DNA from: Desulfovibrio mangrovi
GTDB lineage: Bacteria > Desulfobacterota > Desulfovibrionia > Desulfovibrionales > Desulfovibrionaceae
Direction of reading: 5' to 3'
NCBI RefSeq assembly: GCF_026230175.1
Contig: NZ_CP104208.1
Coordinates: forward strand, 3,410,001-3,474,000
Length of the DNA stretch: 64,000 nt
How positions within the stretch are numbered: position 1 is the first letter of the stretch; each line of letters begins with the position of its first letter. The notes beneath the pieces are model-generated. The model was not told where the DNA came from, did not search any database, and saw only the letters and a list, made by a program, of their open reading frames with translations. Positions 1 through 64,000 of this stretch are shown one piece after another. A program made the position numbers and the translations under genes.

Positions 1-1
1 G

Positions 2-808
2 CGCAAGGACGGCCCCTTCATCAGCGTGAACTGCATGGCGCTGAACCCCGGCGTGCTGGAAAGCGAACTCTTCGGCCATGAAAAGGGTTCCTTTACCGGT
101 GCCGTGGCCATGAAACGCGGCCGTTTTGAACTGGCCCACGGTGGGACCCTGTTCCTTGATGAAATCGGCGAGCTTTCCCACGACATGCAGGTCAAGCTGC
201 TGCGCGTGCTGCAGGAACGCAAGATCGAGCGCGTTGGCGGCGGACAGGAGATCGAGGTGGATATCCGCATCGTCACCGCCACCAACAAGGACCTGCAGGA
301 AGAAGTGCAGAAGGGGACTTTCCGCGAAGATCTCTACTATCGCCTGAACGTGGTGCACATTCAGTTGCCGCCCCTGCGCGAACGCCGTGAAGATATTCCG
401 CTGCTGGCGAGCCATTTTGCGGAAAAGGTCGTCCGCGAGCAGGGCGTGGAGCGCCGCGCCTTCAGCACCGAAGCCATGGACTATCTCACCGGATACGAAT
501 GGCCCGGCAACATCCGCCAGTTGGAAAACGTGGTGGAACGCTGCATGGTGCTTGCCTCGCACGAGATGATTACCGTGGAGGACCTGCCGCAGGAAATTCG
601 CGACGAGGAGACCCAGCTCAAAAGCGCCGTGGACCTTCTGCCCGCCAAGCTCGACCTTGGCGATACGCTGGAAAAGATCGAGGCCGCGCTTATCCGCCGT
701 GCACTTGTCCGCTCCGACTTCGTGCAGGTAAAGGCCGCCGAGATGCTGAATGTTTCTAAGAGTCTGCTGCAGTACAAGCTCAAGAAGTACCAGATTACGG
801 GCCATTAG
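2..808 (+). CDS. Sigma54-dependent transcriptional activator (NtrC family), 5'-truncated
   Basis: The reading frame is open from base 2, so the start, any receiver or sensor domain and the Walker A motif lie outside the window. What remains is the AAA+ core. The sigma54-contact loop reads GSFTGA (usually GAFTGA) near bases 85-102. A Walker B (LFLDEIGEL) lies near 150-175, followed by the arginine-finger region and a C-terminal Fis-type helix-turn-helix ending in [14 protein letters not shown]. The family remodels closed sigma54-RNA polymerase complexes at -24/-12 promoters. Its signal and targets cannot be told from this fragment. A strong terminator follows about 90 bp downstream. Confidence 0.93.
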
Positions 809-900
809 TAGAGCCCGCTGTGGGCATTGCCTTGGGTGGTGCGGCGCCGGAGCCCGCCAGAGCCTGCCGAAGCCTGATGGCCTGAAAAGAGCAAATGAAA

Positions 901-940
901 ACGGGGTGCCCTGACATGATGTCGGGCACCCCGTTTTTAT
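901..940 (+). terminator. Rho-independent terminator after the sigma54 activator
   Basis: A perfect 11-bp stem (901-911 with 924-934) carries an additional inner pairing and is followed by a T-run at 934-938. It separates the plus-strand regulator from the converging minus-strand SMR genes. Confidence 0.9.
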
Positions 941-1008
941 TGTGGTTTTGCGGTCGGTTTTGCGTGGTCGTGAGGGGGGATTAATCCCGCTCGCAGCTGA
1001 GCCTTCTG

Positions 1009-1347
1009 CTAGCTGGTGTGCAGGATGGAAAGCCCGCAGATGAGCAGGGCCATGCCTAGCCATGCGCTGGGCTTGAGTCGTTGTCCGAACAGCAGCCAGC
1101 CGCCGAGCGAGGTGCCCAGTATGCCGAAACCGCCCCACATGGCGTAGGCAACGGCAAGATCCATGCTGCGAACGGCAAACGACAGCGACGTGAAGGCCAG
1201 CCCCACGGCTGCCAGCGCCAGCAGGCCGTAGCGGCGGATGCGGAAGCCTTCGGACTTGGCCAGCAGCAGATTGGCCGCAACGTCCAGCGCTGCCGCCATC
1301 ATGACCAGCAGCAATCCCGCTGAAAACAGGGAAGAAAGTGTTTCCAT
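1009..1347 (-). CDS. mdtI: Small multidrug resistance (SMR) subunit, MdtI-like
   Basis: 112-residue four-helix membrane protein of the SMR family. The segment SMDLAVAYAMWGGFGI and the WLLFGQRL ending of helix 4 match MdtI, one half of the MdtJI spermidine exporter. The glutamate expected in helix 1 of EmrE-type SMRs is an aspartate here (AAALDVAANLLL), as can occur in hetero-oligomeric SMR partners. It starts one base after the stop of the upstream mdtJ-like gene, so the two are almost certainly co-transcribed and form a heterodimer. The substrate (polyamine or another cation) is inferred from family only. Confidence 0.83.
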   Translation of the reverse strand: METLSSLFSAGLLLVMMAAALDVAANLLLAKSEGFRIRRYGLLALAAVGLAFTSLSFAVRSMDLAVAYAMWGGFGILGTSLGGWLLFGQRLKPSAWLGMALLICGLSILHTS

Positions 1348-1348
1348 G

Positions 1349-1768
1349 CTAGTGCCCGCCTACGGTGTTTTTGAGTGCGTCGTTATGCGTGCCTTTGCTG
1401 TCGTCATGGCTGGCTTCTGCCGTGCCGTGATGCACCAGCAAGACGCCTGCTGCCACGGCGCACAGGGCGGCAAAGCGTGTCAGCGTCAACTCTTCCCCCA
1501 GCAGTAGTACGCTTGAGAGCGTGATGAACAGGAGGCCGAGTCCCTCCCAGAAGGCAAAGGCCACCCCCACAGGCAGGGCGGTGGTCGCCAGCGCCAGCAG
1601 GTAGTAGGACAAGCCGATGAACAGCAGCATGAGCACTATGCCGAGCTGCGCACCATGCGGCATGCTCCAGCTTTGGGCCGCTTTCATGAGCGTTGTGCCC
1701 GTCACTTCGGACACGATGGCGCCCACAAGGCATATCCAGTGATATGCTCGTACGGAAGACATGAACAA
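1349..1768 (-). CDS. mdtJ: SMR transporter subunit, MdtJ-like
   Basis: 139 residues with four predicted membrane helices. Helix 1 keeps the coupling glutamate in AIVSEVTGTTLMKAA, and helix 3 reads GVAFAFWEGLGLLFITL, close to MdtJ. A polar, His/Asp-rich tail of about 25 residues follows the last helix. It is the first gene of a two-gene operon with the MdtI-like partner. An A/G-rich ribosome site lies about 7 bases before the ATG. The paired arrangement points to a heteromeric proton-coupled exporter; spermidine is the likely but unproven substrate. Confidence 0.83.
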   Translation of the reverse strand: MFMSSVRAYHWICLVGAIVSEVTGTTLMKAAQSWSMPHGAQLGIVLMLLFIGLSYYLLALATTALPVGVAFAFWEGLGLLFITLSSVLLLGEELTLTRFAALCAVAAGVLLVHHGTAEASHDDSKGTHNDALKNTVGGH

Positions 1769-2030
1769 TACCCCCTTGGCGACATGTGGCCGCCAAAAGA
1801 CGTTGCAGAACAGGATGGATTCAGCCGGAGAATGAAGCGTGCGGGGGGCGCGGGCTAAAGACCGGTGCGCCAGTAATGTTCCGAGGAGACGATGCTCCTG
1901 CGGCAGGCAAGTGTGATGCTTTTATGGAAAAACATGGGGCGGATGCTACTGTTCGCAAAGGAAAATAGCAACCGCCCCGGAAGTGGGCTGGCAGTGCGGT
2001 AGAGGGCGGCGTCAGATTGTCGCAGTGTCT

Positions 2031-3191
2031 CTACATGGCGTCGGTCAAGATACGGCGGCTCACGTCCAGCGTAATGGCTTCCCGCTCGCCCAGCTTGGCA
2101 AAACCGTGCCTCTCAAGCTGCACGAGAATGGTGTCGATGAACGCGGGGTCGGTGACGCCGTGGTCTCTGAGACGGGTGGGAATGTCCAGCGAGTGATACA
2201 TGGCCTCAATGGCCTGCACGGTGCGCTCGGCGAGCTCCGTTCCTTCCGCAACCTGTTCGGGCAGGTTGAAGACGTTGCGGCCCATCTGTTCCAGCTTATC
2301 CTTCTTGTTCTCCATCTGCGCCCGCAGCAGGGCGGGCTGGACCACGGCCAGCGTGCGGGCGTGGTCGATGCCGAACATGGCGGTGAGTTCATGGCCGATC
2401 ATGTGGGTGGCAAAATCGCGGGGCATGCCCACGCCGATAAGACCGTTCAGGGCCTGATTTGCAGCCCACATGAGGTTGGCCTGCCATGTCTCGCTGTCGC
2501 GGTCGGCGAACTGGCTGGCGAGGGTGGACAGGGTACGCAGCAGGGCTTCGCTGTAGCCGTCCTGCACCATGCCGCCGCAGGGATAGGTGATGTATTGCTC
2601 GCAGACATGCACAAAGGCGTCGGCAAGGCCGTTGGTAAGCTGGCGCTCCGGCAGGCTTTTCATCACATCAGGATCAAGCACGGCGAACTTGGGGAAAACG
2701 ATGGGGGAGCGGAACACGCATTTCTCATGCGTCGCCGCGCGGGAGATGACCGAACCGCCGTTGGATTCCGAACCAGTGGCCGGAATGGTGAGAACTGCGC
2801 CGATAGGCAGGGCCTCGGTCACGATATGTCTGCCGGAAGGGATGTCCCAGCCGTCGCCGTCGTAGCAGGCGGCCGCTGCAATGTATTTGCAGCCGTCAAT
2901 GACGGAACCGCCGCCAACAGCGAGGATGAAGGTGGCCTTTTTCTTGCGGGCCAGCGCCACGGCCTGATCCAGCGTCTCCACGCTGGGGTTGGGTTCGACA
3001 CCGGAAAATTCCGTCCAAGCGTGTTTGCTCAGCGCTTCGGTAACCTGCTCGTAAATGCCGTTGTGTTTTATGGAACCGCCGCCGTAGACGAGCAGAACAG
3101 TATGGTCGGGTGTGATGAGGTCGGCAATGGAGGCAATCTGGCCCTTGCCGAACTGAATGACAGTGGGGTTGGCATAGGTGAAGCTGTTCAT
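2031..3191 (-). CDS. yqhD: Iron-containing alcohol dehydrogenase, YqhD-like aldehyde reductase
   Basis: 386 residues, the normal length for group III Fe-alcohol dehydrogenases. The nucleotide-binding GGGSVIDGCKYIAAA, the segment PATGSESNGG, and metal-ligand stretches (DAFVHVCEQ, MIGHELTAMFGIDHARTL) closely follow E. coli YqhD, which reduces short-chain and toxic aldehydes with NADPH. A good ribosome site (AAGGA) precedes the ATG. It stands alone, 265 bp downstream of the small membrane-protein gene, so it probably has its own promoter. The physiological substrate is not known. Confidence 0.9.
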   Translation of the reverse strand: MNSFTYANPTVIQFGKGQIASIADLITPDHTVLLVYGGGSIKHNGIYEQVTEALSKHAWTEFSGVEPNPSVETLDQAVALARKKKATFILAVGGGSVIDGCKYIAAAACYDGDGWDIPSGRHIVTEALPIGAVLTIPATGSESNGGSVISRAATHEKCVFRSPIVFPKFAVLDPDVMKSLPERQLTNGLADAFVHVCEQYITYPCGGMVQDGYSEALLRTLSTLASQFADRDSETWQANLMWAANQALNGLIGVGMPRDFATHMIGHELTAMFGIDHARTLAVVQPALLRAQMENKKDKLEQMGRNVFNLPEQVAEGTELAERTVQAIEAMYHSLDIPTRLRDHGVTDPAFIDTILVQLERHGFAKLGEREAITLDVSRRILTDAM

Positions 3192-3456
3192 GGGCGATTC
3201 CTTTTGAAGGCAAGGTTACTGGCGGGCTGTCTCGCCGTGCTGCGGAGCAGCCGCAGAATTATTTTGAGCAGGCAGGGTATGCCTTGCCTGCGGAAAAGTG
3301 AAGTGGTTGTTGAGACCTTTTGAATGAGGCGGGAGGGGGTTGGGAGGAATCGTTTGGGTGCTGCTGCGCCGGAACGGGGAATGGCATGCCGCTAAGACTG
3401 GACATGGCGGCGGGCGGCTTTGCCATATGGCCGCCACTGGGTGCGGGGAAAGGGGC

Positions 3457-3750
3457 TTATCGTCGAGGCTGACGGCGGGGCTGTTTTCCGGATGCTGCCG
3501 AAAGGCGGTTCATGATGAGGAGGGATACACCCCACGCTGCGGCAAAGGTGAGGACAAGGGCCGGTACGTAAAAGAGCATGTTCTCGTGCAGGAAGCTACT
3601 GCGTATGGCGGTGCTGGCTCCGAAGAAGATGGCGGCGGCCAGAATGAGCTGGATGAGGTGGTTCACATCCCGGATTACACGCCGTTTGCGGCTGAAGATG
3701 AGACTCCCCAGCCACACAACGACGAATAATATGACAGTGAATTTGAACAT
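3457..3750 (-). CDS. Small two- to three-helix membrane protein of unknown function
   Basis: 97 residues with hydrophobic segments at about 3-18, 30-48 and 57-80, basic connecting loops and a basic C-terminus. It begins 3 bp after the stop of the divergent aldolase gene and has an AAGG ribosome site, so it is probably translated as the last gene of that minus-strand operon. No family is recognised. Confidence 0.6.
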   Translation of the reverse strand: MFKFTVILFVVVWLGSLIFSRKRRVIRDVNHLIQLILAAAIFFGASTAIRSSFLHENMLFYVPALVLTFAAAWGVSLLIMNRLSAASGKQPRRQPRR

Positions 3751-3753
3751 GCC

Positions 3754-4590
3754 TTATGCGGGATGCGAAGGACCCTGTGCGGGAGCGGATTCGTCAGCCG
3801 CCGTGCAGTCGGTTTCTTCTGGCTCTTCGGAGGGCATGGCGTGGACCATGGCAATGATTCTGTCCAGCGCCTCTTCCGGGTTCTCCTGCTGGAAGACGTT
3901 GCGTCCGATGCTTACACCCGCAGCGCCGCAATCAAGAGATTCCTGAATCATGTGCAGCAGGCCGTCAAAATTGGACTGGCCGGGGCCGCCCGCCACCAGC
4001 ACCGGGGCAGGGCAGGACTGCACGGCACGTGCAAAGCTTGGCTGGTCGCCGGAGTAGGGAACGGAAACGATGTCTGCGCCCAGTTCGCCGCCAAGGCGTA
4101 CGCAGTGGCTGATGAGGCTGGGGTCAAGTTCCTTCACGATGCGGTCGCCCTTGGCGTAGATGACCGCCAGAACGGGCAGGCCGTGCTGGTGCGCTTCTTC
4201 CGTCACGGAGCCGAAGTCGGAGAGCATGCGGTCTTCCAGTTCGTTGCCGATGTTGATCTGCACGGAAACGGCATCTGCGCCGAGGCGCAGGGCTTCCGGA
4301 ATGGAGCAGACCAGCGCCTTGTTCCATGCGGGCAGGCCGTGGCGTGTGCCGGCGGAGAGCTGCATCACAATGGGCAGGTTGGAGGGCAGGGTCAGGCCGT
4401 GCGCGCGGGCATAGCCCTTGTTCAACACCACGCCCTGCACGTTGCGGGTGGTGACGTATTCCAGCAGCTGCGGCATGCGGGTCAGCCCGGTGAGCATGCC
4501 TTCGTTGGCGCCGTGATCAAGGGAAAGCATCACGGCCCTGCCGCTGGGGGCGGGGAAAAATCGTTTCAGTTTGCGCAAAATACCGATCAT
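3754..4590 (-). CDS. DhnA/ADH-synthase-type aldolase paralogue lacking the Schiff-base lysine
   Basis: 278-residue TIM-barrel protein, clearly homologous to the two aldolases at 16651-18290. It shares LDHG near residue 25, IYAKG with the conserved Tyr145, and the phosphate-binding GG and GVSIGRNVFQQ segments. At the position of the Schiff-base lysine (residue 177 in both operon copies, in the motif GAD-VVK-V) it has Ser176, reading GADIVSVPYSGD. The codon is TCC, complement of bases 4063-4065. A class I aldolase reaction therefore looks impossible, and a different activity or a regulatory role is inferred. An acidic, Ala/Pro-rich tail of about 25 residues is extra. Its start overlaps the methyltransferase stop by 4 bp. 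Confidence 0.82.
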   Translation of the reverse strand: MIGILRKLKRFFPAPSGRAVMLSLDHGANEGMLTGLTRMPQLLEYVTTRNVQGVVLNKGYARAHGLTLPSNLPIVMQLSAGTRHGLPAWNKALVCSIPEALRLGADAVSVQINIGNELEDRMLSDFGSVTEEAHQHGLPVLAVIYAKGDRIVKELDPSLISHCVRLGGELGADIVSVPYSGDQPSFARAVQSCPAPVLVAGGPGQSNFDGLLHMIQESLDCGAAGVSIGRNVFQQENPEEALDRIIAMVHAMPSEEPEETDCTAADESAPAQGPSHPA

Positions 4591-5426
4591 GCAGAGTCTC
4601 CGGTTGGCTGATGCCCGCGTGCGTTGCAGGCAAGGTGCGGGCAGAATGCCAGCGCTTGCGGCGTAAGCGTTGTTGCTTCCCCCTCGCCTGAATACAGGAT
4701 GAGCGGGGGATGGATTGTGCAGCCGGAATTAGCGTTTTTTCGCGCTTCCAGCAACACCAGAACCGCCTCCCTGTCCGTTTTGGAATGGACCATGCGCAGA
4801 TGCTTGGGTTCCAGCCGCGCGGCGGTGAGGGCGTTCATCAGTTCCGCAAGGCGTTCTGCCGGATAGATGCAGCAGAACCTTCCCTTGTTTCGTACCAGAT
4901 AACCGGCAGCATTGACAAATGTTTCCAGTCCTCCGGCGGTTTCGAAGAGGGCGTTGGTGCGCTGTTGCGTCGCGGCGTGCCGACCTTGGTCGGCGCGGCG
5001 GTATGGCGGGTTGCTCACCACCAGATCAAAGGATTCTGCCGGAAGGGCGTTGCGTATGTCCGCAAGGTCCGCAGTGCGCGCCGTAAAACGTTCGGCAAGT
5101 CCCAGTGTTTCGGCATTGGCCTGTGCTGCAGCGGTCAGCGCCGGGTCGATGTCGAGTCCTGTGGCGGTAAGCTGGGGTGCATCCAGCAACATGGCAAGCG
5201 CCACCACGCCGCAGCCGGTTCCGAGATCCGCCACAGTACGCTCCTTTTTGCTCGTGGCTGCGGGCAGGGCAAAGCGGGCAAGCAGCAGGGCATCCATGGC
5301 AAAACGGAAGGAGCCTTCGGGCTGATGCAGGCCGCGGGGAAACTGGCTGCGTGCTTGTCTCTGATCGGCGGCTTCGAATGTCGTGACGTCGCAAGGGGGC
5401 TGCGCGTTGGCCGTATGATGCGTCAT
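4587..5426 (-). CDS. trmN6: TrmN6-like SAM-dependent N6-adenine methyltransferase
   Basis: 279 residues with a Rossmann methyltransferase fold. The SAM loop is VADLGTGCGVVAL near residue 70, and the catalytic NPPY motif of N6-adenine methyltransferases lies near residue 140. The start region FRFAMDALLLARFA matches the YfiC/TrmN6 family, which methylates A37 of tRNA1(Val). About 25 N-terminal residues and a C-terminal extension go beyond the usual 245. It follows the anchored hypothetical gene by 9 bp and overlaps the aldolase start, so it sits in the middle of a four-gene minus-strand operon. Confidence 0.78.
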   Translation of the reverse strand: MTHHTANAQPPCDVTTFEAADQRQARSQFPRGLHQPEGSFRFAMDALLLARFALPAATSKKERTVADLGTGCGVVALAMLLDAPQLTATGLDIDPALTAAAQANAETLGLAERFTARTADLADIRNALPAESFDLVVSNPPYRRADQGRHAATQQRTNALFETAGGLETFVNAAGYLVRNKGRFCCIYPAERLAELMNALTAARLEPKHLRMVHSKTDREAVLVLLEARKNANSGCTIHPPLILYSGEGEATTLTPQALAFCPHLACNARGHQPTGDSA

Positions 5427-5435
5427 GCGATGTCC

Positions 5436-6119
5436 TTACTGGGTCGGCTGTTCCTGCGCTGCGGCGGGAAGGGAAAAGACTATCCGCATGGCGTTTTCCG
5501 GCTCGGTGGTTTCCTGCATCAGGTCAAAGAGCGGTCCGGACTCCTTGGCAGGCAGCGTGGTTCCGGCGCTGCGCAGCAGGGGCAGGGCAAAGGCGGGTAC
5601 GAGTATGCGTTCCACCGGTGCGTTGTGCTGCATGCTGATGGCGCGCAGTACCTGCAGGGTGGCAGCAGCGTCGATGACGGCGCTGACAATGCCGTTGCTC
5701 TCGCCCTTGGCGTCATAGCGGATGGTCGGGCCGTAGGTGAGCAGGGAGGGCGAGTTTTGCGAAGGCTTGCCGTTGGGCATGCGGGCTATGAAACCGATGT
5801 CGGCGGTCAGGCCCGTGTTCGCTGCATCCGCATGACGGGCGGAAAGGCGGAACACGATTACGGGCAGTTCCTGCGGCTTCAGCGGTTCGGCGGCAGCAGT
5901 CAGCGCGTCCAGCACGGCACCGTGGGCGTAGCAGTCTCCGGCCAGCCATGTCAGAGGATGCTGTACAAAGAGGTTTTCCTTGCGCAGCGGCATTATGCGC
6001 CAGTCCGCCTCGGTTTCCATGCGTGCCCGCAGCATGAAGGTGGCCAGCAGGCACAGGGCCAGCAATATGACGATGATATTGAGATGTTTGAAATTGGGCG
6101 GTGAGGACTGTTGTTCCAT
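5436..6119 (-). CDS. Hypothetical membrane-anchored protein
   Basis: 227 residues with one N-terminal transmembrane segment at about 13-30 preceded by a short cytoplasmic stretch, which suggests a signal-anchor with the remainder in the periplasm. The soluble part shows no motif I recognise. It is the first gene of the operon with trmN6, the aldolase paralogue and the small membrane protein, and is divergent from the EndoQ-helicase gene across about 250 bp. Confidence 0.6.
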   Translation of the reverse strand: MEQQSSPPNFKHLNIIVILLALCLLATFMLRARMETEADWRIMPLRKENLFVQHPLTWLAGDCYAHGAVLDALTAAAEPLKPQELPVIVFRLSARHADAANTGLTADIGFIARMPNGKPSQNSPSLLTYGPTIRYDAKGESNGIVSAVIDAAATLQVLRAISMQHNAPVERILVPAFALPLLRSAGTTLPAKESGPLFDLMQETTEPENAMRIVFSLPAAAQEQPTQ

Positions 6120-6372
6120 ACGGGGCAGGCTCCGGTGCTGTTGTTGTCTCGCTTTCTTGTAGAGTTATTTCCGGCGGGACGCAAAGAAAAGAGTCTTTTC
6201 CGGCGGCAGCGGAGGCTGGCCGTGCATCTTCATGTTCCACTCCGTGACGAATTGGTGTCATCCGCCTGTAACTGTTTGTGTCTTGGGGGCACATTTGCTA
6301 CATCAGGTGTGTACGGTTGCCCTTTTATGTTTAAGGGGGCGTGCATACGACTCCATTCCCGAGGATTTCCGC

Positions 6373-9300
6373 ATGAAGCAGTTTCGGGCAGACTTGCATA
6401 TCCACTCCCGTTTTTCGCGCGCTACCAGCAAGAAGCTTTCACCACGGTATCTGGCTGCATGGTCGCGTATCAAGGGGCTGGATGTGCTGGGCACCGGCGA
6501 TTTTACCCATCCCGAATGGCTTGATGAGCTGGAAGAGCAGCTTGTGCTGGATAGCGCCAGCGGGCTTTACCGCCTGAAGGACGACCGCAGGCTGGATCAT
6601 GAGGTGCCGGAATTCGCAGGCACGCCTTTCTCAGGCCGCACGCTCTTCATGCTTCAGGGCGAAATCAGTTCCATCTACAAGCGTGGCGGCAAGGTGCGCA
6701 AGGTGCACAACCTTGTGTTCATGCCCACCATGGAAGCGGCCCGCAGCTTCAGCGCCAAACTGGCCGAGGTGGGCAATATCGCTTCCGACGGCAGGCCCAT
6801 TCTGGGACTGGATTCCCGCAATCTGCTGGAAATGGTGCTGGAAACGCACCCCCTCGCCTTTCTTGTTCCCGCACACATCTGGACGCCGTGGTTCTCGCTG
6901 TTCGGATCAAAATCCGGTTTCGACAGCATCGAGGAATGCTTCGGCGACCTTTCATCCGAAATTTTTGCACTGGAAACGGGTCTGTCCTCCGACCCCGAGA
7001 TGAACTGGCTGTGGAGTCATCTGGACCGTTTCCGTCTTATCTCCAACTCCGATGCCCATTCCGGCGACAACCTTGGCCGGGAATGCAACCTGTTCAGCGG
7101 CGATATGTCCTACGAGGGCATTTACCGCAGCCTGCGCGGCGAAGCGCTGGGACACAAGTTCCTCGGCACGCTCGAGTTCTTCCCGGAAGAGGGAAAATAC
7201 CATCTGGACGGCCACCGCAAGTGCGGCGTGGTCATGGAGCCGGGAGAAACCCGCTCACGCGACGGCAAGTGTCCCGTCTGCGGCAAGCCGTTGACAGTGG
7301 GCGTGCTGAATCGCGTGCTGGAGCTGGCCGACAGGCAGGTGCCCAAGCAGCCAGTGGCACAGCCGGGATTCGCCTCGCTGGTGCCGCTGCCGGAGCTTAT
7401 CGGCGAGATTCTTGACGTGGGCCCCAAGACCAAGAAGGTCATGGGCATGTATGCCCGCGCCATCCGAACTCTCGGACCGGAGCTGACCATCCTGCGCGAT
7501 GCTCCTGAAGAGGAAATCCGCAAGGTGAGCCCGTTGCTTGCAGAGGGCGTGATGCGTATGCGGCGGGGCGAGGTTCTGCGCCAGCCCGGCTATGACGGGG
7601 AATATGGCGTGGTGCGCGTGTTTTCGCGCAAGGAGCGCGACACCTTTTTGAAGGGCGCGACACTGGTTGACCTGCCGGATCGTCATGCTGCCGGTATCGG
7701 CAATGGGGCTGCCGCAGGCTTGACCCCGGATGAGGCGGCCCTGAAGACGCCGCTTTTCGCTTCCGCGCTCAAGGAGCGTCAGGCTGCTGAAGATGTTGCG
7801 GCCGTACCTGATGATGAACTGGAATTTTCCTTTGAAGACAACGATGGCCTGCTGCCCGGGCTTGCGACGGTTCTGCAGGAGGCGGCAGCACCCAAGGCTC
7901 CTTCTATCGTGTACAACGAGGGGCAGAAGCAGGCCATAGAGGCCGGACCGCAGCCCGTGCTGGTCATGGCCGGTCCGGGCACGGGCAAGACCCGCACGCT
8001 GGTTGGCCGTATCATGCACCTTCTGGATCTGGGCGTGAGCGCACGTCACATTCTGGCGCTTACCTTTACCCGGCGCGCCGCCCGCGAGATGGAAGAACGG
8101 CTGGTGCTGGCCCTTGGTTCCGGTCAGGCAACGCCCCGTGCGGATACGCTGCATGCGCTGGGCTTCGAGTACTGGCAGAAGTCCTACGACGATGCCCCGA
8201 CCCTGCTTTCCGAAGAAGGGGCGCGGCGGGTGTTTTCCGAGGCGAACCCCGACGAGTCTTCCCAGCGCATCCGGGATGCGTGGGACGCCATAAACCTGTG
8301 CCGCGAACGCATGGAGGCGTGCACCCCGGAATACCGCGACATGTTCGTGAACTATTCCACGCTCAAGGGGTCTTGGAACCTTGCGGACTATACGGATCTT
8401 CTGGAATTCTGGGTGGAACAAGTAGACGCGGGCGTCTATTCCTGCCCCTACACCCATGTGCTTGTGGACGAGATTCAGGATCTTTCCCCCCTGCAGCTGA
8501 CGCTTATCCGCAAGCTGGTACCGGAGGGCGGTCAGGGCTTCTTCGGCATAGGCGACCCCGACCAGTCCATCTACGGCTTCCGTGGTGCGCACGGCGATGT
8601 GCTGCACTACCTGCAGGAGGCATGGCCGGGGCTGGACATTATCCGCCTGACGGAATGTTATCGCAGCGCACAGGCCGTGCTGGACGTGGCCGCCAGCCTG
8701 ATGGCGAAGAATGGTGCGCCGCAGCCCCTGTCCGCCATGCGGGCGTTGCGTTCCGATATGCGGATGTTCGAAGCGCCTTCGCCTGAAGGCGAGGCTTCAT
8801 GGATAGGCGAGCAGATCCGGGGGCTAATCGGTGCCACCAGCCATTCCCTGAAGGATGCCGAAGGCGAGCGCCTGCTCGGTGGCGAGCTTTCTCCCGGCGA
8901 TGTGGCTGTGCTGGTACGCTTCAAGGCGCTGGTTGATCCCATTCAGCGTACGCTTTCGCGTCTTGGCATTCCCTGTGCCGTGCCGGAAAATGAGGCCTTC
9001 TGGGTGGAACCGCGCATCAAGCTTATTCTTGAGGCCGCAGGCCGTTTTCTCGGCATTGCGGGCAGATCGGAAGAAGAGCCGCTTTCCTGTCCCGATTCCA
9101 TGCTGGCCAAGGGGCCGCTCGGCGTGGCCGCCTATCTGGAAGATATGCCGCCCTTTGACAGGCTGTTCTGGAAGTCCACTGCGTTTCGCGAACTGGTGCG
9201 CCGCTATGACGAACTGGAAGGCTGGGCAGGTCTGCTCAACTGGATCACCCTTCAGTCGGAACTGGAGCAGGTGCGCCGTCGTAGCGAAAAAGTGCAGATC

Positions 9301-9645
9301 ATGACCATGCACGCCGCCAAGGGGTTGGAATTCAAGGCGGTGTTCCTGCCTGCGCTGGAAGACGGTATCATGCCTTTTGCCGGAACGGGCGTTCTGACGG
9401 GAAAGGCCGACAGGAATGAAGGGAGTTATGACACGGAAGAGGAGCGCAGGCTCCTGTATGTGGGCATGACGCGCGCCGAGCAGGCGCTGTTCCTGAGCTG
9501 GTCAGGCAAGCGCATGCTTTATGGCCGCGAATTGCGGCTCAAGGCGTCTCGTTTTCTCGCGGTATTGCCGCAGGATGCGTTGAAGCGCTCGATGCTGAAG
9601 GCGCATACCAAGCGCAAGGAAAAGCAGTTGTCCCTGATGGGATAG
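6373..9645 (+). CDS. Endonuclease Q-like PHP nuclease fused to a UvrD/Rep helicase
   Basis: 1090 residues. The N-terminal part (about 1-400) is a PHP-type nuclease of the endonuclease Q kind: DLHIHSRFS at 7-15, GTGDFTHP, PAHIWTPWFSLFGSKSGFDS, ISNSDAHSGDNLGRE, and a four-Cys zinc site (KCGV then CPVCG, about 286-306). A linker of about 100 residues leads to a superfamily 1A helicase: Walker A AGPGTGKT near 533, DEIQD near 699, GDPDQSIYGFRG, TMHAAKGLEFKAVFLP and LLYVGMTRAEQALFLSW. EndoQ cuts 5' of deaminated bases and abasic sites; the helicase could unwind from that nick. The ATG at 6373 is preferred over longer starts because of its GAGG site and because PHP homology begins there. Confidence 0.9.
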   Translation: MKQFRADLHIHSRFSRATSKKLSPRYLAAWSRIKGLDVLGTGDFTHPEWLDELEEQLVLDSASGLYRLKDDRRLDHEVPEFAGTPFSGRTLFMLQGEISSIYKRGGKVRKVHNLVFMPTMEAARSFSAKLAEVGNIASDGRPILGLDSRNLLEMVLETHPLAFLVPAHIWTPWFSLFGSKSGFDSIEECFGDLSSEIFALETGLSSDPEMNWLWSHLDRFRLISNSDAHSGDNLGRECNLFSGDMSYEGIYRSLRGEALGHKFLGTLEFFPEEGKYHLDGHRKCGVVMEPGETRSRDGKCPVCGKPLTVGVLNRVLELADRQVPKQPVAQPGFASLVPLPELIGEILDVGPKTKKVMGMYARAIRTLGPELTILRDAPEEEIRKVSPLLAEGVMRMRRGEVLRQPGYDGEYGVVRVFSRKERDTFLKGATLVDLPDRHAAGIGNGAAAGLTPDEAALKTPLFASALKERQAAEDVAAVPDDELEFSFEDNDGLLPGLATVLQEAAAPKAPSIVYNEGQKQAIEAGPQPVLVMAGPGTGKTRTLVGRIMHLLDLGVSARHILALTFTRRAAREMEERLVLALGSGQATPRADTLHALGFEYWQKSYDDAPTLLSEEGARRVFSEANPDESSQRIRDAWDAINLCRERMEACTPEYRDMFVNYSTLKGSWNLADYTDLLEFWVEQVDAGVYSCPYTHVLVDEIQDLSPLQLTLIRKLVPEGGQGFFGIGDPDQSIYGFRGAHGDVLHYLQEAWPGLDIIRLTECYRSAQAVLDVAASLMAKNGAPQPLSAMRALRSDMRMFEAPSPEGEASWIGEQIRGLIGATSHSLKDAEGERLLGGELSPGDVAVLVRFKALVDPIQRTLSRLGIPCAVPENEAFWVEPRIKLILEAAGRFLGIAGRSEEEPLSCPDSMLAKGPLGVAAYLEDMPPFDRLFWKSTAFRELVRRYDELEGWAGLLNWITLQSELEQVRRRSEKVQIMTMHAAKGLEFKAVFLPALEDGIMPFAGTGVLTGKADRNEGSYDTEEERRLLYVGMTRAEQALFLSWSGKRMLYGRELRLKASRFLAVLPQDALKRSMLKAHTKRKEKQLSLMG

Positions 9646-10003
9646 CAAGGGGAAGTGCTACACTCCCGACGTGGTCATCCGGTATATCCAACGTTCATAC
9701 AGACCCGAAACCCGCGATGCCAGTTTGCGGCTGATGCCGTAGTCAAGTAACCGGCAATAGATATGCAACGGGTTTAATCTGTGTTGGAAGTAGTTTCGTA
9801 CCCCGACCATGACGAACCTCGTTATTTGATGAAGGGGGGCAGCAATTATAATGCAAACGCCATACCCGTTATCCCTTTGTGTAATGGAGGGGGCAGTTAC
9901 GGAATCGGCTGTGTTTTCAGGGCCCCGGCAACTTCTTCGTGCATGCCTTCTTATCGGCTTTTTCCGGATATTTCTGTAGGCTCAGAGCCTTTTGGAGTGA
10001 TGT
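9646..10003 (+). other. 358-bp intergenic region upstream of cbiR
   Basis: No gene is seen. It contains a plausible promoter (9825-9852). I looked for a cobalamin-riboswitch B12 box and saw none. A GGAG ribosome site at 9994-9997 sets the TTG start of cbiR. Confidence 0.5.
9825..9852 (+). promoter_or_regulatory. Candidate sigma70 promoter for cbiR-cobU
   Basis: A perfect -10 hexamer TATAAT at 9847-9852 is preceded, 16 bases upstream, by TTTGAT at 9825-9830. The leader would be about 145 nt. Confidence 0.45.
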
Positions 10004-10801
10004 TTGATTGACAGACTGGCCACTATTTCGCCCGTAACGTCAAGATCGGGACGGGTGATTGCAGCCCCCTCGTGGGTTATACGGGACTCTCTTGCGGCAA
10101 ACTGCCGTTTTCTTGAGGGAAAGGTTGACGAGGTGGGGTTGCTTTTCTTCGAGACGAAGGCGTGTCTGGAATATCTGGACACCGACCTGCCGGGGAATCT
10201 TGCGAAACTGGAATTGGACTGGCATGTCCATCTGCCGCTGGATCTGGACTGGAACGACCCGCACACGGCAACCGGTATCTGCCTTGCCCTGATGGAGAAA
10301 ATCGCCTATCTGGGCGTGCGGCGTGCGGTGTTGCACCCTCCCCGGCAGGGGGTCGATTTTTCCGGAAATGCATCGGGAGCCATGCGGGCTTTGGAAATAT
10401 TTGCCGCAGGCTGGGAGCAGGCCGGGTTTGCAATCCGCGACTGCATGCTGGAGAATGTCTCCGGCGCTGATCTGACGGATATCTGGCACGTTGTGCGTGA
10501 AGCAGGGTATAGTGTGTGTCTGGACACGGGGCACATGCTGTCCTACCGTCAATATGGGCTTCTTGAATTGCCAGACCTGCAGGGACGGGTGCGCATGGTG
10601 CATCTCAATGCCCCGGGGCCCGACGGCAGACACCTGCCTCTGACGGCGTTGACGCCGGAAGAGCAGGCCCTTGTGGCCCGAATGCTGCAAACGGCGGACG
10701 ACGATGCCGTGCTGATGATGGAGATTTTTGACTGGACTGGCATAGCGGATTCCATGCCGCTGCTGGATGCCATGCTCGGCAGCACAAGGGAGATCGCATG
10801 A
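10004..10801 (+). CDS. cbiR: Cobamide-remodelling phosphodiesterase CbiR-like TIM-barrel protein
   Basis: 265-residue protein of the AP-endonuclease-2/xylose-isomerase-like TIM-barrel superfamily. Probable metal-ligand segments are DWHVHLPLDL, RRAVLHPP, CMLENVSG, VCLDTGHM, VHLNAPG and LMMEIFDW. CbiR cleaves the nucleotide loop of cobamides so the cobinamide part can be rebuilt with another lower ligand. The gene overlaps cobU (adenosylcobinamide kinase) by 4 bp, which is the genomic pairing expected for that role and is the main support for the name. Translation starts at TTG 10004, with GGAG 6 bases upstream; the nearby ATG at 10000 meets a stop after three codons. Confidence 0.75.
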   Translation: MIDRLATISPVTSRSGRVIAAPSWVIRDSLAANCRFLEGKVDEVGLLFFETKACLEYLDTDLPGNLAKLELDWHVHLPLDLDWNDPHTATGICLALMEKIAYLGVRRAVLHPPRQGVDFSGNASGAMRALEIFAAGWEQAGFAIRDCMLENVSGADLTDIWHVVREAGYSVCLDTGHMLSYRQYGLLELPDLQGRVRMVHLNAPGPDGRHLPLTALTPEEQALVARMLQTADDDAVLMMEIFDWTGIADSMPLLDAMLGSTREIA

Positions 10802-11337
10802 TCCGTCTTATTCTGGGAGGAGACAAGTCCGGCAAGTCGGCCTACGGTCTTCAGGTGTTTGAGCAGGGTGAAGGCCCGCGTCTGCTGCTGGCCACGGGGC
10901 AGGCGCAGGATTTTGCTTTCCGCCGCCAGATTCTTGACCACCGCACCGCCCGCAAGGCGGAGATTCAGGTGCGTGAGACCGGTGCCGGTCTGGTATCTGC
11001 CCTGCAGGAAGCTTCCGGCAGCTACCGTTCCATCCTTGTGGACAGTCTGGATTTCTGGCTTTTCGCCTGTGCAGGGAGTTCTGTAGCCGATGCTGACAGC
11101 ACGGGCGGCGGGCATGCCGACCATACACGGTCCTTGATTGCCTGCCTTGCAAATTTGCCGCAGGGGACGGACGTGACATTCGTTTCCTGCGAAGCCGGAT
11201 TGGGGGCAATTCCGGCCAGCGCCGAGGTTCGACGCTTTGTGCGCGATCTGGGGGCGCTCAATCAGGCGGTAGCCGCTGTGAGTCACGAGGTGTGCCTCAT
11301 GGTTGCGGGATTGCCGTTGTATCTGAAGAGGTCTTGA
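10798..11337 (+). CDS. cobU: Adenosylcobinamide kinase / adenosylcobinamide-phosphate guanylyltransferase
   Basis: 179 residues, the expected CobU length. A P-loop GGDKSGKS lies at residues 7-14, the guanylylated-His region is ILDHRTARK, then VDSLDFWL, CEAGLGAIPAS and the C-terminal VRDLGALNQAVAAVSHEVCL, which matches the family. CobU phosphorylates adenosylcobinamide and transfers GMP to it during lower-ligand assembly. The ATG overlaps the cbiR stop (ATGA), implying translational coupling: CbiR would supply the cobinamide that CobU activates. The N-terminal half is more divergent than the C-terminal half. Confidence 0.87.
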   Translation: MIRLILGGDKSGKSAYGLQVFEQGEGPRLLLATGQAQDFAFRRQILDHRTARKAEIQVRETGAGLVSALQEASGSYRSILVDSLDFWLFACAGSSVADADSTGGGHADHTRSLIACLANLPQGTDVTFVSCEAGLGAIPASAEVRRFVRDLGALNQAVAAVSHEVCLMVAGLPLYLKRS

Positions 11338-11340
11338 CGC

Positions 11341-12462
11341 ATGTCCTATTTCAGAAAGCTGGAACCGGGTCTTTCCAATATGCTGGAGCTGTTCTCCCGC
11401 GATGAGCGTTGGCTCATCGTGGTGAACGCGGACCCTGACGCCATGGCCTCCGCCCTGGCCCTCAAGCGCATCATGATCCATCGTGTGGCGGATGTGGGCA
11501 TTGCCCGCGTGAACGAAGTGACCCGCCCCGACAATCTGGCCATGATACGGTATCTGCGCATCCCCATGATGAAGCTCAACCCCACGGTGATCGCGCAGTA
11601 CGACCGCTTCGCGCTGGTGGATTCCCAGCCCCACCACCATCCCCTGTTCAAGGAACTGCATTTTTCTCTCGTCTTCGACCACCATCCACTTTCGGCAGAA
11701 CACCCCGTGGTGGTGGACTATAAGGATATCAAGACGGAATACGGGGCCAACTCCACGCTCATGACGGAGTACCTGTACAATCTGGGCATCCGCCCCGGTA
11801 ACAGGCTCGCCACGGCGCTGGTCTACGGCATCAAGACCGACACGGGCAGCTTTGAACGCGAATTCTGCGACGTTGATGTCCGGGCGTTCCGTTACCTTTC
11901 CAAGTGGTCGAATCAGGCGCTGCTGTCGCGCATTTCCCGCAGTGAATTCCGGCTGGGCTGGCTGGATTATTTCTCCCGTGCTGTTTCCAGCATGCACAAG
12001 ATCAAGTCGGGCTTCATGACCTATGTGGGCGAAGTGCCCAATGCCGATGCGTTGGTGGTGATAGCGGACTTCTTCATGCGCGTGCATGAAATCCGCTGGG
12101 TCGCCGTGGCAGGCGTGAGCGAGGACAAGCTGGTCATCATCTTCCGTGGTGACGGCGTGACCCGTGATCTTGGCCGTTTTGCCAACATGCAGTTCGGCGA
12201 CATCGGTTCCGCGGGCGGCCACAAGGCCATGGCCCGTGCCGAGATTCCCATTGAAAAACTGGCGGGCAAGGATCTTGAAATGTATGTGCTCAAACGCCTG
12301 CTTTCGCCGCGCAAAAAGCCCAAGGCCGTTGCTCCCTGCGAGGATGAGGCCAAGGGAACGCAGCAGAAGCCCAAGGAGGCTGTCAAAGCCCTGCCTGCCG
12401 GGAAAGGAGGCAGCGGGCAGAAGGCCCTTGCCGAAGCTCCGCCCAAGGCTGCGAAAAACTAG
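11341..12462 (+). CDS. DHH/DHHA1 phosphoesterase (NrnA-like) with a Lys/Ala-rich tail
   Basis: 373 residues. DHH motifs include VVNADPDAMASALAL near 27-41, the second acidic motif FALVDSQPHHHP, the signature FDHHPL near 115, and a C-terminal DHHA1 GGHKAMARA near 300. The family includes nanoRNases and cyclic-dinucleotide phosphodiesterases, and the exact substrate cannot be read from sequence. The last 60 residues are a low-complexity basic tail rich in Lys, Ala and Pro, outside the enzyme core. It begins 3 bp after cobU and is followed by a terminator, so it is the third gene of the cbiR-cobU transcript. Confidence 0.87.
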   Translation: MSYFRKLEPGLSNMLELFSRDERWLIVVNADPDAMASALALKRIMIHRVADVGIARVNEVTRPDNLAMIRYLRIPMMKLNPTVIAQYDRFALVDSQPHHHPLFKELHFSLVFDHHPLSAEHPVVVDYKDIKTEYGANSTLMTEYLYNLGIRPGNRLATALVYGIKTDTGSFEREFCDVDVRAFRYLSKWSNQALLSRISRSEFRLGWLDYFSRAVSSMHKIKSGFMTYVGEVPNADALVVIADFFMRVHEIRWVAVAGVSEDKLVIIFRGDGVTRDLGRFANMQFGDIGSAGGHKAMARAEIPIEKLAGKDLEMYVLKRLLSPRKKPKAVAPCEDEAKGTQQKPKEAVKALPAGKGGSGQKALAEAPPKAAKN

Positions 12463-12496
12463 TTCCGTCCGTTTGGATGCCGCTGTCCGATAAACG

Positions 12497-12531
12497 AAAA
12501 ACCCGCCACAGACCGTAGGCGGGTTTTCTTT
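12497..12531 (+). terminator. Rho-independent terminator after the DHH gene
   Basis: Stem AAAACCCGCC (12498-12507) with GGCGGGTTTT (12518-12527), a 10-base loop and a T-rich tail. Confidence 0.88.
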
Positions 12532-12918
12532 TGGGCCTGTGTGCTGCCGGTTGCCGACGGCAGAACAGCTTGCGGAGGTAAGCGAGGCCGGAAACAGGTG
12601 GCGGGGCGGAGAGCCATGCCGTGCCGTGCCGCAAGTTGCCTGTATGGCACGGGTGGCTGCGGGGTCGTCGGCGTTGCGCGTCGGGGCCTCAACGATACTA
12701 CCTGGCTGAGCCTGTCTCAGAGTGACGGATGTTCTCTCGACAGTCCGATAAGGAGCCGCCGACATGTCCGTATGCCGTAGCGCTCTCCGTCCCGCCTGCG
12801 GAAAACCGGTCCTAGTAGCGGTTTTCCGAAAATGGTTGATGTCGGCAGGTGCCTCTTTCCTTGCTCCGTCAGCGTCCTGCCGGAGTCCGTCAGGCGTCTT
12901 GCGTCCCTGCCGGTCCTG
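12532..12918. other. Intergenic region between the converging DHH and EAL genes
   Basis: No convincing gene. It holds a perfect 10-bp inverted repeat at 12799-12808 and 12819-12828 with a 10-base loop and no T-run on either strand. This may act as a 3' stem-loop for the minus-strand EAL transcript. Confidence 0.4.
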
Positions 12919-14184
12919 TCATGTGCCGCATGCGCAGATGGCCTGTTCATGCAGCGGGGCCATGTTGCTCTGTTCCATCACGTCAAGGCACAGCACATAG
13001 GGTTTGCCTTCCGAACAGGTGCAACGTGTGGCCAGCGTGATGCAGCGGTTGCCTGAAGCCAGCGAGATGTAGGGCGCAGTGATGCACTCCTCAAGTCCGG
13101 CCTGAATGGGGATGAAATATTCCTTGAGCGAGTGGTCCGTTCCCTTTCTGGCAGGCTGGTAGATGAAGCGCTTGTTGGCGTTTATGTTCAGCGGGTTGCA
13201 CAGCGTGTCCGTCACCTGAATGCCGGTTTCGTTCAGCACGTAGAGGCATTCAAGATTGGGAAAGGTCAGCAGCTGCTCCACCATGACCTGATTGAATTGC
13301 GATGCCGCCACTGAACTGAGGATGTCTCGCACGTGGCGGATGAGAGCGCGGTGGCTGGCCTGTTGTTCCTTGTGGCGCTCATAGCGGTTCAGCGAATAGG
13401 TGCGGTAGGCCTTGGCAACCTGCCGCATCCGCGAGGTAATGTCCTCCGGTTCCGAAGCGGGAGCGGGGCGCGCAAACAAATAGCCCTGCAGCACGTCCGC
13501 ACCGGCCCCCATCAGGTAGACGGCTTCCTCCTCCTGCTCCACGCCCTCGGCCACGGTCATGGCCCCGATGCGGCGGGCGAGCGAGGTGAGCGAATTCACC
13601 ACTTCCTGCTTGTAGAATTCCTTATGGATGTTGCTGATGAGGAACCGGTCGATCTTGATGACTTCCGGTTTGATGGAAGCGATGCGTTCCAGATTGGAAT
13701 GGCCCGCCCCCACGTCATCCAGCGCGATGAGAAAACCAAGGGCACGATGCCGGTTGATGAAATGCATGAGGGCTGCCGTATCCTGCACCTGTGATTCGAT
13801 GATTTCGATAACCACGTTGTTGGGGCTTATCCCGAGCGTGTTGGCAAGTGTTTCGATATGGCCGGAGCCGACAACGGTTGCTGTCAGCAGCGAGGCGTCC
13901 ACATTGACGAAGAGCAGGAGTTCCTTTTGTTTTTCGTGCAGGGGAGCGAAATGGGTAAAGGCTTTTTCACGGCAGGCCCTGTCAAGCTTCAGGCTCAGTC
14001 CACGCAGGGCTGCAAGGGTGAAGAGCGTGTCAGGCGGGATAATCAGTTCGCCGTTGCCGACGGCACCTCTGCTCAGGGCCTCGTAACCGATGACCGTACC
14101 CTGCCGTATGGAAACCAGCGGCTGGAAATGCGTGATGATCTGACGGTTGTGGATGAGCGATTCTATGTCGAGTGTGTGGCTCAT
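12919..14184 (-). CDS. EAL-domain cyclic-di-GMP phosphodiesterase with C-terminal sensory region
   Basis: 421 residues. The EAL domain spans about 5-245 and keeps the catalytic set: YEALSRG near 33-39, VNVDAS, EIIES, DDVGAGHSN, IKIDR and AEGVE. The second aspartate pair is intact, so hydrolysis of c-di-GMP is expected. The C-terminal 170 residues lack a recognised enzyme domain and resemble a PDC/Cache-like ligand-binding region (FPNLECLYVLNETGIQV, ISLASGNRCITLA), with a Cys-rich CTC/CACG ending. No transmembrane helix is visible, so it appears cytosolic. It lies about 200 bp downstream of glnK, separated by a long hairpin. Confidence 0.88.
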   Translation of the reverse strand: MSHTLDIESLIHNRQIITHFQPLVSIRQGTVIGYEALSRGAVGNGELIIPPDTLFTLAALRGLSLKLDRACREKAFTHFAPLHEKQKELLLFVNVDASLLTATVVGSGHIETLANTLGISPNNVVIEIIESQVQDTAALMHFINRHRALGFLIALDDVGAGHSNLERIASIKPEVIKIDRFLISNIHKEFYKQEVVNSLTSLARRIGAMTVAEGVEQEEEAVYLMGAGADVLQGYLFARPAPASEPEDITSRMRQVAKAYRTYSLNRYERHKEQQASHRALIRHVRDILSSVAASQFNQVMVEQLLTFPNLECLYVLNETGIQVTDTLCNPLNINANKRFIYQPARKGTDHSLKEYFIPIQAGLEECITAPYISLASGNRCITLATRCTCSEGKPYVLCLDVMEQSNMAPLHEQAICACGT

Positions 14185-14264
14185 GGGAAATCCGGATCGT
14201 TTTCGGCGTGATCAGATGGTGTCGTGGCTGCCTGAATTTCGGTTCACGTCCGGTTGCAGAAGGG

Positions 14265-14304
14265 GCCGGACCGGCCCAAGGGTGGCGGTAAGGGCCGGTC
14301 CGGC
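14265..14304 (-). terminator. Long GC hairpin downstream of glnK
   Basis: Perfect 13-bp inverted repeat (14265-14277 with 14292-14304) with a 14-base loop. It lies 3' of the amtB-glnK genes and has no T-run, so it may stabilise the 3' end or terminate only weakly. Confidence 0.5.
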
Positions 14305-14388
14305 ATCTGTGTGTGGAGCGTGCTGCCTCTCGCGGGTGCGAGGGACATTGCCACGGGGGGGTGCGAGGGTTCCCCGTAGGCGTGCTAT

Positions 14389-14715
14389 CTATTTGACCTC
14401 TCCGGTACGGACCCGGATGGCCTTTTCAATGTCCTGTACGAAGATGATGCCGTCGCCTTCCTTTCCGGTTTTGGCCCCGGACTGGATGGCATCCAGTGCT
14501 GCATCGAGTTTGTCTTCCGTGACGCCCAGTTCCAGACGAACTTTCTTGAGCAGGTTCACTTCCATGACGACGCCGCGGTAGGTTTCGGTGAAGCCCTTCT
14601 GCTGTCCGCTGCCAAGGGTGTTGGTTACGGAGAGAGCGTAGATGCCTTTGGCGTACAGCGCCTGCTTTACCGGGGTAAGCATTTCGGGCCTGATGTATGC
14701 GATGATCAGTTTCAT
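14389..14715 (-). CDS. glnK: P-II nitrogen regulatory protein (GlnK/GlnB family) without Tyr51
   Basis: 108 residues. Family hallmarks are MKLIIAYIRP at the N-terminus, the T-loop GQQKGFTETYRG, and the ATP-site segment KTGKEGDGIIFV. Linkage to amtB identifies it as the GlnK-type partner that blocks the ammonium channel when nitrogen is plentiful. By direct residue count against E. coli GlnB and GlnK, Tyr46 is kept but the uridylylated Tyr51 is Met51, so classic GlnD control is not expected. It is translated 19 bp after amtB on the same transcript. Confidence 0.92.
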   Translation of the reverse strand: MKLIIAYIRPEMLTPVKQALYAKGIYALSVTNTLGSGQQKGFTETYRGVVMEVNLLKKVRLELGVTEDKLDAALDAIQSGAKTGKEGDGIIFVQDIEKAIRVRTGEVK

Positions 14716-14733
14716 AGTCGTATTCCTCCCTGC

Positions 14734-16107
14734 CTATTCCACGGTGAAGATCTGGAAGCCGTTGTAAGCCTCGGCGCCATGTTCACAAATATCCAGGCCC
14801 TTGAGTTCCTCTTCGCGGCTGACGCGCAGGCCCACGATGGTCTTGACGCTGGCGAAGACGATGTAGCCCATGCCGAATGCCCATGCGAAGGTAGCGCCTA
14901 CGCCGATGAGCTGGGTGATGGTCTGGCCGAAGCCGCCGCCGTATGCCAGGCCGGTAATGGAACCGTAATTGGGGTGGGCCAGCAGGCCGACCATGATGGT
15001 GCCGAACGCGCCGCATACGCCGTGTACGGAGACTGCGCCGACCGGATCGTCGATCTTGAGTACGCGGTCGATGAATTCAACTGAAAGCACTACCAGAATG
15101 CCTGCCAGAAGGCCGATGATAACTGCGCCGGTGGGGGCCACTTCGTAGCAGCCGGCGGTTATGCCGACGAGGCCTGCCAGTGCGCCGTTAAGGGTCATGG
15201 AGATGTCGGGCTTGCCGTAGCGCATCCAGACGGTGATCATGGCCCCGAGGGTGCCTGCGCAGCCGGCAAGGCTGGTGTTCACGGCGATGTAGCCGATTGT
15301 GCCGTCTGCCACGGTGGTGGAGCCGGGGTTGAAACCGAACCAGCCGAACCACAGGATGAACACGCCCAGTGCAGCCATGGGGATGTTGTGGCCGGGAATG
15401 GCTTTGGGAGTACCGTCAGGGGCGTACTTGCCCGTACGGGGGCCTACGATCATGGCTCCGGCCAGTGCTATCCAGCCGCCGACGGAGTGCACAACCGTGG
15501 AACCGGCGAAGTCAGCAAAGCCCAGATCGCCCAGCCAGCCGCCGTTACCGGTCAGGCTGCCCCATGCCCAGTGGCCGGAGACGGGATAGATGAATGCCGT
15601 CACAAGCACGCTGACAATGATGTAGGCGGGGAACTTGGTGCGCTCTGCAATGCCGCCGGAAACGATGGTGGCAGCCGTGGCCGCGAACACGGACTGGAAG
15701 AACCAGAACGTCAGGTTCCACTGCCCGCCGGCTTCAACGCCGCTGCCGGATGCCATCGCGAAATCGCTCATGCCTATGAAGCCGCCGATGTCGGTGCCGA
15801 ACATGAGGCCGTATCCGATGAAAAAGAAGATGATGGAGCCGGCCGCAAAATCCAGAAAGTTCTTCATGAGGATGTTGCTGGCGTTTTTGGCGCGGGTGAA
15901 ACCGCACTCAACAAGGGCAAAGCCCGCCTGCATGAACATTACCAGAATGGCTGCAATGAGCGTCCAGAGAATGTTCGCGTTGTCCTGAGTCAGCATGGCG
16001 GGGGCGTCTTCTGCCATGGCCGTGGTGCTGAGGAGCAGAGTGAGTGCTGTGGCCCCGCCCAGAGCGGGGAGCAGCGTCCGCAACTGTGAAATACTTTTCG
16101 AAAGCAT
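14734..16107 (-). CDS. amtB: Ammonium transporter AmtB
   Basis: 457 residues. An N-terminal signal peptide (cleavage likely after TAMAED) is followed by 11 membrane helices. The twin-histidine pore residues are visible in VVHSVGGWIALAGA and VSVHGVCGAFGT, and the signature ALVECGFTRAKN is present. The ATG at 16107 has an ideal AAGGAGGAATCC ribosome site; an in-frame start 27 bp upstream lacks one. It conducts ammonia/ammonium inward and is the partner of the downstream P-II protein. A sigma54-type promoter lies 57 bp upstream, so induction under nitrogen limitation is likely. Confidence 0.95.
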   Translation of the reverse strand: MLSKSISQLRTLLPALGGATALTLLLSTTAMAEDAPAMLTQDNANILWTLIAAILVMFMQAGFALVECGFTRAKNASNILMKNFLDFAAGSIIFFFIGYGLMFGTDIGGFIGMSDFAMASGSGVEAGGQWNLTFWFFQSVFAATAATIVSGGIAERTKFPAYIIVSVLVTAFIYPVSGHWAWGSLTGNGGWLGDLGFADFAGSTVVHSVGGWIALAGAMIVGPRTGKYAPDGTPKAIPGHNIPMAALGVFILWFGWFGFNPGSTTVADGTIGYIAVNTSLAGCAGTLGAMITVWMRYGKPDISMTLNGALAGLVGITAGCYEVAPTGAVIIGLLAGILVVLSVEFIDRVLKIDDPVGAVSVHGVCGAFGTIMVGLLAHPNYGSITGLAYGGGFGQTITQLIGVGATFAWAFGMGYIVFASVKTIVGLRVSREEELKGLDICEHGAEAYNGFQIFTVE

Positions 16108-16163
16108 GGATTCCTCCTTATCGTGGGTAAACACCCTGTTCCCGTATCGTTTGCTCCTCTCAA

Positions 16164-16179
16164 AGCATCTTGCGTGCCA
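16164..16179 (-). promoter_or_regulatory. Sigma54 (-24/-12) promoter for amtB-glnK
   Basis: On the minus strand the site reads TGGCAC, 5 bases, ATGCT. The -24 element is perfect, and the -12 element has the required GC with one mismatch to TTGCT. Transcription would begin near 16153, giving a leader of about 45 nt. Confidence 0.72.
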
Positions 16180-16353
16180 TTTTGATTAACGTGCTGCAAT
16201 TATTGTATATGTGAAAAAGTGCTGCGTTTTTGTAGTTTTCAAAAATCATTATTTTTACAAAAATGTACTAGTCTGTGTCATCTGAATTAACGAAATTGTA
16301 AATCTACGATATTTTGTGGTTTGATAATAATCGCAAAAATGTTTATTTCGTGG

Positions 16354-16382
16354 TTGACAGGGGTGATGCTCTCACCTATCTT
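16354..16382 (+). promoter_or_regulatory. Sigma70 promoter of the aromatic amino acid supraoperon
   Basis: TTGACA at 16354-16359, a 17-bp spacer and TATCTT at 16377-16382. The spacer contains a 5-bp inverted repeat, GGTGA/TCACC (16362-16366, 16372-16376), that could be an operator. The predicted start is near 16389, about 40 nt before the leader peptide. Confidence 0.82.
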
Positions 16383-16426
16383 CCCCGAAACTGATCCACT
16401 GAGGATCGAAAGGACTGTTTCTCAAG

Positions 16427-16531
16427 ATGACCAACTTCACCGCCAACTTTGCCAACAGCTTCAATGCCGAATTCTATTTTTGGTATTACTTTAGCTATGG
16501 GAAAGCCCGTGGTGAGCTTGATCGTGCCTAA
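16427..16531 (+). CDS. Aromatic-rich leader peptide of the aro-trp supraoperon
   Basis: A 34-codon ORF between the promoter and an intrinsic terminator. Residues 16-22 read FYFWYYF (bases 16472-16492), followed by Tyr24. Four more Phe sit at 4, 8, 12 and 16, giving 11 aromatic residues in 34. The combination of Phe, Tyr and Trp codons matches the three end products of the operon. AAAGGA lies 12 bases before the ATG. Codons 27-29 (16505-16513) can pair with the 5' arm of the terminator, so stalling on the aromatic cluster should favour read-through. The peptide itself probably has no function beyond being translated. Confidence 0.83.
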   Translation: MTNFTANFANSFNAEFYFWYYFSYGKARGELDRA

Positions 16532-16606
16532 CCAGCTGAAGAAACAGAACTAGGGAAAGGGTACAAGACAAGGGCCGCGGGCGAAAGCCGGCGGCCCTTT
16601 TTGTTT
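16505..16606 (+). promoter_or_regulatory. Transcription attenuator (antiterminator/terminator) of the aro-trp supraoperon
   Basis: Terminator: stem 16572-16578 with 16591-16597, inner GGC-GAAA-GCC hairpin, then TTTTTGTTT to 16606. Alternative fold: 16505-16513 pairs with 16574-16582 over 9 contiguous base pairs (two G.U), which destroys the terminator. The upstream strand begins 12 nt after the last codon of the FYFWYYF cluster, so it would be exposed when a ribosome stalls there. Confidence 0.75.
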
Positions 16607-16650
16607 GCCGCCGCTTCGCCGGACAGGTCGAACATCATCAGGAGGCTCAT

Positions 16651-17451
16651 ATGTTGCTTGGAAAAAGCGTCCGTCTGGAACGCATCTTCAACCGCAATAC
16701 TGGCAGAACCATCATTGTACCCATGGATCACGGCGTAACCGTTGGCCCCATCTACGGCCTCGTTGACCTGCCCGGAACCGTGAACAAGGTGGCTGAGGGA
16801 GGCGCAAACGCCGTCCTCATGCACAAGGGACTGCCCCGCTGTACGCATCGCGGCTACGGCAAGGATGTAGGACTCATCGTGCATCTTTCCGCCAGCACGT
16901 CCATTGCCACGCTGCCCAACGCCAAGTCGCTGGTCGGTACGGTGGAAGATGCTCTGCGCCTTGGCGCTGACGCGGTGTCTGTTCACGTTAATCTGGGTGA
17001 CGAGACTGAACGCTACATGCTGGAGGACCTGGGCAAGGTGACCTCCCGTGCGGTAGAGTGGGGTATGCCGGTTCTGGCCATGATGTATGCCCGCGGTCCG
17101 AAAGTGAAAAATGAATTTGATCCGGAGATTATCGCCCACTGCGCCCGCGTGGGTATGGAGCTTGGTGCGGACGTTGTTAAGGTTAATTATACCGGCGATA
17201 TGGACTCTTTTGCCGCCGTATGCGAAGCTTGCTGCGTTCCGATAGTCATAGCGGGTGGTCCGAAGATGGATTCGGATCGCGCGCTTGTTGAAATGGTGCA
17301 TGATTCCGTCAAGGCAGGTGGTGCAGGGCTCTCCATGGGACGCAACGTGTTCCAGCATGCCCGTCCCGACCTGCTTGTGGCGGCGCTTCACGGCGTGGTG
17401 CACAGCGAGTGGACTGTTGATCAGGCAATGGACGTGCTGAACGGCCAATAG
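16651..17451 (+). CDS. 2-amino-3,7-dideoxy-D-threo-hept-6-ulosonate synthase / class I aldolase, copy 1
   Basis: 266-residue TIM-barrel aldolase of the DhnA/ADH-synthase family. Asp26 (VPMDHG), Tyr146 (MMYARGP) and Schiff-base Lys177 (GADVVKVNYTGD) are at the same spacing as the catalytic residues of the Methanocaldococcus enzyme. In the alternative shikimate route this family joins an aspartate-semialdehyde unit to 6-deoxy-5-ketofructose 1-phosphate, ahead of dehydroquinate synthase II, encoded two genes downstream. AGGAGG precedes the ATG. A near-identical-length paralogue follows after 38 bp. One copy may be the synthase and the other may make the ketofructose precursor; sequence alone does not decide. 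Confidence 0.87.
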   Translation: MLLGKSVRLERIFNRNTGRTIIVPMDHGVTVGPIYGLVDLPGTVNKVAEGGANAVLMHKGLPRCTHRGYGKDVGLIVHLSASTSIATLPNAKSLVGTVEDALRLGADAVSVHVNLGDETERYMLEDLGKVTSRAVEWGMPVLAMMYARGPKVKNEFDPEIIAHCARVGMELGADVVKVNYTGDMDSFAAVCEACCVPIVIAGGPKMDSDRALVEMVHDSVKAGGAGLSMGRNVFQHARPDLLVAALHGVVHSEWTVDQAMDVLNGQ

Positions 17452-17489
17452 CCCGCCAGTGTGAAACTATATATTACGAGGGATTTCAG

Positions 17490-18290
17490 ATGCATATTGG
17501 CAAAAAGATCAGAATGGAGCGTATTTTCAACCGTCTTACCAGCCGTACCATCATCGTGCCGCTGGACCACGGCGTAACCGTCGGCCCCATCGAAGGGCTG
17601 GTGGACATGCGCGAGACCGTGAACAGCATCGCCGAAGGGGGGGTAGATGCCGTTCTCATGCACAAGGGTCTTGTGCGTTGCGGACACCGTGAAGGCGGCA
17701 AGGATGTGGGCCTGATCGTGCACCTTTCCAGCTCTACCTCCATGTCTCCCATGCCCAACGCCAAGTCGCTGACCGCCTCGGTGGAAGACGCCATCAAGCA
17801 TGGCGCGGACGGTGTTTCCGTGCATGTGAACCTTGGTGACGATACGGAACGCGAAATGCTTGCCGACCTTGGCAAGGTTGCGGCGCAGGCTTCCGACTGG
17901 GGCATTCCCCTGCTCGCCATGATGTACGCCCGCGGACCCAAGGTTCAGAACCAGTTCGATCCCACCGTGGTGGCGCACTGCGCCCGCGTGGCCGTGGAGC
18001 TTGGTGCGGACATCGTCAAGGTGCCTTACACCGGCGATATGGACACCTTCTCCCGCGTGGTCGATTCCACCTGCGTGCCCGTCGTTATCGCGGGCGGCCC
18101 CAAGATGGATTCCACCCGCGAGTTCATCCAGATGGTGCACGATTCCGTACGCGCTGGTGGTGCCGGTCTTTCCGTCGGCCGGAACATTTTCCAGCACAGG
18201 CGTACCCCACAACTGGTCAAGGCGCTTCGCGGTGTTGTCCACGAAGACTGGGATGTTGAACAGGCCATTGAAATAGTTGGCGAAGACTAG
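17490..18290 (+). CDS. ADH-synthase / class I aldolase, copy 2
   Basis: Also 266 residues and collinear with copy 1 without gaps through the active site: Asp26, Tyr146 and Lys177 (GADIVKVPYTGD) are all present. Differences concentrate in the variable segments (for example MSPMPNAK against IATLPNAK), so this is an older duplication, not a recent copy. It lies directly before dehydroquinate synthase II. Its role is one of the two aldol steps of the non-DAHP shikimate entry. GAGGGA serves as ribosome site. Confidence 0.87.
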   Translation: MHIGKKIRMERIFNRLTSRTIIVPLDHGVTVGPIEGLVDMRETVNSIAEGGVDAVLMHKGLVRCGHREGGKDVGLIVHLSSSTSMSPMPNAKSLTASVEDAIKHGADGVSVHVNLGDDTEREMLADLGKVAAQASDWGIPLLAMMYARGPKVQNQFDPTVVAHCARVAVELGADIVKVPYTGDMDTFSRVVDSTCVPVVIAGGPKMDSTREFIQMVHDSVRAGGAGLSVGRNIFQHRRTPQLVKALRGVVHEDWDVEQAIEIVGED

Positions 18291-18312
18291 TTTTTACAAA
18301 TTTGGAAAAATC

Positions 18313-19284
18313 ATGAAAAAGGTACTGTTCAAGAGCGTCCCGTTCAATAAGGAGCATATTACGCTTGCTCTGGAATCCGGTGTGGATGCCATCATCGTGG
18401 CCGCGGGTGACGTGAAGAAGGTGGAAAGCCTTGCACGCTGCACCGTACTTGCCGAAGAGGCCATGCCCGTCATCGCCTTCGCATCCAAGAAGGATGAAGA
18501 GGAGGCAACGGCCCGTCTGGTAAAGGGCGAGAATGTTGCCATTGCGCGCGGGTGGGAGATCATCCCCATTGAAAACCTGCTGGCGCAGTCCGATAACGTG
18601 ACCGTGGAAGTGGCGACCCTTGATGAGGCGAAGCTGGCTGCGGGAATTCTTGAACGCGGGGTCAACGCGGTTGTGGTGCTCCCCGAAGGCGTGGAGGAGC
18701 TGAAGCAGATCGTGGCTGAACTCAAGCTGTCTCAGGGCACGCTGGAACTGGTGCCCGCCACCGTTACCACCGTGCAGAACGTAGGTCTCGGACATCGCGT
18801 GTGCGTGGACACCATGTCCGTGATGAAGACCGGTCAGGGTATGCTGGTGGGGAACTCCAGCGCCTTCACCTTCCTTGTCAATGCGGAGACCGAGCGCAAC
18901 GAATACGTGGCCGCCCGGCCCTTCCGCATCAATGCCGGTGCCGTGCACGCCTATGCGGTGATGCCCGGCGACCGTACCACCTACCTTGAAGAGCTTTCGT
19001 CCGGCGACGAGGTGCTCATCGTGAATCACGATGGCTCCACTTCTCTGGCAACGATAGGACGTTGCAAGGTAGAGGTCCGTCCCATGCTGCTCATCAAGGC
19101 CAAGGTCGGCGACGTGGAAGGCGCAGTGTTCCTGCAGAACGCGGAAACCATCCGCGTGGTGCGCAAGAACGGTTCGCCCGTCAGCGTGGTGTCTTTGAAG
19201 GAAGGCGACGAAATTCTGGTGCGTACCGATGTGGCAGGCCGCCATTTCGGCATGCGTATTCAGGAAGAGATCAAGGAAGGCTAG
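18313..19284 (+). CDS. aroB': 3-dehydroquinate synthase II
   Basis: 323 residues, homologous to the archaeal-type DHQ synthase (MJ1249 family) and unrelated to classical AroB. Features include KSVPFNKEHITLALESGVD at the N-terminus, IARGWEIIPIENLLAQ, VCVDTMSVMKTGQGMLVGNSS, and FRINAGAVHAYAVMPGDRTTYLEEL. It performs the NAD-dependent oxidative deamination and cyclisation of ADH to 3-dehydroquinate. The ATG at 18313 is chosen; an in-frame TTG at 18277 would overlap the previous gene and add residues absent from the family. Together with the two upstream aldolases it replaces DAHP synthase and AroB. Confidence 0.92.
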   Translation: MKKVLFKSVPFNKEHITLALESGVDAIIVAAGDVKKVESLARCTVLAEEAMPVIAFASKKDEEEATARLVKGENVAIARGWEIIPIENLLAQSDNVTVEVATLDEAKLAAGILERGVNAVVVLPEGVEELKQIVAELKLSQGTLELVPATVTTVQNVGLGHRVCVDTMSVMKTGQGMLVGNSSAFTFLVNAETERNEYVAARPFRINAGAVHAYAVMPGDRTTYLEELSSGDEVLIVNHDGSTSLATIGRCKVEVRPMLLIKAKVGDVEGAVFLQNAETIRVVRKNGSPVSVVSLKEGDEILVRTDVAGRHFGMRIQEEIKEG

Positions 19285-19286
19285 CC

Positions 19287-20456
19287 ATGCCCGATTCCAT
19301 ATCTGACAAGACCGAAGACAATCCGCGCATGCAAGAGGTGCGCAGCGAGATCGACGAGACGGACCAGCAGATACTCCAACTGCTGAACCACCGCGCCTCG
19401 CTGAGCCTTGAGGTGGGAAAGCTCAAGCGTGGAAAGCAGGATGTGATCTTCAAGCCCTTCCGCGAAAAGGAAGTGCTTGAGAACCTGCGGCGCGGGAATT
19501 CCGGCCCCATCCCCTTCGAGCATGTCAACGCCATCTATCGCGAGATCTTTTCCTCCTCCCGCGCCCTGCAGCGCCCGCAACGCGTTGCCTACCTCGGGCC
19601 GGAGGGAACCTTCTCCTACTTTGCGGGTGTGGAGTTCCTCGGCAAATCCGTGGAATACCTGCCCCAGAAGAATCTGCACGAGGTATTCCGCGCGGTGCAT
19701 TCCCGTGAGTGCGAGCTGGGGGTCATTCCGCTCGAGAACTCGCTGGAAGGTTCCGTGGGCCAGAGCCTCGACCTGTTTCTGGATTTCGAGTTGTACATTC
19801 AGGCGGAACTGTTCTGCCGTATAAGCCACAGTCTGCTCACCCGCGAGAGTTCACTGGCGGACATCACCACCGTGTATTCCCATCCCCAGCCTCTGGGGCA
19901 GTGCGGAAGCTGGTTGCGGGCGAACCTGCCCAACGCGCAGATCGTGCCCACCGAGAGCACGGCGGCCGCCGCGCGGCGGGTTCGCGACGAGAAGGGCGCA
20001 GCCGCCATCGGGCACGGCAAGCTTGCCGATCTGCTGGATCTGAAGGTGCTTGCACGCGGTATAGAGAACATGCCGGACAACTGGACGCGCTTTGTCATCA
20101 TCGGGCCCAAGCCGTCCGACGGGGAAGGGCGGGACAAGACCTCCCTGCTGTTCTCCCTGCCGGACAAGCCCGGTTCGCTGGTCAGCGTGCTGCAGGTGAT
20201 GGCCGTGGAAGGCCTGAACATGAAAAAGCTGGAGTCTCGCCCCATGCGGGGTGAAAAATGGCGCTACGTCTTTTTCGTGGACGTGGAGTCCGACCTCACC
20301 GGCGAGCAGTATGAGGCCCTGCTCAAGGAACTGCGCGGGCATTGTCAGTCCCTGCGTATTCTGGGCAGTTATCCGGCCGGACCGTATATCGACGTGTCCG
20401 CACGGGTGGATGAAAAGAACCTCCAGTCCGTGCCGAAGGCCGGCGAGGCCAAATAG
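19287..20456 (+). CDS. pheA: Bifunctional chorismate mutase / prephenate dehydratase
   Basis: 389 residues in three modules. An AroQ-type chorismate mutase covers about 12-95 (RSEIDETDQQILQLLNHRA). The dehydratase covers about 105-280, with YLGPEGTFSYFA, IPLENSLEGSVG and the catalytic T-R-F segment NWTRFVIIG. A C-terminal ACT domain (about 295-365, LPDKPGSLVSVLQVMAVEGLN) provides Phe feedback inhibition. The chain converts chorismate to phenylpyruvate. The ATG at 19287 is 2 bp after the aroB' stop. A 256-bp gap with a repeat hairpin separates it from aroA. Confidence 0.95.
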   Translation: MPDSISDKTEDNPRMQEVRSEIDETDQQILQLLNHRASLSLEVGKLKRGKQDVIFKPFREKEVLENLRRGNSGPIPFEHVNAIYREIFSSSRALQRPQRVAYLGPEGTFSYFAGVEFLGKSVEYLPQKNLHEVFRAVHSRECELGVIPLENSLEGSVGQSLDLFLDFELYIQAELFCRISHSLLTRESSLADITTVYSHPQPLGQCGSWLRANLPNAQIVPTESTAAAARRVRDEKGAAAIGHGKLADLLDLKVLARGIENMPDNWTRFVIIGPKPSDGEGRDKTSLLFSLPDKPGSLVSVLQVMAVEGLNMKKLESRPMRGEKWRYVFFVDVESDLTGEQYEALLKELRGHCQSLRILGSYPAGPYIDVSARVDEKNLQSVPKAGEAK

Positions 20457-20599
20457 CTGCGGGTGATGTTGTGAAATGCATGCTGTACCTCAGGCAGCGT
20501 GAGACGCGTGTTTTCTGAGGGCGGTTACGGCGTATCCCATCTCTCTGGCGTTAAGCCTGACGGAAATTGAACCGCGCTTGAATTTGACGCGGATACTTA

Positions 20600-20643
20600 G
20601 CTTGTACGTAAACGGGTTTCCAAAGGGCCGGTTGGCCCTTTGG
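20600..20643 (+). repeat. Intra-operon repeat hairpin, copy 1 (before aroA)
   Basis: The core begins GCTTGTACGT and ends in a perfect 10-bp inverted repeat, CCAAAGGGCC/GGCCCTTTGG (20620-20629, 20634-20643). The same layout recurs at 27687-27729 before trpB. Both copies lie in the only long gaps inside the operon's gene runs, 70-90 bp before a start codon. No T-run follows, so a role in mRNA processing or stability, or simply a dispersed repeat, is more likely than termination. Confidence 0.7.
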
Positions 20644-20712
20644 CCCGCGGAGCGAAAAATCCTCAGCCCTCAACCATCGCCCGCAGGCCACGCCCATTAT
20701 AAGGAATATGTC

Positions 20713-22038
20713 ATGAGCAAAGTGATTGAAGTAGAAGCCCCATCGTCCAAGTCGGTCTCGCACCGCATGGTTATCGGTGCGGCGTTGGGCGTGGGCGAGT
20801 CGCGTCTTGCCAATGTGCTTGAGAGCGACGACCTGAAGCGGACCATGGACATCATGCAGGCCTGCGGTGCCCGCATCGAGCGGCTGGGCGAAGGCCTTTA
20901 CGCCATCAGCGGCGTGGCGGGTACCCCCGCAGGCGGCCGCGATGAGCCTGTTTCCTGCTATGTGGCCGAATCCGGCACCACCTGTCGCCTCATGACCGCC
21001 ATTGTGGCGGCGGGGCTCGGCAGATTCCGCATTCACGGTGCGCCGCGCATGCACGAACGCCCCATCGGCGAGCTGGTCATGGCCCTGCGTATGCTGAACA
21101 TCGGCGTGGAATGGGAAGGCAAGACCGGTTATCCCCCTGTGATCATTGATACCAACGGCATGCCCGGCGGTGAAGTGAACATAGGCATGGACGAGTCCAG
21201 CCAGTACCTGTCCGGTCTGCTGCTGGCTGCACCGCTCGGCAAGACCCTGACCATCAACGTAACCGGTAAGAAGGTCGTGAGCTGGCCCTACGTGGGCCTG
21301 ACCCTGAAGGCCATGGAAGAGTTCGGTCACAAATTCCGCGTCGAAATGCTGGAAGACGGCGAGTGGGTGGAAAAGGACTGGCGCACCATCCGCAACGTCA
21401 TTCCGGGCAAGACCCGTTTCGTTGTCAAGCCGGGCTTCTATCGTGCCGGTGATTACCGTGTGGAAGGGGACTGGTCCAACGCCTCCTACTTCCTCGGTGC
21501 CGGTGCTGTCGGTCCCAATCCCATACGTATTTCCGGCCTGCGGGCGGACTCGCTGCAGGGCGACAAGGCCATGCTGAAGATTCTTCAGGACATGGGCGCG
21601 CAGGTTGATATTGAGCCCGACGCCGTGACGGTTCACCCCTCAAAGCTCAAGGGTATTACAGTGGACATGGGCGATTGTCCCGACATCGTGCCCACCGTGG
21701 CGGCTGTTGCCGCGTATGCGGAAGGCCCCACCACCGTGACCAACGTGGCGCATCTGCGCATCAAGGAATGTGACCGCCTTGCCGGTCCTGCCGCGCAGCT
21801 TGCCAAGGCCGGCATAAAGGTGGAGGTGCATGAGGACGGCCTGACCGTGCATCCTGCCGGTCGCGAGTCCATCACGGCTCCGGAGGGAACGGTGTTCGAG
21901 ACCTACGGCGATCACCGCATGGCCATGAGTCTCTCGCTGCTCGGCTTTGCAGGCGTGAAGGTTGAGCTGGACGATCCCAAGTGCGTCGGCAAGTCCTTCC
22001 CGAGCTTCTGGCGCAAGTGGAGCAAGGTGGTCGCATGA
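20713..22038 (+). CDS. aroA: 5-enolpyruvylshikimate-3-phosphate synthase
   Basis: 441 residues. The N-terminal SSKSVSHRMVIGAAL carries the substrate-binding Lys-Ser pair. The PEP-site loop ESGTTCRLM, the MDESSQYLSGLLLA segment, DCPDIVPTVAAVAAYA, RIKECDRL and the C-terminal TYGDHRMAMSLSLLG complete the family set. It catalyses transfer of enolpyruvyl to shikimate-3-phosphate. In the PEP loop Leu follows the Arg where E. coli has Pro, as is normal in Bacillus-type enzymes. The ATG at 20713 has AAGGAA upstream; longer in-frame starts would run through the repeat hairpin. Its stop overlaps tyrA by 4 bp. Confidence 0.95.
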   Translation: MSKVIEVEAPSSKSVSHRMVIGAALGVGESRLANVLESDDLKRTMDIMQACGARIERLGEGLYAISGVAGTPAGGRDEPVSCYVAESGTTCRLMTAIVAAGLGRFRIHGAPRMHERPIGELVMALRMLNIGVEWEGKTGYPPVIIDTNGMPGGEVNIGMDESSQYLSGLLLAAPLGKTLTINVTGKKVVSWPYVGLTLKAMEEFGHKFRVEMLEDGEWVEKDWRTIRNVIPGKTRFVVKPGFYRAGDYRVEGDWSNASYFLGAGAVGPNPIRISGLRADSLQGDKAMLKILQDMGAQVDIEPDAVTVHPSKLKGITVDMGDCPDIVPTVAAVAAYAEGPTTVTNVAHLRIKECDRLAGPAAQLAKAGIKVEVHEDGLTVHPAGRESITAPEGTVFETYGDHRMAMSLSLLGFAGVKVELDDPKCVGKSFPSFWRKWSKVVA

Positions 22039-22838
22039 GTCCGGATGGTTTTGAAGGCGACTTTAGCGGCGGCAAGATTGCCGTCATCGGGTCCAACGGT
22101 CGCATGGGGCGGATGCTTTGCAACCGTTTCCGTGCGGCGGGCTATGAGGTTGCGGAGCTTGACCAGCCTTTGACAAATACGTCACTTTCAGCTGGACTGT
22201 CAGGGGCGAGTGTGGTACTGCTGTGCATTCCTGCGGCAGCCTTTGTCACTGTTCTGCAACAAATCAGTGGTATTCTTCAGCCTCCGCAGGTGTTGGTGGA
22301 TATAACTTCGGTAAAGGTACAACCCATGCATCAGATGCAACTCGCCTACAACGGCCCCATCGTGGGTACTCATCCTCTCTTCGGTCCCGAGCCGAAGGCG
22401 GACGAGGTGCGTGTTGCCGTTACCCCTGCTGAAGGGACTGACGAGAAGCATGCGGCCATGGTGGAAGAGCTGTTCGAACGCATCGGCTGCGAACCCTTCC
22501 GCACCACTGCGGAAGCGCATGACGAAGCCGCCGCCCTCATTCAGGGGTTGAACTTCATCACCACCGTTTCCTACCTTGCCACCTTGGCGCACAAGGAAGA
22601 GATCACGCCGTATCTCACGCCTTCCTTCCAGCGTCGTCTGGATGCCGCCAAGAAGATGATGACTGAGGACGCAGAGCTGTTCGAAGGGCTGTTTGAGGCC
22701 AATCCCAGCTCCCATAACGCCGTCCGTTCCTTCCGTAATATGCTGAACATTGCCGCCGGTGGCGACATCAACGTGCTCGTTGAGCGCGCTCTTTGGTGGT
22801 GGCGTGAGAATAATGATACGGGAGGGGTGCGTCATTAA
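22035..22838 (+). CDS. tyrA: Prephenate dehydrogenase whose 3' end carries a trp attenuator
   Basis: 267 residues. A Rossmann NAD site KIAVIGSNGRMGRML lies near residues 13-27, then VLVDITSVK, the catalytic-His region GTHPLFGPEP, and the helical dimerisation half (AALIQGLNFITTVSYLATL). It oxidatively decarboxylates prephenate toward tyrosine; there is no fused mutase or ACT domain. The ATG overlaps the aroA stop. The C-terminus reads ALWWWRENNDTGGVRH: three consecutive Trp codons (22794-22802) stand 36 bases before the stop. A strong terminator follows 31 bp after the stop. The coding sequence 22819-22831 is complementary to that terminator (see the separate entry), so this gene end may serve as leader peptide for trpEGDCFBA. 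Confidence 0.93.
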   Translation: MSPDGFEGDFSGGKIAVIGSNGRMGRMLCNRFRAAGYEVAELDQPLTNTSLSAGLSGASVVLLCIPAAAFVTVLQQISGILQPPQVLVDITSVKVQPMHQMQLAYNGPIVGTHPLFGPEPKADEVRVAVTPAEGTDEKHAAMVEELFERIGCEPFRTTAEAHDEAAALIQGLNFITTVSYLATLAHKEEITPYLTPSFQRRLDAAKKMMTEDAELFEGLFEANPSSHNAVRSFRNMLNIAAGGDINVLVERALWWWRENNDTGGVRH

Positions 22839-22904
22839 CTGACCACTGGCATAGAGTACAGAGTTCTCAAACGCCGCGTTCCTCCCGGAACGCGGCGTTT
22901 TTTT
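22819..22904 (+). promoter_or_regulatory. Trp attenuator formed by the 3' end of tyrA and the tyrA-trpE terminator
   Basis: Terminator: 13-bp perfect stem 22870-22882 with 22887-22899, TCCC loop, T-run 22898-22904. Antiterminator: 22819-22831, inside the last codons of tyrA, pairs with 22875-22887 in 13 contiguous base pairs, three of them G.U. The Trp codons 22794-22802 end 16 bases before the antiterminator strand, and the stop codon (22836-22838) is close enough that a terminating ribosome would cover it. This matches the geometry of Trp-codon attenuation. Confidence 0.75.
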
Positions 22905-23102
22905 ATCACTTCGGAAAATCGTGGATAAGAGCAATATGGTGCAAGAACCGGAATGCCCATCCCGCTAGACCGAAGACCGGAACGACAGAGGATGACATCG
23001 TTTTCGGGGCAGGGGCCGCTGGTCCCTGCGGGATGTGGACAAGAAGTCCACCGCCGGAGCGGAATAGATACAAACACAACAGGACGTCAGGGAGACAACC
23101 GA

Positions 23103-24518
23103 ATGAACGTACTACTCAAGCAGACAGGCCAATGGCTGGCGGCGGATATTCAGACGCCCATCAGCCTGTTCCTCGGACTGGTGGGCTCAGGGCAGGGTTT
23201 TCTGCTCGAAAGCGCCGAGGTGGATGGCCGGTGGGGCCGCTACAGTGTGATCGGGTTCAACTTCCTGCTCCGTCTCGGCTGCAAGGAAGGCAAGCTGGAG
23301 GTCGCATCGCGCGACAAACGTTTGGATTTTTTGAAGCAATATGAAGGCATGGACTTCATGGATGGCGTGCGCGCCGTGAACAAGGCCGTGACCGTGGAGG
23401 CTGCGGAGGGTTTTGACAAGCTGCCGCCCATCGCACGCGGTCTGTTCGGCTATTTCGGGTACGGCGCTGCGGGCATGTTCGAGCCCAAGCTGCGCAACGT
23501 GCTACCGCCGGAAAACGCGGAAGCCTGCCTGGTGCTGCCGGGCACCGTCGTGCTCTTTGACCATCTGTACAACAAGCTCTGTCTGCTCACGCTGGCAGAC
23601 GGCCTGAACGTACGTATGGACCGCTCCGCAGTGGAGCGCAAGGCCGAGCCGCCTGACGTGGGACCCATTACCACCATTCCGGACCGCGCCACCTACCTGC
23701 GCAACGTGGACCGTGTGAAGGAACTCATCCGGCAGGGCGAGGCCATTCAGGTGGTTATTTCCACCCGTTTCCAGGCTTCGTTCTCCGGCGAGCCCTTTGT
23801 GCTGTATCGCCGCCTGCGCCAGATCAACCCTTCGCCGTACATGTTCTTCATGCGTCTGCCCGGCGTGAGCCTTATCGGTTCTTCGCCCGAGGTGCTGGTG
23901 CGTAGCAGTCATGGTGAAGTGGAAGTGTGCCCCATCGCGGGAACCCGCCCGCGCGGTGCTTCCGAAACGGAAGACCTCGCTCTTGCGGAAGACCTGAAGG
24001 CCGATCCCAAGGAGCAGGCCGAACACGTGATGCTGGTGGACCTTGGCCGCAACGACGTGGGCCGCGTGTCCGCTCCCGGTACCGTGTCTGTGGACAAGTA
24101 CATGCAGGTGGAACGTTTCAGCCACGTGATGCACATGACCTCCTATGTGAAGGGCAAGCTGCAGGAAGGCAAGGATGCGCTGGACGTGCTGGCCGCCACC
24201 TTCCCCGCAGGCACCGTGAGCGGTGCGCCCAAGGTGCGCGCCATGGAGATCATCGCTGATATCGAAGCCCTGCAGCGCGGTCCCTATGCCGGTGCGGTGG
24301 GCTGGATGAGTCTTGATAACGACAACGCCGACCTGGATACCGGCATTCTCATCCGTACCATGTGGGTGCGTGACGGATTGGTGCAGTGGCAGTGCGGTGC
24401 GGGCATCGTGCACGATTCCGTTCCGGAGAAGGAATGGGAGGAATGCCACAACAAGGCGCGGGCTCTGAAGGTCACCATCAACGGAACGGGAGACGGCGAT
24501 GTTTTTGCTTATAGATAA
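23103..24518 (+). CDS. trpE: Anthranilate synthase component I
   Basis: 471 residues. The feedback-site motif LLESAEVDGRWGRYS lies near residue 38, the chorismate-binding core has VCPIAGTRPRGA and the metal-binding LVDLGRNDVGRV, then ATFPAGTVSGAPKVRAMEII and YAGAVGWM. It forms anthranilate from chorismate with ammonia supplied by TrpG. The ATG at 23103 follows a GGGAGA site and a 198-bp region after the attenuator terminator in which no gene is seen. It overlaps trpG by 20 bp. The intact LLES element predicts Trp inhibition of the enzyme. Confidence 0.95.
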   Translation: MNVLLKQTGQWLAADIQTPISLFLGLVGSGQGFLLESAEVDGRWGRYSVIGFNFLLRLGCKEGKLEVASRDKRLDFLKQYEGMDFMDGVRAVNKAVTVEAAEGFDKLPPIARGLFGYFGYGAAGMFEPKLRNVLPPENAEACLVLPGTVVLFDHLYNKLCLLTLADGLNVRMDRSAVERKAEPPDVGPITTIPDRATYLRNVDRVKELIRQGEAIQVVISTRFQASFSGEPFVLYRRLRQINPSPYMFFMRLPGVSLIGSSPEVLVRSSHGEVEVCPIAGTRPRGASETEDLALAEDLKADPKEQAEHVMLVDLGRNDVGRVSAPGTVSVDKYMQVERFSHVMHMTSYVKGKLQEGKDALDVLAATFPAGTVSGAPKVRAMEIIADIEALQRGPYAGAVGWMSLDNDNADLDTGILIRTMWVRDGLVQWQCGAGIVHDSVPEKEWEECHNKARALKVTINGTGDGDVFAYR

Positions 24519-25083
24519 CTATGATTCCTTCACCTTCAATCTGGTGCAGGCCTTTCAGAAGATCGGAAGGAATCCGGAAGTATACAAGAACGACGATCCG
24601 CGCATTCTGGAGCTGGCGGAAAGCGGCACGCTGGAAATGGTGTGCATTTCCCCTGGCCCCAGCAATCCGCAGAACGCGGGGCTGTGCCTTGAGTTCCTGA
24701 AGCGTCTGCCCAAGACCGTGCCCGTGCTGGGCGTGTGTCTGGGACACCAGATACTGGGCTACTTTGCCGGAGCCAGCGTGGTCATCGGGCCGCGCATCAT
24801 GCACGGCAAGTCCTCCATGCTGGAGCATGACGGCACGGGCATGTTCACCAACCTCGCCTCGCCCATGCAGATAGGCCGCTACCACTCCCTTATCGTGAAT
24901 GTGCATGAGGCACCGGAACTGCTGGAAGCCACCTCGCACGTCCACACGGATGACGGGCAACTTGAAGTCATGTCGCTGCGCTACAAGGATCGTCCGTGGG
25001 TCGGTGTGCAGTTCCACCCCGAATCGGTACTGACGCCGGAAGGGGAGACCCTGCTGGCGAATTTTCCTGAGAATATTGTGTAA
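24499..25083 (+). CDS. trpG: Anthranilate synthase component II (glutamine amidotransferase)
   Basis: 194 residues, a class I amidotransferase. The oxyanion segment is SPGPSNP, the nucleophile Cys is in PVLGVCLGHQILGY (near residue 79), and the His-Glu of the triad is in VQFHPESVLTPEG. It releases ammonia from glutamine for TrpE. It starts inside the end of trpE (20-bp overlap), a typical coupling for stoichiometric subunits. It is not fused to TrpD. Confidence 0.95.
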   Translation: MFLLIDNYDSFTFNLVQAFQKIGRNPEVYKNDDPRILELAESGTLEMVCISPGPSNPQNAGLCLEFLKRLPKTVPVLGVCLGHQILGYFAGASVVIGPRIMHGKSSMLEHDGTGMFTNLASPMQIGRYHSLIVNVHEAPELLEATSHVHTDDGQLEVMSLRYKDRPWVGVQFHPESVLTPEGETLLANFPENIV

Positions 25084-25093
25084 GGAGGCTACT

Positions 25094-26089
25094 GTGAAAA
25101 CCGTGGAGATTCTCGAAACTCTGGCGGCGGGGAACGACCTTTCCGCAGAGATGGCGACGGTGGCCTTCTCCAGACTCATGGATGGCGAGATGAGTCCCGT
25201 ACAGGCGGGCTCCTTCCTCATGGGACTGCGGCAGAAAGGTGAAACCGCGCTGGAAATGGCCACCGCTGTTTCCGCGTGTCTGGAACGTGCCCGTCTGGTG
25301 ACGGGGCTTACCGGCAAGCGCATAGACCCCGTGGGGACAGGCGGCGACGGCAAGAACAGCTTCAACTGCTCCACGACAACGGCGCTGACGCTGGCGGGCA
25401 TGGGCTATCAGGTGACCAAGCATGGTAACAGGGCGGTGTCGTCCTCCTGTGGCAGTGCGGACATCGTGGACGGCATGGGATTGCCTATGCTGCAGGAGCC
25501 GCAGGAGCTTCGGGCGGAATTGGCAAAGCGCAACTTCGTGTTTCTTTTTGCCCCCTACTTCCATCCCGCGTTCAAGCACATCATGCCCGTGCGGCAGGAA
25601 CTGGGCATGCGTACCATGTTCAACCTGCTCGGGCCGCTGCTCAACCCCGCGCGCCCCACGCATCAGCTGCTGGGTGTTGCCCGTCCCGAGTACATGCAGC
25701 TCATGGCTGACGCGCTGGCGCTTTCGGGCATCGAACGTGCGGCCGTGGTGCATGGTGCCGGAGGGTACGACGAACTGACTCCCATGGGGCCTGCGCAGGT
25801 CATCATGGTGGAAGGCGGGAAGACCCGCGCGACAACCATCGACCCCGCAGCCTGCGGCATTGTTCCCTGCAAGCCCGAAGAGCTGGTCGTTACCGGTAAG
25901 GAACAGGGGCTGGCCGTGGTGAAGGAACTGCTGGGCGGCGCTGGCCCCGCAGCCATGCGGGAAATGCTGATTCTCAACGTGGGCGTGGCCGTGCACCTGC
26001 TGGAAGACGGCAAGGAACTGGCGCAGTGCATGATCATGGCGCGCGAGGCGGTCATGGCCGGTGTCGGCGGGAAGGTGATCCATGCTTGA
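25094..26089 (+). CDS. trpD: Anthranilate phosphoribosyltransferase
   Basis: 331 residues. The PRPP-binding DPVGTGGDGKNSFNCST lies near residue 78, then the anthranilate-site KHGNRAVSSSCGSADI, RQELGMRTMFNLLGPLLNP, and GGYDELTPMGP. Translation most likely begins at GTG 25094, 6 bases after an AAGGAGG site that overlaps the trpG stop. It transfers the phosphoribosyl group to anthranilate. The stop overlaps trpC by 8 bp. Confidence 0.94.
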   Translation: MKTVEILETLAAGNDLSAEMATVAFSRLMDGEMSPVQAGSFLMGLRQKGETALEMATAVSACLERARLVTGLTGKRIDPVGTGGDGKNSFNCSTTTALTLAGMGYQVTKHGNRAVSSSCGSADIVDGMGLPMLQEPQELRAELAKRNFVFLFAPYFHPAFKHIMPVRQELGMRTMFNLLGPLLNPARPTHQLLGVARPEYMQLMADALALSGIERAAVVHGAGGYDELTPMGPAQVIMVEGGKTRATTIDPAACGIVPCKPEELVVTGKEQGLAVVKELLGGAGPAAMREMLILNVGVAVHLLEDGKELAQCMIMAREAVMAGVGGKVIHA

Positions 26090-26843
26090 GCGTTTCCGCA
26101 TCGCCAAGGCCGAAGAGATTCGCACCCTTGAATCTCTTTCCGCGCAGAAGGCCATGCCCGCGCCTTTCGCGGGTTCCCGTCCTTCGTTCAGCGCTGCGCT
26201 GAAGAAGGAAGGATTGGCGGCCATCTGCGAATACAAGCGGGCGTCCCCCTCCAAGGGGGAGATCGAGATGGGGCTGTCTCCCGAAGAGGTGGCGCGCCAG
26301 TATCAGGAAGGCGGGGCCGCCGCCCTGTCCGTGCTGACGGAAGAGGTCTATTTCAAGGGCGACCTTGGGTTTCTGGACCGCATGACCTTTACGGGGTTGC
26401 CCCTGCTGCGCAAGGACTTCCTCTTCCATCCCCTGCAGATCGCGCGCACCGCAGCAACACCCGCATCCGCGCTGCTGCTCATCGTGCGCATGTTCGATGA
26501 CGCGGCACTGCTCAGGGAACTGCTGGACATGACCCATGCCATGGGCATGGAGGCGGTGGTGGAGGTGTTCGATGAACGAGATCTGGACATGGCCCGCGAG
26601 GTAGGCTCGCGGATCATACAGGTGAACAACAGAAATCTGGATACATTGCAAACTGACCTTGCCATTTGCGAGCGACTGGTGCAGGACCGTAGCAGAGCTG
26701 AAGTTTGGATAGCCGCCAGCGGTATATCCACCCCGGAGCACAGACGGTATGTCGAGTCTCTGGGATACGACGCAATGCTGGTGGGCACCGCGCTCATGCA
26801 GGGAGGCGCGCCGCGAAAGGCGCTGGAAGCCCTGCTTGCGTAG
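26082..26843 (+). CDS. trpC: Indole-3-glycerol phosphate synthase
   Basis: 253-residue TIM barrel. Catalytic segments are the phosphate-binding EYKRASPSKG (Lys near 52), SVLTEEVYFKGD, LLRKDFLFHPLQI (general-acid Lys), AVVEVFDERDL, IQVNNRNLDTL and IAASGISTPE. It closes the indole ring from CdRP. Its beginning overlaps trpD by 8 bp. It is a separate polypeptide from TrpF, unlike the enterobacterial TrpCF fusion. Confidence 0.94.
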   Translation: MLERFRIAKAEEIRTLESLSAQKAMPAPFAGSRPSFSAALKKEGLAAICEYKRASPSKGEIEMGLSPEEVARQYQEGGAAALSVLTEEVYFKGDLGFLDRMTFTGLPLLRKDFLFHPLQIARTAATPASALLLIVRMFDDAALLRELLDMTHAMGMEAVVEVFDERDLDMAREVGSRIIQVNNRNLDTLQTDLAICERLVQDRSRAEVWIAASGISTPEHRRYVESLGYDAMLVGTALMQGGAPRKALEALLA

Positions 26844-26879
26844 GGAAGCCCCCGTTGCAGGCAAGGAGAACAGGAAATC

Positions 26880-27518
26880 ATGTTGGATAAGGAAATCTTC
26901 GTTAAGGTGTGCGGCATAACCAGCCAGCACGATGCCGATCTCTGTGTGCGGTATGATGCGGACCTCATCGGGTTCATCTTCCATGAGAAGAGCCCCCGCA
27001 ACATGACCGTGGAAAAGGTGCGCGCCATTGAAACGCCCTCGCTTATGCGTACCGGCGTGTTCGTGGATCAGACTGTGGACGAGGTGAAGCGCATCATGCA
27101 GCACGCCCGTCTGAATCTGGCGCAGCTGCACGGCGATCAGGACATCGAATTCTGCAAGGTATTGGGCAAGACGCGCGTCATGAAGGTTTTCTGGCCGGAA
27201 CGGTATGCCACGCGGCAGGATCTGGAAGCGGACATGGAGCGTTTTGCCCCGTACTCCCGCTTCTATCTCCTGGAAGCAGGCTCCGCAGGCGGAGGCCACG
27301 GCAAGGTACAGGACTGGTCCTTCCTTGCCGGACTGCGTGGCATCAAGACGTGGTTCATCGCAGGCGGCCTTGGGCCGGATACGCTCAAGCAGGCCATCAT
27401 GGGCTGCAACCCCTGCGGCATCGACCTCAATTCCGGTGTGGAAAGCGCTCCCGGCATCAAGAGCGAAGAAAAGCTCAAGGCCGTGTTCGACATGATTCAT
27501 AATCCGCTGGTGGGATAG
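26880..27518 (+). CDS. trpF: Phosphoribosylanthranilate isomerase
   Basis: 212-residue TIM barrel. The catalytic Cys is in VKVCGITSQHDA near residue 11, followed by DLIGFIFHEKSPRNM, GVFVDQTVDEV, LAQLHGDQD, and the catalytic Asp/phosphate segment FIAGGLGPDTL and GIDLNSGVESAPGIKS. It converts PRA to CdRP between the TrpD and TrpC steps. The 36-bp gap after trpC contains an AAGGAG site. A 301-bp gap with a repeat hairpin follows before trpB. Confidence 0.95.
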   Translation: MLDKEIFVKVCGITSQHDADLCVRYDADLIGFIFHEKSPRNMTVEKVRAIETPSLMRTGVFVDQTVDEVKRIMQHARLNLAQLHGDQDIEFCKVLGKTRVMKVFWPERYATRQDLEADMERFAPYSRFYLLEAGSAGGGHGKVQDWSFLAGLRGIKTWFIAGGLGPDTLKQAIMGCNPCGIDLNSGVESAPGIKSEEKLKAVFDMIHNPLVG

Positions 27519-27819
27519 ACGGGAAACGTCGGAGGCGAGGCATCTTGTCTCCGGCGCGCAGGGCGCTGCCCTGTACCTTGATAAGCGAGATACGTCCGTC
27601 GTTGGACAGGCTGTGTAGCTTCACACCTTGTGCATTGTTTCAAGGTGGGGAGCTTGTCCGCACTGCCAGTCTGACGCAGACGGCGGGCTTGTACGTGAAA
27701 GGGGTTCCAAAGGGGAGTTTCCCCTTTGGTCTTGGCGAAGCGCTTTGTACAGAGGCGCCGCAGGCACAACAACTCAACCACGACGCAGGTCTTCTCAAAC
27801 TTCAGCAAACGAGCAGATC
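27519..27819 (+). other. Intra-operon gap between trpF and trpB
   Basis: 301 bp without a gene. The only clear structure is the repeat hairpin at 27687-27729. No promoter or T-run terminator was evident, so trpBA are probably read from the same transcript. Confidence 0.55.
27687..27729 (+). repeat. Intra-operon repeat hairpin, copy 2 (before trpB)
   Basis: Begins GCTTGTACGT and contains the perfect 9-bp inverted repeat CCAAAGGGG/CCCCTTTGG (27707-27715, 27721-27729). It matches copy 1 (20600-20643) in order and spacing of its parts, but the stem bases next to the loop differ in a compensated way, so pairing is preserved. Confidence 0.7.
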
Positions 27820-29013
27820 ATGAAAAAAGGATACTTCGGCGACTTCGGCGGCCAGTTTGTGGCGGAATTGCTTATTCCCCCGCTGCGCGAGCTGGAGCAC
27901 GCCCTTGAAACCATAGTTCCCTCCCCCGAGTTTCAGGCCGAGTTCTCGGCATTGCTGCGAGACTACGTGGGCCGCAAGAGCCCGTTGACCCATTGTCCGA
28001 CCTTGTCGAAGGAACTGGGCTTCAACCTGTGGCTCAAGCGTGAGGATTTGAACCATACCGGTTCGCACAAGATCAACAATACTCTCGGTCAGGCGCTGCT
28101 GACCAAATACATGGGCAAGCCCGCCATGCTGACCGAGACCGGTGCAGGCATGAACGGCGTGGCCACCGCCACGGCGGCCCGTGCGCTGGACCTTGACTGC
28201 ATCGTGTTCATGGGCGCGACGGACGTTGCCCGCCAATCGCACAACGTGCGGCGCATGCAGCTGCTTGGTGCGGAGATCGTACCCGTGCAGAACGGCACCA
28301 AGACCCTGAAGGACGCCATCAACGAGGCGTTGCGCTACTGGATTGCCGAGCAGCGTACGCACCACTACTGCTTCGGCACGGCGGCAGGCCCGCACCCCTT
28401 CCCCACGCTGGTGCGCGAGTTCCAGTCCGTTGTGGGCCGCGAGGCGCGTGAGCAGATTCTGGAAAAGACGGGCGAGCTGCCCTATGCCGTGGTTGCCTGC
28501 GTGGGCGGTGGCTCCAACGCCATCGGCGCGTTCCATGCCTTTGTGCCGGACGAGTCCGTGCGTCTTGTAGGTGTGGAGGCTGCAGGCACCGGCGAACCGG
28601 GATGCTACAACTCTGCGCCGCTCAACCTTGGCTCGCGCGGCGTGCTGCATGGGCAGATGACCATGCTGCTGCAGGACGAGGACGGCCAGATCCTGCCTTC
28701 GCACTCTGTTGCGGCGGGACTGGACTACCCCGGCGTCGGGCCGGAGCATGCCCACCTGCACGATTCCGGCCGTGCCCACTATGGCACCGTCAATGATGCG
28801 CAGGCGCTGAAGGCTTTCATGACCCTTACCCGTTCCGAGGGCATCATGCCCGCGCTGGAAAGCTCGCACGCTGTTGCGTGGGTGCTGGAAAACAGGGACC
28901 GGATTCCGAAGGGGGCCAACGTCATCGTCAACCTTTCCGGTCGCGGCGACAAGGACATGGACATCATTGAAGAGCACCTCGGTGCACAGCCCGTGCACGG
29001 CAGGAAAGGGTAG
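27820..29013 (+). CDS. trpB: Tryptophan synthase beta subunit with variant active-site loop
   Basis: 397 residues. The PLP lysine is in HTGSHKINNTLGQA, the phosphate loop is CVGGGSNAIGAF, and the gating region is SVAAGLDYPGVGPEHAHL. The alpha-carboxylate loop, strictly ETGAGQHG in the usual TrpB1 enzymes, reads ETGAGMNG (residues 106-113), replacing Gln and His by Met and Asn. Other catalytic residues are kept and TrpA follows 9 bp downstream, so it should still condense indole with serine. The ATG at 27820 is preferred since upstream in-frame codons run through the repeat hairpin and are not TrpB-like. Confidence 0.94.
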   Translation: MKKGYFGDFGGQFVAELLIPPLRELEHALETIVPSPEFQAEFSALLRDYVGRKSPLTHCPTLSKELGFNLWLKREDLNHTGSHKINNTLGQALLTKYMGKPAMLTETGAGMNGVATATAARALDLDCIVFMGATDVARQSHNVRRMQLLGAEIVPVQNGTKTLKDAINEALRYWIAEQRTHHYCFGTAAGPHPFPTLVREFQSVVGREAREQILEKTGELPYAVVACVGGGSNAIGAFHAFVPDESVRLVGVEAAGTGEPGCYNSAPLNLGSRGVLHGQMTMLLQDEDGQILPSHSVAAGLDYPGVGPEHAHLHDSGRAHYGTVNDAQALKAFMTLTRSEGIMPALESSHAVAWVLENRDRIPKGANVIVNLSGRGDKDMDIIEEHLGAQPVHGRKG

Positions 29014-29022
29014 GGTGGCAGC

Positions 29023-29790
29023 ATGACGACTTCAAAACTGACGGAACGTATCCGCAAGGCAAACGCCGCCGGCCGCAAGGCGCTTATTCCCTTCATTCCC
29101 GGCGGGTTCCCCGACCTTGAACAGTTCTGGACGCACCTTGAGGCGCTGGATGCCGGCGGGGCGGACATCATCGAAGTGGGCGTGCCCTTCTCCGATCCCT
29201 GCGCCGATGGTCCCGTAGTGGAAAAGGCTTCCATTCAGGCGTTGGAGGCGGGCGTATCGCTCAAGTGGTTGTTGAACGGCCTGAAGGCCCGTGCTGGCCG
29301 TTTTCAGGCCGAGCTGGTGCTGATGGGCTATCTGAATCCCTTCCTGCAGTACGGGTTTGAGAAGCTGGCGGAAGACGCTGCCGCTGCAGGCGTTTCCGGG
29401 TTCATCATCCCCGACCTGCCGCTGGATGAGGACGCCCCCTATCGTGCGGTTCTACAAGGCAAGGGTATGGCCCTTGTCCCGTTGGTGGGCCTGAATACCG
29501 ACCTTGAACGCATGAAGGCCTATGCGGCTGTTGCGAAGGGATATGTGTATGTGGTTTCGGTGCTGGGTACCACCGGCGCGCGCGAAAGCTTCCCTGCGGA
29601 ACTGGCGGATGCGCTGGCCCGTGCACGCGAGGCATTTGATCTGCCCATCGCGCTGGGCTTCGGCATCAAGGAGCCCGCACAGCTTGAGGTATTCGGCGAT
29701 TCCATCGATGCAGTCATCTTCGGCAGTGCGCTGATCACGCATATCCGTGAAACAGGCAGCGCGAAGGCGTTTATGGCCCGCTGGGCCTAG
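29023..29790 (+). CDS. trpA: Tryptophan synthase alpha subunit
   Basis: 255-residue TIM barrel. The catalytic Glu is in DIIEVGVPFSDP (near 51) and the Asp in CADGPVVEKAS (near 62), with FIIPDLPLDE, GYVYVVSVLGTTGAR and ALGFGIKEPAQ. It splits indole-3-glycerol phosphate and channels indole to TrpB. Strand 1 reads PFIPGGFP where ITAGYP-like sequences are usual. It is the last gene of the supraoperon and is followed by a terminator 22 bp downstream. Confidence 0.95.
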   Translation: MTTSKLTERIRKANAAGRKALIPFIPGGFPDLEQFWTHLEALDAGGADIIEVGVPFSDPCADGPVVEKASIQALEAGVSLKWLLNGLKARAGRFQAELVLMGYLNPFLQYGFEKLAEDAAAAGVSGFIIPDLPLDEDAPYRAVLQGKGMALVPLVGLNTDLERMKAYAAVAKGYVYVVSVLGTTGARESFPAELADALARAREAFDLPIALGFGIKEPAQLEVFGDSIDAVIFGSALITHIRETGSAKAFMARWA

Positions 29791-29812
29791 GCGCTGCCTT
29801 AAACAGGTTCTT

Positions 29813-29847
29813 AAAGCCGGTTTCCGTAACGGGGGACCGGCTTTTTT
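29813..29847 (+). terminator. Terminator of the aro-trp supraoperon
   Basis: Stem AAAGCCGGT (29813-29821) with ACCGGCTTT (29836-29844), 14-base loop, T-run to 29847. Confidence 0.88.
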
Positions 29848-29993
29848 GTCTCATGTATTTTCAACCGGAAGTTTGCCGGTAACTCTCTTCTGTTCCTTAT
29901 AGTTTTATCAATTGTTGTCCGGCAATGCCTGTGGGCGGCTATGCCGGACAGAACTCTGGCATGTTCAACCTGTTTCCGTCGGAGGAACTGCGT

Positions 29994-30074
29994 ATGCAAT
30001 TCAAGGTGTGTAATGCGGAGGTTACACGGCTTGTGTCGATTGCTCTGCTTCTTGTTCCTTTGCTTCAGCAATGA
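29994..30074 (+). CDS. Possible 26-residue small protein
   Basis: A strong GGAGGA site at 29981-29986 stands 7 bases before an ATG that opens 26 codons, ending in a hydrophobic stretch (VSIALLLVPLL). It sits in the 300-bp gap between the trp terminator and the solute-binding protein gene. There is no homology argument; it could be a chance ORF. Confidence 0.22.
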   Translation: MQFKVCNAEVTRLVSIALLLVPLLQQ

Positions 30075-30153
30075 TTGTTGGAAAAGAAATGCTGACATGA
30101 GGGGGAGCAAGGATTATAAGTAACTAGTAGTAATATATCTTCGGATGAACGTT

Positions 30154-30948
30154 ATGAAACAGTTGTTGGCAATTTTTCTGATTATTTCCGCCGTGTTGGG
30201 GTCTTGGGCATTGGCCCTTGCCGACAAGGAGGGGATTCATCACAAGGTAACGCTGCCGGTTGATGACTGGCCGCCTTACCGTACGATCTCCAGCGGGTCC
30301 ATGAGCGGGTTGGATTTTGACCTCATGAAGGAGTTGGCCGGCCGTCTTGGTTTCAGGCTGAATTATCAGCCGATGCCATGGAATCGCAGCCTTGCCCAGA
30401 TGAAGCAGGGTAAGGCGGACGCCATGACCGGTCTTGCGCGCAGGCCTGAGCGTGAGCTGTATATTTATTACATTGAGCCGCCGTATTCATCGTGCTCCAC
30501 GGTATTCTATACCCCCAAAGGTCAGGGGGATTCCATCCGAACCTATGAAGATCTCAACGGCAAGCGTCTGGGGTTTGTGCTCGGGTCGGCCTACTTTCCC
30601 CGCTTTGATGAAGACAAATCATTGAACAAGATGGGAGTGGTGGCGGAAGAGCAACTGATACGGATGGGGCTTGCCGGTCGGCTGGATGTGTTTGTGGGAA
30701 CTGACTGTCAGGTTGATTACGAAATCATGCAGCAAGGTTTGGGGGATAAACTGGAGAAAGCCGTTTACCGGCCGGAAAACAAGGTTGATCTGTATTTGGG
30801 CGTATCGCGCTATTCTCTTTTCTTCGAGCATGTGGATGAACTTGAGCGGGTTATGCGGCAGATGAAGCGCGATGGTACCTTGAAGCGCATCAACGATGCG
30901 TACTTTGCGCCCAAGGTCGGTGAAAAGTCCGGCAAGCAGCATAAGTAA
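30154..30948 (+). CDS. Periplasmic solute-binding protein, family 3 type
   Basis: 264 residues. A signal peptide (MKQLLAIFLIISAVLG, cleavage likely near ALA-DK) precedes a type II periplasmic binding fold: DDWPPYRT near the start, GLDFDLMKELAGRLGF, the RSLAQMKQGKADAMTGLARRPER segment, and YEDLNGKRLGFVLGSAYF. Such stand-alone proteins bind polar amino acids or similar molecules, but no permease or ATPase gene is adjacent. It may be a sensor-type or orphan binding protein. ATG 30154 gives a classical signal peptide; an ATG at 30145 is an alternative. Confidence 0.85.
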   Translation: MKQLLAIFLIISAVLGSWALALADKEGIHHKVTLPVDDWPPYRTISSGSMSGLDFDLMKELAGRLGFRLNYQPMPWNRSLAQMKQGKADAMTGLARRPERELYIYYIEPPYSSCSTVFYTPKGQGDSIRTYEDLNGKRLGFVLGSAYFPRFDEDKSLNKMGVVAEEQLIRMGLAGRLDVFVGTDCQVDYEIMQQGLGDKLEKAVYRPENKVDLYLGVSRYSLFFEHVDELERVMRQMKRDGTLKRINDAYFAPKVGEKSGKQHK

Positions 30949-30984
30949 GCCAACGGTATTTTGCTATACCTCTCAAAAACAGGG

Positions 30985-31026
30985 CCTGTCCGTTTCGATT
31001 TGCGTACCGGACAGGCGTTTTGTTTT
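30985..31026 (+). terminator. Terminator after the solute-binding protein gene
   Basis: Stem CCTGTCCG (30985-30992) with CGGACAGG (31008-31015), followed by TTTTGTTTTT. Confidence 0.85.
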
Positions 31027-31135
31027 TCCTTCTGCCGGATTTATCCGGCGCGTTAGAGAAAAAATATGCTTTAACGATGGGTTGGTGATGGTGAGAGGCT
31101 TCCCTCCGACATTGTCTTAGGCTATCGTCTGTTTC

Positions 31136-33493
31136 ATGACCGATATGATACGTCGCAAATTCGTCATTCAGGGACAGGTGCAGGGAGTGGGCTTCCGGCC
31201 TTTCGTGTACCGCATCGCGTTGGATAACGCCATGACCGGCATCGTCAGCAACACCTCGGATGGGGTGTTTATTGAGGTGCAGGGCGCGGTCGGGGCCGTC
31301 GAGCAGTTCGGTCGCGACCTGACCGACAAGTTGCCCCCTCTGGCACATGTGGTGTCCCGGACGGAAGAAGACATGCCTGTGCAGCAAGGCGAGGAGGCTT
31401 TTGTAATCATTGCCAGCACGGGCAGCAACGGCAATACGGTGCTCATCAGCGCAGATGTGGCCACCTGCGACGACTGTCTTGCGGATATGTTCGATCCGGG
31501 CAATCCGCGTTACCTGTATCCCTTCACCAACTGCACCAACTGCGGCCCGCGATATACCATCACGCGCTCCATTCCCTACGACAGGGACAAGACGTCCATG
31601 GCGTGTTTTCCGCTGTGTCCTTCGTGCCGTGAGGAGTATGAGAATCCGCTGGACCGGCGATTCCATGCCCAGCCCAATGCCTGCCCCGAGTGTGGCCCCC
31701 ATGTCTGGATGACCACGCCGGATAAGGAAAGCGCTGATGCGCAAGGGCCGGAGCAGGCGCAGGTGTGCCGCGATACCGAGGCCATCCGCCAGACCGCCAA
31801 GGCCTTGAGCAAAGGGCACATCGCCGCCATCAAGGGACTTGGCGGATTCCATCTGGCTTGCGACGCCACCAACGAGAGTGCCGTTACCGCCTTGCGCACT
31901 CGCAAGAACCGTTGGGGCAAACCTCTCGCCGTTATGGTGCCCGACGTGGAGGCGGCCCGCAGGCTGGCTATTGTCAGCGATGCGGAGGCGGCCCAGATGG
32001 CAAGCAGGGAACGGCCCATCGTGCTGTGCCGAGTGCATGAAGACAGCCCGCTGGCGCCTGCCGTCATGCCGGATACGCATTACGTGGGCATCATGCTGCC
32101 GTATACGCCGCTGCACCATGTGCTGTTTCACTTCCTGCGGGATTTTTCCGAGGGGCAGGTTCCGGCGCTTGTGATGACCAGCGGCAACATGAGCAGCGAG
32201 CCCATCGCGCTGGGTAACCGTGAGGCATTGAAGCGCCTGCACGGCATTGCCGATCTTTTTCTGCTGCATAACCGCGACATTCTCATCCGTACCGACGATT
32301 CCGTCGTGCGCGTGCATCCGGAAACCGAAGAACGGCAGTTCTTCCGCCGTGCGCGCGGGTTTACGCCGCGCCCCGTGTTTCTGGAGGGCGACGGCCCCTG
32401 CGTGCTCGGCGTGGGGCCGGAACTCAAGAATACGCTCTGCTATACGCGCGGTGCGCAGGCCTTTGTGTCGCAGCACATCGGCGACATGCAGAATCTGGAG
32501 ACATACGGTTTTTATCAGGAGATAGCCTCCCACCTTGCGGACATCCTGCAGGTGGAGCCGCAGGCCGTGATCCGCGACCTGCATCCCGATTATCTTTCCA
32601 CCCGTTTTGCCGAGGGCTACGCCAAAAAGCGCGGCATTCCCGTGCTGAGCCTGCAGCATCATTACGCCCACATCCACAGCGTGCTGGCGGAAAATCGTTA
32701 TGAGGGGCCAGCTCTTGGCCTTGCCTTGGACGGCACGGGATACGGCGAGGACGGCACCATATGGGGCGGTGAATTGCTCTATGTGGACAATGCGGAGCTG
32801 GAGCATGAACGCATCGGCCAGCTTGCGCCCATGCCGCTTCCGGGGGGCGAGGCTGCCATCCGCGAACCGTGGCGCATCACGCAGGGCCTGCTCTGGGAGC
32901 TTGGCGCGTTTGAGCCCGACATGCGCATCTGGACATGGTGGGAAGAGTATTCCAAGGCGGCGTCCTTTCTGCCGCAGATCATGGAACGGCGCATCAACAC
33001 ACCCATGACCTCGTCATGCGGGCGGCTCTTTGATGCCATCGCGGCCATGCTCGGTGTTTGCCATACCGTGAAATACGAAGGGCAGGCCGCTATCATGCTG
33101 GAAAAGATTCAGGACTTTTCCGTAACAGATGGGTACGAGTGCCCCATTCTGCCGGATGCCCAGCCCGCCGTGCTGGATACCCACACCCTGTTCATGCAGG
33201 CCTACATGGACTGGTGCATGGAGGTGCCGGAATCCGTTATCGCCCGCCGTTTCCATGTGGGGCTCATCAATGGCGTGACAGAGTTGACCGCTGCTGCGGC
33301 CGGAATCATGGGCATAGAGGTCGTGGGGCTTTCCGGCGGGGTGATGCAGAACCGGACCATGAGCATTGAATTGCCCAAGGCGTTGCGCGAGCGCGGACTG
33401 ACCCCGCTGGTGCATACGCAGTTGCCGCCCAATGACGGGTGTATTTCGTTGGGGCAGGCCGCGTGGGGCAGGAAGATGCTGCTGCGGGGGTAG
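31136..33493 (+). CDS. hypF: Carbamoyltransferase HypF ([NiFe] hydrogenase maturation)
   Basis: 785 residues with the full HypF order. The acylphosphatase domain comes first (QGQVQGVGFRPFVYR, about 11-25). Two zinc fingers follow (CDDC, CTNC; then CPSC, CPEC). Next is a YrdC-like domain (LGGFHLACDA, KNRWGKPLAVMVPD), then a Kae1-like C-terminal domain with LQHHYAHIHSVLAE, LDGTGYGEDGTIWGGE and GLSGGVMQNRTM. It makes the thiocarbamate precursor of the cyanide ligands of [NiFe] hydrogenases. No other hyp gene is in the window, and the hydrogenase encoded here is the [FeFe] type, so its client lies elsewhere. The ribosome site is weak. Confidence 0.95.
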   Translation: MTDMIRRKFVIQGQVQGVGFRPFVYRIALDNAMTGIVSNTSDGVFIEVQGAVGAVEQFGRDLTDKLPPLAHVVSRTEEDMPVQQGEEAFVIIASTGSNGNTVLISADVATCDDCLADMFDPGNPRYLYPFTNCTNCGPRYTITRSIPYDRDKTSMACFPLCPSCREEYENPLDRRFHAQPNACPECGPHVWMTTPDKESADAQGPEQAQVCRDTEAIRQTAKALSKGHIAAIKGLGGFHLACDATNESAVTALRTRKNRWGKPLAVMVPDVEAARRLAIVSDAEAAQMASRERPIVLCRVHEDSPLAPAVMPDTHYVGIMLPYTPLHHVLFHFLRDFSEGQVPALVMTSGNMSSEPIALGNREALKRLHGIADLFLLHNRDILIRTDDSVVRVHPETEERQFFRRARGFTPRPVFLEGDGPCVLGVGPELKNTLCYTRGAQAFVSQHIGDMQNLETYGFYQEIASHLADILQVEPQAVIRDLHPDYLSTRFAEGYAKKRGIPVLSLQHHYAHIHSVLAENRYEGPALGLALDGTGYGEDGTIWGGELLYVDNAELEHERIGQLAPMPLPGGEAAIREPWRITQGLLWELGAFEPDMRIWTWWEEYSKAASFLPQIMERRINTPMTSSCGRLFDAIAAMLGVCHTVKYEGQAAIMLEKIQDFSVTDGYECPILPDAQPAVLDTHTLFMQAYMDWCMEVPESVIARRFHVGLINGVTELTAAAAGIMGIEVVGLSGGVMQNRTMSIELPKALRERGLTPLVHTQLPPNDGCISLGQAAWGRKMLLRG

Positions 33494-33516
33494 TGTTGGC
33501 TGAGACTGTTTTTTGG

Positions 33517-33545
33517 GAGCAGGCAGAAATGCCTGCTCTTTTTTG
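33517..33545 (+). terminator. Terminator after hypF
   Basis: Stem GAGCAGGC (33517-33524) with GCCTGCTC (33531-33538) and a run of six T. It lies between converging hypF and mutM. Confidence 0.9.
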
Positions 33546-33579
33546 TTGGCCGGTACTAACTTGGTTGTCTTTTCACCGA

Positions 33580-34422
33580 TTACTTCTGGCACTTCCCGCA
33601 AAACACGGTCGTCCGCCCCGCAACCTTGGCGGTGCTGAGCTTCTTGCCGCACACCGTGCACTTTTCGCCAGCTTTACCATAGACAAGAAAACTGTTCTGA
33701 AAGGCCCCCGCGTCGCCGTGCGCATCCCGATAGTCCCGTATGGATGAGCCGCATTCGCGGATGGCCTGCTGCAGCACGGCCTGTATCACACCATGCAGGG
33801 TGCGGAGTTTCGCTTCCGGTACGCTGTTGCAGGCGGTATCAGGCCTGATGCGGGCGCGGAAGAGGGATTCATCCGCATAGATGTTGCCGATACCAGCAAT
33901 GACGGTCTGGTCCAGCAGGGCCGCCTTGATGCGAGTGCGTCTGTCGCGAAGCAGCTGTACGAAGTCGCATTCGCTGATGTCCAGAGGTTCCGGCCCGAGC
34001 TTCTGCCAGAAATCCCAGTCTGAAAAATCCTGCTCGGCCAGTGCTCGGCAATAGCCGAACTTGCGGGTGTCGTCGAAGAACAGACGGCTGCCGTCTGAGA
34101 GATCGAAGATTAGCCGCGTATGTGTGGCGGGCGGCTTACCCTGAGGATACACGAACAGGCGGCCGGACATCTTGAGGTGGAAGGCGAGCGTGGTTGGTTG
34201 TTCAGCTGCCGTCCCTTTGCTTGCTCCCTCCAGATCCATCAGCAGCACCTTGCCGCGTCTGTGCACACGGCGGACAACGCATCCGGCAACCCGATGCTCC
34301 AGCAGGTTGCGCCGACCTGCCACCGTGGAGTCGTTCAGGATATGAACGGCGGCTATGGTGCGCTGTTCGACTTGCGGGGCAAGGCCGCGGGCAATGGTTT
34401 CCACTTCCGGCAGTTCGGGCAT
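33580..34422 (-). CDS. mutM: Formamidopyrimidine-DNA glycosylase
   Basis: 280 residues. The protein begins PELPEVETIARGL after the initiator Met, so Pro2 and Glu3 (catalytic nucleophile and acid) are in place. Later come RRGKVLLMDL, the helix-two-turn-helix segment LDQTVIAGIGNIYADESLFRARI, and a C-terminal zinc finger (CTVCGKK, then CGKCQK). It excises oxidised purines such as 8-oxoguanine. The start at 34422 is fixed by the obligatory PE N-terminus; an upstream in-frame ATG would bury it. It lies 23 bp downstream of the ChaN-like gene. Confidence 0.95.
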   Translation of the reverse strand: MPELPEVETIARGLAPQVEQRTIAAVHILNDSTVAGRRNLLEHRVAGCVVRRVHRRGKVLLMDLEGASKGTAAEQPTTLAFHLKMSGRLFVYPQGKPPATHTRLIFDLSDGSRLFFDDTRKFGYCRALAEQDFSDWDFWQKLGPEPLDISECDFVQLLRDRRTRIKAALLDQTVIAGIGNIYADESLFRARIRPDTACNSVPEAKLRTLHGVIQAVLQQAIRECGSSIRDYRDAHGDAGAFQNSFLVYGKAGEKCTVCGKKLSTAKVAGRTTVFCGKCQK

Positions 34423-34445
34423 GGGGAATCTCTTCGGGCAACGTA

Positions 34446-35843
34446 TCAGTTGGCTGCGGGGACTGCTTGTGTCGGGGGGGCCTCGGTCTTTCCCGCAGGC
34501 ATGACCAGTTCCATCTGCAGGGAGTCGCGCAGGATGGTGAAGACAAGGTTTTTGCCTGCCTTTGCGGCGGCAAGTCCTGCTGTGTGCAGAACCCACATGG
34601 AGTCCACGGGCGTGCCGTTGGCGGCGGTGATGATGTCGCCCTTCATGAATCCGGCTTTGGCGGCGCGGGAATCGGGCACCACGTCCATAACCTGAGCGCC
34701 GTTGTCCACCTGCAGCAGACTGAAGCCCATGCGGCTCTGGTGCGTGAGGCGGCAGTAGTACTGCATGTCGGCCTCAAGCGGGTCCACGGGCTCGGTGCCC
34801 CGCCACGGGGTGACGAAAACTACGCTGGATTCGGGGCGCAGCTTGCGGATGCGATGGGCCATGCCCCAGCCGAATTCCACGTGTCCTGCGCCGATGAGGA
34901 TGACAACGGGATTGCCGGTTTCTTCTCTGGCCTTGATGGCCTGCTCGGCCATGGCGGTATCCCACAGGGACTGGATGAGGAAGAAGCGGTCCATGCGGCC
35001 CGTCATCTTATCCTTGGGAGCAGGAACTGAGGCGTCTGCGGGCTTCGCGTTACTACCGTCAGGTTTTGCGTCTCCGCTGGCGGGCGCTGCGGCCTGTTCG
35101 CTGGCATCGCTCTTGGCTTTTGCCTCGGGCCTGGCTGCTGCGTCTGTCTTCTGCTCTGGCATGGCGGGCGTTTTGGTCATGGTGCCGTTCACCATGGCGC
35201 GGTGCGCGTCGAACATCTCCTGCAGGGCGGCGCGCTGGGCGTCGGATGCAGGAATGATCTTGGCGGGCAGCTGGGCGCGTTCCTCTTCAGAGAGGCTGGA
35301 AACCCCGCCACGGCTCACCTTTTTCACTATGGCCTGCGGCACGTTGAGGGCGCGCAGGGGCAGCTTGCGGGCGTAGGCCGTCTTGAACACGGGGCGGTAA
35401 AGGTCAAAGTCGTAGCCCCATGCCTTCTTCCAGTTGGTGGCGTTGGCGAACTGCTCAAACGGGACGGCTCCTGCGTTCACCTTGTCCAGCAGGGGCTGGT
35501 GGTCGGCAGGGTACATCTCGAGCCCCACGGTGAAGCGGAGTCCGGAGTCGGCCAGCGCCTCCATGAGGCGCGACTGCATGAGGTGGTCGCAGGGAACGGT
35601 ATGCCCTTCGCCGATGAGTATGTAATCGGCGTTGCGGGTGCGTTCCACAAAGGCGGCGGTGTTAAGGAGCAGGGGGGCGGAGGTGCCGTTGGCAACCAAC
35701 AGGCTGCCTTCCGCAAAGGTTTGCGAAAACGGCGAAGGGTCAGGAGTAGGCGGCTGCGCCTGATGTGCGCAGCCGCCCAGAATGATCAGGAAAACAAGGA
35801 TACAGAGAGCCGTGAGGCTGCGTAATCCTTCGGTTAATCCCAT
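34446..35843 (-). CDS. ChaN-like lipoprotein with C-terminal PDZ domain
   Basis: 465 residues. A lipoprotein signal (LIILGGC, lipid Cys near residue 25) is followed by a ChaN/DUF399-type domain split in two: DYILIGEGHTVPCDH near 73-87, GLEMYPADHQPLLDK, then VVILIGAGHVEFGWGMAHRI. An Ala/Lys/Pro-rich insert of about 60 residues separates the halves. A PDZ domain follows (about 370-450, SRAAKAGFMKGDIITAANGTPV). ChaN relatives bind haem or iron at the membrane surface. The His residues after Glu-Gly and Ala-Gly are the likely ligands. The start overlaps the PaaK-like stop by 10 bp, so the two are coupled. Confidence 0.8.
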   Translation of the reverse strand: MGLTEGLRSLTALCILVFLIILGGCAHQAQPPTPDPSPFSQTFAEGSLLVANGTSAPLLLNTAAFVERTRNADYILIGEGHTVPCDHLMQSRLMEALADSGLRFTVGLEMYPADHQPLLDKVNAGAVPFEQFANATNWKKAWGYDFDLYRPVFKTAYARKLPLRALNVPQAIVKKVSRGGVSSLSEEERAQLPAKIIPASDAQRAALQEMFDAHRAMVNGTMTKTPAMPEQKTDAAARPEAKAKSDASEQAAAPASGDAKPDGSNAKPADASVPAPKDKMTGRMDRFFLIQSLWDTAMAEQAIKAREETGNPVVILIGAGHVEFGWGMAHRIRKLRPESSVVFVTPWRGTEPVDPLEADMQYYCRLTHQSRMGFSLLQVDNGAQVMDVVPDSRAAKAGFMKGDIITAANGTPVDSMWVLHTAGLAAAKAGKNLVFTILRDSLQMELVMPAGKTEAPPTQAVPAAN

Positions 35844-37099
35844 ATACGCTTGTCCTCGATGGGACGGATTTGCGGAGGCAGGGAGCCGGGGGTAAGCACC
35901 TTGAGCGAGGGACGCAGTTTGATCTTCTCGCGGAACTGGTGCAGCAGCTCGTCTTCACGCTTGAAGTTGCTGGCTTCAATGTAGAGGATCATTTCGTCGA
36001 TGCCGCCGGGGTTGGTGACTTCGATCTGCCAGCGCTTGATTTCGTCAAAGCGTGCCATGACCTGCTCAACCTGATGCGGGTACACGAACATGCCCTTGAT
36101 GCGTGCGGTGGTGTCCACGCGGCCCACGATGGAACCGATGCGGGGAGACGTACGTCCGCAGGCACAGGGGGAACGGTCAATGTAGCCGAGGTCGCCGGTG
36201 GCGAGACGGATGAGCGGGTAGGTCTTGTTGAAGGCCGTTACCACGATTTCGCCCACTTCGCCGTCCTTCAGCGGAATGCCGGTGTCGGGGTGGCAGATTT
36301 CCACGTAGGCGCGGTTGGCGATGTGCAGACCGGTCTTGTGGAAGCATTCGTAGCCGATGCAGCCCACGTCGGCGGTGCCGTAACCCTGACGCATGATCAG
36401 GTCGAACTTCTTTTCCAGCTGCGAACGCATCTTCTCGGAAATCTTTTCGCCGGTTACGAAGGCCACTTCGAGGAACATGTCCTTACGCAGGTTCAGGCCC
36501 TTTTCTTCGGCCTTCTGGGCAAGGTGCATGAGGTAGCTGGGAGTGCCAACGTAGCCGGTAACGCGCAGCTTCTGCATTATTTCCAGCTGGGTCGCGGCGT
36601 TGCCGGGACCGGCGGGAATGGTGGCGCAGCCGAGGTTGCGCAGGGGCTCTTCAAACATCAGGCCCGCGGGAGCGAGGTGATAGTTGAAGGTGATCTGCGC
36701 CACGTCGCCGGAACGGAAGCCGGCGGAGTAGAAGCCTTCGGTGTAGCCCCAGTAATCATCGGCGCGATCTTCGGGGTCGAAGATGGGGCCGGGGGAGAGG
36801 AAGATGCGCTTGAGCTCGCCAAGATCCTTGGTCAGCAGGCCGCCGAGACGCGGACCCATGGACTGCAGGAAGATGAGCTCCTTCTTCTTGAGAATGGGAA
36901 TATGCTTGAGGTCGGAAAGGGTTTTGAACTTTTCCACCTGGAACTGGGCGCGGTCAAAACGCTTCTTTACGTCTTCAGAATAGCGGTAGGCGTAGGAAAG
37001 AAGGTCCTTCAGCTGAATGAGATAATATTGGCGGCGCTCGCTCTCGTCGAGCACCTCGCGACGGCTGTAAATACCTTCTGTGCGATCTTTACGGGTCAT
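35834..37099 (-). CDS. Phenylacetate-CoA ligase-like AMP-forming enzyme
   Basis: 421 residues, a PaaK-family adenylating ligase. It has IFLSPGPIFDPEDRADDYWGYTEGF in place of the usual Ser/Thr-Gly-Thr-Thr-Gly P-loop, followed by the nucleotide-binding QGYGTADVGCIGYEC, RLATGDLGYI, and GRVDTTARIKGMFVYPHQVE. A CACG cluster precedes the hinge. The divergent P-loop suggests a substrate other than phenylacetate. The ATG at 37099 has GGAG upstream; a longer in-frame start lacks one. A good promoter lies about 90 bp upstream. It is the first gene of the paaK-chaN-mutM unit. Confidence 0.85.
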   Translation of the reverse strand: MTRKDRTEGIYSRREVLDESERRQYYLIQLKDLLSYAYRYSEDVKKRFDRAQFQVEKFKTLSDLKHIPILKKKELIFLQSMGPRLGGLLTKDLGELKRIFLSPGPIFDPEDRADDYWGYTEGFYSAGFRSGDVAQITFNYHLAPAGLMFEEPLRNLGCATIPAGPGNAATQLEIMQKLRVTGYVGTPSYLMHLAQKAEEKGLNLRKDMFLEVAFVTGEKISEKMRSQLEKKFDLIMRQGYGTADVGCIGYECFHKTGLHIANRAYVEICHPDTGIPLKDGEVGEIVVTAFNKTYPLIRLATGDLGYIDRSPCACGRTSPRIGSIVGRVDTTARIKGMFVYPHQVEQVMARFDEIKRWQIEVTNPGGIDEMILYIEASNFKREDELLHQFREKIKLRPSLKVLTPGSLPPQIRPIEDKRIWD

Positions 37100-37184
37100 C
37101 GTTAAACTCCATGTATGGAATGGTTGGACGCAATGCGAACCATAAGGGCTACCAGATGGCACATAAGGTTGCAAGGATTATTTT

Positions 37185-37213
37185 TTATTATCATGTATTT
37201 CGGTGTGTTACAA
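37185..37213 (-). promoter_or_regulatory. Promoter of the PaaK-like gene with upstream repeats
   Basis: On the minus strand: TTGTAA, 17 bp, TAATAA. Overlapping and upstream are direct repeats TGTAACACA and TGTGACACA about 24 bases apart, and an inverted pair TTACAAG/CTTGTAA (37208-37214, 37238-37244), candidates for a regulator site. Confidence 0.6.
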
Positions 37214-37340
37214 GCTGTTTTGGAAAATGTGTCACATCTTGTAATCACCGCTGTCAGGCAGCCTGACCATCTCTTCCGGTGGCAAACCGGCGATGCATTC
37301 CGTTCTCCGTAGTCGTGTATTGCTGCATTGTCTGTGCAGC

Positions 37341-38558
37341 CTACAGGCCGAAGGGCGTTACCACCCTGTCCAGCACGCCCTGCACCTTGGAGATGGCGAC
37401 CCCGTAGTTGGTGATGGGCACGCCGCGTCTGCTGCATTCGCGGATGCGGCGCAGCATCTCTGCGCGGTTGGTCATGCAGCCGCCGCAGTGGATGGCGAGG
37501 GCGAATCCTTCCAGATCCTGCGGGAAATCGTGTCCGGCGTAGGTGACGAACTCCAGCTTTTTGCCCGTGTACTGGCTTATCCAGCGGGGAATCTTCACGC
37601 GACCGATGTCGTCGGCCACGGCGTGATGCGAGCAGGCTTCGCACATCAGAATCCTGTCGCCATCGCGCAGGTCGTCTATGGCGCGAGCGCCCTGCACCAT
37701 GGTGTGCAACTCGCCCTTGTAGCGGGCGAAAAGGATGGAGAAGGTGGTCATGGGCACGTGCTCCGGCACCTCGCCCGCCACCTTGAGCACTACCTGTGAG
37801 TCCGTGACGACCAGCGCGGGATCGTTGCGCAGGGCGGCAAGGGCTTCCTCCAGTTCGCGTTCCTTTACCACAAGCCCTATGGCGTCGCTGTCCAGCACGT
37901 CGCGCAGCACCTGCACCTGCGGCAGGATGAGGCGGCCCTTGGGGGCGGCAAGATCTATGGGCACCACGCAGAGCACGGTGTCGCCTTCACCGATGAGGTC
38001 GCCCACAAGCACGGGCTCTTCGGCAAACTCGGGCGGCGCGGTGTCTATGAGCGCCTTTTTGACCGCGTCCACGCCTTCGCCCGTGACGGTGGAGCACAGC
38101 ACGTGCGGCAGGCCTTCGCTGGCGCAGAAGGCGATGTCGTCGGCGCTCGGGCCGGTTTTGTCCGTCTTGTTGAAGATGACGATCACGGGAATGCCCATCT
38201 CGCGCAGGCTGCCGAGAATGTCGCGCTCTTCAGGGCCGAGGCTGTCGGGGCCCGTATCGGACGGACCAGCCACGAGCAGGGCCACGTCTGTACGATAGAG
38301 CACCTTGCGGGCGGCTTTGATGCGCAGTTCGCCAAGCTCACCGGTGTCGTCAAGTCCCGCCGTGTCGTAGAAGGTGACGGGCCCGAGCGGCAACAGTTCG
38401 TAATGCTTGGCCACTGGGTCCGTAGTGGTGCCCGGGTGGTCGGAGACGATGGCGATGCCCTGCCCTGCAAGGGCGTTGATGAGCGATGATTTGCCGGCGT
38501 TTCTGCGACCGACAAGGGTGATGACCATGCGTACGCCTCTGGGCGCTTTTTCCGACAT
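37341..38558 (-). CDS. hydF: [FeFe] hydrogenase maturation GTPase HydF
   Basis: 405 residues. The N-terminal GTPase has the P-loop GRRNAGKSSL near 17-26, GTTTDP, the DTAGLDD switch and NKTDK. The central dimerisation region is followed by the C-terminal FeS-cluster domain with the cluster ligands in CEACSHH and IHCGGC. HydF is the scaffold on which the 2Fe subcluster is assembled before delivery to HydA. The ATG at 38558 has GGAG. It is 10 bp after hydE and is the last gene of the hyd cluster. Confidence 0.96.
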   Translation of the reverse strand: MSEKAPRGVRMVITLVGRRNAGKSSLINALAGQGIAIVSDHPGTTTDPVAKHYELLPLGPVTFYDTAGLDDTGELGELRIKAARKVLYRTDVALLVAGPSDTGPDSLGPEERDILGSLREMGIPVIVIFNKTDKTGPSADDIAFCASEGLPHVLCSTVTGEGVDAVKKALIDTAPPEFAEEPVLVGDLIGEGDTVLCVVPIDLAAPKGRLILPQVQVLRDVLDSDAIGLVVKERELEEALAALRNDPALVVTDSQVVLKVAGEVPEHVPMTTFSILFARYKGELHTMVQGARAIDDLRDGDRILMCEACSHHAVADDIGRVKIPRWISQYTGKKLEFVTYAGHDFPQDLEGFALAIHCGGCMTNRAEMLRRIRECSRRGVPITNYGVAISKVQGVLDRVVTPFGL

Positions 38559-38568
38559 GCCTGTTCTC

Positions 38569-39585
38569 CTATGTATTCCCGGCTTGCCTTGCATTTTTCG
38601 CAGGGGACGCGCCTCGTGATGATGAGGGTTCATAGCCCGCATCGCGCAGGCGTTGCTGCAGGCGGCCGACGATCTGCCGCACCGGTTCGGGCGCGGCGTT
38701 CTTGCCGGGGTAAATATTGTATCCGGCCCTTACGGGTTCCGGCGTGACCGAGGGCATGATGACGTTGGCTCCGGCGTTCAGCCCCTTTTCACGGCCGTGT
38801 GCATCCAGCGCATCCAGCGCGCTGGTGGCGGGGATGTTGGCTGTCGGATTCATGAGCCGGAGCAGGGCGGTGGCCCGCAAGGCTTCGTCAATCCGGCCTG
38901 CGGCGGCATCCTTCAGCGGCGTCTGCGGATGCGGGATGAAGGGCCCCACCGCGATCATGTCCAAGGGGAGACCGCTGAGCAAGCGAAGGTCTTCCGCCAG
39001 AATCTCGGGCGTCATGTCAGGCAGGCCGGTGATGATGCCGGAACCTGTTTCATAGCCGAGACGGCAGAGCGTCTCCACCCGCGCCAGCCGTTCTGCCACG
39101 TTTTGTCCCGGGCGCAGGCGTGCGTGCAGTTCGGGGTTGAAGGTCTCCATCTTGAGCAGATAGCGGTCCGCGCCGCAGTCGCGCCAATAGCGATAGGCGT
39201 CTTCACTGTGGTCGCCGAGCGACAGCGTGACGGAAATGTCTCCCAGCCGTTTGATTCGGCCTATGAGGTCGCCGATGGAGCGGATGTCCGCCGTCTCCTC
39301 TTCGCCGGACTGGAGCACCACGGTGCCCATGCCCAGTTCCACCGCCGTGCGGGCCGCATCGAGAATGGCCTCCGCATCAAGCCGGAAGCGCTGCAACTCG
39401 GTGTTGGCGGCGCGCAGGCCGCAATAGTGGCAGTTCTTGCGGCAGTGGTTGGAAAATTCCACCACGCCGCGCTGGAACACCTCTCGCCCGAACACGCGGT
39501 CGCGCAGGGCACGGGCCTCTGCGAATAGAGGGTCGGCATCGGGTGCGAGCAGGGCATCGCGTATTATACTGGGCTGCATGGTCAT
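38569..39585 (-). CDS. hydE: [FeFe] hydrogenase maturation radical SAM enzyme HydE
   Basis: 338 residues. The radical SAM cluster motif NHCRKNCHYCGL (Cys48, 52, 55) is intact, followed by VVLQSGEEETADI, LSLGDHSEDAYRYWRDCGADRYLLKMET and SGIITGLPDMTPE. HydE acts on the HydG product in building the 2Fe subcluster. The ATG at 39585 overlaps the stop of the upstream unknown gene (ATGA), which decides the start. The last 20 residues are low-complexity and extend past the family core. Confidence 0.95.
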   Translation of the reverse strand: MTMQPSIIRDALLAPDADPLFAEARALRDRVFGREVFQRGVVEFSNHCRKNCHYCGLRAANTELQRFRLDAEAILDAARTAVELGMGTVVLQSGEEETADIRSIGDLIGRIKRLGDISVTLSLGDHSEDAYRYWRDCGADRYLLKMETFNPELHARLRPGQNVAERLARVETLCRLGYETGSGIITGLPDMTPEILAEDLRLLSGLPLDMIAVGPFIPHPQTPLKDAAAGRIDEALRATALLRLMNPTANIPATSALDALDAHGREKGLNAGANVIMPSVTPEPVRAGYNIYPGKNAAPEPVRQIVGRLQQRLRDAGYEPSSSRGASPAKNARQAGNT

Positions 39586-40232
39586 GGTTTCGTGCTGGAA
39601 GGTTTTGGGAGCATGGTGGTTGATGCGGCAGTGCGCGTGGTGCTGACACATTCCTCAATGATGCGGAAGGCGGCGCGATGTTCCGGCGAAAGGGCATTGA
39701 GCGCATCGGATGTCCTGGTCGTATCAACCTCATCGGGCAGCACGCCTTCTCCGGCAAGCTGCAGCAGTCTCTCCACGGGAGCGGTTACGGTACACCAGAA
39801 TCCGTCCGGCGTCATGACGGCGCTGCGGGCGAAATGGCCGAAGCAGATGGTGTCGTCAACAAGCAGTACCGGCAGGCTGGGGCGCAGCAGTATCGTATGT
39901 ATGGATACACGATGGCCGTAATGGTCTGCCAGTTGCCCTAAAAAAGTATGGGATGCGGCTAGTTCCTGCCGGATGTCGTCCCTGCTGCTGCGGGGCCTGA
40001 GCAGGCGCATGAAGTCAGGGAGCCATGCGATCTGTGGGTGGCTGTCCAAATCCGGCAGCGTAGCGACCGTCAGGTTCGGGCCGTCGGCGCGGGACAGGGC
40101 GGCATGCAGTGCGTCGCACAGCGGGGCCGATGCCGCAAATCGCCCGTACGGCGGCGCGTGGAACCAAATGCGGCATTTGGCGTTCGCAATGCGCTCCGGC
40201 AGATTGAGCTGTTGCACTCCGGCTGTGATCAC
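39582..40232 (-). CDS. Unknown protein inside the hyd maturation operon
   Basis: 216 residues, no recognised family. It has a compact globular composition, no signal peptide and no membrane helix, with segments AKCRIWFHAPPYGRFAAS, VSIHTILLRPSLPVLLVDDT and CFGHFARSAVMTPDGFWCTV. It is coupled by ATGA overlaps on both sides: its start overlaps the aspartase-like stop and its stop overlaps hydE. Such tight packing implies a role with its neighbours in hydrogenase assembly, but its function is unknown. Confidence 0.75.
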   Translation of the reverse strand: MITAGVQQLNLPERIANAKCRIWFHAPPYGRFAASAPLCDALHAALSRADGPNLTVATLPDLDSHPQIAWLPDFMRLLRPRSSRDDIRQELAASHTFLGQLADHYGHRVSIHTILLRPSLPVLLVDDTICFGHFARSAVMTPDGFWCTVTAPVERLLQLAGEGVLPDEVDTTRTSDALNALSPEHRAAFRIIEECVSTTRTAASTTMLPKPSSTKP

Positions 40233-41677
40233 GCCTCATCCTCGCTCTTTGCGGTATCTGCTTTGAATGCCGTGTAGGTTTCTTCCGTGTATCCCAACTG
40301 ACGCATCCTTTCCGGCGAGAGGAGGGCGGCAATGGCCTCTTCCGGCATGTCGAGTTCTTCGGCTGCGGCCTGGGCAAGGGAAATGCCTTTTTCCTGTGCC
40401 GTATGGGCAATGGCTTCGGCGCGGGCATAGCCCACGGCCGGGACCAGCACTGCGGCGAGCGCGCCGCCGTCGTTCACATGCTCGCGGCAGCGTTCCGCGT
40501 CCGGTTCCGCCTGTGCGAGGCAGCGGGTGTGCAGCAGGGTAACGGCCTGTCTTAGCAGGTGAAGCGATTCCAGAATGCTGTGGGCCATGAGCGGCATGAA
40601 CTGGTTGAGCTCCAGATTGCCGAGGGCGGCCACCTGTCCGGCCAGCGCATCATTGGACATGACGCGCAGGGCGGCCTGCGCCACGGCTTCCGGTATGACC
40701 GGATTGACCTTGCCCGGCATGACCGTGGAACCGGTCTGCATGGCGGGGATGCGCAGTTCGCCAAGACCGGTGGAAGGGCCGCTGGAGAGCAGGCGAATGT
40801 CGCCTGAGATTTTCAGCAGGTTCACGGCGCAGGCCTTGAGCATGCCGGAGACCTCCACGAAGTCGTCCAGATTCTGTGTGGCATCCACCAGATTCTCGGC
40901 CCGCGAGAGTTTGAGTCCCGTGATGCGCCGCAGTTCGTCGGTCACGCGCAGCACGTAGTCGCGCGGTGCGCCGAGTCCGGTGCCCACGGCCGTACCGCCA
41001 AGGTTCACCTGACGGATGCGTTCGCGGCATTTGAAGATGCGCCAGCGGTCGCGGGCAATGGCTTCCGCCCATGCACCGAATGTCATGCCCATCGTCACGG
41101 GCACGGCGTCCTGCAGTTCGGTGCGGCCGAGGCGGAGCACGTCGCGGTGTGCCTGCTCCTTGCGCTGCAGGGTTTCCTGCAGGGCTGTCACGGGCTGCTC
41201 CAGTGCCTTCAGTTCATGCAGCACGGCGACCTTGAGGGCTGTGGGGTAGGTGTCGTTGGTGGACTGGTGCAGGTTCACGTGGTGCAGCGGGTGTACCGCG
41301 CCTGAGCCGCAGGGCTGACCCATGAGCATGGCCGCACGGTTGGCGACCACCTCGTTGAAATTCATGTTGGTGGAGGTGCCTGCCCCGCCCTGAAAGGCGT
41401 CCACCACGATCTGGTCGTGATGCTCGCCGCGGATGAGTTCATGACAGGCCGTTTCCACCACCTGCGCCACGGGGGCGGGCAGGTGACCGAGTGCGGCGTT
41501 GACGCGGGAGCATGCGAGCTTCACCTCCGCATAGGCGCGGATGAATACGGCGGGCAGCCGGTAGCCGGACAGGGGGAAGTTGGCTACGGCCCGTGCGGTC
41601 TGGATGCCGTACAGGGCTTCTGCCGGTATCTCAAGGCTGCCGAACTGATCCTGTTCCGTGCGGGTGTGGCAAGACAT
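40229..41677 (-). CDS. aspA: Aspartate ammonia-lyase-like enzyme in the hyd cluster
   Basis: 482 residues of the fumarase/aspartase superfamily. It has EIPAEALYGIQTARAVANF, HQSTNDTYPTALKVAVL, TAVGTGLGAPRDY and the signature GSTVMPGKVNPVIPEAV containing the catalytic Ser-loop position (Thr in place of the second Ser of GSS). The family resemblance is closer to aspartase than to fumarase. It would release ammonia from aspartate. Lying between hydG and hydE and overlapping the unknown gene, it may supply nitrogen for the azadithiolate bridge of the H-cluster; that link is inference from context. A GGAG ribosome site precedes the ATG. Confidence 0.85.
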   Translation of the reverse strand: MSCHTRTEQDQFGSLEIPAEALYGIQTARAVANFPLSGYRLPAVFIRAYAEVKLACSRVNAALGHLPAPVAQVVETACHELIRGEHHDQIVVDAFQGGAGTSTNMNFNEVVANRAAMLMGQPCGSGAVHPLHHVNLHQSTNDTYPTALKVAVLHELKALEQPVTALQETLQRKEQAHRDVLRLGRTELQDAVPVTMGMTFGAWAEAIARDRWRIFKCRERIRQVNLGGTAVGTGLGAPRDYVLRVTDELRRITGLKLSRAENLVDATQNLDDFVEVSGMLKACAVNLLKISGDIRLLSSGPSTGLGELRIPAMQTGSTVMPGKVNPVIPEAVAQAALRVMSNDALAGQVAALGNLELNQFMPLMAHSILESLHLLRQAVTLLHTRCLAQAEPDAERCREHVNDGGALAAVLVPAVGYARAEAIAHTAQEKGISLAQAAAEELDMPEEAIAALLSPERMRQLGYTEETYTAFKADTAKSEDEA

Positions 41678-41708
41678 GCGCTATCTCCTGAGCGTAAGGA
41701 AGGAAACG

Positions 41709-41740
41709 GGAGGGACCGGGCAGGGGAACCCGGTCCTTCC
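41709..41740 (-). promoter_or_regulatory. Stem-loop between hydG and the aspartase-like gene
   Basis: GGACCGGG/CCCGGTCC core (41713-41720, 41729-41736) extends by further pairs to 12 with one mismatch. The following minus-strand bases are only weakly T-rich, so partial termination or an mRNA-processing site could lower expression of the downstream maturation genes. Confidence 0.45.
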
Positions 41741-41802
41741 TGTTTTCTGTGGGTCGACCGGTGTTTGTCAACCCATCCTGGCAGGGATATTCCTGATAAA
41801 GG

Positions 41803-43212
41803 CTAGAGGTAGAGGTCCCGTTCGCCTTTTTCGATGCGATGAAGACGTGTTGCCACCAGATCGCGCCGCTTGACGGGGAAGTCGTCCACTTCCCGCTGAA
41901 TGAGCGGCAGGCCCATGGTACGGGTGTCGTCGCTGGCGTAATCGTGCAGGTATTCTTTGAAGGTGAGCAGGGAGTTGGGGTGGCAGAATTCCTGAATGAA
42001 GCCCTTCTTGGCCAGTTCCATGAAATGCTCGCCGGTTCTGCCGAGCCGGTAGCAGGCCGTGCACCACGAGGGGATGTAGCCCTGATGCACGATCTCCTGA
42101 ATGACTTCTTCAAGGCTGCGGTTGTCGCCCACGCAGAACTGCTGCACGTCGGGGCGGTCGTAGTTCGGGTCGGCGTAAGCCCCGGGGTAGGTGCGCGAAC
42201 CCGCGCTCAATTGCGACACGCCAAGGTCCAGCAGCTCGCGGCGCATTTCCTTGCCTTCGCGGGTGCTGAGGATGAGGCCGGTATAGGGAACGGCCAGACG
42301 CAGTACCGCCACCAGCCGCTTGAACTGCTCGTCCGAGATGGCATGGGGCGGATTGTACGCGATGTCGGCGTTGAGGGCGGGTTCCAGACGGGGGAACGAA
42401 ATGGTGTGCGGCCCCACGCCGAACTGCTTTTCCAACTTCGCCGCATGCGAAAGCAGGGCGAGGATGTCGAAGCGGTAGTCGTACAGGCCGAGCAGCGCGC
42501 CCATGCCCACGTCGTCAATGCCTGCTTCCATGGCCCTGTGCAGGGCATACAGACGCCACAGGAAGTGCTTTTTGTGTCCGCTGGGGTGCAGGGCGGCGTA
42601 GGTGCCGGTGTGGTAGGTCTCCTGAAAACACTGGTAGGTACCTATGCCCACCTCGTGCAGGGTGCGGAAGCCTTCCACGTCCAGCGGTGCGCAGTTGATG
42701 TTCACGCGCCGTATTTCGCCGCTCTTTTCGGAAACGGTGTCGTATACGGTGCGCACGGTTTCCGCTATCCAGTCCGCCCCGAATTTGGGGTGTTCGCCGT
42801 AGACCAGCAACAGGCGCTTGTGGCCCAGATTCTCCAGCACGGTCACTTCCTGCCGGATTTCCTCCGGTGAGAGCGTACGGCGGACGAGTTCCGTGTTGTC
42901 CGCCTTGAAGCCGCAGTACGCACAGCGGTTGCCGCATTCGTTGGTGATGTAGAGCGGCGCGAAGAGGACCATCCGGTTGCCGTAAATGGTCTGCTTGACC
43001 GTACGCGCCGTTTCGAACACGGCCTCGTTCAGTTCCGGATCGTCAACCTGCAGCAGGCAGCCTGTTTCTTCCGGCGTCAGGCCCTTGGCTTCCTTTGCCT
43101 TGTTCAGAATGTCGCGCACGCGCGCGGCATCAGGATTTTCCGTTGCCTGCACGGTATTCCAGATGGCTGCTTCGTCTATGAAATTCGTGAGTCCCTTTGT
43201 ATCCAACTGCAT
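41803..43212 (-). CDS. hydG: [FeFe] hydrogenase maturation radical SAM enzyme HydG
   Basis: 469 residues. The radical SAM motif CGNRCAYCG (Cys93, 97, 100) is followed by the tyrosine-lyase barrel (VNINCAPLDVEGF, GTYQCFQETYHTGTY). A C-terminal CX2CX22C site for the dangler-iron cluster is present in WCTACYRLGRT and EFCHPNS. HydG cleaves tyrosine to make the CO and CN ligands on iron. A GGAGG ribosome site precedes the ATG. It is the first maturase gene after the structural hydAB and TM1266-type genes. Confidence 0.96.
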   Translation of the reverse strand: MQLDTKGLTNFIDEAAIWNTVQATENPDAARVRDILNKAKEAKGLTPEETGCLLQVDDPELNEAVFETARTVKQTIYGNRMVLFAPLYITNECGNRCAYCGFKADNTELVRRTLSPEEIRQEVTVLENLGHKRLLLVYGEHPKFGADWIAETVRTVYDTVSEKSGEIRRVNINCAPLDVEGFRTLHEVGIGTYQCFQETYHTGTYAALHPSGHKKHFLWRLYALHRAMEAGIDDVGMGALLGLYDYRFDILALLSHAAKLEKQFGVGPHTISFPRLEPALNADIAYNPPHAISDEQFKRLVAVLRLAVPYTGLILSTREGKEMRRELLDLGVSQLSAGSRTYPGAYADPNYDRPDVQQFCVGDNRSLEEVIQEIVHQGYIPSWCTACYRLGRTGEHFMELAKKGFIQEFCHPNSLLTFKEYLHDYASDDTRTMGLPLIQREVDDFPVKRRDLVATRLHRIEKGERDLYL

Positions 43213-43226
43213 ATCCGCCTCCGTGA

Positions 43227-43469
43227 TTACACGAGTGAAGATTTGACCCTGACGCTGGGAAGGCTGCCCAACTGGCCGGTGAGCGAGCCTACCTCATTGG
43301 TTGTCGCCTCGATGATGAGGGCGATGACGCTTATACCCCTGTCGCGGCAGGGAACGCCCATGCGGGCGAGGACGAGTTCACCGTGGCGGCTGATAATGTC
43401 GTTCACCATGCCTGCGTCCCTGTTTCTGTCGCCAACGATGACGCTGACGACGCCCATGCGCTTGTCCAT
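43227..43469 (-). CDS. TM1266-family iron-only hydrogenase system regulator
   Basis: 80 residues with an ACT/ferredoxin-like fold pattern: MGVVSVIVGDRNRDAG, GELVLARMGVPCRDRG, VIALIIEATTNEVGSLTGQL and ending VRVKSSLV, as in the Thermotoga TM1266 family that accompanies [FeFe] maturation genes. Its biochemical role is not established. ATG 43469 matches the family start; an in-frame ATG at 43496 would add nine residues and also has an AAGGA-like site, so the start is uncertain. It lies 14 bp before hydG. Confidence 0.85.
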   Translation of the reverse strand: MDKRMGVVSVIVGDRNRDAGMVNDIISRHGELVLARMGVPCRDRGISVIALIIEATTNEVGSLTGQLGSLPSVRVKSSLV

Positions 43470-43629
43470 GTCAGTGAGTGTCCTTGTGTTGTGCATCGTG
43501 TCGCATGGTCCTTACGGGCAGGCCGGTGAGGTGTCGTCAGGCGCTTGAGCTCCATCCGGCGGATACAAGGGCGGCCCTGAGGTTCAGATTGCTCCTTCCC
43601 GCAGGCTGCCCGTAGGAATCACGGTCTGG

Positions 43630-43971
43630 TTACAGAGCCAGTTTCACGCCCTTGGCCTTTAGGGCCTTCAGGCCTGCGCTCCGGTCACTGTAGTGAGTGT
43701 GGAGCAGGTGGTGCGATTCGTGCCCGCAGGGGCCTTCATGCAGGAAGCCGTCCTTGGCGTAGAGCTTCTTGATCATGGGGTTTTCCTGCGACTTGCGGAT
43801 GGCGTAGACCTTGCGGTCGGCGTCGTACACGGACTGCTGGCGGATGCCGATGAATTCCAGCGTGGAGGCAACGGCTTCGCGGGTCATATTGAAGCCCAGC
43901 ACGGCGTAGCCGCAGGTGAATCCGGCAAGCTTGATGAATCCGCGTCTGGACATGGTTGCAATGTTTTTCAT
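43630..43971 (-). CDS. hydB: Periplasmic [FeFe] hydrogenase small subunit
   Basis: 113 residues. It begins with a twin-arginine signal (SRRGFIKLAGF, hydrophobic stretch to about residue 24), which exports the HydAB complex, since HydA has no signal of its own. The mature part, IRQQSVYDADRKVYAIRKSQENP and IKKLYAKDGFLHEGPCGHESHHLLHTHY, corresponds to the small subunit that wraps the large one. It is 9 bp after hydA with a GGAGG site. Confidence 0.93.
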   Translation of the reverse strand: MKNIATMSRRGFIKLAGFTCGYAVLGFNMTREAVASTLEFIGIRQQSVYDADRKVYAIRKSQENPMIKKLYAKDGFLHEGPCGHESHHLLHTHYSDRSAGLKALKAKGVKLAL

Positions 43972-43980
43972 GACGGCCTC

Positions 43981-45306
43981 CTACCCTACGCGCCGCTGGG
44001 TGTAGCGACGGTTGATCTTGGCGATGGTGCTGCGGAACAGTGAGGACTGCAGCATGCCGGGTTCCAGAGGCTGGCCGCCGCCGTTCACGCAGCCGCCGGG
44101 GCAGGTCATGACTTCGATGAAGTGGTAGGACGACTTGCCTGCGCGTACTTCGTCGCACAGCTTGGCGGCGTTCTGCAGGCCGCTGACCACGGCTACCTTC
44201 ACGGTGCCGAAGTTGGGCACGGGAATGTCGGCCGTATTGATGCCCTCATGCGTGCGTACGACCTTGATGTCCGGATTGGCGAGCGTGTCGCCGGAGAGCA
44301 CTTCGTAGGCAAGGCGTAGCGCCGCTTCCATAACGCCGCCGCTGGTGCCGAAGATGGTGGCGGCACCGGTGGACATGCCGAGCGCGGGATCCGGCTCTTC
44401 CTCAGGCAGATTCACGAAGTCGATGCCCGCCTGCTTGATCAGCCATGCCAGTTCTCGGGTGTTTATGGTGGCATCGATATCACGATGGCCGCTGGCGTTC
44501 ATTTCGGGGCGCAGGCCTTCGAACTTTTTGGCGACGCAGGGCATGATGGACACGGTGTACATCTTCTTGCCCGCAATGCCGCTCTGTTCTGCGCCATAGG
44601 TCTTGGCCAGCGGGCCGAGCATGGCGATGGGGGATTTGCAGGTGGAGAGGTGTTCGTTCAGGTCCGGGTAGAAGGTTTCTGCAAACTTCACCCAGCCTGG
44701 GCAGCAGGAAGTGAACTGGGGCAGAGGCTTGTTACCGTGCTTGACGCGCTCAAGCAGTTCGGTGCCTTCTTCCATGATAGTGACGTCTGCGGTCCACTCA
44801 TTGTCCCAGATCAGCCCGAAGCCCAGACGGCGCAACGCCGTGTGCATCTTGCCGCCTACGTACGTGCCGGTGGGCATGCCAAAGCATTCGCCGAGGCCGT
44901 AACGCACTGCGGGAGCGGGCATGGAAACGACCACCGTGTCGGGGTCGCGCAGCTTTTCGAGGATTTCGCCTACATAGGAGACTTCTTCATGAATGGCACC
45001 GTAGGGACAGTTGGCAAGACACTGGCCGCAATTGACACAGGCGACGGGGTCCACAATGCCGCGCTGGCCATCGGGGTGCATTTCCTGAATGGCGCCGGTG
45101 GGACAGTGGCTTTCGCACTCGCCGCAGCCCATGCATTTTTCCGTATCCACCTGCACGAAGAAAATCGTGCCGGGATCAATGCCGCGAGGAGCGGCAATCT
45201 TGTAAGTCACCCCTTCCATTTCCACACGTTGTCCCGTTGCCGGCGGCTCAAGCCCTGACAGGTAGGCCGGAGCGGCAGCGGGATGCTTGGCTTTGCATCC
45301 AGACAT
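43981..45306 (-). CDS. hydA: Periplasmic [FeFe] hydrogenase large subunit
   Basis: 441 residues. Two ferredoxin-type 4Fe-4S sites (Cys 58-61-64-68 and 90-93-96-100) precede the H-cluster domain with motifs L1 TSCCPGW (199-205, including the proton-relay Cys), L2 MPCVAKK (255-261) and L3 TCPGGCVNGG (401-410). It catalyses reversible H2 oxidation with electrons leaving through the two clusters. It lacks a signal and is presumably co-exported with HydB. ATG 45306 has AAGGAG 8 bases before; a longer in-frame extension has no such site. It is the first gene of an eight-gene hyd run. Confidence 0.96.
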   Translation of the reverse strand: MSGCKAKHPAAAPAYLSGLEPPATGQRVEMEGVTYKIAAPRGIDPGTIFFVQVDTEKCMGCGECESHCPTGAIQEMHPDGQRGIVDPVACVNCGQCLANCPYGAIHEEVSYVGEILEKLRDPDTVVVSMPAPAVRYGLGECFGMPTGTYVGGKMHTALRRLGFGLIWDNEWTADVTIMEEGTELLERVKHGNKPLPQFTSCCPGWVKFAETFYPDLNEHLSTCKSPIAMLGPLAKTYGAEQSGIAGKKMYTVSIMPCVAKKFEGLRPEMNASGHRDIDATINTRELAWLIKQAGIDFVNLPEEEPDPALGMSTGAATIFGTSGGVMEAALRLAYEVLSGDTLANPDIKVVRTHEGINTADIPVPNFGTVKVAVVSGLQNAAKLCDEVRAGKSSYHFIEVMTCPGGCVNGGGQPLEPGMLQSSLFRSTIAKINRRYTQRRVG

Positions 45307-45572
45307 AGACAACTCCTTTAACTGGTTACACGTTTGCGTCTTTCGACTACAGCACTTGCACCGTGTTACGAAATATAAAAAGATAGCACAAGTGAAATAA
45401 CAAAAATTATTCATTGCTACTCGTGCTCGTGGAGCGGCTGCTGCCGTGGGGTGGGCATGTCCGTTCAGAAAGAAGCGTGTGGCTTGCTGAGAGGCGCAGC
45501 TTTGCGCCGTGCTCTGCACGCGGGGCGCGAAAGGCCAGATGTTGCGGGTATGGCTTATGCGGGGGGACCGTG
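45307..45572 (-). promoter_or_regulatory. Upstream region of the hyd cluster
   Basis: About 265 bp without a gene. The 100 bp nearest hydA are AT-rich. A weak minus-strand promoter candidate is TTGTGC, 17 bp, TAACAC. No clear regulator palindrome was found. Confidence 0.4.
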
Positions 45573-45613
45573 AAAAGAAAACGGGACACGCGGGCTTTGT
45601 TCGCGTGTCCCGT
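45573..45613 (-). terminator. Terminator after the MocR-type gene
   Basis: Perfect 12-bp stem (45581-45592 with 45602-45613), 9-base loop, then TTTTCTTTT on the minus strand. Confidence 0.9.
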
Positions 45614-45638
45614 TAGGGGTGGTGTTGTGGAGCTTTGG

Positions 45639-47042
45639 CTACAGCTTGAGTAGTTCGGCCAGCACGGTCAGGCCGTTGCGCAGGCTCTCCCTGTCCTGCG
45701 CGCCGCAAAGGGAAACGCGCACTCCCTGTTCGGGCTGGGCATAGCCGACGGCAAAGTGCTCCATGTGGGCAACGGAAACGCCGCGCTCTGCGGCGGCCTC
45801 AGCAAATTCCACGGACCGCCAGCGCCTCGGCAGGCGGAGCCAGATGAAATAGCCGGTGGGGTGGGCACAAAACTGCCATTCTCCCAGTATCTCGCGGGCG
45901 ATCTGGTTGCGGGCGGCCGCTTCGGCCCGCTTGACGGTAAGCACACGGGCGGCTGTGCCGTCTTCGATCCACAGTGTGGCAATTTCCGCCATGAGCGAGG
46001 CGGACATCCAGATTGATGCCTCTATGGCTGCCTCTATGCGACGCACGGATTCCGGGGGGGCGCAGACAAATGCGGTGCGTAATCCACCGGTAAGCGCCTT
46101 GGAGGTTGAGGCGATGAAATGGCCTAGTTCCGGTGCGTGTGCCGAGATGGGCGGCAGCACGGAATCCAGCGTCAGGGCGTACATGTCGTCCTCGATGATG
46201 CGTATGCCATGGCGGCGGCATACGGCGGCAATTTCGTGGCGGCGGTATTCCGGCATGTGGGCGAGGGTGGGGTTCTGGCATCCGGGCATGATATACAGTC
46301 CGCGCACCGTTTCCTGCACGCAGGCTGCGGCAAGGGCGTCCGGCAGCATGCCCTGTTCGTCCATGGGAATGGGAACGAGCTGCAGGCGCAGGCGTTTGGC
46401 CAGCGGCTTGATGAGTGGGTAGGTAAGGCTTTCCACGGCAATGCGGTCGCCGGGAGAAAAGAGTGCTCCCAAGGTAACGGTCATGCCGTGCTGAGCCCCG
46501 GAACAGACAAGCACGTTGTCGGCAGAAGCTTCATAGCGGTGCAGGGCGGCCCAGCGTACGCCGGTTTCCCGGTGCCGCAGCAGACCGCGGGGCTGGTGGT
46601 AGTAGAGCAGATGCTGGATGTCCCGTCGCGCGGCAAGCGTTGTCAGCGCCGTGCCGAGGTCGGGGTCCAGTGAGTGAAAGGGCGTGTTCAGGCCGAGGTC
46701 CACACGGGGACTGCCGTCCGCCATGAGCGTGTCCCTGCCGATATGGGCGAAGGTCATGCGTTGCGAGAGAACAAAGGTTCCCCTGCCCGTTTCGCCGCGC
46801 ACAAGGCCGCGGCGGGCCGCTTCCGCATAGCCGCGTGTCACGGTGCCCACGGTCACGCCGAGCAGGTCCGCCACCTCGCGTTGGGTGGGCAGGGCGGCGT
46901 CCGGCAGCAGGGTGCCGCTGCGGATGGCACTTTCAATGGCGTCCGCAATGGCCAGATAGCGAGGTCTGGCAGTGGCGGGTGCGTCGGTTTCCGCTGTCGT
47001 GGCGTTGCGCATGGCGTTGAGCAGGTGATCTTTTATTGTCAT
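45639..47042 (-). CDS. MocR-type regulator (GntR HTH fused to PLP aminotransferase domain)
   Basis: 467 residues. A winged helix of the GntR kind lies at about 27-92 (LPTQREVADLLGVTVGTVTRGY). It is joined to a class I aminotransferase fold that keeps the PLP lysine (TSKALTGGLR, Lys315), IIEDDMYAL and NPT in PGCQNPTLAHM. Such proteins usually sense an amino compound or PLP and control a neighbouring transporter or enzyme. It is divergent from a LysE-type exporter across 127 bp, the obvious target. Binding repeats TGACAAT and ATTGTGTCA lie between the two genes. Confidence 0.92.
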   Translation of the reverse strand: MTIKDHLLNAMRNATTAETDAPATARPRYLAIADAIESAIRSGTLLPDAALPTQREVADLLGVTVGTVTRGYAEAARRGLVRGETGRGTFVLSQRMTFAHIGRDTLMADGSPRVDLGLNTPFHSLDPDLGTALTTLAARRDIQHLLYYHQPRGLLRHRETGVRWAALHRYEASADNVLVCSGAQHGMTVTLGALFSPGDRIAVESLTYPLIKPLAKRLRLQLVPIPMDEQGMLPDALAAACVQETVRGLYIMPGCQNPTLAHMPEYRRHEIAAVCRRHGIRIIEDDMYALTLDSVLPPISAHAPELGHFIASTSKALTGGLRTAFVCAPPESVRRIEAAIEASIWMSASLMAEIATLWIEDGTAARVLTVKRAEAAARNQIAREILGEWQFCAHPTGYFIWLRLPRRWRSVEFAEAAAERGVSVAHMEHFAVGYAQPEQGVRVSLCGAQDRESLRNGLTVLAELLKL

Positions 47043-47169
47043 GGTGACAATTGATATTTTGACTGTGGGATTGTGTCAATACTATGCATGGCAGACTGGA
47101 TGCTGCCCCTCCTGAATGGTCGGAGTGTGGCGGCGAAATTTGCACACCGTAAACAGAATGGAGGCTGCC
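47043..47169 (+). promoter_or_regulatory. Divergent control region between MocR and LysE-type genes
   Basis: Contains TTGACT (47059-47064) with TATGCA 18 bp or TACTAT 15 bp downstream, a moderate promoter for the exporter. The imperfect inverted pair TGACAAT (47045-47051) and ATTGTGTCA (47070-47078) overlaps it and is a likely operator for the MocR protein. Confidence 0.5.
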
Positions 47170-47799
47170 ATGGAAGTGACGAACGGTCTTTCGCTGACCG
47201 CCAATCTCCTGCCGCTTATGTTGTTCTGCCTGTCCATGACAGCGACACCCGGACCGAACAACATCATGCTGACGGCCTCCGGCGCGAACTTCGGGTTCCG
47301 CCGGACGCTGCCGCATATGTTCGGCATCGCGTGCGGCATGCAGACGATGATTCTGACCGTGGGGCTGGGACTCGGAAGGGTTTTCATGGAATTTCCCGCC
47401 GTGCATACGGCATTGGAGTGGGTTGGCGGTGCGTACCTGCTTTATCTGGCGTGGAAGATAGCCAACATACCACCCGCGCCCGTGGACAGCGGCGGGGCGG
47501 GCAGACCCATGACCTTCATGCAGGGGTTGCTCTTTCAGTGGGTGAATCCCAAATGCTGGATGATGGTGGTGGGCGCCGTGGCCACCTTTGCGGATGAACG
47601 GAACGCCATGCACGATGTCTTCATCATTGCGCTGGTCTTTCTGGCGGTCACTCCGCCGAGTATCGGCATGTGGGCGCTTGTGGGCGTGAAGATCAGGCGG
47701 TTTCTCGAAACTGCCTTCCGCCGTCGCATGTTCAACTACACCATGGCCGGGCTGCTGGTTGGATCATTGGTGTTCGTGCACATGGATAAAGTGTTGTAG
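47170..47799 (+). CDS. LysE/RhtB-family amino acid exporter
   Basis: 209 residues, about six membrane helices. The family signature SMTATPGPNNIMLTASGANFGFRRTLPHM lies near the N-terminus in two stretches, and the central LFQWVNPKCWMMVVGAVATF is typical of RhtB-type exporters. The ATG at 47170 has GGAGG 6 bases upstream; earlier in-frame codons lack support. The divergent MocR regulator suggests expression in response to an intracellular amino acid. The substrate is not identifiable. Confidence 0.9.
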   Translation: MEVTNGLSLTANLLPLMLFCLSMTATPGPNNIMLTASGANFGFRRTLPHMFGIACGMQTMILTVGLGLGRVFMEFPAVHTALEWVGGAYLLYLAWKIANIPPAPVDSGGAGRPMTFMQGLLFQWVNPKCWMMVVGAVATFADERNAMHDVFIIALVFLAVTPPSIGMWALVGVKIRRFLETAFRRRMFNYTMAGLLVGSLVFVHMDKVL

Positions 47800-47821
47800 T
47801 GCCGTTGTCCGGTTGAATGCC

Positions 47822-47856
47822 AAAGGGGCTCCCGAATCATCTTCGGGAGCCCCTTT
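47822..47856. terminator. Bidirectional terminator between the LysE-type and MscS-type genes
   Basis: Perfect 15-bp inverted repeat (47822-47836 with 47842-47856) whose ends are AAA and TTT, so it can serve both converging genes. Confidence 0.88.
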
Positions 47857-47890
47857 CATCTTACCGGAAACGTGGTTGTGGTTTCTGCCG

Positions 47891-50323
47891 TTATTCCTCG
47901 TCGTGGTCGGGCGTGGTGTCCTGACGGCAGATCGTTTTTTTCGGAGCCTGTTTCGCCTGGGCGACCTGCGCAGCCTGCAGTTCCTGCAGGGCCGGAGCCG
48001 TGCGAATGTGCAGGTCCATCTGCGGGAAGGCTATTTCGATTCCCTCTTCGCGGAAGGCCTTGTCTATGGCAAAGCGCAGTTCGGAAATGCTCGTCAGGGC
48101 GTTGTCTATGTCGTTAATCCACACGCGCAGGATGAAGTCGAGGCTGCTTGCGCCGAAGTCGTTGAAGAGCACGGCCGGTTGGGGGCGGCGCAGCACATGG
48201 GGATGTGCTTCGGCCACGGCCGTCAGGGTCTTGCGGACCAGTTCGGTGTCGGAACCATAGGCCACGCCCACCAGCAGGTCGCGACGGATGGTGGCGTTGT
48301 TCTTGGTCCAGTTGGTCACCTGCGTGGTCACAAGGTCCGAGTTGGGAATGATGAGCGAGGCGTTGTCAAAGGTCTCCACTACGGTGGCGCGGATGTTGAT
48401 GGTGCGCACGGTGCACCACAGGTCGCCCACCTGAATGATGTCGCCCTGCTGTATGGAGCGGCCGAAGAGCAGGATAAGGCCGCTGAAGAAGTTGTTGAAG
48501 ATTGTCTGCATGCCGAAACCGATACCCACGGAAAGACCACCCGCAACAACCGTGAGGCTGGTCAGGCTGACCCCGAGGATATGCAGGCCCACAAGGCCGT
48601 AGACGAACCACAGTCCGTAGTTGGCCATGGTCTTGAGCGACAGCACGGAGCCTCGCTGTCCCTTGGGCCATCGTTCGGCCATGCGGTCCAGCGCCCCTCT
48701 TGCCAGATGCGAACAGGCGCGGGTGACGTAGAACAGAATGGCCAGAAGCAGCACGCTGGCGAACTTGAGCGAGAAGCCTTCCCAGCTGATGGTCAGGTCT
48801 CCCACGGTGCGCAGGATGCCCTCGCCGAGGAACTGGTAGAGCCAATACAGGCCGAGGCTCGCCGAACCTGTCCAGACCAGCGGTGAGGCCAGCCCGAGAA
48901 TGGCACCTTTGAGCATGACGTAACCGCCTTCATCGGGCAGGGATGAGAGGCTGCGGTTGAGCGTGGCCATGAGTCCCGTGCTTACCCCGTAGGCAACGTA
49001 GCTTACGAACCAGAGCATGCAGATAAACGCTGAGAAGCGGGCATACCCTGCCATGGCAAGCAGGGCAAAGAGCACTGCCATCCAGAACCAGATGGAGAGG
49101 GCGGCCGTACCCCGTGAAGAATTCTTCATATGCCTGCGGAGCATGAACGCCAGAAATACAAGAGAGGCTGTGGCCCACAGGGGGACGGCCAGTCTGTTCG
49201 GCATCTCGCTCACCAGCATCAGGCCTCCCAGCAGGAACAGCCATGACAATGGAGTCTTGGGAATGTTGCTGAAGTTCGGGAGCACCACCCTGCGGATGGC
49301 GTTGGATCCCATGAGCACGCCGTATCCGAACAGGAACCAACTGAATACGCTGAACGAGGGGGCGGCTCCACCGAATACGCGCATATCCGCCATGACCAGC
49401 GCAAAGCCTATTGTTCCGGTAAGGCCCGAACGGTGCAGTTTTGCTGCAACATGGTTCGAAACCGGTTCCCCGCGCAGGGCCGCCCTCATCAGGGGGATGC
49501 CGCCGCTAGCCACCACGGTGAAGACGAACAAGGCCAGCAGGGCTGCGGAAAACGCCTTGCTTTCCAGCAGGGAGAGCTCCTGCGTAAAGGCGACCATGCG
49601 GACGGACAGCCAGAGCGGTACGGAGCCGGGCTGCCTCCAGAGTTCCACCGAGACAAGGGGGTCTGTGTTCCGGAAGAAATATTCCTTCCAATGGGTTGCC
49701 AGGCCTTCTTCCTTCTGTTTGCGCTTGGTGCGTATCTTGTCCAGCAGAACCTTCACCTGTTTGAGTTGGGTTTCAGCCTTGTTCTGCTGGGCATCAAGCC
49801 GGGCGCGAAGTTGCATGATCTGCCGTAGGTAGGTTGTTACAAAGGCCTGCATGTCGTCGGAAAGATCGGTGCGGGCCACAAAGTCGCTGCGGGTGTTGAT
49901 GGTACCGAGTCTGTCGAGACGCACACTCGCCTGATCACTGATATCCTGTAGTGATTCCAGTGTCTTGGAGAGGCGGCGCTCCAGCGCCTGCAACTGGCGG
50001 CTCAGGGAGCGCTCTTCAATGGGCGATGCGAGGGAGAGGCCCTGCGCAAGCAGGGCTTCTTCATACTGTTTCCGTATGGTGCCGTAAGCGCTTTTGGCGT
50101 CATCAAGGCTTTGATCCACGGACTCCGCAATGCCCTCTTCGGCATTGGTGAGCATAGTCAGTTCGCGCTGTTTTACCTCCAGCAGTCCCTGCAGGGATGT
50201 GGTGGCTTCTGCCGCAACCTGCCCCGCAAGGCAGAGAGACAGAAACAGGGACAGCAGGACGGGCAATACTATGTGTCGGCCGGACGGACGGCGGGCGGTA
50301 TCTGGAATGAAATATATTTGCAT
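47891..50323 (-). CDS. Large mechanosensitive channel of the MscS/MscK type
   Basis: 810 residues. A signal peptide (about 17-40) leads to a periplasmic coiled-coil region of roughly 200 residues, then about ten membrane helices, and the MscS core near the C-terminus: VVAGGLSVGIGFGMQTIFNNFFSGLILLFGR in two stretches forms the pore helix and beta-domain entry, followed by DIIQVGDLWCTVRTINIRATVV. The size and periplasmic domain resemble MscK or MscM-type channels that release solutes on hypo-osmotic shock. The ATG at 50323 is chosen because the signal peptide follows at the usual distance. It is 161 bp downstream of the sensor kinase. Confidence 0.88.
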   Translation of the reverse strand: MQIYFIPDTARRPSGRHIVLPVLLSLFLSLCLAGQVAAEATTSLQGLLEVKQRELTMLTNAEEGIAESVDQSLDDAKSAYGTIRKQYEEALLAQGLSLASPIEERSLSRQLQALERRLSKTLESLQDISDQASVRLDRLGTINTRSDFVARTDLSDDMQAFVTTYLRQIMQLRARLDAQQNKAETQLKQVKVLLDKIRTKRKQKEEGLATHWKEYFFRNTDPLVSVELWRQPGSVPLWLSVRMVAFTQELSLLESKAFSAALLALFVFTVVASGGIPLMRAALRGEPVSNHVAAKLHRSGLTGTIGFALVMADMRVFGGAAPSFSVFSWFLFGYGVLMGSNAIRRVVLPNFSNIPKTPLSWLFLLGGLMLVSEMPNRLAVPLWATASLVFLAFMLRRHMKNSSRGTAALSIWFWMAVLFALLAMAGYARFSAFICMLWFVSYVAYGVSTGLMATLNRSLSSLPDEGGYVMLKGAILGLASPLVWTGSASLGLYWLYQFLGEGILRTVGDLTISWEGFSLKFASVLLLAILFYVTRACSHLARGALDRMAERWPKGQRGSVLSLKTMANYGLWFVYGLVGLHILGVSLTSLTVVAGGLSVGIGFGMQTIFNNFFSGLILLFGRSIQQGDIIQVGDLWCTVRTINIRATVVETFDNASLIIPNSDLVTTQVTNWTKNNATIRRDLLVGVAYGSDTELVRKTLTAVAEAHPHVLRRPQPAVLFNDFGASSLDFILRVWINDIDNALTSISELRFAIDKAFREEGIEIAFPQMDLHIRTAPALQELQAAQVAQAKQAPKKTICRQDTTPDHDEE

Positions 50324-50484
50324 GGTGCTACTCTGCGTTCGTTTGGGGAGGGGGAAGCTGCCAGCCCAAAATCTTCGGAATATGAACGGGGCGTGAAGCT
50401 CTTGCCGGCATTGCAAACCGGAGCAACAGCATATCCTGAAATGCGAGGAGAGAGAAGAGGGAACAGGGCAGGGGGGACCGTGCC

Positions 50485-52122
50485 TCAGGGGGTGGGGAGC
50501 GTGACAGTGATGCAGGTGCCTGCCGTTTCCGAGGTCGTGAAGGAAATGCTTCCTCCCAGCGTGTTTGTAATGAGCTTGGCAGAGAAGGTTCCGAGACCGG
50601 TGCCGCCCTTCTTGCCGAAGGTGACGTACTTGCCGAAAAACTTGTCTCGGATTTCGGCTGGAATAACACCAAAGTTGTGAATGTCCACGGTAATTCTTTC
50701 GCCCTTGGCAAGGATGCCCACGCTTATGTGGTGCTCGCGCGGCGAGGCTTCGGCTGCATTGGTGAGCAGGTTCGAGAGGAGCGAATAGAGCAGTGTTTCC
50801 TCTCCCTTCACGAGTATTTTCTTTCCAGTTGGTTGCGGGCTGCCATCAAGCGTGATGGCGTGCGTCAACTGCATGGCGCTGAACAGGGGGGCCAGATCCA
50901 TCAACGCTTTATGCATGACCTGCAGGATATCTACCGGTGCCGGTGCAAAGGTGTAGGCTCCGGTTTCCATCTTGTAGAGGTCCAGCGACATGTTGATGAC
51001 CTTGAGCATCTTGTAGCCGGACTCTTTGATGTGTTTGAGCATTTCCTTCTGCTCGTCATTGATCGGGCCTACCTCGTTTATTATGTCGGGCAGATTGATG
51101 ATGCCGTTGAGCGGCGATTTGAGGTCGTGGCGGGTGATGCGTTCAACGTCTTCCTTGAGTTGCTGCAGCTTTTTCTGCTCGGAGATGTTCATGAAGCTTT
51201 TCAGGAAATAGCGTTGTCCGCTCAGCATGATCTCGTTGACGTTCTCAATGATGGGAATTTCGTTTCCACTGATGGTGCGCAGGGTGCGCTCGGTGTTGTG
51301 GCGCAGGGCAGAGTCGGAATGGAAGGGGCAGTTGGTCTGATGCTCGAAGCAGATGGTGCTTGCGCATGGTTTGCCGATAAGGTCGTCCGCATTGCAGTGG
51401 AGCATGGCCAGCGCTGCAGGGTTTGCATCGTGGATTATCTGTGTTTCCGCATTGATGATGAGTACGCCTGTCTGGATGGAGTTGAAAATCAGCTTGAGTT
51501 GCAGGTTGGTGTCTTCAAGCGCGTGGGTGCGGATTTGTACCTTATGTTCCAGCCTCTTGTTGTCTTCCGCAAAGAGTTTGTTCACGTCATGGCTTTCCAT
51601 GGCATGGGCGGCGGAGAGCATGACCACGGAGAAGAGTTTGCGCGTGGTATCCAGAATGCTGTCTTTGTCCTGCCGGAGAATGCCTGCCAGCATTCCCTTG
51701 ATGCGGGAGGCGGAACTGATCACGTGCAACAGTATGTGCTGCCCGCCGTTTTGTGTGAGAAAGAAAAGCGGTTCGTTGGTTTTCAGGGCATAGGCAAAGG
51801 AGTTGTCTGCGATAAGTCCGTTGATTTCGTGCTCGATCTTGTCCGCTACTTCGGGATTATCGCAATAATGCAAGGAGAAATCGTAGGTCCCCTCCTGCGC
51901 CAGATAGATGGCAATGCCTTCCATCTCTATCATTTTGCGGGCGCGCAGACAGGTTTCCCGTAAAATGGGCAGACAGTCCGAGTGTTGTGACAGGGAGGGC
52001 GCAAAACTGCCCAGCGAGGCGGCAAGGTCGAGTGCCTCCATGGCGGCGGCCCGTTCGCGTCGCAGCAGTTCGAGCTGCTTTTCCTGAAACTGGATGATCT
52101 GTTCCTGCGTCATGGTGTTCAA
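50485..52122 (-). CDS. Sensor histidine kinase with GAF-like and PAS domains
   Basis: 545 residues, no membrane segment. An N-terminal coil is followed by a GAF-like region (about 45-195), a coiled coil, a PAS domain (about 210-320, with CFEHQTNCPF containing two Cys), the phosphoacceptor helix RITRHDLKSPLNGI, and an ATPase domain with LLSNLLTNAAEASP and GGTGLGTFSAKLIT. The His is followed by Asp as in many cytosolic kinases. No response regulator gene is adjacent. It overlaps the HDOD gene by 4 bp, so the HDOD protein is its likely functional neighbour. Confidence 0.92.
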   Translation of the reverse strand: MNTMTQEQIIQFQEKQLELLRRERAAAMEALDLAASLGSFAPSLSQHSDCLPILRETCLRARKMIEMEGIAIYLAQEGTYDFSLHYCDNPEVADKIEHEINGLIADNSFAYALKTNEPLFFLTQNGGQHILLHVISSASRIKGMLAGILRQDKDSILDTTRKLFSVVMLSAAHAMESHDVNKLFAEDNKRLEHKVQIRTHALEDTNLQLKLIFNSIQTGVLIINAETQIIHDANPAALAMLHCNADDLIGKPCASTICFEHQTNCPFHSDSALRHNTERTLRTISGNEIPIIENVNEIMLSGQRYFLKSFMNISEQKKLQQLKEDVERITRHDLKSPLNGIINLPDIINEVGPINDEQKEMLKHIKESGYKMLKVINMSLDLYKMETGAYTFAPAPVDILQVMHKALMDLAPLFSAMQLTHAITLDGSPQPTGKKILVKGEETLLYSLLSNLLTNAAEASPREHHISVGILAKGERITVDIHNFGVIPAEIRDKFFGKYVTFGKKGGTGLGTFSAKLITNTLGGSISFTTSETAGTCITVTLPTP

Positions 52123-53351
52123 TTGAGAAAAATGCTTGTGATGTCGTGTATCTGTCGTTCAGCAGCCAGCATTGTCGCCTCTAGCACGCTGTCGGGCAGA
52201 TCAAGGGACTGCCAGACTGCGGGAGGGATGGTCCGTACCGTGATGGAGCCGTTGGCGCCATAGCCCATGGCAATGGCCAGAGTGTCCGCCGTGGCGCATA
52301 CTGCGGCTTCTCTGGGGGGCAATGCGTCGTTGTCATGATGTGATGCGACACCGTCCAGTAATTCTTCCGGCAGGTTCCAGCGCTTGAACAGGGCTTCTGC
52401 CACGTCCGTATGATCGAAGCCGAAGACGAATTGTTCCGCCTCGTTCAGGGGGATGTGCTCCGTGCGGGATTGATTGAGAGCCCAGGCCACGTGCTGGGGG
52501 GCCAGCTTGAGCATGACAAGCCTGCCAATATCGTGGAGCAGGCCGATGACGAAACAGCGTTCCTGTTGCATGCCGGTGATATGGGAGGCAAGGATGCGAC
52601 TCAGTACGCCGCAGGCAACTGAATGCTGCCAGAATCCGCGAACGGTGATGAGACCGTCCGGCACTCCGATGAAAAGATCCATTACCGCTACGCCAAGAGC
52701 CAGTTGGCTGATCTCGCGTGCCCCCACCAGCGCGACACTGCGGCTGAGTGAATCAATGCGTTGCCCGAATCCATAGAACGGACTGTTTACCAGGCTGAGA
52801 AGCTTGGCACTGATGCTGGGATCCTTTGAGATGACGTCCGCAAGTTTGTTTGCAGTGGAACTTGGATCTTCCAGCGCATTGTTGATGCGGAAATAGATGT
52901 CGGGGAACGAGGCCAGCCCTCTGTCCGTACTGACGAATTCATTCAGGGCTGTCTGGGGGATGTTGTCCGGATGCGGTATGGGGGTCCAGTTGAATGCGTC
53001 GGGGGAGAGTTGTTGTCCCGCTTCTGCCCGGGCACCGTAAAGCTTGATGCAGGCCGTATGCAGTTCGTGCATGGGGTGAATCGTCAGGTCCGCATCGTCG
53101 AACAGGCAGTCCACGAAATTCCGCGCCGCTTTGAGGTGTTCTTCATGGATGTCGTCAAGTGATGCCTGGGATGCTTCATCTCCGGACATGTGCTGAATGT
53201 CGGCATCCAGCGCTCCCCAGATTTTCAGCACCCGAATGTGCTGTTCTTCCAGCGTCGTCCCCTTGGGCAACAGCAACCGACCGTTGGTGCCAACGGCATC
53301 GGAGGCAAGCACCATTCCTGCACGTAAGTCGGATGCATTGACCCTTCCCAT
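52119..53351 (-). CDS. HDOD-domain signalling protein
   Basis: 410 residues. The HDOD domain (about 145-340) shows ISKDPSISAKLLSLVNSPFYG, SLSRSVALVGAREISQLALG and an HD pair in VIGLLHDIGRLVML. The N-terminal 60 residues (LRAGMVLASDAVGTNGRLLLPKG) resemble the domain that often precedes HD-GYP modules. HDOD proteins act in signalling rather than as proven hydrolases. ATG 53351 is chosen by its GGAG site over a GTG two codons upstream. The stop overlaps the histidine kinase start (ATGA). Confidence 0.9.
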   Translation of the reverse strand: MGRVNASDLRAGMVLASDAVGTNGRLLLPKGTTLEEQHIRVLKIWGALDADIQHMSGDEASQASLDDIHEEHLKAARNFVDCLFDDADLTIHPMHELHTACIKLYGARAEAGQQLSPDAFNWTPIPHPDNIPQTALNEFVSTDRGLASFPDIYFRINNALEDPSSTANKLADVISKDPSISAKLLSLVNSPFYGFGQRIDSLSRSVALVGAREISQLALGVAVMDLFIGVPDGLITVRGFWQHSVACGVLSRILASHITGMQQERCFVIGLLHDIGRLVMLKLAPQHVAWALNQSRTEHIPLNEAEQFVFGFDHTDVAEALFKRWNLPEELLDGVASHHDNDALPPREAAVCATADTLAIAMGYGANGSITVRTIPPAVWQSLDLPDSVLEATMLAAERQIHDITSIFLN

Positions 53352-53469
53352 TGTCACTCCCGCATGATCAGTATTCTTATACAGAAAAGTCGCATAGTTG
53401 GCCTTCTGACTAACCTATGGCATCCTGTCCATGCGGGATATGATATTTCCGGTGAGTTGTTGTTCTTAC

Positions 53470-53506
53470 AAAAAATATCGCCGCAGGCCTTTCGGGTCTG
53501 CGGCGG
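53470..53506 (-). terminator. Terminator after mlaA
   Basis: GC-rich hairpin with CCGCAGGCC and GGGTCTGCGG arms around a TTTC loop. On the minus strand it ends in a run of T (53470-53475); on the plus strand TTTTTT also follows, so it may work both ways. Confidence 0.82.
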
Positions 53507-53526
53507 TGTTTTTTGGGGTGGGAAGC

Positions 53527-54342
53527 TTATCGTTCAGTTTCCAGTTGCCGTGCCTTCATGTAGGCGAACCGGAGTATTTCGTATTCGAAGGGGGTGTCCA
53601 TCGTATAGTACCGGAAGGGAATGCCGGATCGCGTGTTGATGCCACGGACAACCGTGTTGGTATTGCGGGCCAGTTCACGGTTGTCGATCTCGGCAAGGTC
53701 ATACAGGTATTCCATCTGGTAGTAGGCAAAGAGCATGTCGCCTGCAGTGCCTGCAGTATCGCGGATGCTGGAGGGGCCGTAGAGAGGCAGAACCACGTAG
53801 GCTCCCTGCGGAATGCCCCAGACGCCCAGCGTCTGCCCGAAATCTTCAGATTGTTGATAGAATTCAAGCTCGGTGGCCGGGTCGAATAGTCCGCCAATGC
53901 CGAGAGTGGAGTTGATGATGAAGCGGGCGGCGATGATGCCGCTCTTGGATGGGTTGCCCTGCAGCATGGCGTTGGCAAGTCGCGGAATTTCGTTGATGTT
54001 GCTTATGCCGTTAGAGACGCCGGAACGTATCTGCGGGGGAACGACAGCCTGATAGCCGGTGACAACGGGAATAAGCACGGCGCGGTCGAGACGGGCGTTG
54101 AACGTGTAGATGGTTCTGTTTATGCGTTCGGCCGGATCGTTTACGAACAGCATGGAATTGTTGTTCAACTCGTCATGCATCTCAGGGGCAACGGCATGGG
54201 AAACCGGCGTACGGAAGGCGGATTTCTCCAGCATCCGCTCCGGCGCGATTTGTTTTGCGCCGCATGCTGTCAGCATGCAAAGGCAGAGCATGGCGGCTGT
54301 CAGGTGGAGGAATGTGGCGTTGTGCTGTTTGAGAGTACGCAT
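53527..54342 (-). CDS. mlaA: MlaA-family outer-membrane phospholipid-handling lipoprotein
   Basis: 271 residues. A lipoprotein signal with LTAC lipobox (Cys near 27) is followed by FVNDPAERINRTIYTFNARLDRAVL, INEIPRLANAMLQGNP, FIINSTLGIGGLFDPA, FGQTLGVWGIPQGAYVVLP and the YGPSSIRDTAG stretch, all characteristic of VacJ/MlaA. It removes mislocalised phospholipids from the outer leaflet. It follows the alpha/beta hydrolase gene by 9 bp. The other mla genes are not in the window. Confidence 0.94.
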   Translation of the reverse strand: MRTLKQHNATFLHLTAAMLCLCMLTACGAKQIAPERMLEKSAFRTPVSHAVAPEMHDELNNNSMLFVNDPAERINRTIYTFNARLDRAVLIPVVTGYQAVVPPQIRSGVSNGISNINEIPRLANAMLQGNPSKSGIIAARFIINSTLGIGGLFDPATELEFYQQSEDFGQTLGVWGIPQGAYVVLPLYGPSSIRDTAGTAGDMLFAYYQMEYLYDLAEIDNRELARNTNTVVRGINTRSGIPFRYYTMDTPFEYEILRFAYMKARQLETER

Positions 54343-54351
54343 GGCTGGCTC

Positions 54352-55665
54352 CTATCGGGTGATGGCGCGCAGCATGGCGCGGGCGAATTGGTCAAATTGC
54401 ATGTTGCCGCAGTGTCCGCCCCTGTCGAAAAACGTGGCGCGTTCTCCCAGCGTATCCTGCAGAAAGCGTACTTCATCCGGTTGCAGGATGGGGTCGTCCA
54501 GATTGCCGACCAGCAGGATGTTGTCTGTGGTTTTCAGGAACGGGGCGATCTTGCGCAGCGAGCAGTCTGCAAGTGCCTTTTCTTCTGTCATATCCGCGTC
54601 CACATATTGCAGGTAGGGCAGCAGGAATTCGTGGAAGTAGTCCTCGAACGGAAGTTTGCTGGCGGTGGTGAAGTAGGGCAGCAGCGGGCTGGCCGTATCC
54701 AGCTTCGTATCTGCGGGGACAACGTAGCCCGCATTGAGGCAGACGTCTGACGTGAAGATCATGGACGATGCCGTCAGCCGGAAGCTTGCTCCGATAAGCT
54801 GCTTCAGTTCCATATCGTCCATGTCGAGGGTGTTGAAGAACGTGTAGAGTACTTCACTGTCCAATCGCGCGAAATTTCCGGTTTTATAGAACTCCGAGAA
54901 CTTGTGGATGAACTTGTCTATGGCCTTCTGGGGGCTATGTTTGCCGTCAGGATCCTTCAGCCAGGAGTCGAACGTGGTGGCGGAACTGAAGAGGTCCACG
55001 GGGGGATTGATGAGCAGTACCTTGTCGAAGTTGAAACGCTGTTCCCTAGCATCCCGCTCCGCCAGAAAGGCCGAATGCATGGCTCCGAGGCTGTAGCCTG
55101 TGACGCTGTAACCGCTGACCTTGCGGCGGGCTTCCACATCTTTCCGTATCCACTGCATGAGTGTGTAAAGGTCGTCCACGTCATAGGGCACGTAGCCGGC
55201 AATGCCGTGCTTGGAGAGGCTGGTGATGTAGTTGAAATGCGTGGGAGATGACAACGCGACCGTGTGATAGCCGGCGTCGTAGAAGAGGCGTTGCAGGAAC
55301 GCCATCTTGGAGGAGCTGAAGCGGCCACCGGTGCCGGCGATGATGTAGATGAGCGGGGCCTCGCCCTGCTGCAGCATTTCGGAATACTCGATTGATTCGC
55401 AGTACCAGAAAATCTCCGGAACCTGTCTGTCCCTGATGCTGATGGATTTGAAAGAGGGTGTAACCGGAGTGATCCGTTTTTTGAACTGGTAGCGTAGCGT
55501 CGGCGGTGTCCCGAAAACCGTGGCTTGATAGCGGTTGGTGAAGGGATAGTCTTCCGTTGTGTCTGCGGCAGCCGGCTGTGTGGCTCCGGCGATGGAAGCA
55601 CCTGTCAGCACTGCAAGCAACAGAATAAGGCTGAGCAGAGAACGTGGGATGGCGTTACGATGCAT
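54352..55665 (-). CDS. Exported alpha/beta-hydrolase-fold protein paired with mlaA
   Basis: 437 residues. A signal peptide (SLLSLILLLAVLTGASIAGA) precedes an alpha/beta hydrolase core. The oxyanion region is YIIAGTGGRFSSSK, the nucleophile elbow GYSLGAMH, the acid region LVGNLDDPIL, and the His is in RGGHCGNMQF. It has the order expected of a serine hydrolase. Co-transcription with mlaA, 9 bp apart, suggests a lipid-related role in the periplasm; that is inference. The ATG at 55665 has GGAG; longer in-frame starts place residues before the signal peptide. Confidence 0.82.
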   Translation of the reverse strand: MHRNAIPRSLLSLILLLAVLTGASIAGATQPAAADTTEDYPFTNRYQATVFGTPPTLRYQFKKRITPVTPSFKSISIRDRQVPEIFWYCESIEYSEMLQQGEAPLIYIIAGTGGRFSSSKMAFLQRLFYDAGYHTVALSSPTHFNYITSLSKHGIAGYVPYDVDDLYTLMQWIRKDVEARRKVSGYSVTGYSLGAMHSAFLAERDAREQRFNFDKVLLINPPVDLFSSATTFDSWLKDPDGKHSPQKAIDKFIHKFSEFYKTGNFARLDSEVLYTFFNTLDMDDMELKQLIGASFRLTASSMIFTSDVCLNAGYVVPADTKLDTASPLLPYFTTASKLPFEDYFHEFLLPYLQYVDADMTEEKALADCSLRKIAPFLKTTDNILLVGNLDDPILQPDEVRFLQDTLGERATFFDRGGHCGNMQFDQFARAMLRAITR

Positions 55666-55914
55666 GGGGGACTCCGGTGTTTTGGCGTATCTATATTTTA
55701 ATAGCAGAAGGGGGGGGTGGGGGCAACTTCTGTCGGGTGATGTATCTGCTGTAAAATGCACGTAGCAGATGTCATCTGCGCTTTGCAGAACGATACCGGT
55801 ATGGGGTTAATATTTCACGTGGTTGGAGTCGGTCTCTTTGTGGAACAGCGGTTGCAAATTGGTCCGCGCTCATTATTGAGGTGGGTTTTGCATATGCTAA
55901 CAAGGAGTGTTTCC

Positions 55915-57945
55915 ATGAAGTTCTGGATAAAGACTATTTCAGCCCGTTTTTTGCTGCTCAGCGTTGCGGGGATGCTGGCCATGGGGGTTATGGCTGTTGT
56001 TTCCCTTTCTGCGATGTCAGGTTTGGGCAGGGCTTTTGAGGAGACTAAGGCAATCCACATAGACGGCAAGATGGCCACGCTCGCCATTAACCGTGATATC
56101 AACTACATAAGTAGGTTGACGCGCAACATCATGCTGGGCAGTGACTATGACAAGGATATGAAGAGGCTTGATGAGCGCATTGCCGATATCAGAGACAGCT
56201 TCAAGGTACTTCGGGGTACTGCTGCAAATGATGAGGAAAGGGCGCTGGTTGCCAGAGCGGAGGAGGCCGCACTCGGATTTGTGGAAGATGGCAGACGTTT
56301 TTCCCGCGAGTTGGCATCTGTGCCGCGTGAAGAGCGTCATGGGCATTATGAGGCGTATGGCAAGTCAGCTACGCCGTTGGCGCAGAAGTCACGAAAGTAT
56401 TTTGGTGAACTCATCCGCATCAAAGATGCGGGGTTTGATGAATCCATGACAGCCTTTTCAGGGGCTGTAAGCGATGCGCGTTTTGTCGCGCTTGCGACTC
56501 TTGGAGGTGTCGGTGTGCTTCTGGGGCTGAGCTGCCTGCTCGTTCTGCGATCTATAACGACCCCTTTGCGGACAGCCCAGCGCTTTGCCGAAGACGTTGC
56601 CAGGGGCGAATATAATGAGATCGATGTTCGCGGCTTCAGCGGGGAATTGGCTGTGCTGATGGAGTCGCTCAATCTCATGGTGCAGCAACTGCGTAAGCGC
56701 ATAGCCTATGCGCAGGGCGTGCTTGAAGGGTTGTCGGTTCCATGTGTGGTCACTAACGCCGAAGGTCGTGTGGACTGGACCAATAATCATGTGCTGCGAC
56801 TCGCAGAGAAGGGCGGTGACCCTGCGGAATATATTGGCGGTCCCACCAGTCGCCTGTTTGAAGCTGAAGGGGAAGCGGGCTGTGTTTGTGTCGAGGCGAT
56901 CCGGCAACGGAGCTACGTGCATAAGGAGATGACGCTGGTCACAGGGCGGGGCAACAGGGTGGTTGCAGACGTGAAGGCGACTCCTTTTCATGACATGGAC
57001 GGGAATCTGCTTGGTGCCATTTCCAGCTTCTTTGACCTTACGGAGACTCGAAAACGTGAGGCGTTGATCAATGAACAGAACAACAAGTTGGCACAGAGTG
57101 CCGGTGAAGTTGCAAAAATCAGCGATGAACTGGAATCCGCCGCCCGTGATCTTGAGTCTGTTGTGGCTTCCTGCCTGTCCGGCGCGGAGAGCCAGAAGGA
57201 GCGTACCTCCAATGTGGCCGCGGCCATTGAACAGATGAACGCCACCGTTGCCGATATAGCGCACAGCGCTTCGGATTCGGCGCAACTGGCTGCGGACACC
57301 CGCGAAACAGCCACCGGCGGAGCAGATATCGTGAGTGGTGTCATTGCAACGGTGCGCGAGGTGAGCGAACGGGGCGAGATGCTCAAAGAGGACATGGAAA
57401 CGCTTGAAAAGCAGGCAGAGGGAATTGGCGAGATTATCTCCGTAATCAACGATATCGCTGACCAGACCAACCTGCTTGCCCTGAACGCTGCTATTGAAGC
57501 GGCCCGTGCCGGTGATGCCGGTCGTGGGTTCGCCGTTGTGGCGGATGAAGTGCGTAAACTGGCCGAAAAGACAATGCAGGCGACCAAACAGGTGGCGGAT
57601 TATGTGGGAGCCATACAGGAAAGCACGCACAAGAACAACAGGAACACGGGTGAAACGATAGTGAAGGTTCAGCACGCCGTTGAATTGGCAACGCGCGCGG
57701 GAGACGCTTTGCAGTCAATTCTGCGCCTTGCTGGCAGAACGGCAGACCAGGTGCGCTCCATTGCTACTGCAGCCGAAGAGCAGAGCGTTACCAACGAACA
57801 GATTGCCCGTTCGTCCGAGGAAATCCATCAGACCGCAACATATGCTTCACACGAGTTGAATAGTTCGGGAAAGTCTGTGGCGCGGTTAACCGAGCTTGCA
57901 AAGGAACTGAGCGGCACCGTGGCCGGCATGGGAGGGGGCCGCTGA
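55915..57945 (+). CDS. Methyl-accepting chemotaxis protein with HAMP and PAS domains
   Basis: 676 residues. An N-terminal helix (about 8-35), a periplasmic helical-bundle sensor (about 40-190), a second helix ([19 protein letters not shown]), a HAMP segment ([21 protein letters not shown]), a PAS domain (about 265-385) and the MCP signalling domain with its hairpin tip ([23 protein letters not shown]) are in the usual order. It relays a ligand or redox signal to CheA/CheW, which are not encoded nearby. The ATG at 55915 is set by AAGGAG 8 bases upstream. No CheB/CheR-docking pentapeptide is seen at the C-terminus. Confidence 0.94.
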
Positions 57946-57987
57946 GAAGTAGCTGGATATATAGCTGCTTAACGGAAGCACAAGAAC

Positions 57988-58018
57988 AAGCCATTCCGGT
58001 TATCGGAATGGCTTTTTT
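57988..58018 (+). terminator. Terminator after the MCP gene
   Basis: Perfect 11-bp stem (57988-57998 with 58004-58014), 5-base loop, T-run to 58018. Confidence 0.9.
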
Positions 58019-58809
58019 GTTCTGACAATGGAGGTGTAATATTGGGTAACGTGAGGTTTTGAGTTTCTTGAGCTTCTTTTTGAGCTTTACAATGGGGGGG
58101 TGCTTGGGATGCTTCTTCTTCGGGACAAAGCCGGTTGCGAGGATCTTGATATATGATGCATTGTTCTTCCGGGTTGATTTTTATTAAAAAGCGTTACGTT
58201 TGATTCTGGTGTTTTGAAAATTGCGCTGAGTTTCTTTCGATTACAGTATGTCAACGTATCGCCGTGTGGCACTTTGCTAGTCAGCGACGGAAGTGCAGGT
58301 TCTTTCTTCTGACGTTGATTTTTAACAAAATTAGATATTCGAATTGTTACTCTGTGTTGTTAGAATTTAATTCATCAGCCTCATGTCTTCAATTCTATGT
58401 TTTTGTTCTATAATATTGTAAATTTGATTTGTTTGTTGGTTTGTTTGTCTGGTTTTGGTTTCGTAATTATTTCATTGTGTTTGCGATGTGTGGTTTTGTC
58501 GTTTATGTTATGCGTGGAATATGTTGATTTGTCGTTGTTGTTTTGTGTTTATTATGTAGTGCGGTGAAATTGTTATTTTGCGTTGATGCTTGTGTGGTCT
58601 GGGTTTTTGCTTTCTAAGATGTGTTGTTGTGCTCTGTAGTTTTGTTTTTTGATTTTTGGCAAACTCGGTGCTGGTGATTGTGTTTGCAATACCTATGCTC
58701 TTCATGTAGTGAGTGACAACCCTTCTGGGGTGGGAGCTGCTAAGAATAATGTTGGTTCACGGCGGTTGCGTGTTTTTATTTTTTGTGAGTAATTGTAGAG
58801 AGTTATAGT
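58019..58809. other. AT-rich gene-free region with strong T/G strand bias
   Basis: About 790 bp. From about 58290 to 58700 the plus strand consists mostly of T and G, with few A or C, unlike anything else in the window. Short minus-strand ORFs here are Lys/Thr/Gln-rich and unconvincing. No tRNA, repeat array or transposase was seen. It likely contains the promoter of the glycosyltransferase genes and may mark acquired DNA. Confidence 0.6.
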
Positions 58810-59829
58810 ATGATTTATTATGTTATTCCGGCGTATCAGCCGGGAAGCAGTTTTGTGACCGTTGTGCAAGGACTTATAGAGTCTGGCGTTTCTCCACAAT
58901 CGATCATTGTTGTGAACGATGGTTCGGCGGAGGTGTGTGCTCCCTTTTTCTCCGAGGTAAAGGGCTTCGGGGTTGAGGTGCTTGTGCACGAGGTCAATCG
59001 CGGTAAAGGGGGAGCCCTCAAAACGGCTCTTAAATTTGCAATGGAAAAGGGCCGTGATTTGACAGGGGTGGTCACTCTTGATGCAGACGGGCAGCATCTT
59101 CCTCAGGATGTGGTTCGGGTGGCTGAGCAGTTGGAGCGTAATCCTGAGGCGTTGATTCTTGGGGTGCGTAGTTTTGGGGAAGGAGTTCCGCTGAGGAGCC
59201 GTTTCGGCAATGTTCTTACCCGCAGTCTCATGCGTTTTTTTACCGGGCAGTCTATTTCAGATACTCAGACCGGCCTTCGTGGCATTCCTGCCGGGTTCTT
59301 TCCTGAATTGTTGAGCATTGATGCAAACGGGTACGAGTTCGAGATGGATATGCTCATGCAATGCAAGGGACGGTATCGGATTCATGAGGTGGCCATTCAG
59401 ACTATCTACATAGACGACAATGCAGCATCGCATTTTAATCCGATTATGGATTCTATGCGAATTTATCTGGTCTTGTTTCGTTTTGTCGTATCCTCCGTGC
59501 TGTCCGCTGTTGTCGATAATGTAATTTTTGCCATCGGCTTTCTTGTCTGGCCGAACATTGCAGGATGTCAGGTGCTCGGCAGGCTGGGATCCCTGTGCCT
59601 GAATTACTCCCTTAATCGCAGCAAAGTCTTCCGCAGTGATAATAGTGTCGCCTCGTCCATGCCCAAATATCTTGGGTTGGTGGTTTTTTCAGGCGTGCTT
59701 AGCTATTTGCTTATCCGTATGCTGAGTGCTGCCGGCATGAATGTCATTGTCGCCAAACTCTTTGCGGAAACCCTGCTGTTCTTCTTTAACTTCGTTGTGC
59801 AGCGCACGTATATTTTCAAACATAGCTAA
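58810..59829 (+). CDS. GT2-family glycosyltransferase fused to a GtrA-like membrane domain
   Basis: 339 residues. The GT2 domain covers about 1-215: VIPAYQPGS, IVVNDGSAE, the DXD motif in VTLDADGQHLPQD, SISDTQTGLRGIP and NGYEFEMDML, as in polyprenyl-phosphate sugar synthases. The C-terminal 120 residues hold four membrane helices of the GtrA type (SALVDN-like SSVLSAVVDNVIF, NYSLNRSKVFRS, FNFVVQRTYIF). It probably charges undecaprenyl phosphate with a sugar and helps flip it for the adjacent membrane glycosyltransferase. Base composition at its 5' side is AT-rich. Confidence 0.88.
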   Translation: MIYYVIPAYQPGSSFVTVVQGLIESGVSPQSIIVVNDGSAEVCAPFFSEVKGFGVEVLVHEVNRGKGGALKTALKFAMEKGRDLTGVVTLDADGQHLPQDVVRVAEQLERNPEALILGVRSFGEGVPLRSRFGNVLTRSLMRFFTGQSISDTQTGLRGIPAGFFPELLSIDANGYEFEMDMLMQCKGRYRIHEVAIQTIYIDDNAASHFNPIMDSMRIYLVLFRFVVSSVLSAVVDNVIFAIGFLVWPNIAGCQVLGRLGSLCLNYSLNRSKVFRSDNSVASSMPKYLGLVVFSGVLSYLLIRMLSAAGMNVIVAKLFAETLLFFFNFVVQRTYIFKHS

Positions 59830-59844
59830 CGGGATTAGTGTCTT

Positions 59845-61806
59845 ATGGATTTATCCATTGCCTCCGCACTGCTGCCTCTGGCTTCTGTGCTCGGCTACGG
59901 TTTTGCCCTGACCTGTTTCACCAGAAAGGATCCTGGGATCAATCTCTTTGCCGCAGTGGGCATTGTCATGCTCGGCATGTATCCTTTGGGTTTTATGCAT
60001 GCCTTTCAGTTTGCATGGGTGTTGCTGGGGCTCGGGCTTGTGTTATTGCCCTTGGCTGTGCGGCGGCTTTCCAGAAGTGGTGACCTGCACCTTCTCGTCT
60101 TGCCGGAAGTGCTTGTTCCCGTCGGTTTCATCAGTTTGTTCTGGGTGATGAATCACGATGCGCTTGTCCACTACGTTTCCGAAGCAGAGTATTGGGCCAA
60201 GGCGTCAAAGGCTTTGTTCTATTATAATAGCTATGTCACCAATGAAGTGCCTGTCGGCTGGAAGGAATACTTTCCCGGTGCGGCGCTGTTCCATCGTTTC
60301 TGTCTTTCCGTCATGCCCATGAAGGACAGTACACTGTATTATGGTCATGCCATGCTTGTTGGCATGATTGGCGCCCCTCTCTTTACCCGCATGCGTTGGA
60401 AGCATTGGGGGGCGCTTGCCTTGCTGGTGCTGAGCATTTTTCTCGTCGTGCAGGCTTTGGGGCGCGGAGCCTTATTCAAGCTGTTTGTAGATGTATTCCT
60501 GGGCATCGGCTTTGCCTCCCTGCTGGTGTTCGTATTCCGCGTTCGCGTTGAGAGGGCGCAGGCTGTCGTGTTGTCTCTTGCGGCGGCGGCTATAACCCTG
60601 ATTAAGAGCCCCGGCATCGTTTTGGTGATTCTGGTTGCGCTGTTTACCCTTGTTGTCTGGCGCAGGGAGTTGTTTTCCCGTGATGCCGGGCGGCGTAACG
60701 CGGTTTTGGCTCTTGTACTGCTGCTGGCCTTGCCGCTTGCGTTGAATGCAAGCTGGAAGGTTCGGAACGAGGTATACAGCGTTAAGAAGCAACTCCCCTT
60801 CAGAGCGCCCGCAGAACGTATTTCCGCCATGCTTTCCGGTGAGCCGCAGGACTTGGACAGGCGTATCGTTAAGGCATTCTTCGCTGCATTGTCTTCCATG
60901 CCGATCAATAATATCTCCCATGCCGACAGGCTGGTTTTCAAGGCGGCCGAATCTGTCGGGCTGGAGCCTGATTACCGTAAGCTGCCCAAGCTGCATGTTG
61001 TGGGTTGGCTTGTGTGTATTTCGGTGGTGTTTCTTATGGCTGCGGCCAAGCGCAGGCGTGGCAGGCGTGATCTGGCTGCGGCCTGGGCTGTGCTGACCGG
61101 TGCCTGTCTGTTCTATTTGATCAGCATCTTGTATCTGGAGCTCTTTGTATTTACTCCGTACGAGGGGCTGAACGTTATGTCCATGCCGCGCTATGCGGGC
61201 GTATTTCTTATGGCTTATTTCCTGTTCCCTGTATCCATACTGCTCGGACCGGAGGGAGAAGGGCGACTGGCTGAGAAAGAAGTGGGGCAGATTGGCCTTG
61301 AAGAGAAGTGTCGAAAGCGCCTTGTCGTGGGTTTCAGCGTGCTGCTTGCGTTGCTCTGTTTCTGGGATACGCCTGGGTATTACTTCCGTTATCTTTCACG
61401 GGACTGGCGTGAGGATGTGACGGCTTATTACGAGACGTATGGCGTTGCAGAGAAGGCCGGAGTTGTGTTTGGAGACGATGAACTGTTCTTCGCCGTGCTC
61501 AGGCCGATGAAAGGGCTTTGGAGTACAGCCTCGTATCGTTATTTCCCCGTCAGAGTCAGAGAGTTTCAGACGAAGGAAGGGGTTTGCGGTGAAGGGGATA
61601 AGGTGCAGAGTCGTCAGGCCGAGCTCGTGCAGTCTGTCGGGGCGTACCGTTATTTCATGTCTCCGGATGGTTCGACCGATTGCTTCCGTAAACTGTTTAA
61701 GGACCACCTTCCGGCAGAGGGGGCAAGTGCCCTGCTGTATAGGGTTGTGAAGGTGAATGATATAGCAAACGAGTCTTCGTCCTATATGTTGCGACCAGTG
61801 CAGTAG
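59845..61806 (+). CDS. Multi-pass membrane protein, probable GT-C glycosyltransferase
   Basis: 653 residues with roughly 12 hydrophobic segments and a C-terminal soluble domain of about 150 residues. The first large loop contains a DALVHYVSEAEYWAKASK stretch resembling the acidic catalytic loop of GT-C enzymes, and the order follows the GT2-GtrA gene by 15 bp. It would use the lipid-linked sugar made upstream to modify a surface polysaccharide or protein. This is inferred from topology and neighbour, not from a clear family match. Confidence 0.68.
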   Translation: MDLSIASALLPLASVLGYGFALTCFTRKDPGINLFAAVGIVMLGMYPLGFMHAFQFAWVLLGLGLVLLPLAVRRLSRSGDLHLLVLPEVLVPVGFISLFWVMNHDALVHYVSEAEYWAKASKALFYYNSYVTNEVPVGWKEYFPGAALFHRFCLSVMPMKDSTLYYGHAMLVGMIGAPLFTRMRWKHWGALALLVLSIFLVVQALGRGALFKLFVDVFLGIGFASLLVFVFRVRVERAQAVVLSLAAAAITLIKSPGIVLVILVALFTLVVWRRELFSRDAGRRNAVLALVLLLALPLALNASWKVRNEVYSVKKQLPFRAPAERISAMLSGEPQDLDRRIVKAFFAALSSMPINNISHADRLVFKAAESVGLEPDYRKLPKLHVVGWLVCISVVFLMAAAKRRRGRRDLAAAWAVLTGACLFYLISILYLELFVFTPYEGLNVMSMPRYAGVFLMAYFLFPVSILLGPEGEGRLAEKEVGQIGLEEKCRKRLVVGFSVLLALLCFWDTPGYYFRYLSRDWREDVTAYYETYGVAEKAGVVFGDDELFFAVLRPMKGLWSTASYRYFPVRVREFQTKEGVCGEGDKVQSRQAELVQSVGAYRYFMSPDGSTDCFRKLFKDHLPAEGASALLYRVVKVNDIANESSSYMLRPVQ

Positions 61807-61830
61807 TGATTGTTTTGAATAGTTGGTCCA

Positions 61831-61864
61831 AAGCCTCCGGTGGTTCTCCGCCGGGGGCTTTTTT
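61831..61864 (+). terminator. Terminator after the membrane glycosyltransferase gene
   Basis: 10-bp stem (61831-61840 with 61851-61860, one G.T pair) and a T-run. Confidence 0.87.
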
Positions 61865-61934
61865 GTGGCCGGAACAAGACGCTGGAGTTTGTTGGTTGAG
61901 TTTTGAAGAGGTCTGCTGATGTACCAGTAACGAA

Positions 61935-61964
61935 AAAAGCCTCGATCTTTCGATCGAGGCTTTT
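61935..61964 (-). terminator. Terminator of tRNA-Glu
   Basis: Stem GCCTCGATC/GATCGAGGC (61939-61947, 61952-61960) with TTTC loop, flanked by A and T runs. It is 7 bp downstream of the tRNA 3' end on the minus strand. Confidence 0.9.
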
Positions 61965-61971
61965 GTTCTCG

Positions 61972-62049
61972 TGGCGTCCCCAAGGGGATTTGAACCCCTG
62001 TCGCCTGCGTGAAAGGCAGGTGTCCTGGGCCAGGCTAGACGATGGGGAC
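61972..62049 (-). tRNA. tRNA-Glu (anticodon UUC)
   Basis: Minus-strand cloverleaf. The acceptor stem is GTCCCCA/TGGGGAC, the anticodon stem CCTGC/GCAGG encloses CTTTCAC (anticodon TTC), and the T-arm contains GGTTCAAATCC. The discriminator is G, and CCA is encoded (complement of 61972-61974). Length with CCA is 78 nt. Confidence 0.96.
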
Positions 62050-62095
62050 GCTTGATTGTTTTCGCCTAAGGGGTGTTCCCCTGCAGCGAGAGGCA

Positions 62096-62124
62096 CTTTT
62101 ATGGAACAGTGCGCGGAAAGTCAA
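62096..62124 (-). promoter_or_regulatory. Promoter of tRNA-Glu
   Basis: On the minus strand: TTGACT, 17 bp, TAAAAG, about 46 bp upstream of the tRNA 5' end. Confidence 0.65.
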
Positions 62125-62146
62125 GCGGATTTTTTACATGCCGCAT

Positions 62147-62611
62147 TTATTCTTCGGAAGCGGCGAGAGCCGGGGCTGCGCCCATGCGGCGGGTGCGCTT
62201 CTTCAGGCGCTTCATCTGCTTGCGGGCAGCGGTGCGGGCGGCCTTGTCCGAGTTTTCGGCCATGAAGGAACGCAGGAACTGAATTTCGGCCTTGGCCTTG
62301 CCGGCGGGAGTGCTGGCTGCGCACTGGTCGGCTGCAAAAGCGGGCAGGCGAACAAGCTTTGCCTTGGGGGTTGCTTCCTTGGTCTTCTTTGCGGGGGCTT
62401 TGGGGGCGGCAGCCTTGGGGGCAGCGGCAGGGGCGGCGGGTGCGCCCATGGCTTCCTGAATGGCCTCGATGAGGGGGGCTTTGTTCAGGCTGGAGATGCC
62501 CTTGATCTGGGGGTATTGGGTGCTCGCCAGTTCACGCAGCTCCTTGACGGTCATCTTGTCGAGGGGTTTGTCTGCGGGGTTGAGGGTTGCAGAGGTCTGG
62601 GTCTCACTCAT
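62147..62611 (-). CDS. Rho N-terminal-domain (SAP-like) basic protein
   Basis: 154 residues. Residues about 16-55 (DKMTVKELRELAS and SLNKAPLIEAIQEAMG) form a Rho_N/SAP-like helix-extension-helix, a module that binds nucleic acid. It is followed by an Ala/Pro/Lys linker (about 56-90) and a Lys/Arg-rich helical segment ending RKQMKRLKKRTRRMG. The composition suggests a DNA- or RNA-binding protein that is not a helicase. It overlaps the DciA-like gene by 4 bp, so the two are translationally coupled. Confidence 0.75.
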   Translation of the reverse strand: MSETQTSATLNPADKPLDKMTVKELRELASTQYPQIKGISSLNKAPLIEAIQEAMGAPAAPAAAPKAAAPKAPAKKTKEATPKAKLVRLPAFAADQCAASTPAGKAKAEIQFLRSFMAENSDKAARTAARKQMKRLKKRTRRMGAAPALAASEE

Positions 62612-63093
62612 CTGTCATCTCCTTCGTGTCTGTGTCGCTGCCGCTCCGCATCGTCAAACATGCGGACGTATTTTTCGTAACAGCGTGTTACCGGCGAGGC
62701 CGGGTCGAGCTTGCCGAGCAGGGTTCCCAACTTCGCCGGCCGCGGCGGCAGTTCGGGAACAAAGCGCTCGATGGACGGCATTTCCAGCTCGTCCAGCGCA
62801 GGCTTGCCCATGAGAAGGTTCACCTGCACCTTGTCGAAAAAGGGTTCGTCCAAAAACGCATTGACCCGTTCGATGATTTCATAGGTGTAATAGGTCAGCT
62901 CCTGCTGCGCCATATTATCCTCCGCACCTATGATCAGCGTTGTCTTGCGATGCCCGAGCGGAATGGCGAGAAGTCTGAGCTCTTCCCCCATTACCATATC
63001 CCAGTTGCGCCACAGTTGCGTAAGCTTGAAGCCTGTTCCCGCGCCTTTGCGCTGAAGCAGGCGGTCAAGCGCCTCGCCGATGCGTTGTTCCAT
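62608..63093 (-). CDS. DciA-like (DUF721) protein
   Basis: 161 residues. The N-terminal domain (GEALDRLLQRKGAGTGFKLTQLWRNW, GHRKTTLIIGAEDNMAQQELTY) fits the DUF721/DciA pattern of a KH-like fold. DciA loads or regulates the replicative helicase DnaB in bacteria lacking DnaC. The C-terminal 70 residues are less conserved. An ATG at 63093 has a weak GGCGGA site and matches the family start; an in-frame ATG at 63228 is possible but adds unrelated residues. Confidence 0.7.
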   Translation of the reverse strand: MEQRIGEALDRLLQRKGAGTGFKLTQLWRNWDMVMGEELRLLAIPLGHRKTTLIIGAEDNMAQQELTYYTYEIIERVNAFLDEPFFDKVQVNLLMGKPALDELEMPSIERFVPELPPRPAKLGTLLGKLDPASPVTRCYEKYVRMFDDAERQRHRHEGDDR

Positions 63094-63279
63094 GTGTATC
63101 CGCCCGTACGGGCAAAAAAGCGGTCTGGCCTGCAACAGCGTTCCGGACCGCACGCTCGCGGCAGGTTGCAGGCTGAGATTGCAGCCGGGAATCTCCACCT
63201 TCCCGAACTGCGGAGTATCGTTCAGCATATGCCGACAGTGTTGCTGCTGTCAACGAACAGCCCCCTGTCGGATACGCAA

Positions 63280-64000
63280 CTATACGCGCGCGGAACCGTC
63301 CGGCCGTATGAAGGCGGTCTGCAGGTCTTCGCCCATGCGCTGTACATAGTGATAAAAGGCCAGCACCTGCACCAGTTCGCGTACAGAGAACCGCTTGGTG
63401 GCACCCGATTCCCGTAGTTCTTCAAGTTTGCGGTCAGACTTGTCCAGCAGGGCGCGCAGGGATTCTACGCTTGGGGCAACCCCTTCCCCTATGGCCCGCA
63501 TGGCTTCGCGTGATGCCGTGACCACGGCACGAATCTCCGGCGCCATGATGAGGTTGTAGCCGCCTTCGCGCATGTCCTGCACGGTTCTCAGCATGCCTGC
63601 CAGATGCCGGGCGCACTGTTCGAGCACCACGATCTGCCTGTCCATGAGCGAGGCGTTGTCGTCAAAAAGCGGTGACTCATGGCGCAGCATCTTGCGGAAC
63701 AGGTCGCGGTTGCCTGCAATGTCCTTCAGCAGGGGGGCCAGCGTTTCCTCGGTGGTTGAGACGCTGTCGCCGAGGAAGTCTTCCACCAGTTGTCCGTATG
63801 TGTCCGCTGCCCGGGAGAACTGGTTCTGCAGGCGGGCCTTCAGCGCCTCGCCCACGCGGGCGGGCAGAATCCAGATGGAAACCACATAGGAGCAGAGCAC
63901 GCCAATGGCGATTTCCACCACACGCATCAGGCTGAAAGTTATCCGGTTCTCAACCCCCAGACTGGCGATGAGTACGATGGCAACGGTAATGGCCGCCATG
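63280..64000 (-). CDS. FUSC-like/aromatic acid exporter family membrane protein, 5'-truncated
   Basis: At least 239 residues; the frame is still open at the window edge, so the N-terminus is missing. Visible are two membrane helices (about 1-16 and 26-45 of the fragment, ending SIWILPARVGEALK) followed by a long helical cytoplasmic region (about 50-239) rich in charged residues. This matches the C-terminal part of aromatic-acid-exporter or FUSC-type proteins, where a half-channel precedes a soluble domain. The substrate is unknown. Confidence 0.72.
   Translation of the reverse strand, partial: MAAITVAIVLIASLGVENRITFSLMRVVEIAIGVLCSYVVSIWILPARVGEALKARLQNQFSRAADTYGQLVEDFLGDSVSTTEETLAPLLKDIAGNRDLFRKMLRHESPLFDDNASLMDRQIVVLEQCARHLAGMLRTVQDMREGGYNLIMAPEIRAVVTASREAMRAIGEGVAPSVESLRALLDKSDRKLEELRESGATKRFSVRELVQVLAFYHYVQRMGEDLQTAFIRPDGSARV

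Follow-up and report, generated by a model that had tools for sequence, protein, structure and literature searches.

Can the last codons of an enzyme gene serve as the leader peptide of a tryptophan attenuator? The question is raised by the junction between tyrA and trpE in the window, by which we mean the whole stretch of 64,000 nucleotides analysed here, which belongs to a genome of 3.95 Mb in a single contig. Escherichia coli trpL (RF00513) is a ribosome-mediated attenuator with a 14-residue leader peptide made for regulation, and attenuator leaders are generally viewed as short peptides of this kind. An earlier note, made from the sequence alone, had claimed that the C-terminus of TyrA is the sensor of a Trp attenuator for trpEGDCFBA. 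We find this claim supported by the parts of the element, their mutual exclusivity, covariation, spacing and distribution, and a synonymous-site bias, all of which are shown computationally. It is very likely that the 3' end of tyrA is the leader ORF of a ribosome-mediated transcription attenuator; the response to Trp is still an inference. The mechanism is the classical one; what sets this case apart is that an enzyme gene acts as the leader ORF.

The gene cluster around the tyrA-trpE junction

All of the features described here lie on the + strand. The tyrA ORF (22035-22838, 267 codons), whose assignment is also supported by relatives, encodes a member of the prephenate dehydrogenase family; its best match to the NCBIfam prephenate dehydrogenase models (E 4e-33) remains below the curated cut-offs, and the TyrA of the Halodesulfovibrio sp. 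SZUA-473 MAG is 82% identical to it. As read directly from the sequence, the ATG at 22035 overlaps the aroA stop. The C-terminal residues are ...VERALWWWRENNDTGGVRH*. The upstream aromatic genes (16651-22038), supported by ORFs and model matches, are two ADH synthase paralogues, 3-dehydroquinate synthase II, chorismate mutase-prephenate dehydratase and, last, aroA.

The first gene of the unit proposed to be regulated is trpE (23103-24518; ORF; TIGR00564 E 1e-136, below the curated cut-off), which is separated from the T-run of the terminator by a spacer of 198 nt (22905-23102). No sigma70-like promoter was found in 22700-23150, where 0.2 would be expected by chance. The following block (24499-29790) contains the ORFs of trpG (24499-25083) and trpD (25076-26089), both with model support, of trpC (26082-26843), with model support below the cut-off, and of what we take to be trpF (26880-27518), trpB (about 27820-29013) and trpA (29023-29790), assigned from their sequence without a model scan. 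No match to the Trp repressor, TrpR, was found in the same genome. In D. vulgaris, a tryptophan operon of 12 genes has been described (PMC3431258).

The two ADH (2-amino-3,7-dideoxy-D-threo-hept-6-ulosonate) synthase paralogues of the aromatic cluster 5' of tyrA stand in tandem (16651-17451 and 17490-18290).

Parts and folding of the element in the window

Three consecutive Trp codons, TGG TGG TGG, are read directly at 22794-22802 and form the putative sensor. Segment 2, the antiterminator strand (22819-22831), lies inside the tyrA coding region, in the codons for T-G-G-V-R, and is followed by the TAA stop codon (22836-22838), where a ribosome would be expected to cover it, judging from its footprint. 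Segment 3 (22869-22882) is the 5' arm of the terminator and, from 22875 into the loop, also the partner of segment 2. The rest of the terminator (22883-22904) consists of the loop (22883-22886), segment 4 or 3' arm (22887-22900) and the T-run to 22904. Its stem (22869-22882/22887-22900) has 14 bp and -25.5 kcal/mol. Segment 2 pairs with 22875-22887 without a gap and with three G.U pairs, a duplex to which RNAduplex assigns -19.5 kcal/mol and 12 continuous pairs. Of the earlier claims, the three TGG codons and the gapless pairing held; a 13-bp terminator with a T-run, placed at 22870-22899, held in part, lying inside the real 14-bp stem; and the claim that the spacing fits attenuation held as far as the segment positions go, the footprint being taken from general knowledge.

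A folding check had been proposed together with these claims; run by ribosome position, on WWW or at the stop codon, it gave two alternative structures. When the window RNA is free from 22815 to the loop (ribosome on Trp), 11-12 antiterminator pairs and no terminator are formed; when it is free from 22850 (ribosome at the stop), the 14-bp terminator forms, as it likewise does in the full RNA without a ribosome. After completion of the hairpin, a free segment 2 no longer keeps the terminator from winning over the antiterminator, which means that the switch must work kinetically. Classical attenuators are likewise assumed to be kinetic. As for a candidate 1:2 protector or pause hairpin, other hairpins do fold in the window, and the consensus fold contains the terminator only; conservation of such a hairpin is not shown.

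The region 22785-22910 folds better than 200/200 dinucleotide shuffles (z -3.57), an excess that is owed mostly to the terminator. The antiterminator pairing is equalled by 13 of 300 leader shuffles and is therefore only suggestive in the single window sequence; it gains its weight because relatives keep the pairing through compensating change. The element has the defining features of this class of attenuators: consecutive Trp codons within an ORF that is translated, tyrA being conserved as a protein, a Rho-independent terminator before trpE and a conserved antiterminator that excludes it. Its spacing is also suitable, in that a stall on Trp would free segment 2 and a ribosome at the stop would cover it, given the footprint size of general knowledge. 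The criterion that is not met is the short dedicated leader peptide, the leader ORF being tyrA with its 267 codons.

Distribution of the terminator among relatives

TyrA matches were obtained in 132 of 149 genomes sampled from the family and in 139 of 150 sampled from the order. We analysed 200 loci (130/132 from the family, 48/50 from five other families, 21/22 further ones from the first family, and one named MAG), L141, L202, and L203 having been removed as repeat genomes before the terminators were counted. The loci were sorted into three classes according to the position of trpE: separated from tyrA by a gap of more than 40 nt, abutting or overlapping tyrA, or not present in the examined stretch. 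A terminator was called when a hairpin under -13 kcal/mol with a T-run started within 60 nt of the tyrA stop. Counts across the TyrA loci take in related genomes.

The terminator is found at 99 of the 115 loci with a gap, in 25 genera and six families, at 0/19 loci where trpE abuts or overlaps tyrA, and at 5/66 loci without trpE; these five are L147, at a contig end, and L137-L139 and L050, from genera g40 and g26. The energies range from -15.5 to -35.9 kcal/mol, with a median of -22.3 kcal/mol. Unlike WWW, the three consecutive Trp residues of the TyrA tail, the terminator is thus nearly confined to gapped tyrA-trpE junctions, and the arrangement is order-wide, which goes beyond what the earlier note had claimed. 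From the 3' arm of the terminator to trpE, the distance is less than 60 nt in 51/99 loci, where a separate promoter would hardly fit, if at all, and at its minimum only 21 nt (L179), so that transcription of trp must pass the terminator, which implies a conditional one.

A terminator was not called at 16 of the 115 gapped junctions, 7 of which have WWW. L087, which has stem mismatches, was missed by a stricter terminator finder and recovered by the looser version. L078 was scored as terminator-less for its weak T-run, and the covariance model places an element there (E 4e-7).

Some terminator-less gaps have features of their own. By eye, those of L036, L037, L051, L083, L095, and L099 (g10, g14, g22) are G+C-rich, and the g14 gaps show a hairpin immediately after the tyrA stop, without a T-run; another type of control is possible in these three genera. 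L025 and L026 (g11) retain WWW, followed by a gap of about 100 nt with what looks by eye like a hairpin, CCGGCCGCC, and no T-run, which could conceivably be a translational control of trpE.

Covariation of the two pairings

Both pairings covary in the relatives, as checked at the suggestion of the earlier note. In a MAFFT alignment of 48 distinct elements (51 less 3 duplicates) from 13 genera of the family, made without structure fitting, the 13-pair antiterminator shows 45 cells with a two-sided change, compared with 18.5 +- 6.3 after shuffling (reached in 0/500 shuffles). Sliding the pairing by 1 to 3 columns gives only 12 to 31 such cells, and 77.1% of the antiterminator cells pair versus 36 to 52% in the slid registers. 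There is no excess over the shuffles in the number of pairs with a two-sided change (6; 79/500 as high) or of pair types (16; 420/500 as high), and the pairs at the helix ends are often broken. By every measure, the helix of the terminator outdoes that of the antiterminator, with 89 two-sided-change cells versus 27.8 after shuffling. Examples of antiterminator pairings are GGACGCGGC with GCCGCGTCC (g29), GGGTGCGGC with GCCGCACCC (g5), and GGAGAAGTGC with GCACTTCTC (g1).

We also used an alignment-free test, in which leader i is paired with arm j for one random locus per genus, over 25 genera of six families and 5 draws. Own leader-arm pairs have mean energies of -22.6 to -23.8 kcal/mol versus -17.8 to -18.9 kcal/mol for swapped pairs, an advantage of 4 to 5 kcal/mol, and the observed sum was reached in 0/20,000 permutations in each of the 5 draws. 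Leaders pair best with their own arm, out of the 25, in just 7 to 11 genera per draw, the median rank of that arm being 2-3. This version supersedes an earlier duplex test with one representative per genus and 13 genera, in which 0/20,000 permutations reached the observed value. Shuffles of single leaders give a genus mean z of -2.4, and a few loci have weak antiterminators that shuffles equal more often (54 and 49 of 300 in g3, 45 in L019, and 29 in L067).

Spacing and synonymous codon choice

The longest antiterminator run begins 17-23 nt (10th to 90th percentile; sd 3.2) past the last Trp codon. Relative to the tyrA stop, its start varies from -20 to +11 (sd 8.8), segment 2 being coding in some genera and beginning at or just past the stop codon in others. 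The distance of segment 2 is fixed to the Trp codons and not to the stop, which is the requirement of a stall-sensing device; this is shown as spacing, and the stalling is inferred. A G-rich segment is present at the expected place in 90/99 attenuator loci versus 11/45 other loci with WWW, a count which omits L147 and L078.

In attenuator loci where segment 2 is coding, 128 of 142 tail Gly codons are GGG or GGA, compared with 205 of 518 in the up to 120 codons that precede the tail in each of these genes. The split is complete in g38, with 14:0 in the tail versus 0:28 upstream; in g53, g54, and g56, the upstream Gly codons too are mostly GGG or GGA. The other loci show a weaker shift (63/116 in the tail versus 192/559 upstream).

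The WWW tail as sensor or protein feature

WWW is found in 97/99 attenuator loci, the exceptions being L008, in which one Trp codon is lost, and L145, which has WWF. It is also found in 47/101 non-attenuator loci, including 35/66 without trpE downstream, and WWW alone was accordingly rejected as an attenuator marker. The prediction, proposed as a check on the original claim, that the Trp codons occur only where trpE follows therefore failed. The claim was to be refuted by WWW in TyrA without trp downstream together with an absence of covariation; the former occurred and the latter did not.

The pattern A-x-x-W-x, which requires the middle Trp and allows other small residues for A, matches 98/99 attenuator tails and 95/101 others. 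Among the matched tails, the first Trp is present in 96/98 attenuator loci versus 48/95 others (22 of these 48 belong to genus g40), and the third in 97/98 versus 78/95. Some of these rows are perhaps out of register; both g52 loci are, although they have WWW. Tails without an attenuator keep A-x-x-W-(W/F/Y/L), which indicates that part of WWW is a protein feature. Outside the attenuator, WWW looks like a remnant or like a protein feature, the latter in part.

On a tree of 89 TyrA stretches with the tail removed, the attenuator label needs 14 changes. The link between attenuator and WWW rests there on 5 supported independent pairs (L147 and L078 excluded), of which a mean of 2.6 agree, 0.0 oppose and 2.4 are tied (median p 0.25). 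The direction is the expected one, and the pairs are too few.

Proposed mechanism and alternative explanations

With ample Trp-tRNA, ribosomes completing tyrA would pass WWW and arrive at the stop codon, where they would cover segment 2, so that the 3:4 terminator would form and transcription would end before trpE. With scarce Trp-tRNA, the ribosome would stall on WWW and leave segment 2, about 17-23 nt onward, free to pair with segment 3 before segment 4 exists, and polymerase would enter trpE. tyrA and the genes preceding it would be transcribed in both states. The stalling on Trp, the limits of the footprint, the kinetic trapping and the Trp dependence are inferred, and we found no expression or Trp-starvation data for the tyrA-trpE junction. 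RNA-seq of D. hydrothermalis (Table 1 of PMC4162548) lists a fall of trpE, trpG, and trpD at 10 versus 0.1 MPa and no change of tyrA, possibly a hint of separate control; in another comparison of the same study, trpE/G/D and tyrA fall together.

The plainest alternative is an ordinary operon terminator after tyrA, with trpE having its own promoter and WWW being merely a conserved TyrA C-terminus. Genes are commonly followed by terminators, 47/101 non-attenuator loci retain WWW, and in the window 198 nt lie between the T-run and trpE. This reading is nevertheless very unlikely, given that no abutting junction has the terminator and few loci without a following trpE do, that it ends less than 60 nt before trpE in 51/99 loci and that its 5' arm covaries with the tyrA tail, in addition to the lack of a promoter-like site in 22700-23150 and the Gly codon bias of the tail. 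We reject it on distribution, spacing and covariation.

The 2:3 pairing could also be real and respond to the general translation of tyrA, through coupling or polarity, rather than to the charging of Trp-tRNA. The structure does need a translating ribosome, and it would react if translation close to the tail stalled or ceased for whatever reason. Against this speak the three Trp codons in 97/99 loci, at a nearly constant distance from segment 2, the trp genes as target, the frequent loss of the first Trp where the attenuator is missing, and the WW or WWW of the separate leader ORFs described below, and we judge a general signal to be highly improbable. Attenuation through a protein or a tRNA, like TRAP or a T-box, has in its favour that the trp operons of Bacillus use such systems. 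It can be almost ruled out, as the element lies in translated sequence with Trp codons, and no Rfam family, T-box included, matched at its gathering score in 22600-23300 or in 12 loci; the TRAP genes were outside this search.

Relation to known attenuators

The element resembles E. coli trpL in its Trp codons, its mutually exclusive antiterminator and terminator, similar distances, and the trp operon as target, and differs from it in that the leader is provided by the 3' end of an enzyme gene of 267 codons and the regulated unit lies within a larger aromatic operon. The Rfam model of the Trp leader, RF00513, has no match at E up to 10 in 22600-23300 or at E up to 1 in the 12 loci, and T-boxes are not among the Rfam matches in either set. 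Two matches below the gathering score, RF01065 (E 0.11, the best in the window) and RF02951 (E 0.41, in the scan of the 12 loci), were taken as chance. In Bacillus subtilis, the trp operon inside the aro supraoperon uses TRAP. There too, the attenuator sits behind an aromatic gene of the supraoperon and ahead of trpE; the difference is that it is protein-mediated, whereas the one proposed here is ribosome-mediated.

For the aromatic supraoperon of D. vulgaris, a putative attenuator ahead of aroA' has been listed from Merino's database (Table 7 of PMC1173090). It belongs to the same gene cluster but lies at the cluster head, and neither a tyrA-trpE attenuator nor Trp codons are mentioned in the sections bearing on it. 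Rfam motifs have been scanned in 10 Desulfovibrionales genomes (PMC3766115). We found no description of a trp attenuator within tyrA in the literature searched, which was limited to titles and the openings of abstracts, so that an earlier mention is not excluded.

If the proposal is true, the last codons of an enzyme are a sensor, giving Trp-specific control in a Phe/Tyr/Trp operon without a repressor or a second promoter, and placing a constraint on the synonymous sites of the enzyme gene. Attenuator searches confined to intergenic regions or short ORFs, as in PMC2965389, would miss this class, and other amino-acid operons may therefore hide similar cases.

Separate leaders and the origin of the tyrA-embedded element

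A covariance model built solely from the tyrA-embedded copies of the family matches 68 of 297 phylum genomes at 0.001 or better. Among the 30 loci examined from this search, 2 are tyrA-embedded, 7 belong to g40, and 21 lie outside the order. In 18 of these 21, a short ORF with consecutive Trp codons is found at the start of the match, with trpE behind it in 12 and trpD in 2. The model matches elements with separate leader ORFs over their full length, with E down to 3e-8 outside the order. Separate leader ORFs elsewhere in the phylum do the same job, which also was not part of the initial claim. L221, L226, and L230, which lack a Trp-codon ORF at the expected place, were treated as chance matches.

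In L211, L224, and L227, tyrA is directly upstream of the leader and the trp genes and ends before the leader ORF, with -35/-10-like boxes, recognised by eye, between tyrA and the leader. The distance is larger in L278, where about 1.25 kb and another ORF separate the end of tyrA from the leader. Of the TyrA matches in 97 genomes outside the order that have one, none reaches beyond query residue 251, WWW being residues 254-256; the BLAST match runs further in L280 and L224, yet TyrA ends there without WWW. Within the family, 16 matches located apart from tyrA were examined. Of these, 13 stand ahead of trpE and contain a WWW ORF, without any visible tyrA; L275-L277, for which no trp gene was seen, were treated as chance. 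Seven of these 13 relocated leaders have at most 44 codons (e.g. L263, MSYSFLSQPVRFWWWRVADAKGGVRPM) and the others up to 180, counted from stop to stop with start codons undetermined; the seven g40 elements have short leaders too. The separate leaders of other Desulfobacterota and of Desulfovibrionaceae with relocated trp genes share WW or WWW, the G-rich segment, the terminator, the trp genes and the same model with the tyrA-embedded element. They differ in that their ORFs are not continuous with tyrA and, in L211, L224, and L227, have promoter-like boxes upstream.

Separate leader ORFs occur in other parts of the phylum and, within the family, with relocated trp genes. This suggests that the capture of trpL by tyrA took place at the base of the order; the simplest history that we infer is a single capture followed by later release or loss. 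In a bolder form, the ancestor of the Desulfovibrionales joined a stand-alone trpL, previously upstream of trpE, in frame to the C-terminal end of TyrA; where trp moved, the attenuator regained a start codon and TyrA keeps a decaying WWW, and elsewhere the attenuator was lost. We lean towards this reading as a whole, by a small margin. If capture is true, one stretch of DNA is at once enzyme tail, amino-acid sensor and antiterminator, and the tyrA attenuator offers a test of the origin and loss of leader peptides.

The opposing view is that there was no capture, the aromatic C-terminal end of tyrA having been co-opted de novo beside trpE, with the stand-alone trpL being convergent. It is favoured by the attenuator-less TyrA tails, which still end like A-x-x-W-(W/F/Y/L), by the functional constraint that makes Trp attenuators alike, by the f1 relatives in which trp has moved, whose leaders by eye differ from each other and from TyrA before WWW, and by the ORF between tyrA and the leader in L278. 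Against it are the full-length matches of the model to separate-leader elements (E down to 3e-8 outside the order), the finding that L211, L224, and L227 have tyrA immediately 5' of the leader and the trp genes, and a WWWR...GG tail which, by eye, is common to both. We regard co-option as possible and as less likely than capture.

Four loci, L212, L216, L220, and L231, have Trp-codon leader ORFs and no trp gene in the examined stretch, that of L220 being near a contig end. In genus g42 (L076, L077, L079, L081, L130), TyrA continues beyond WWW for about 30 further residues, and trp is located elsewhere with its own leader.
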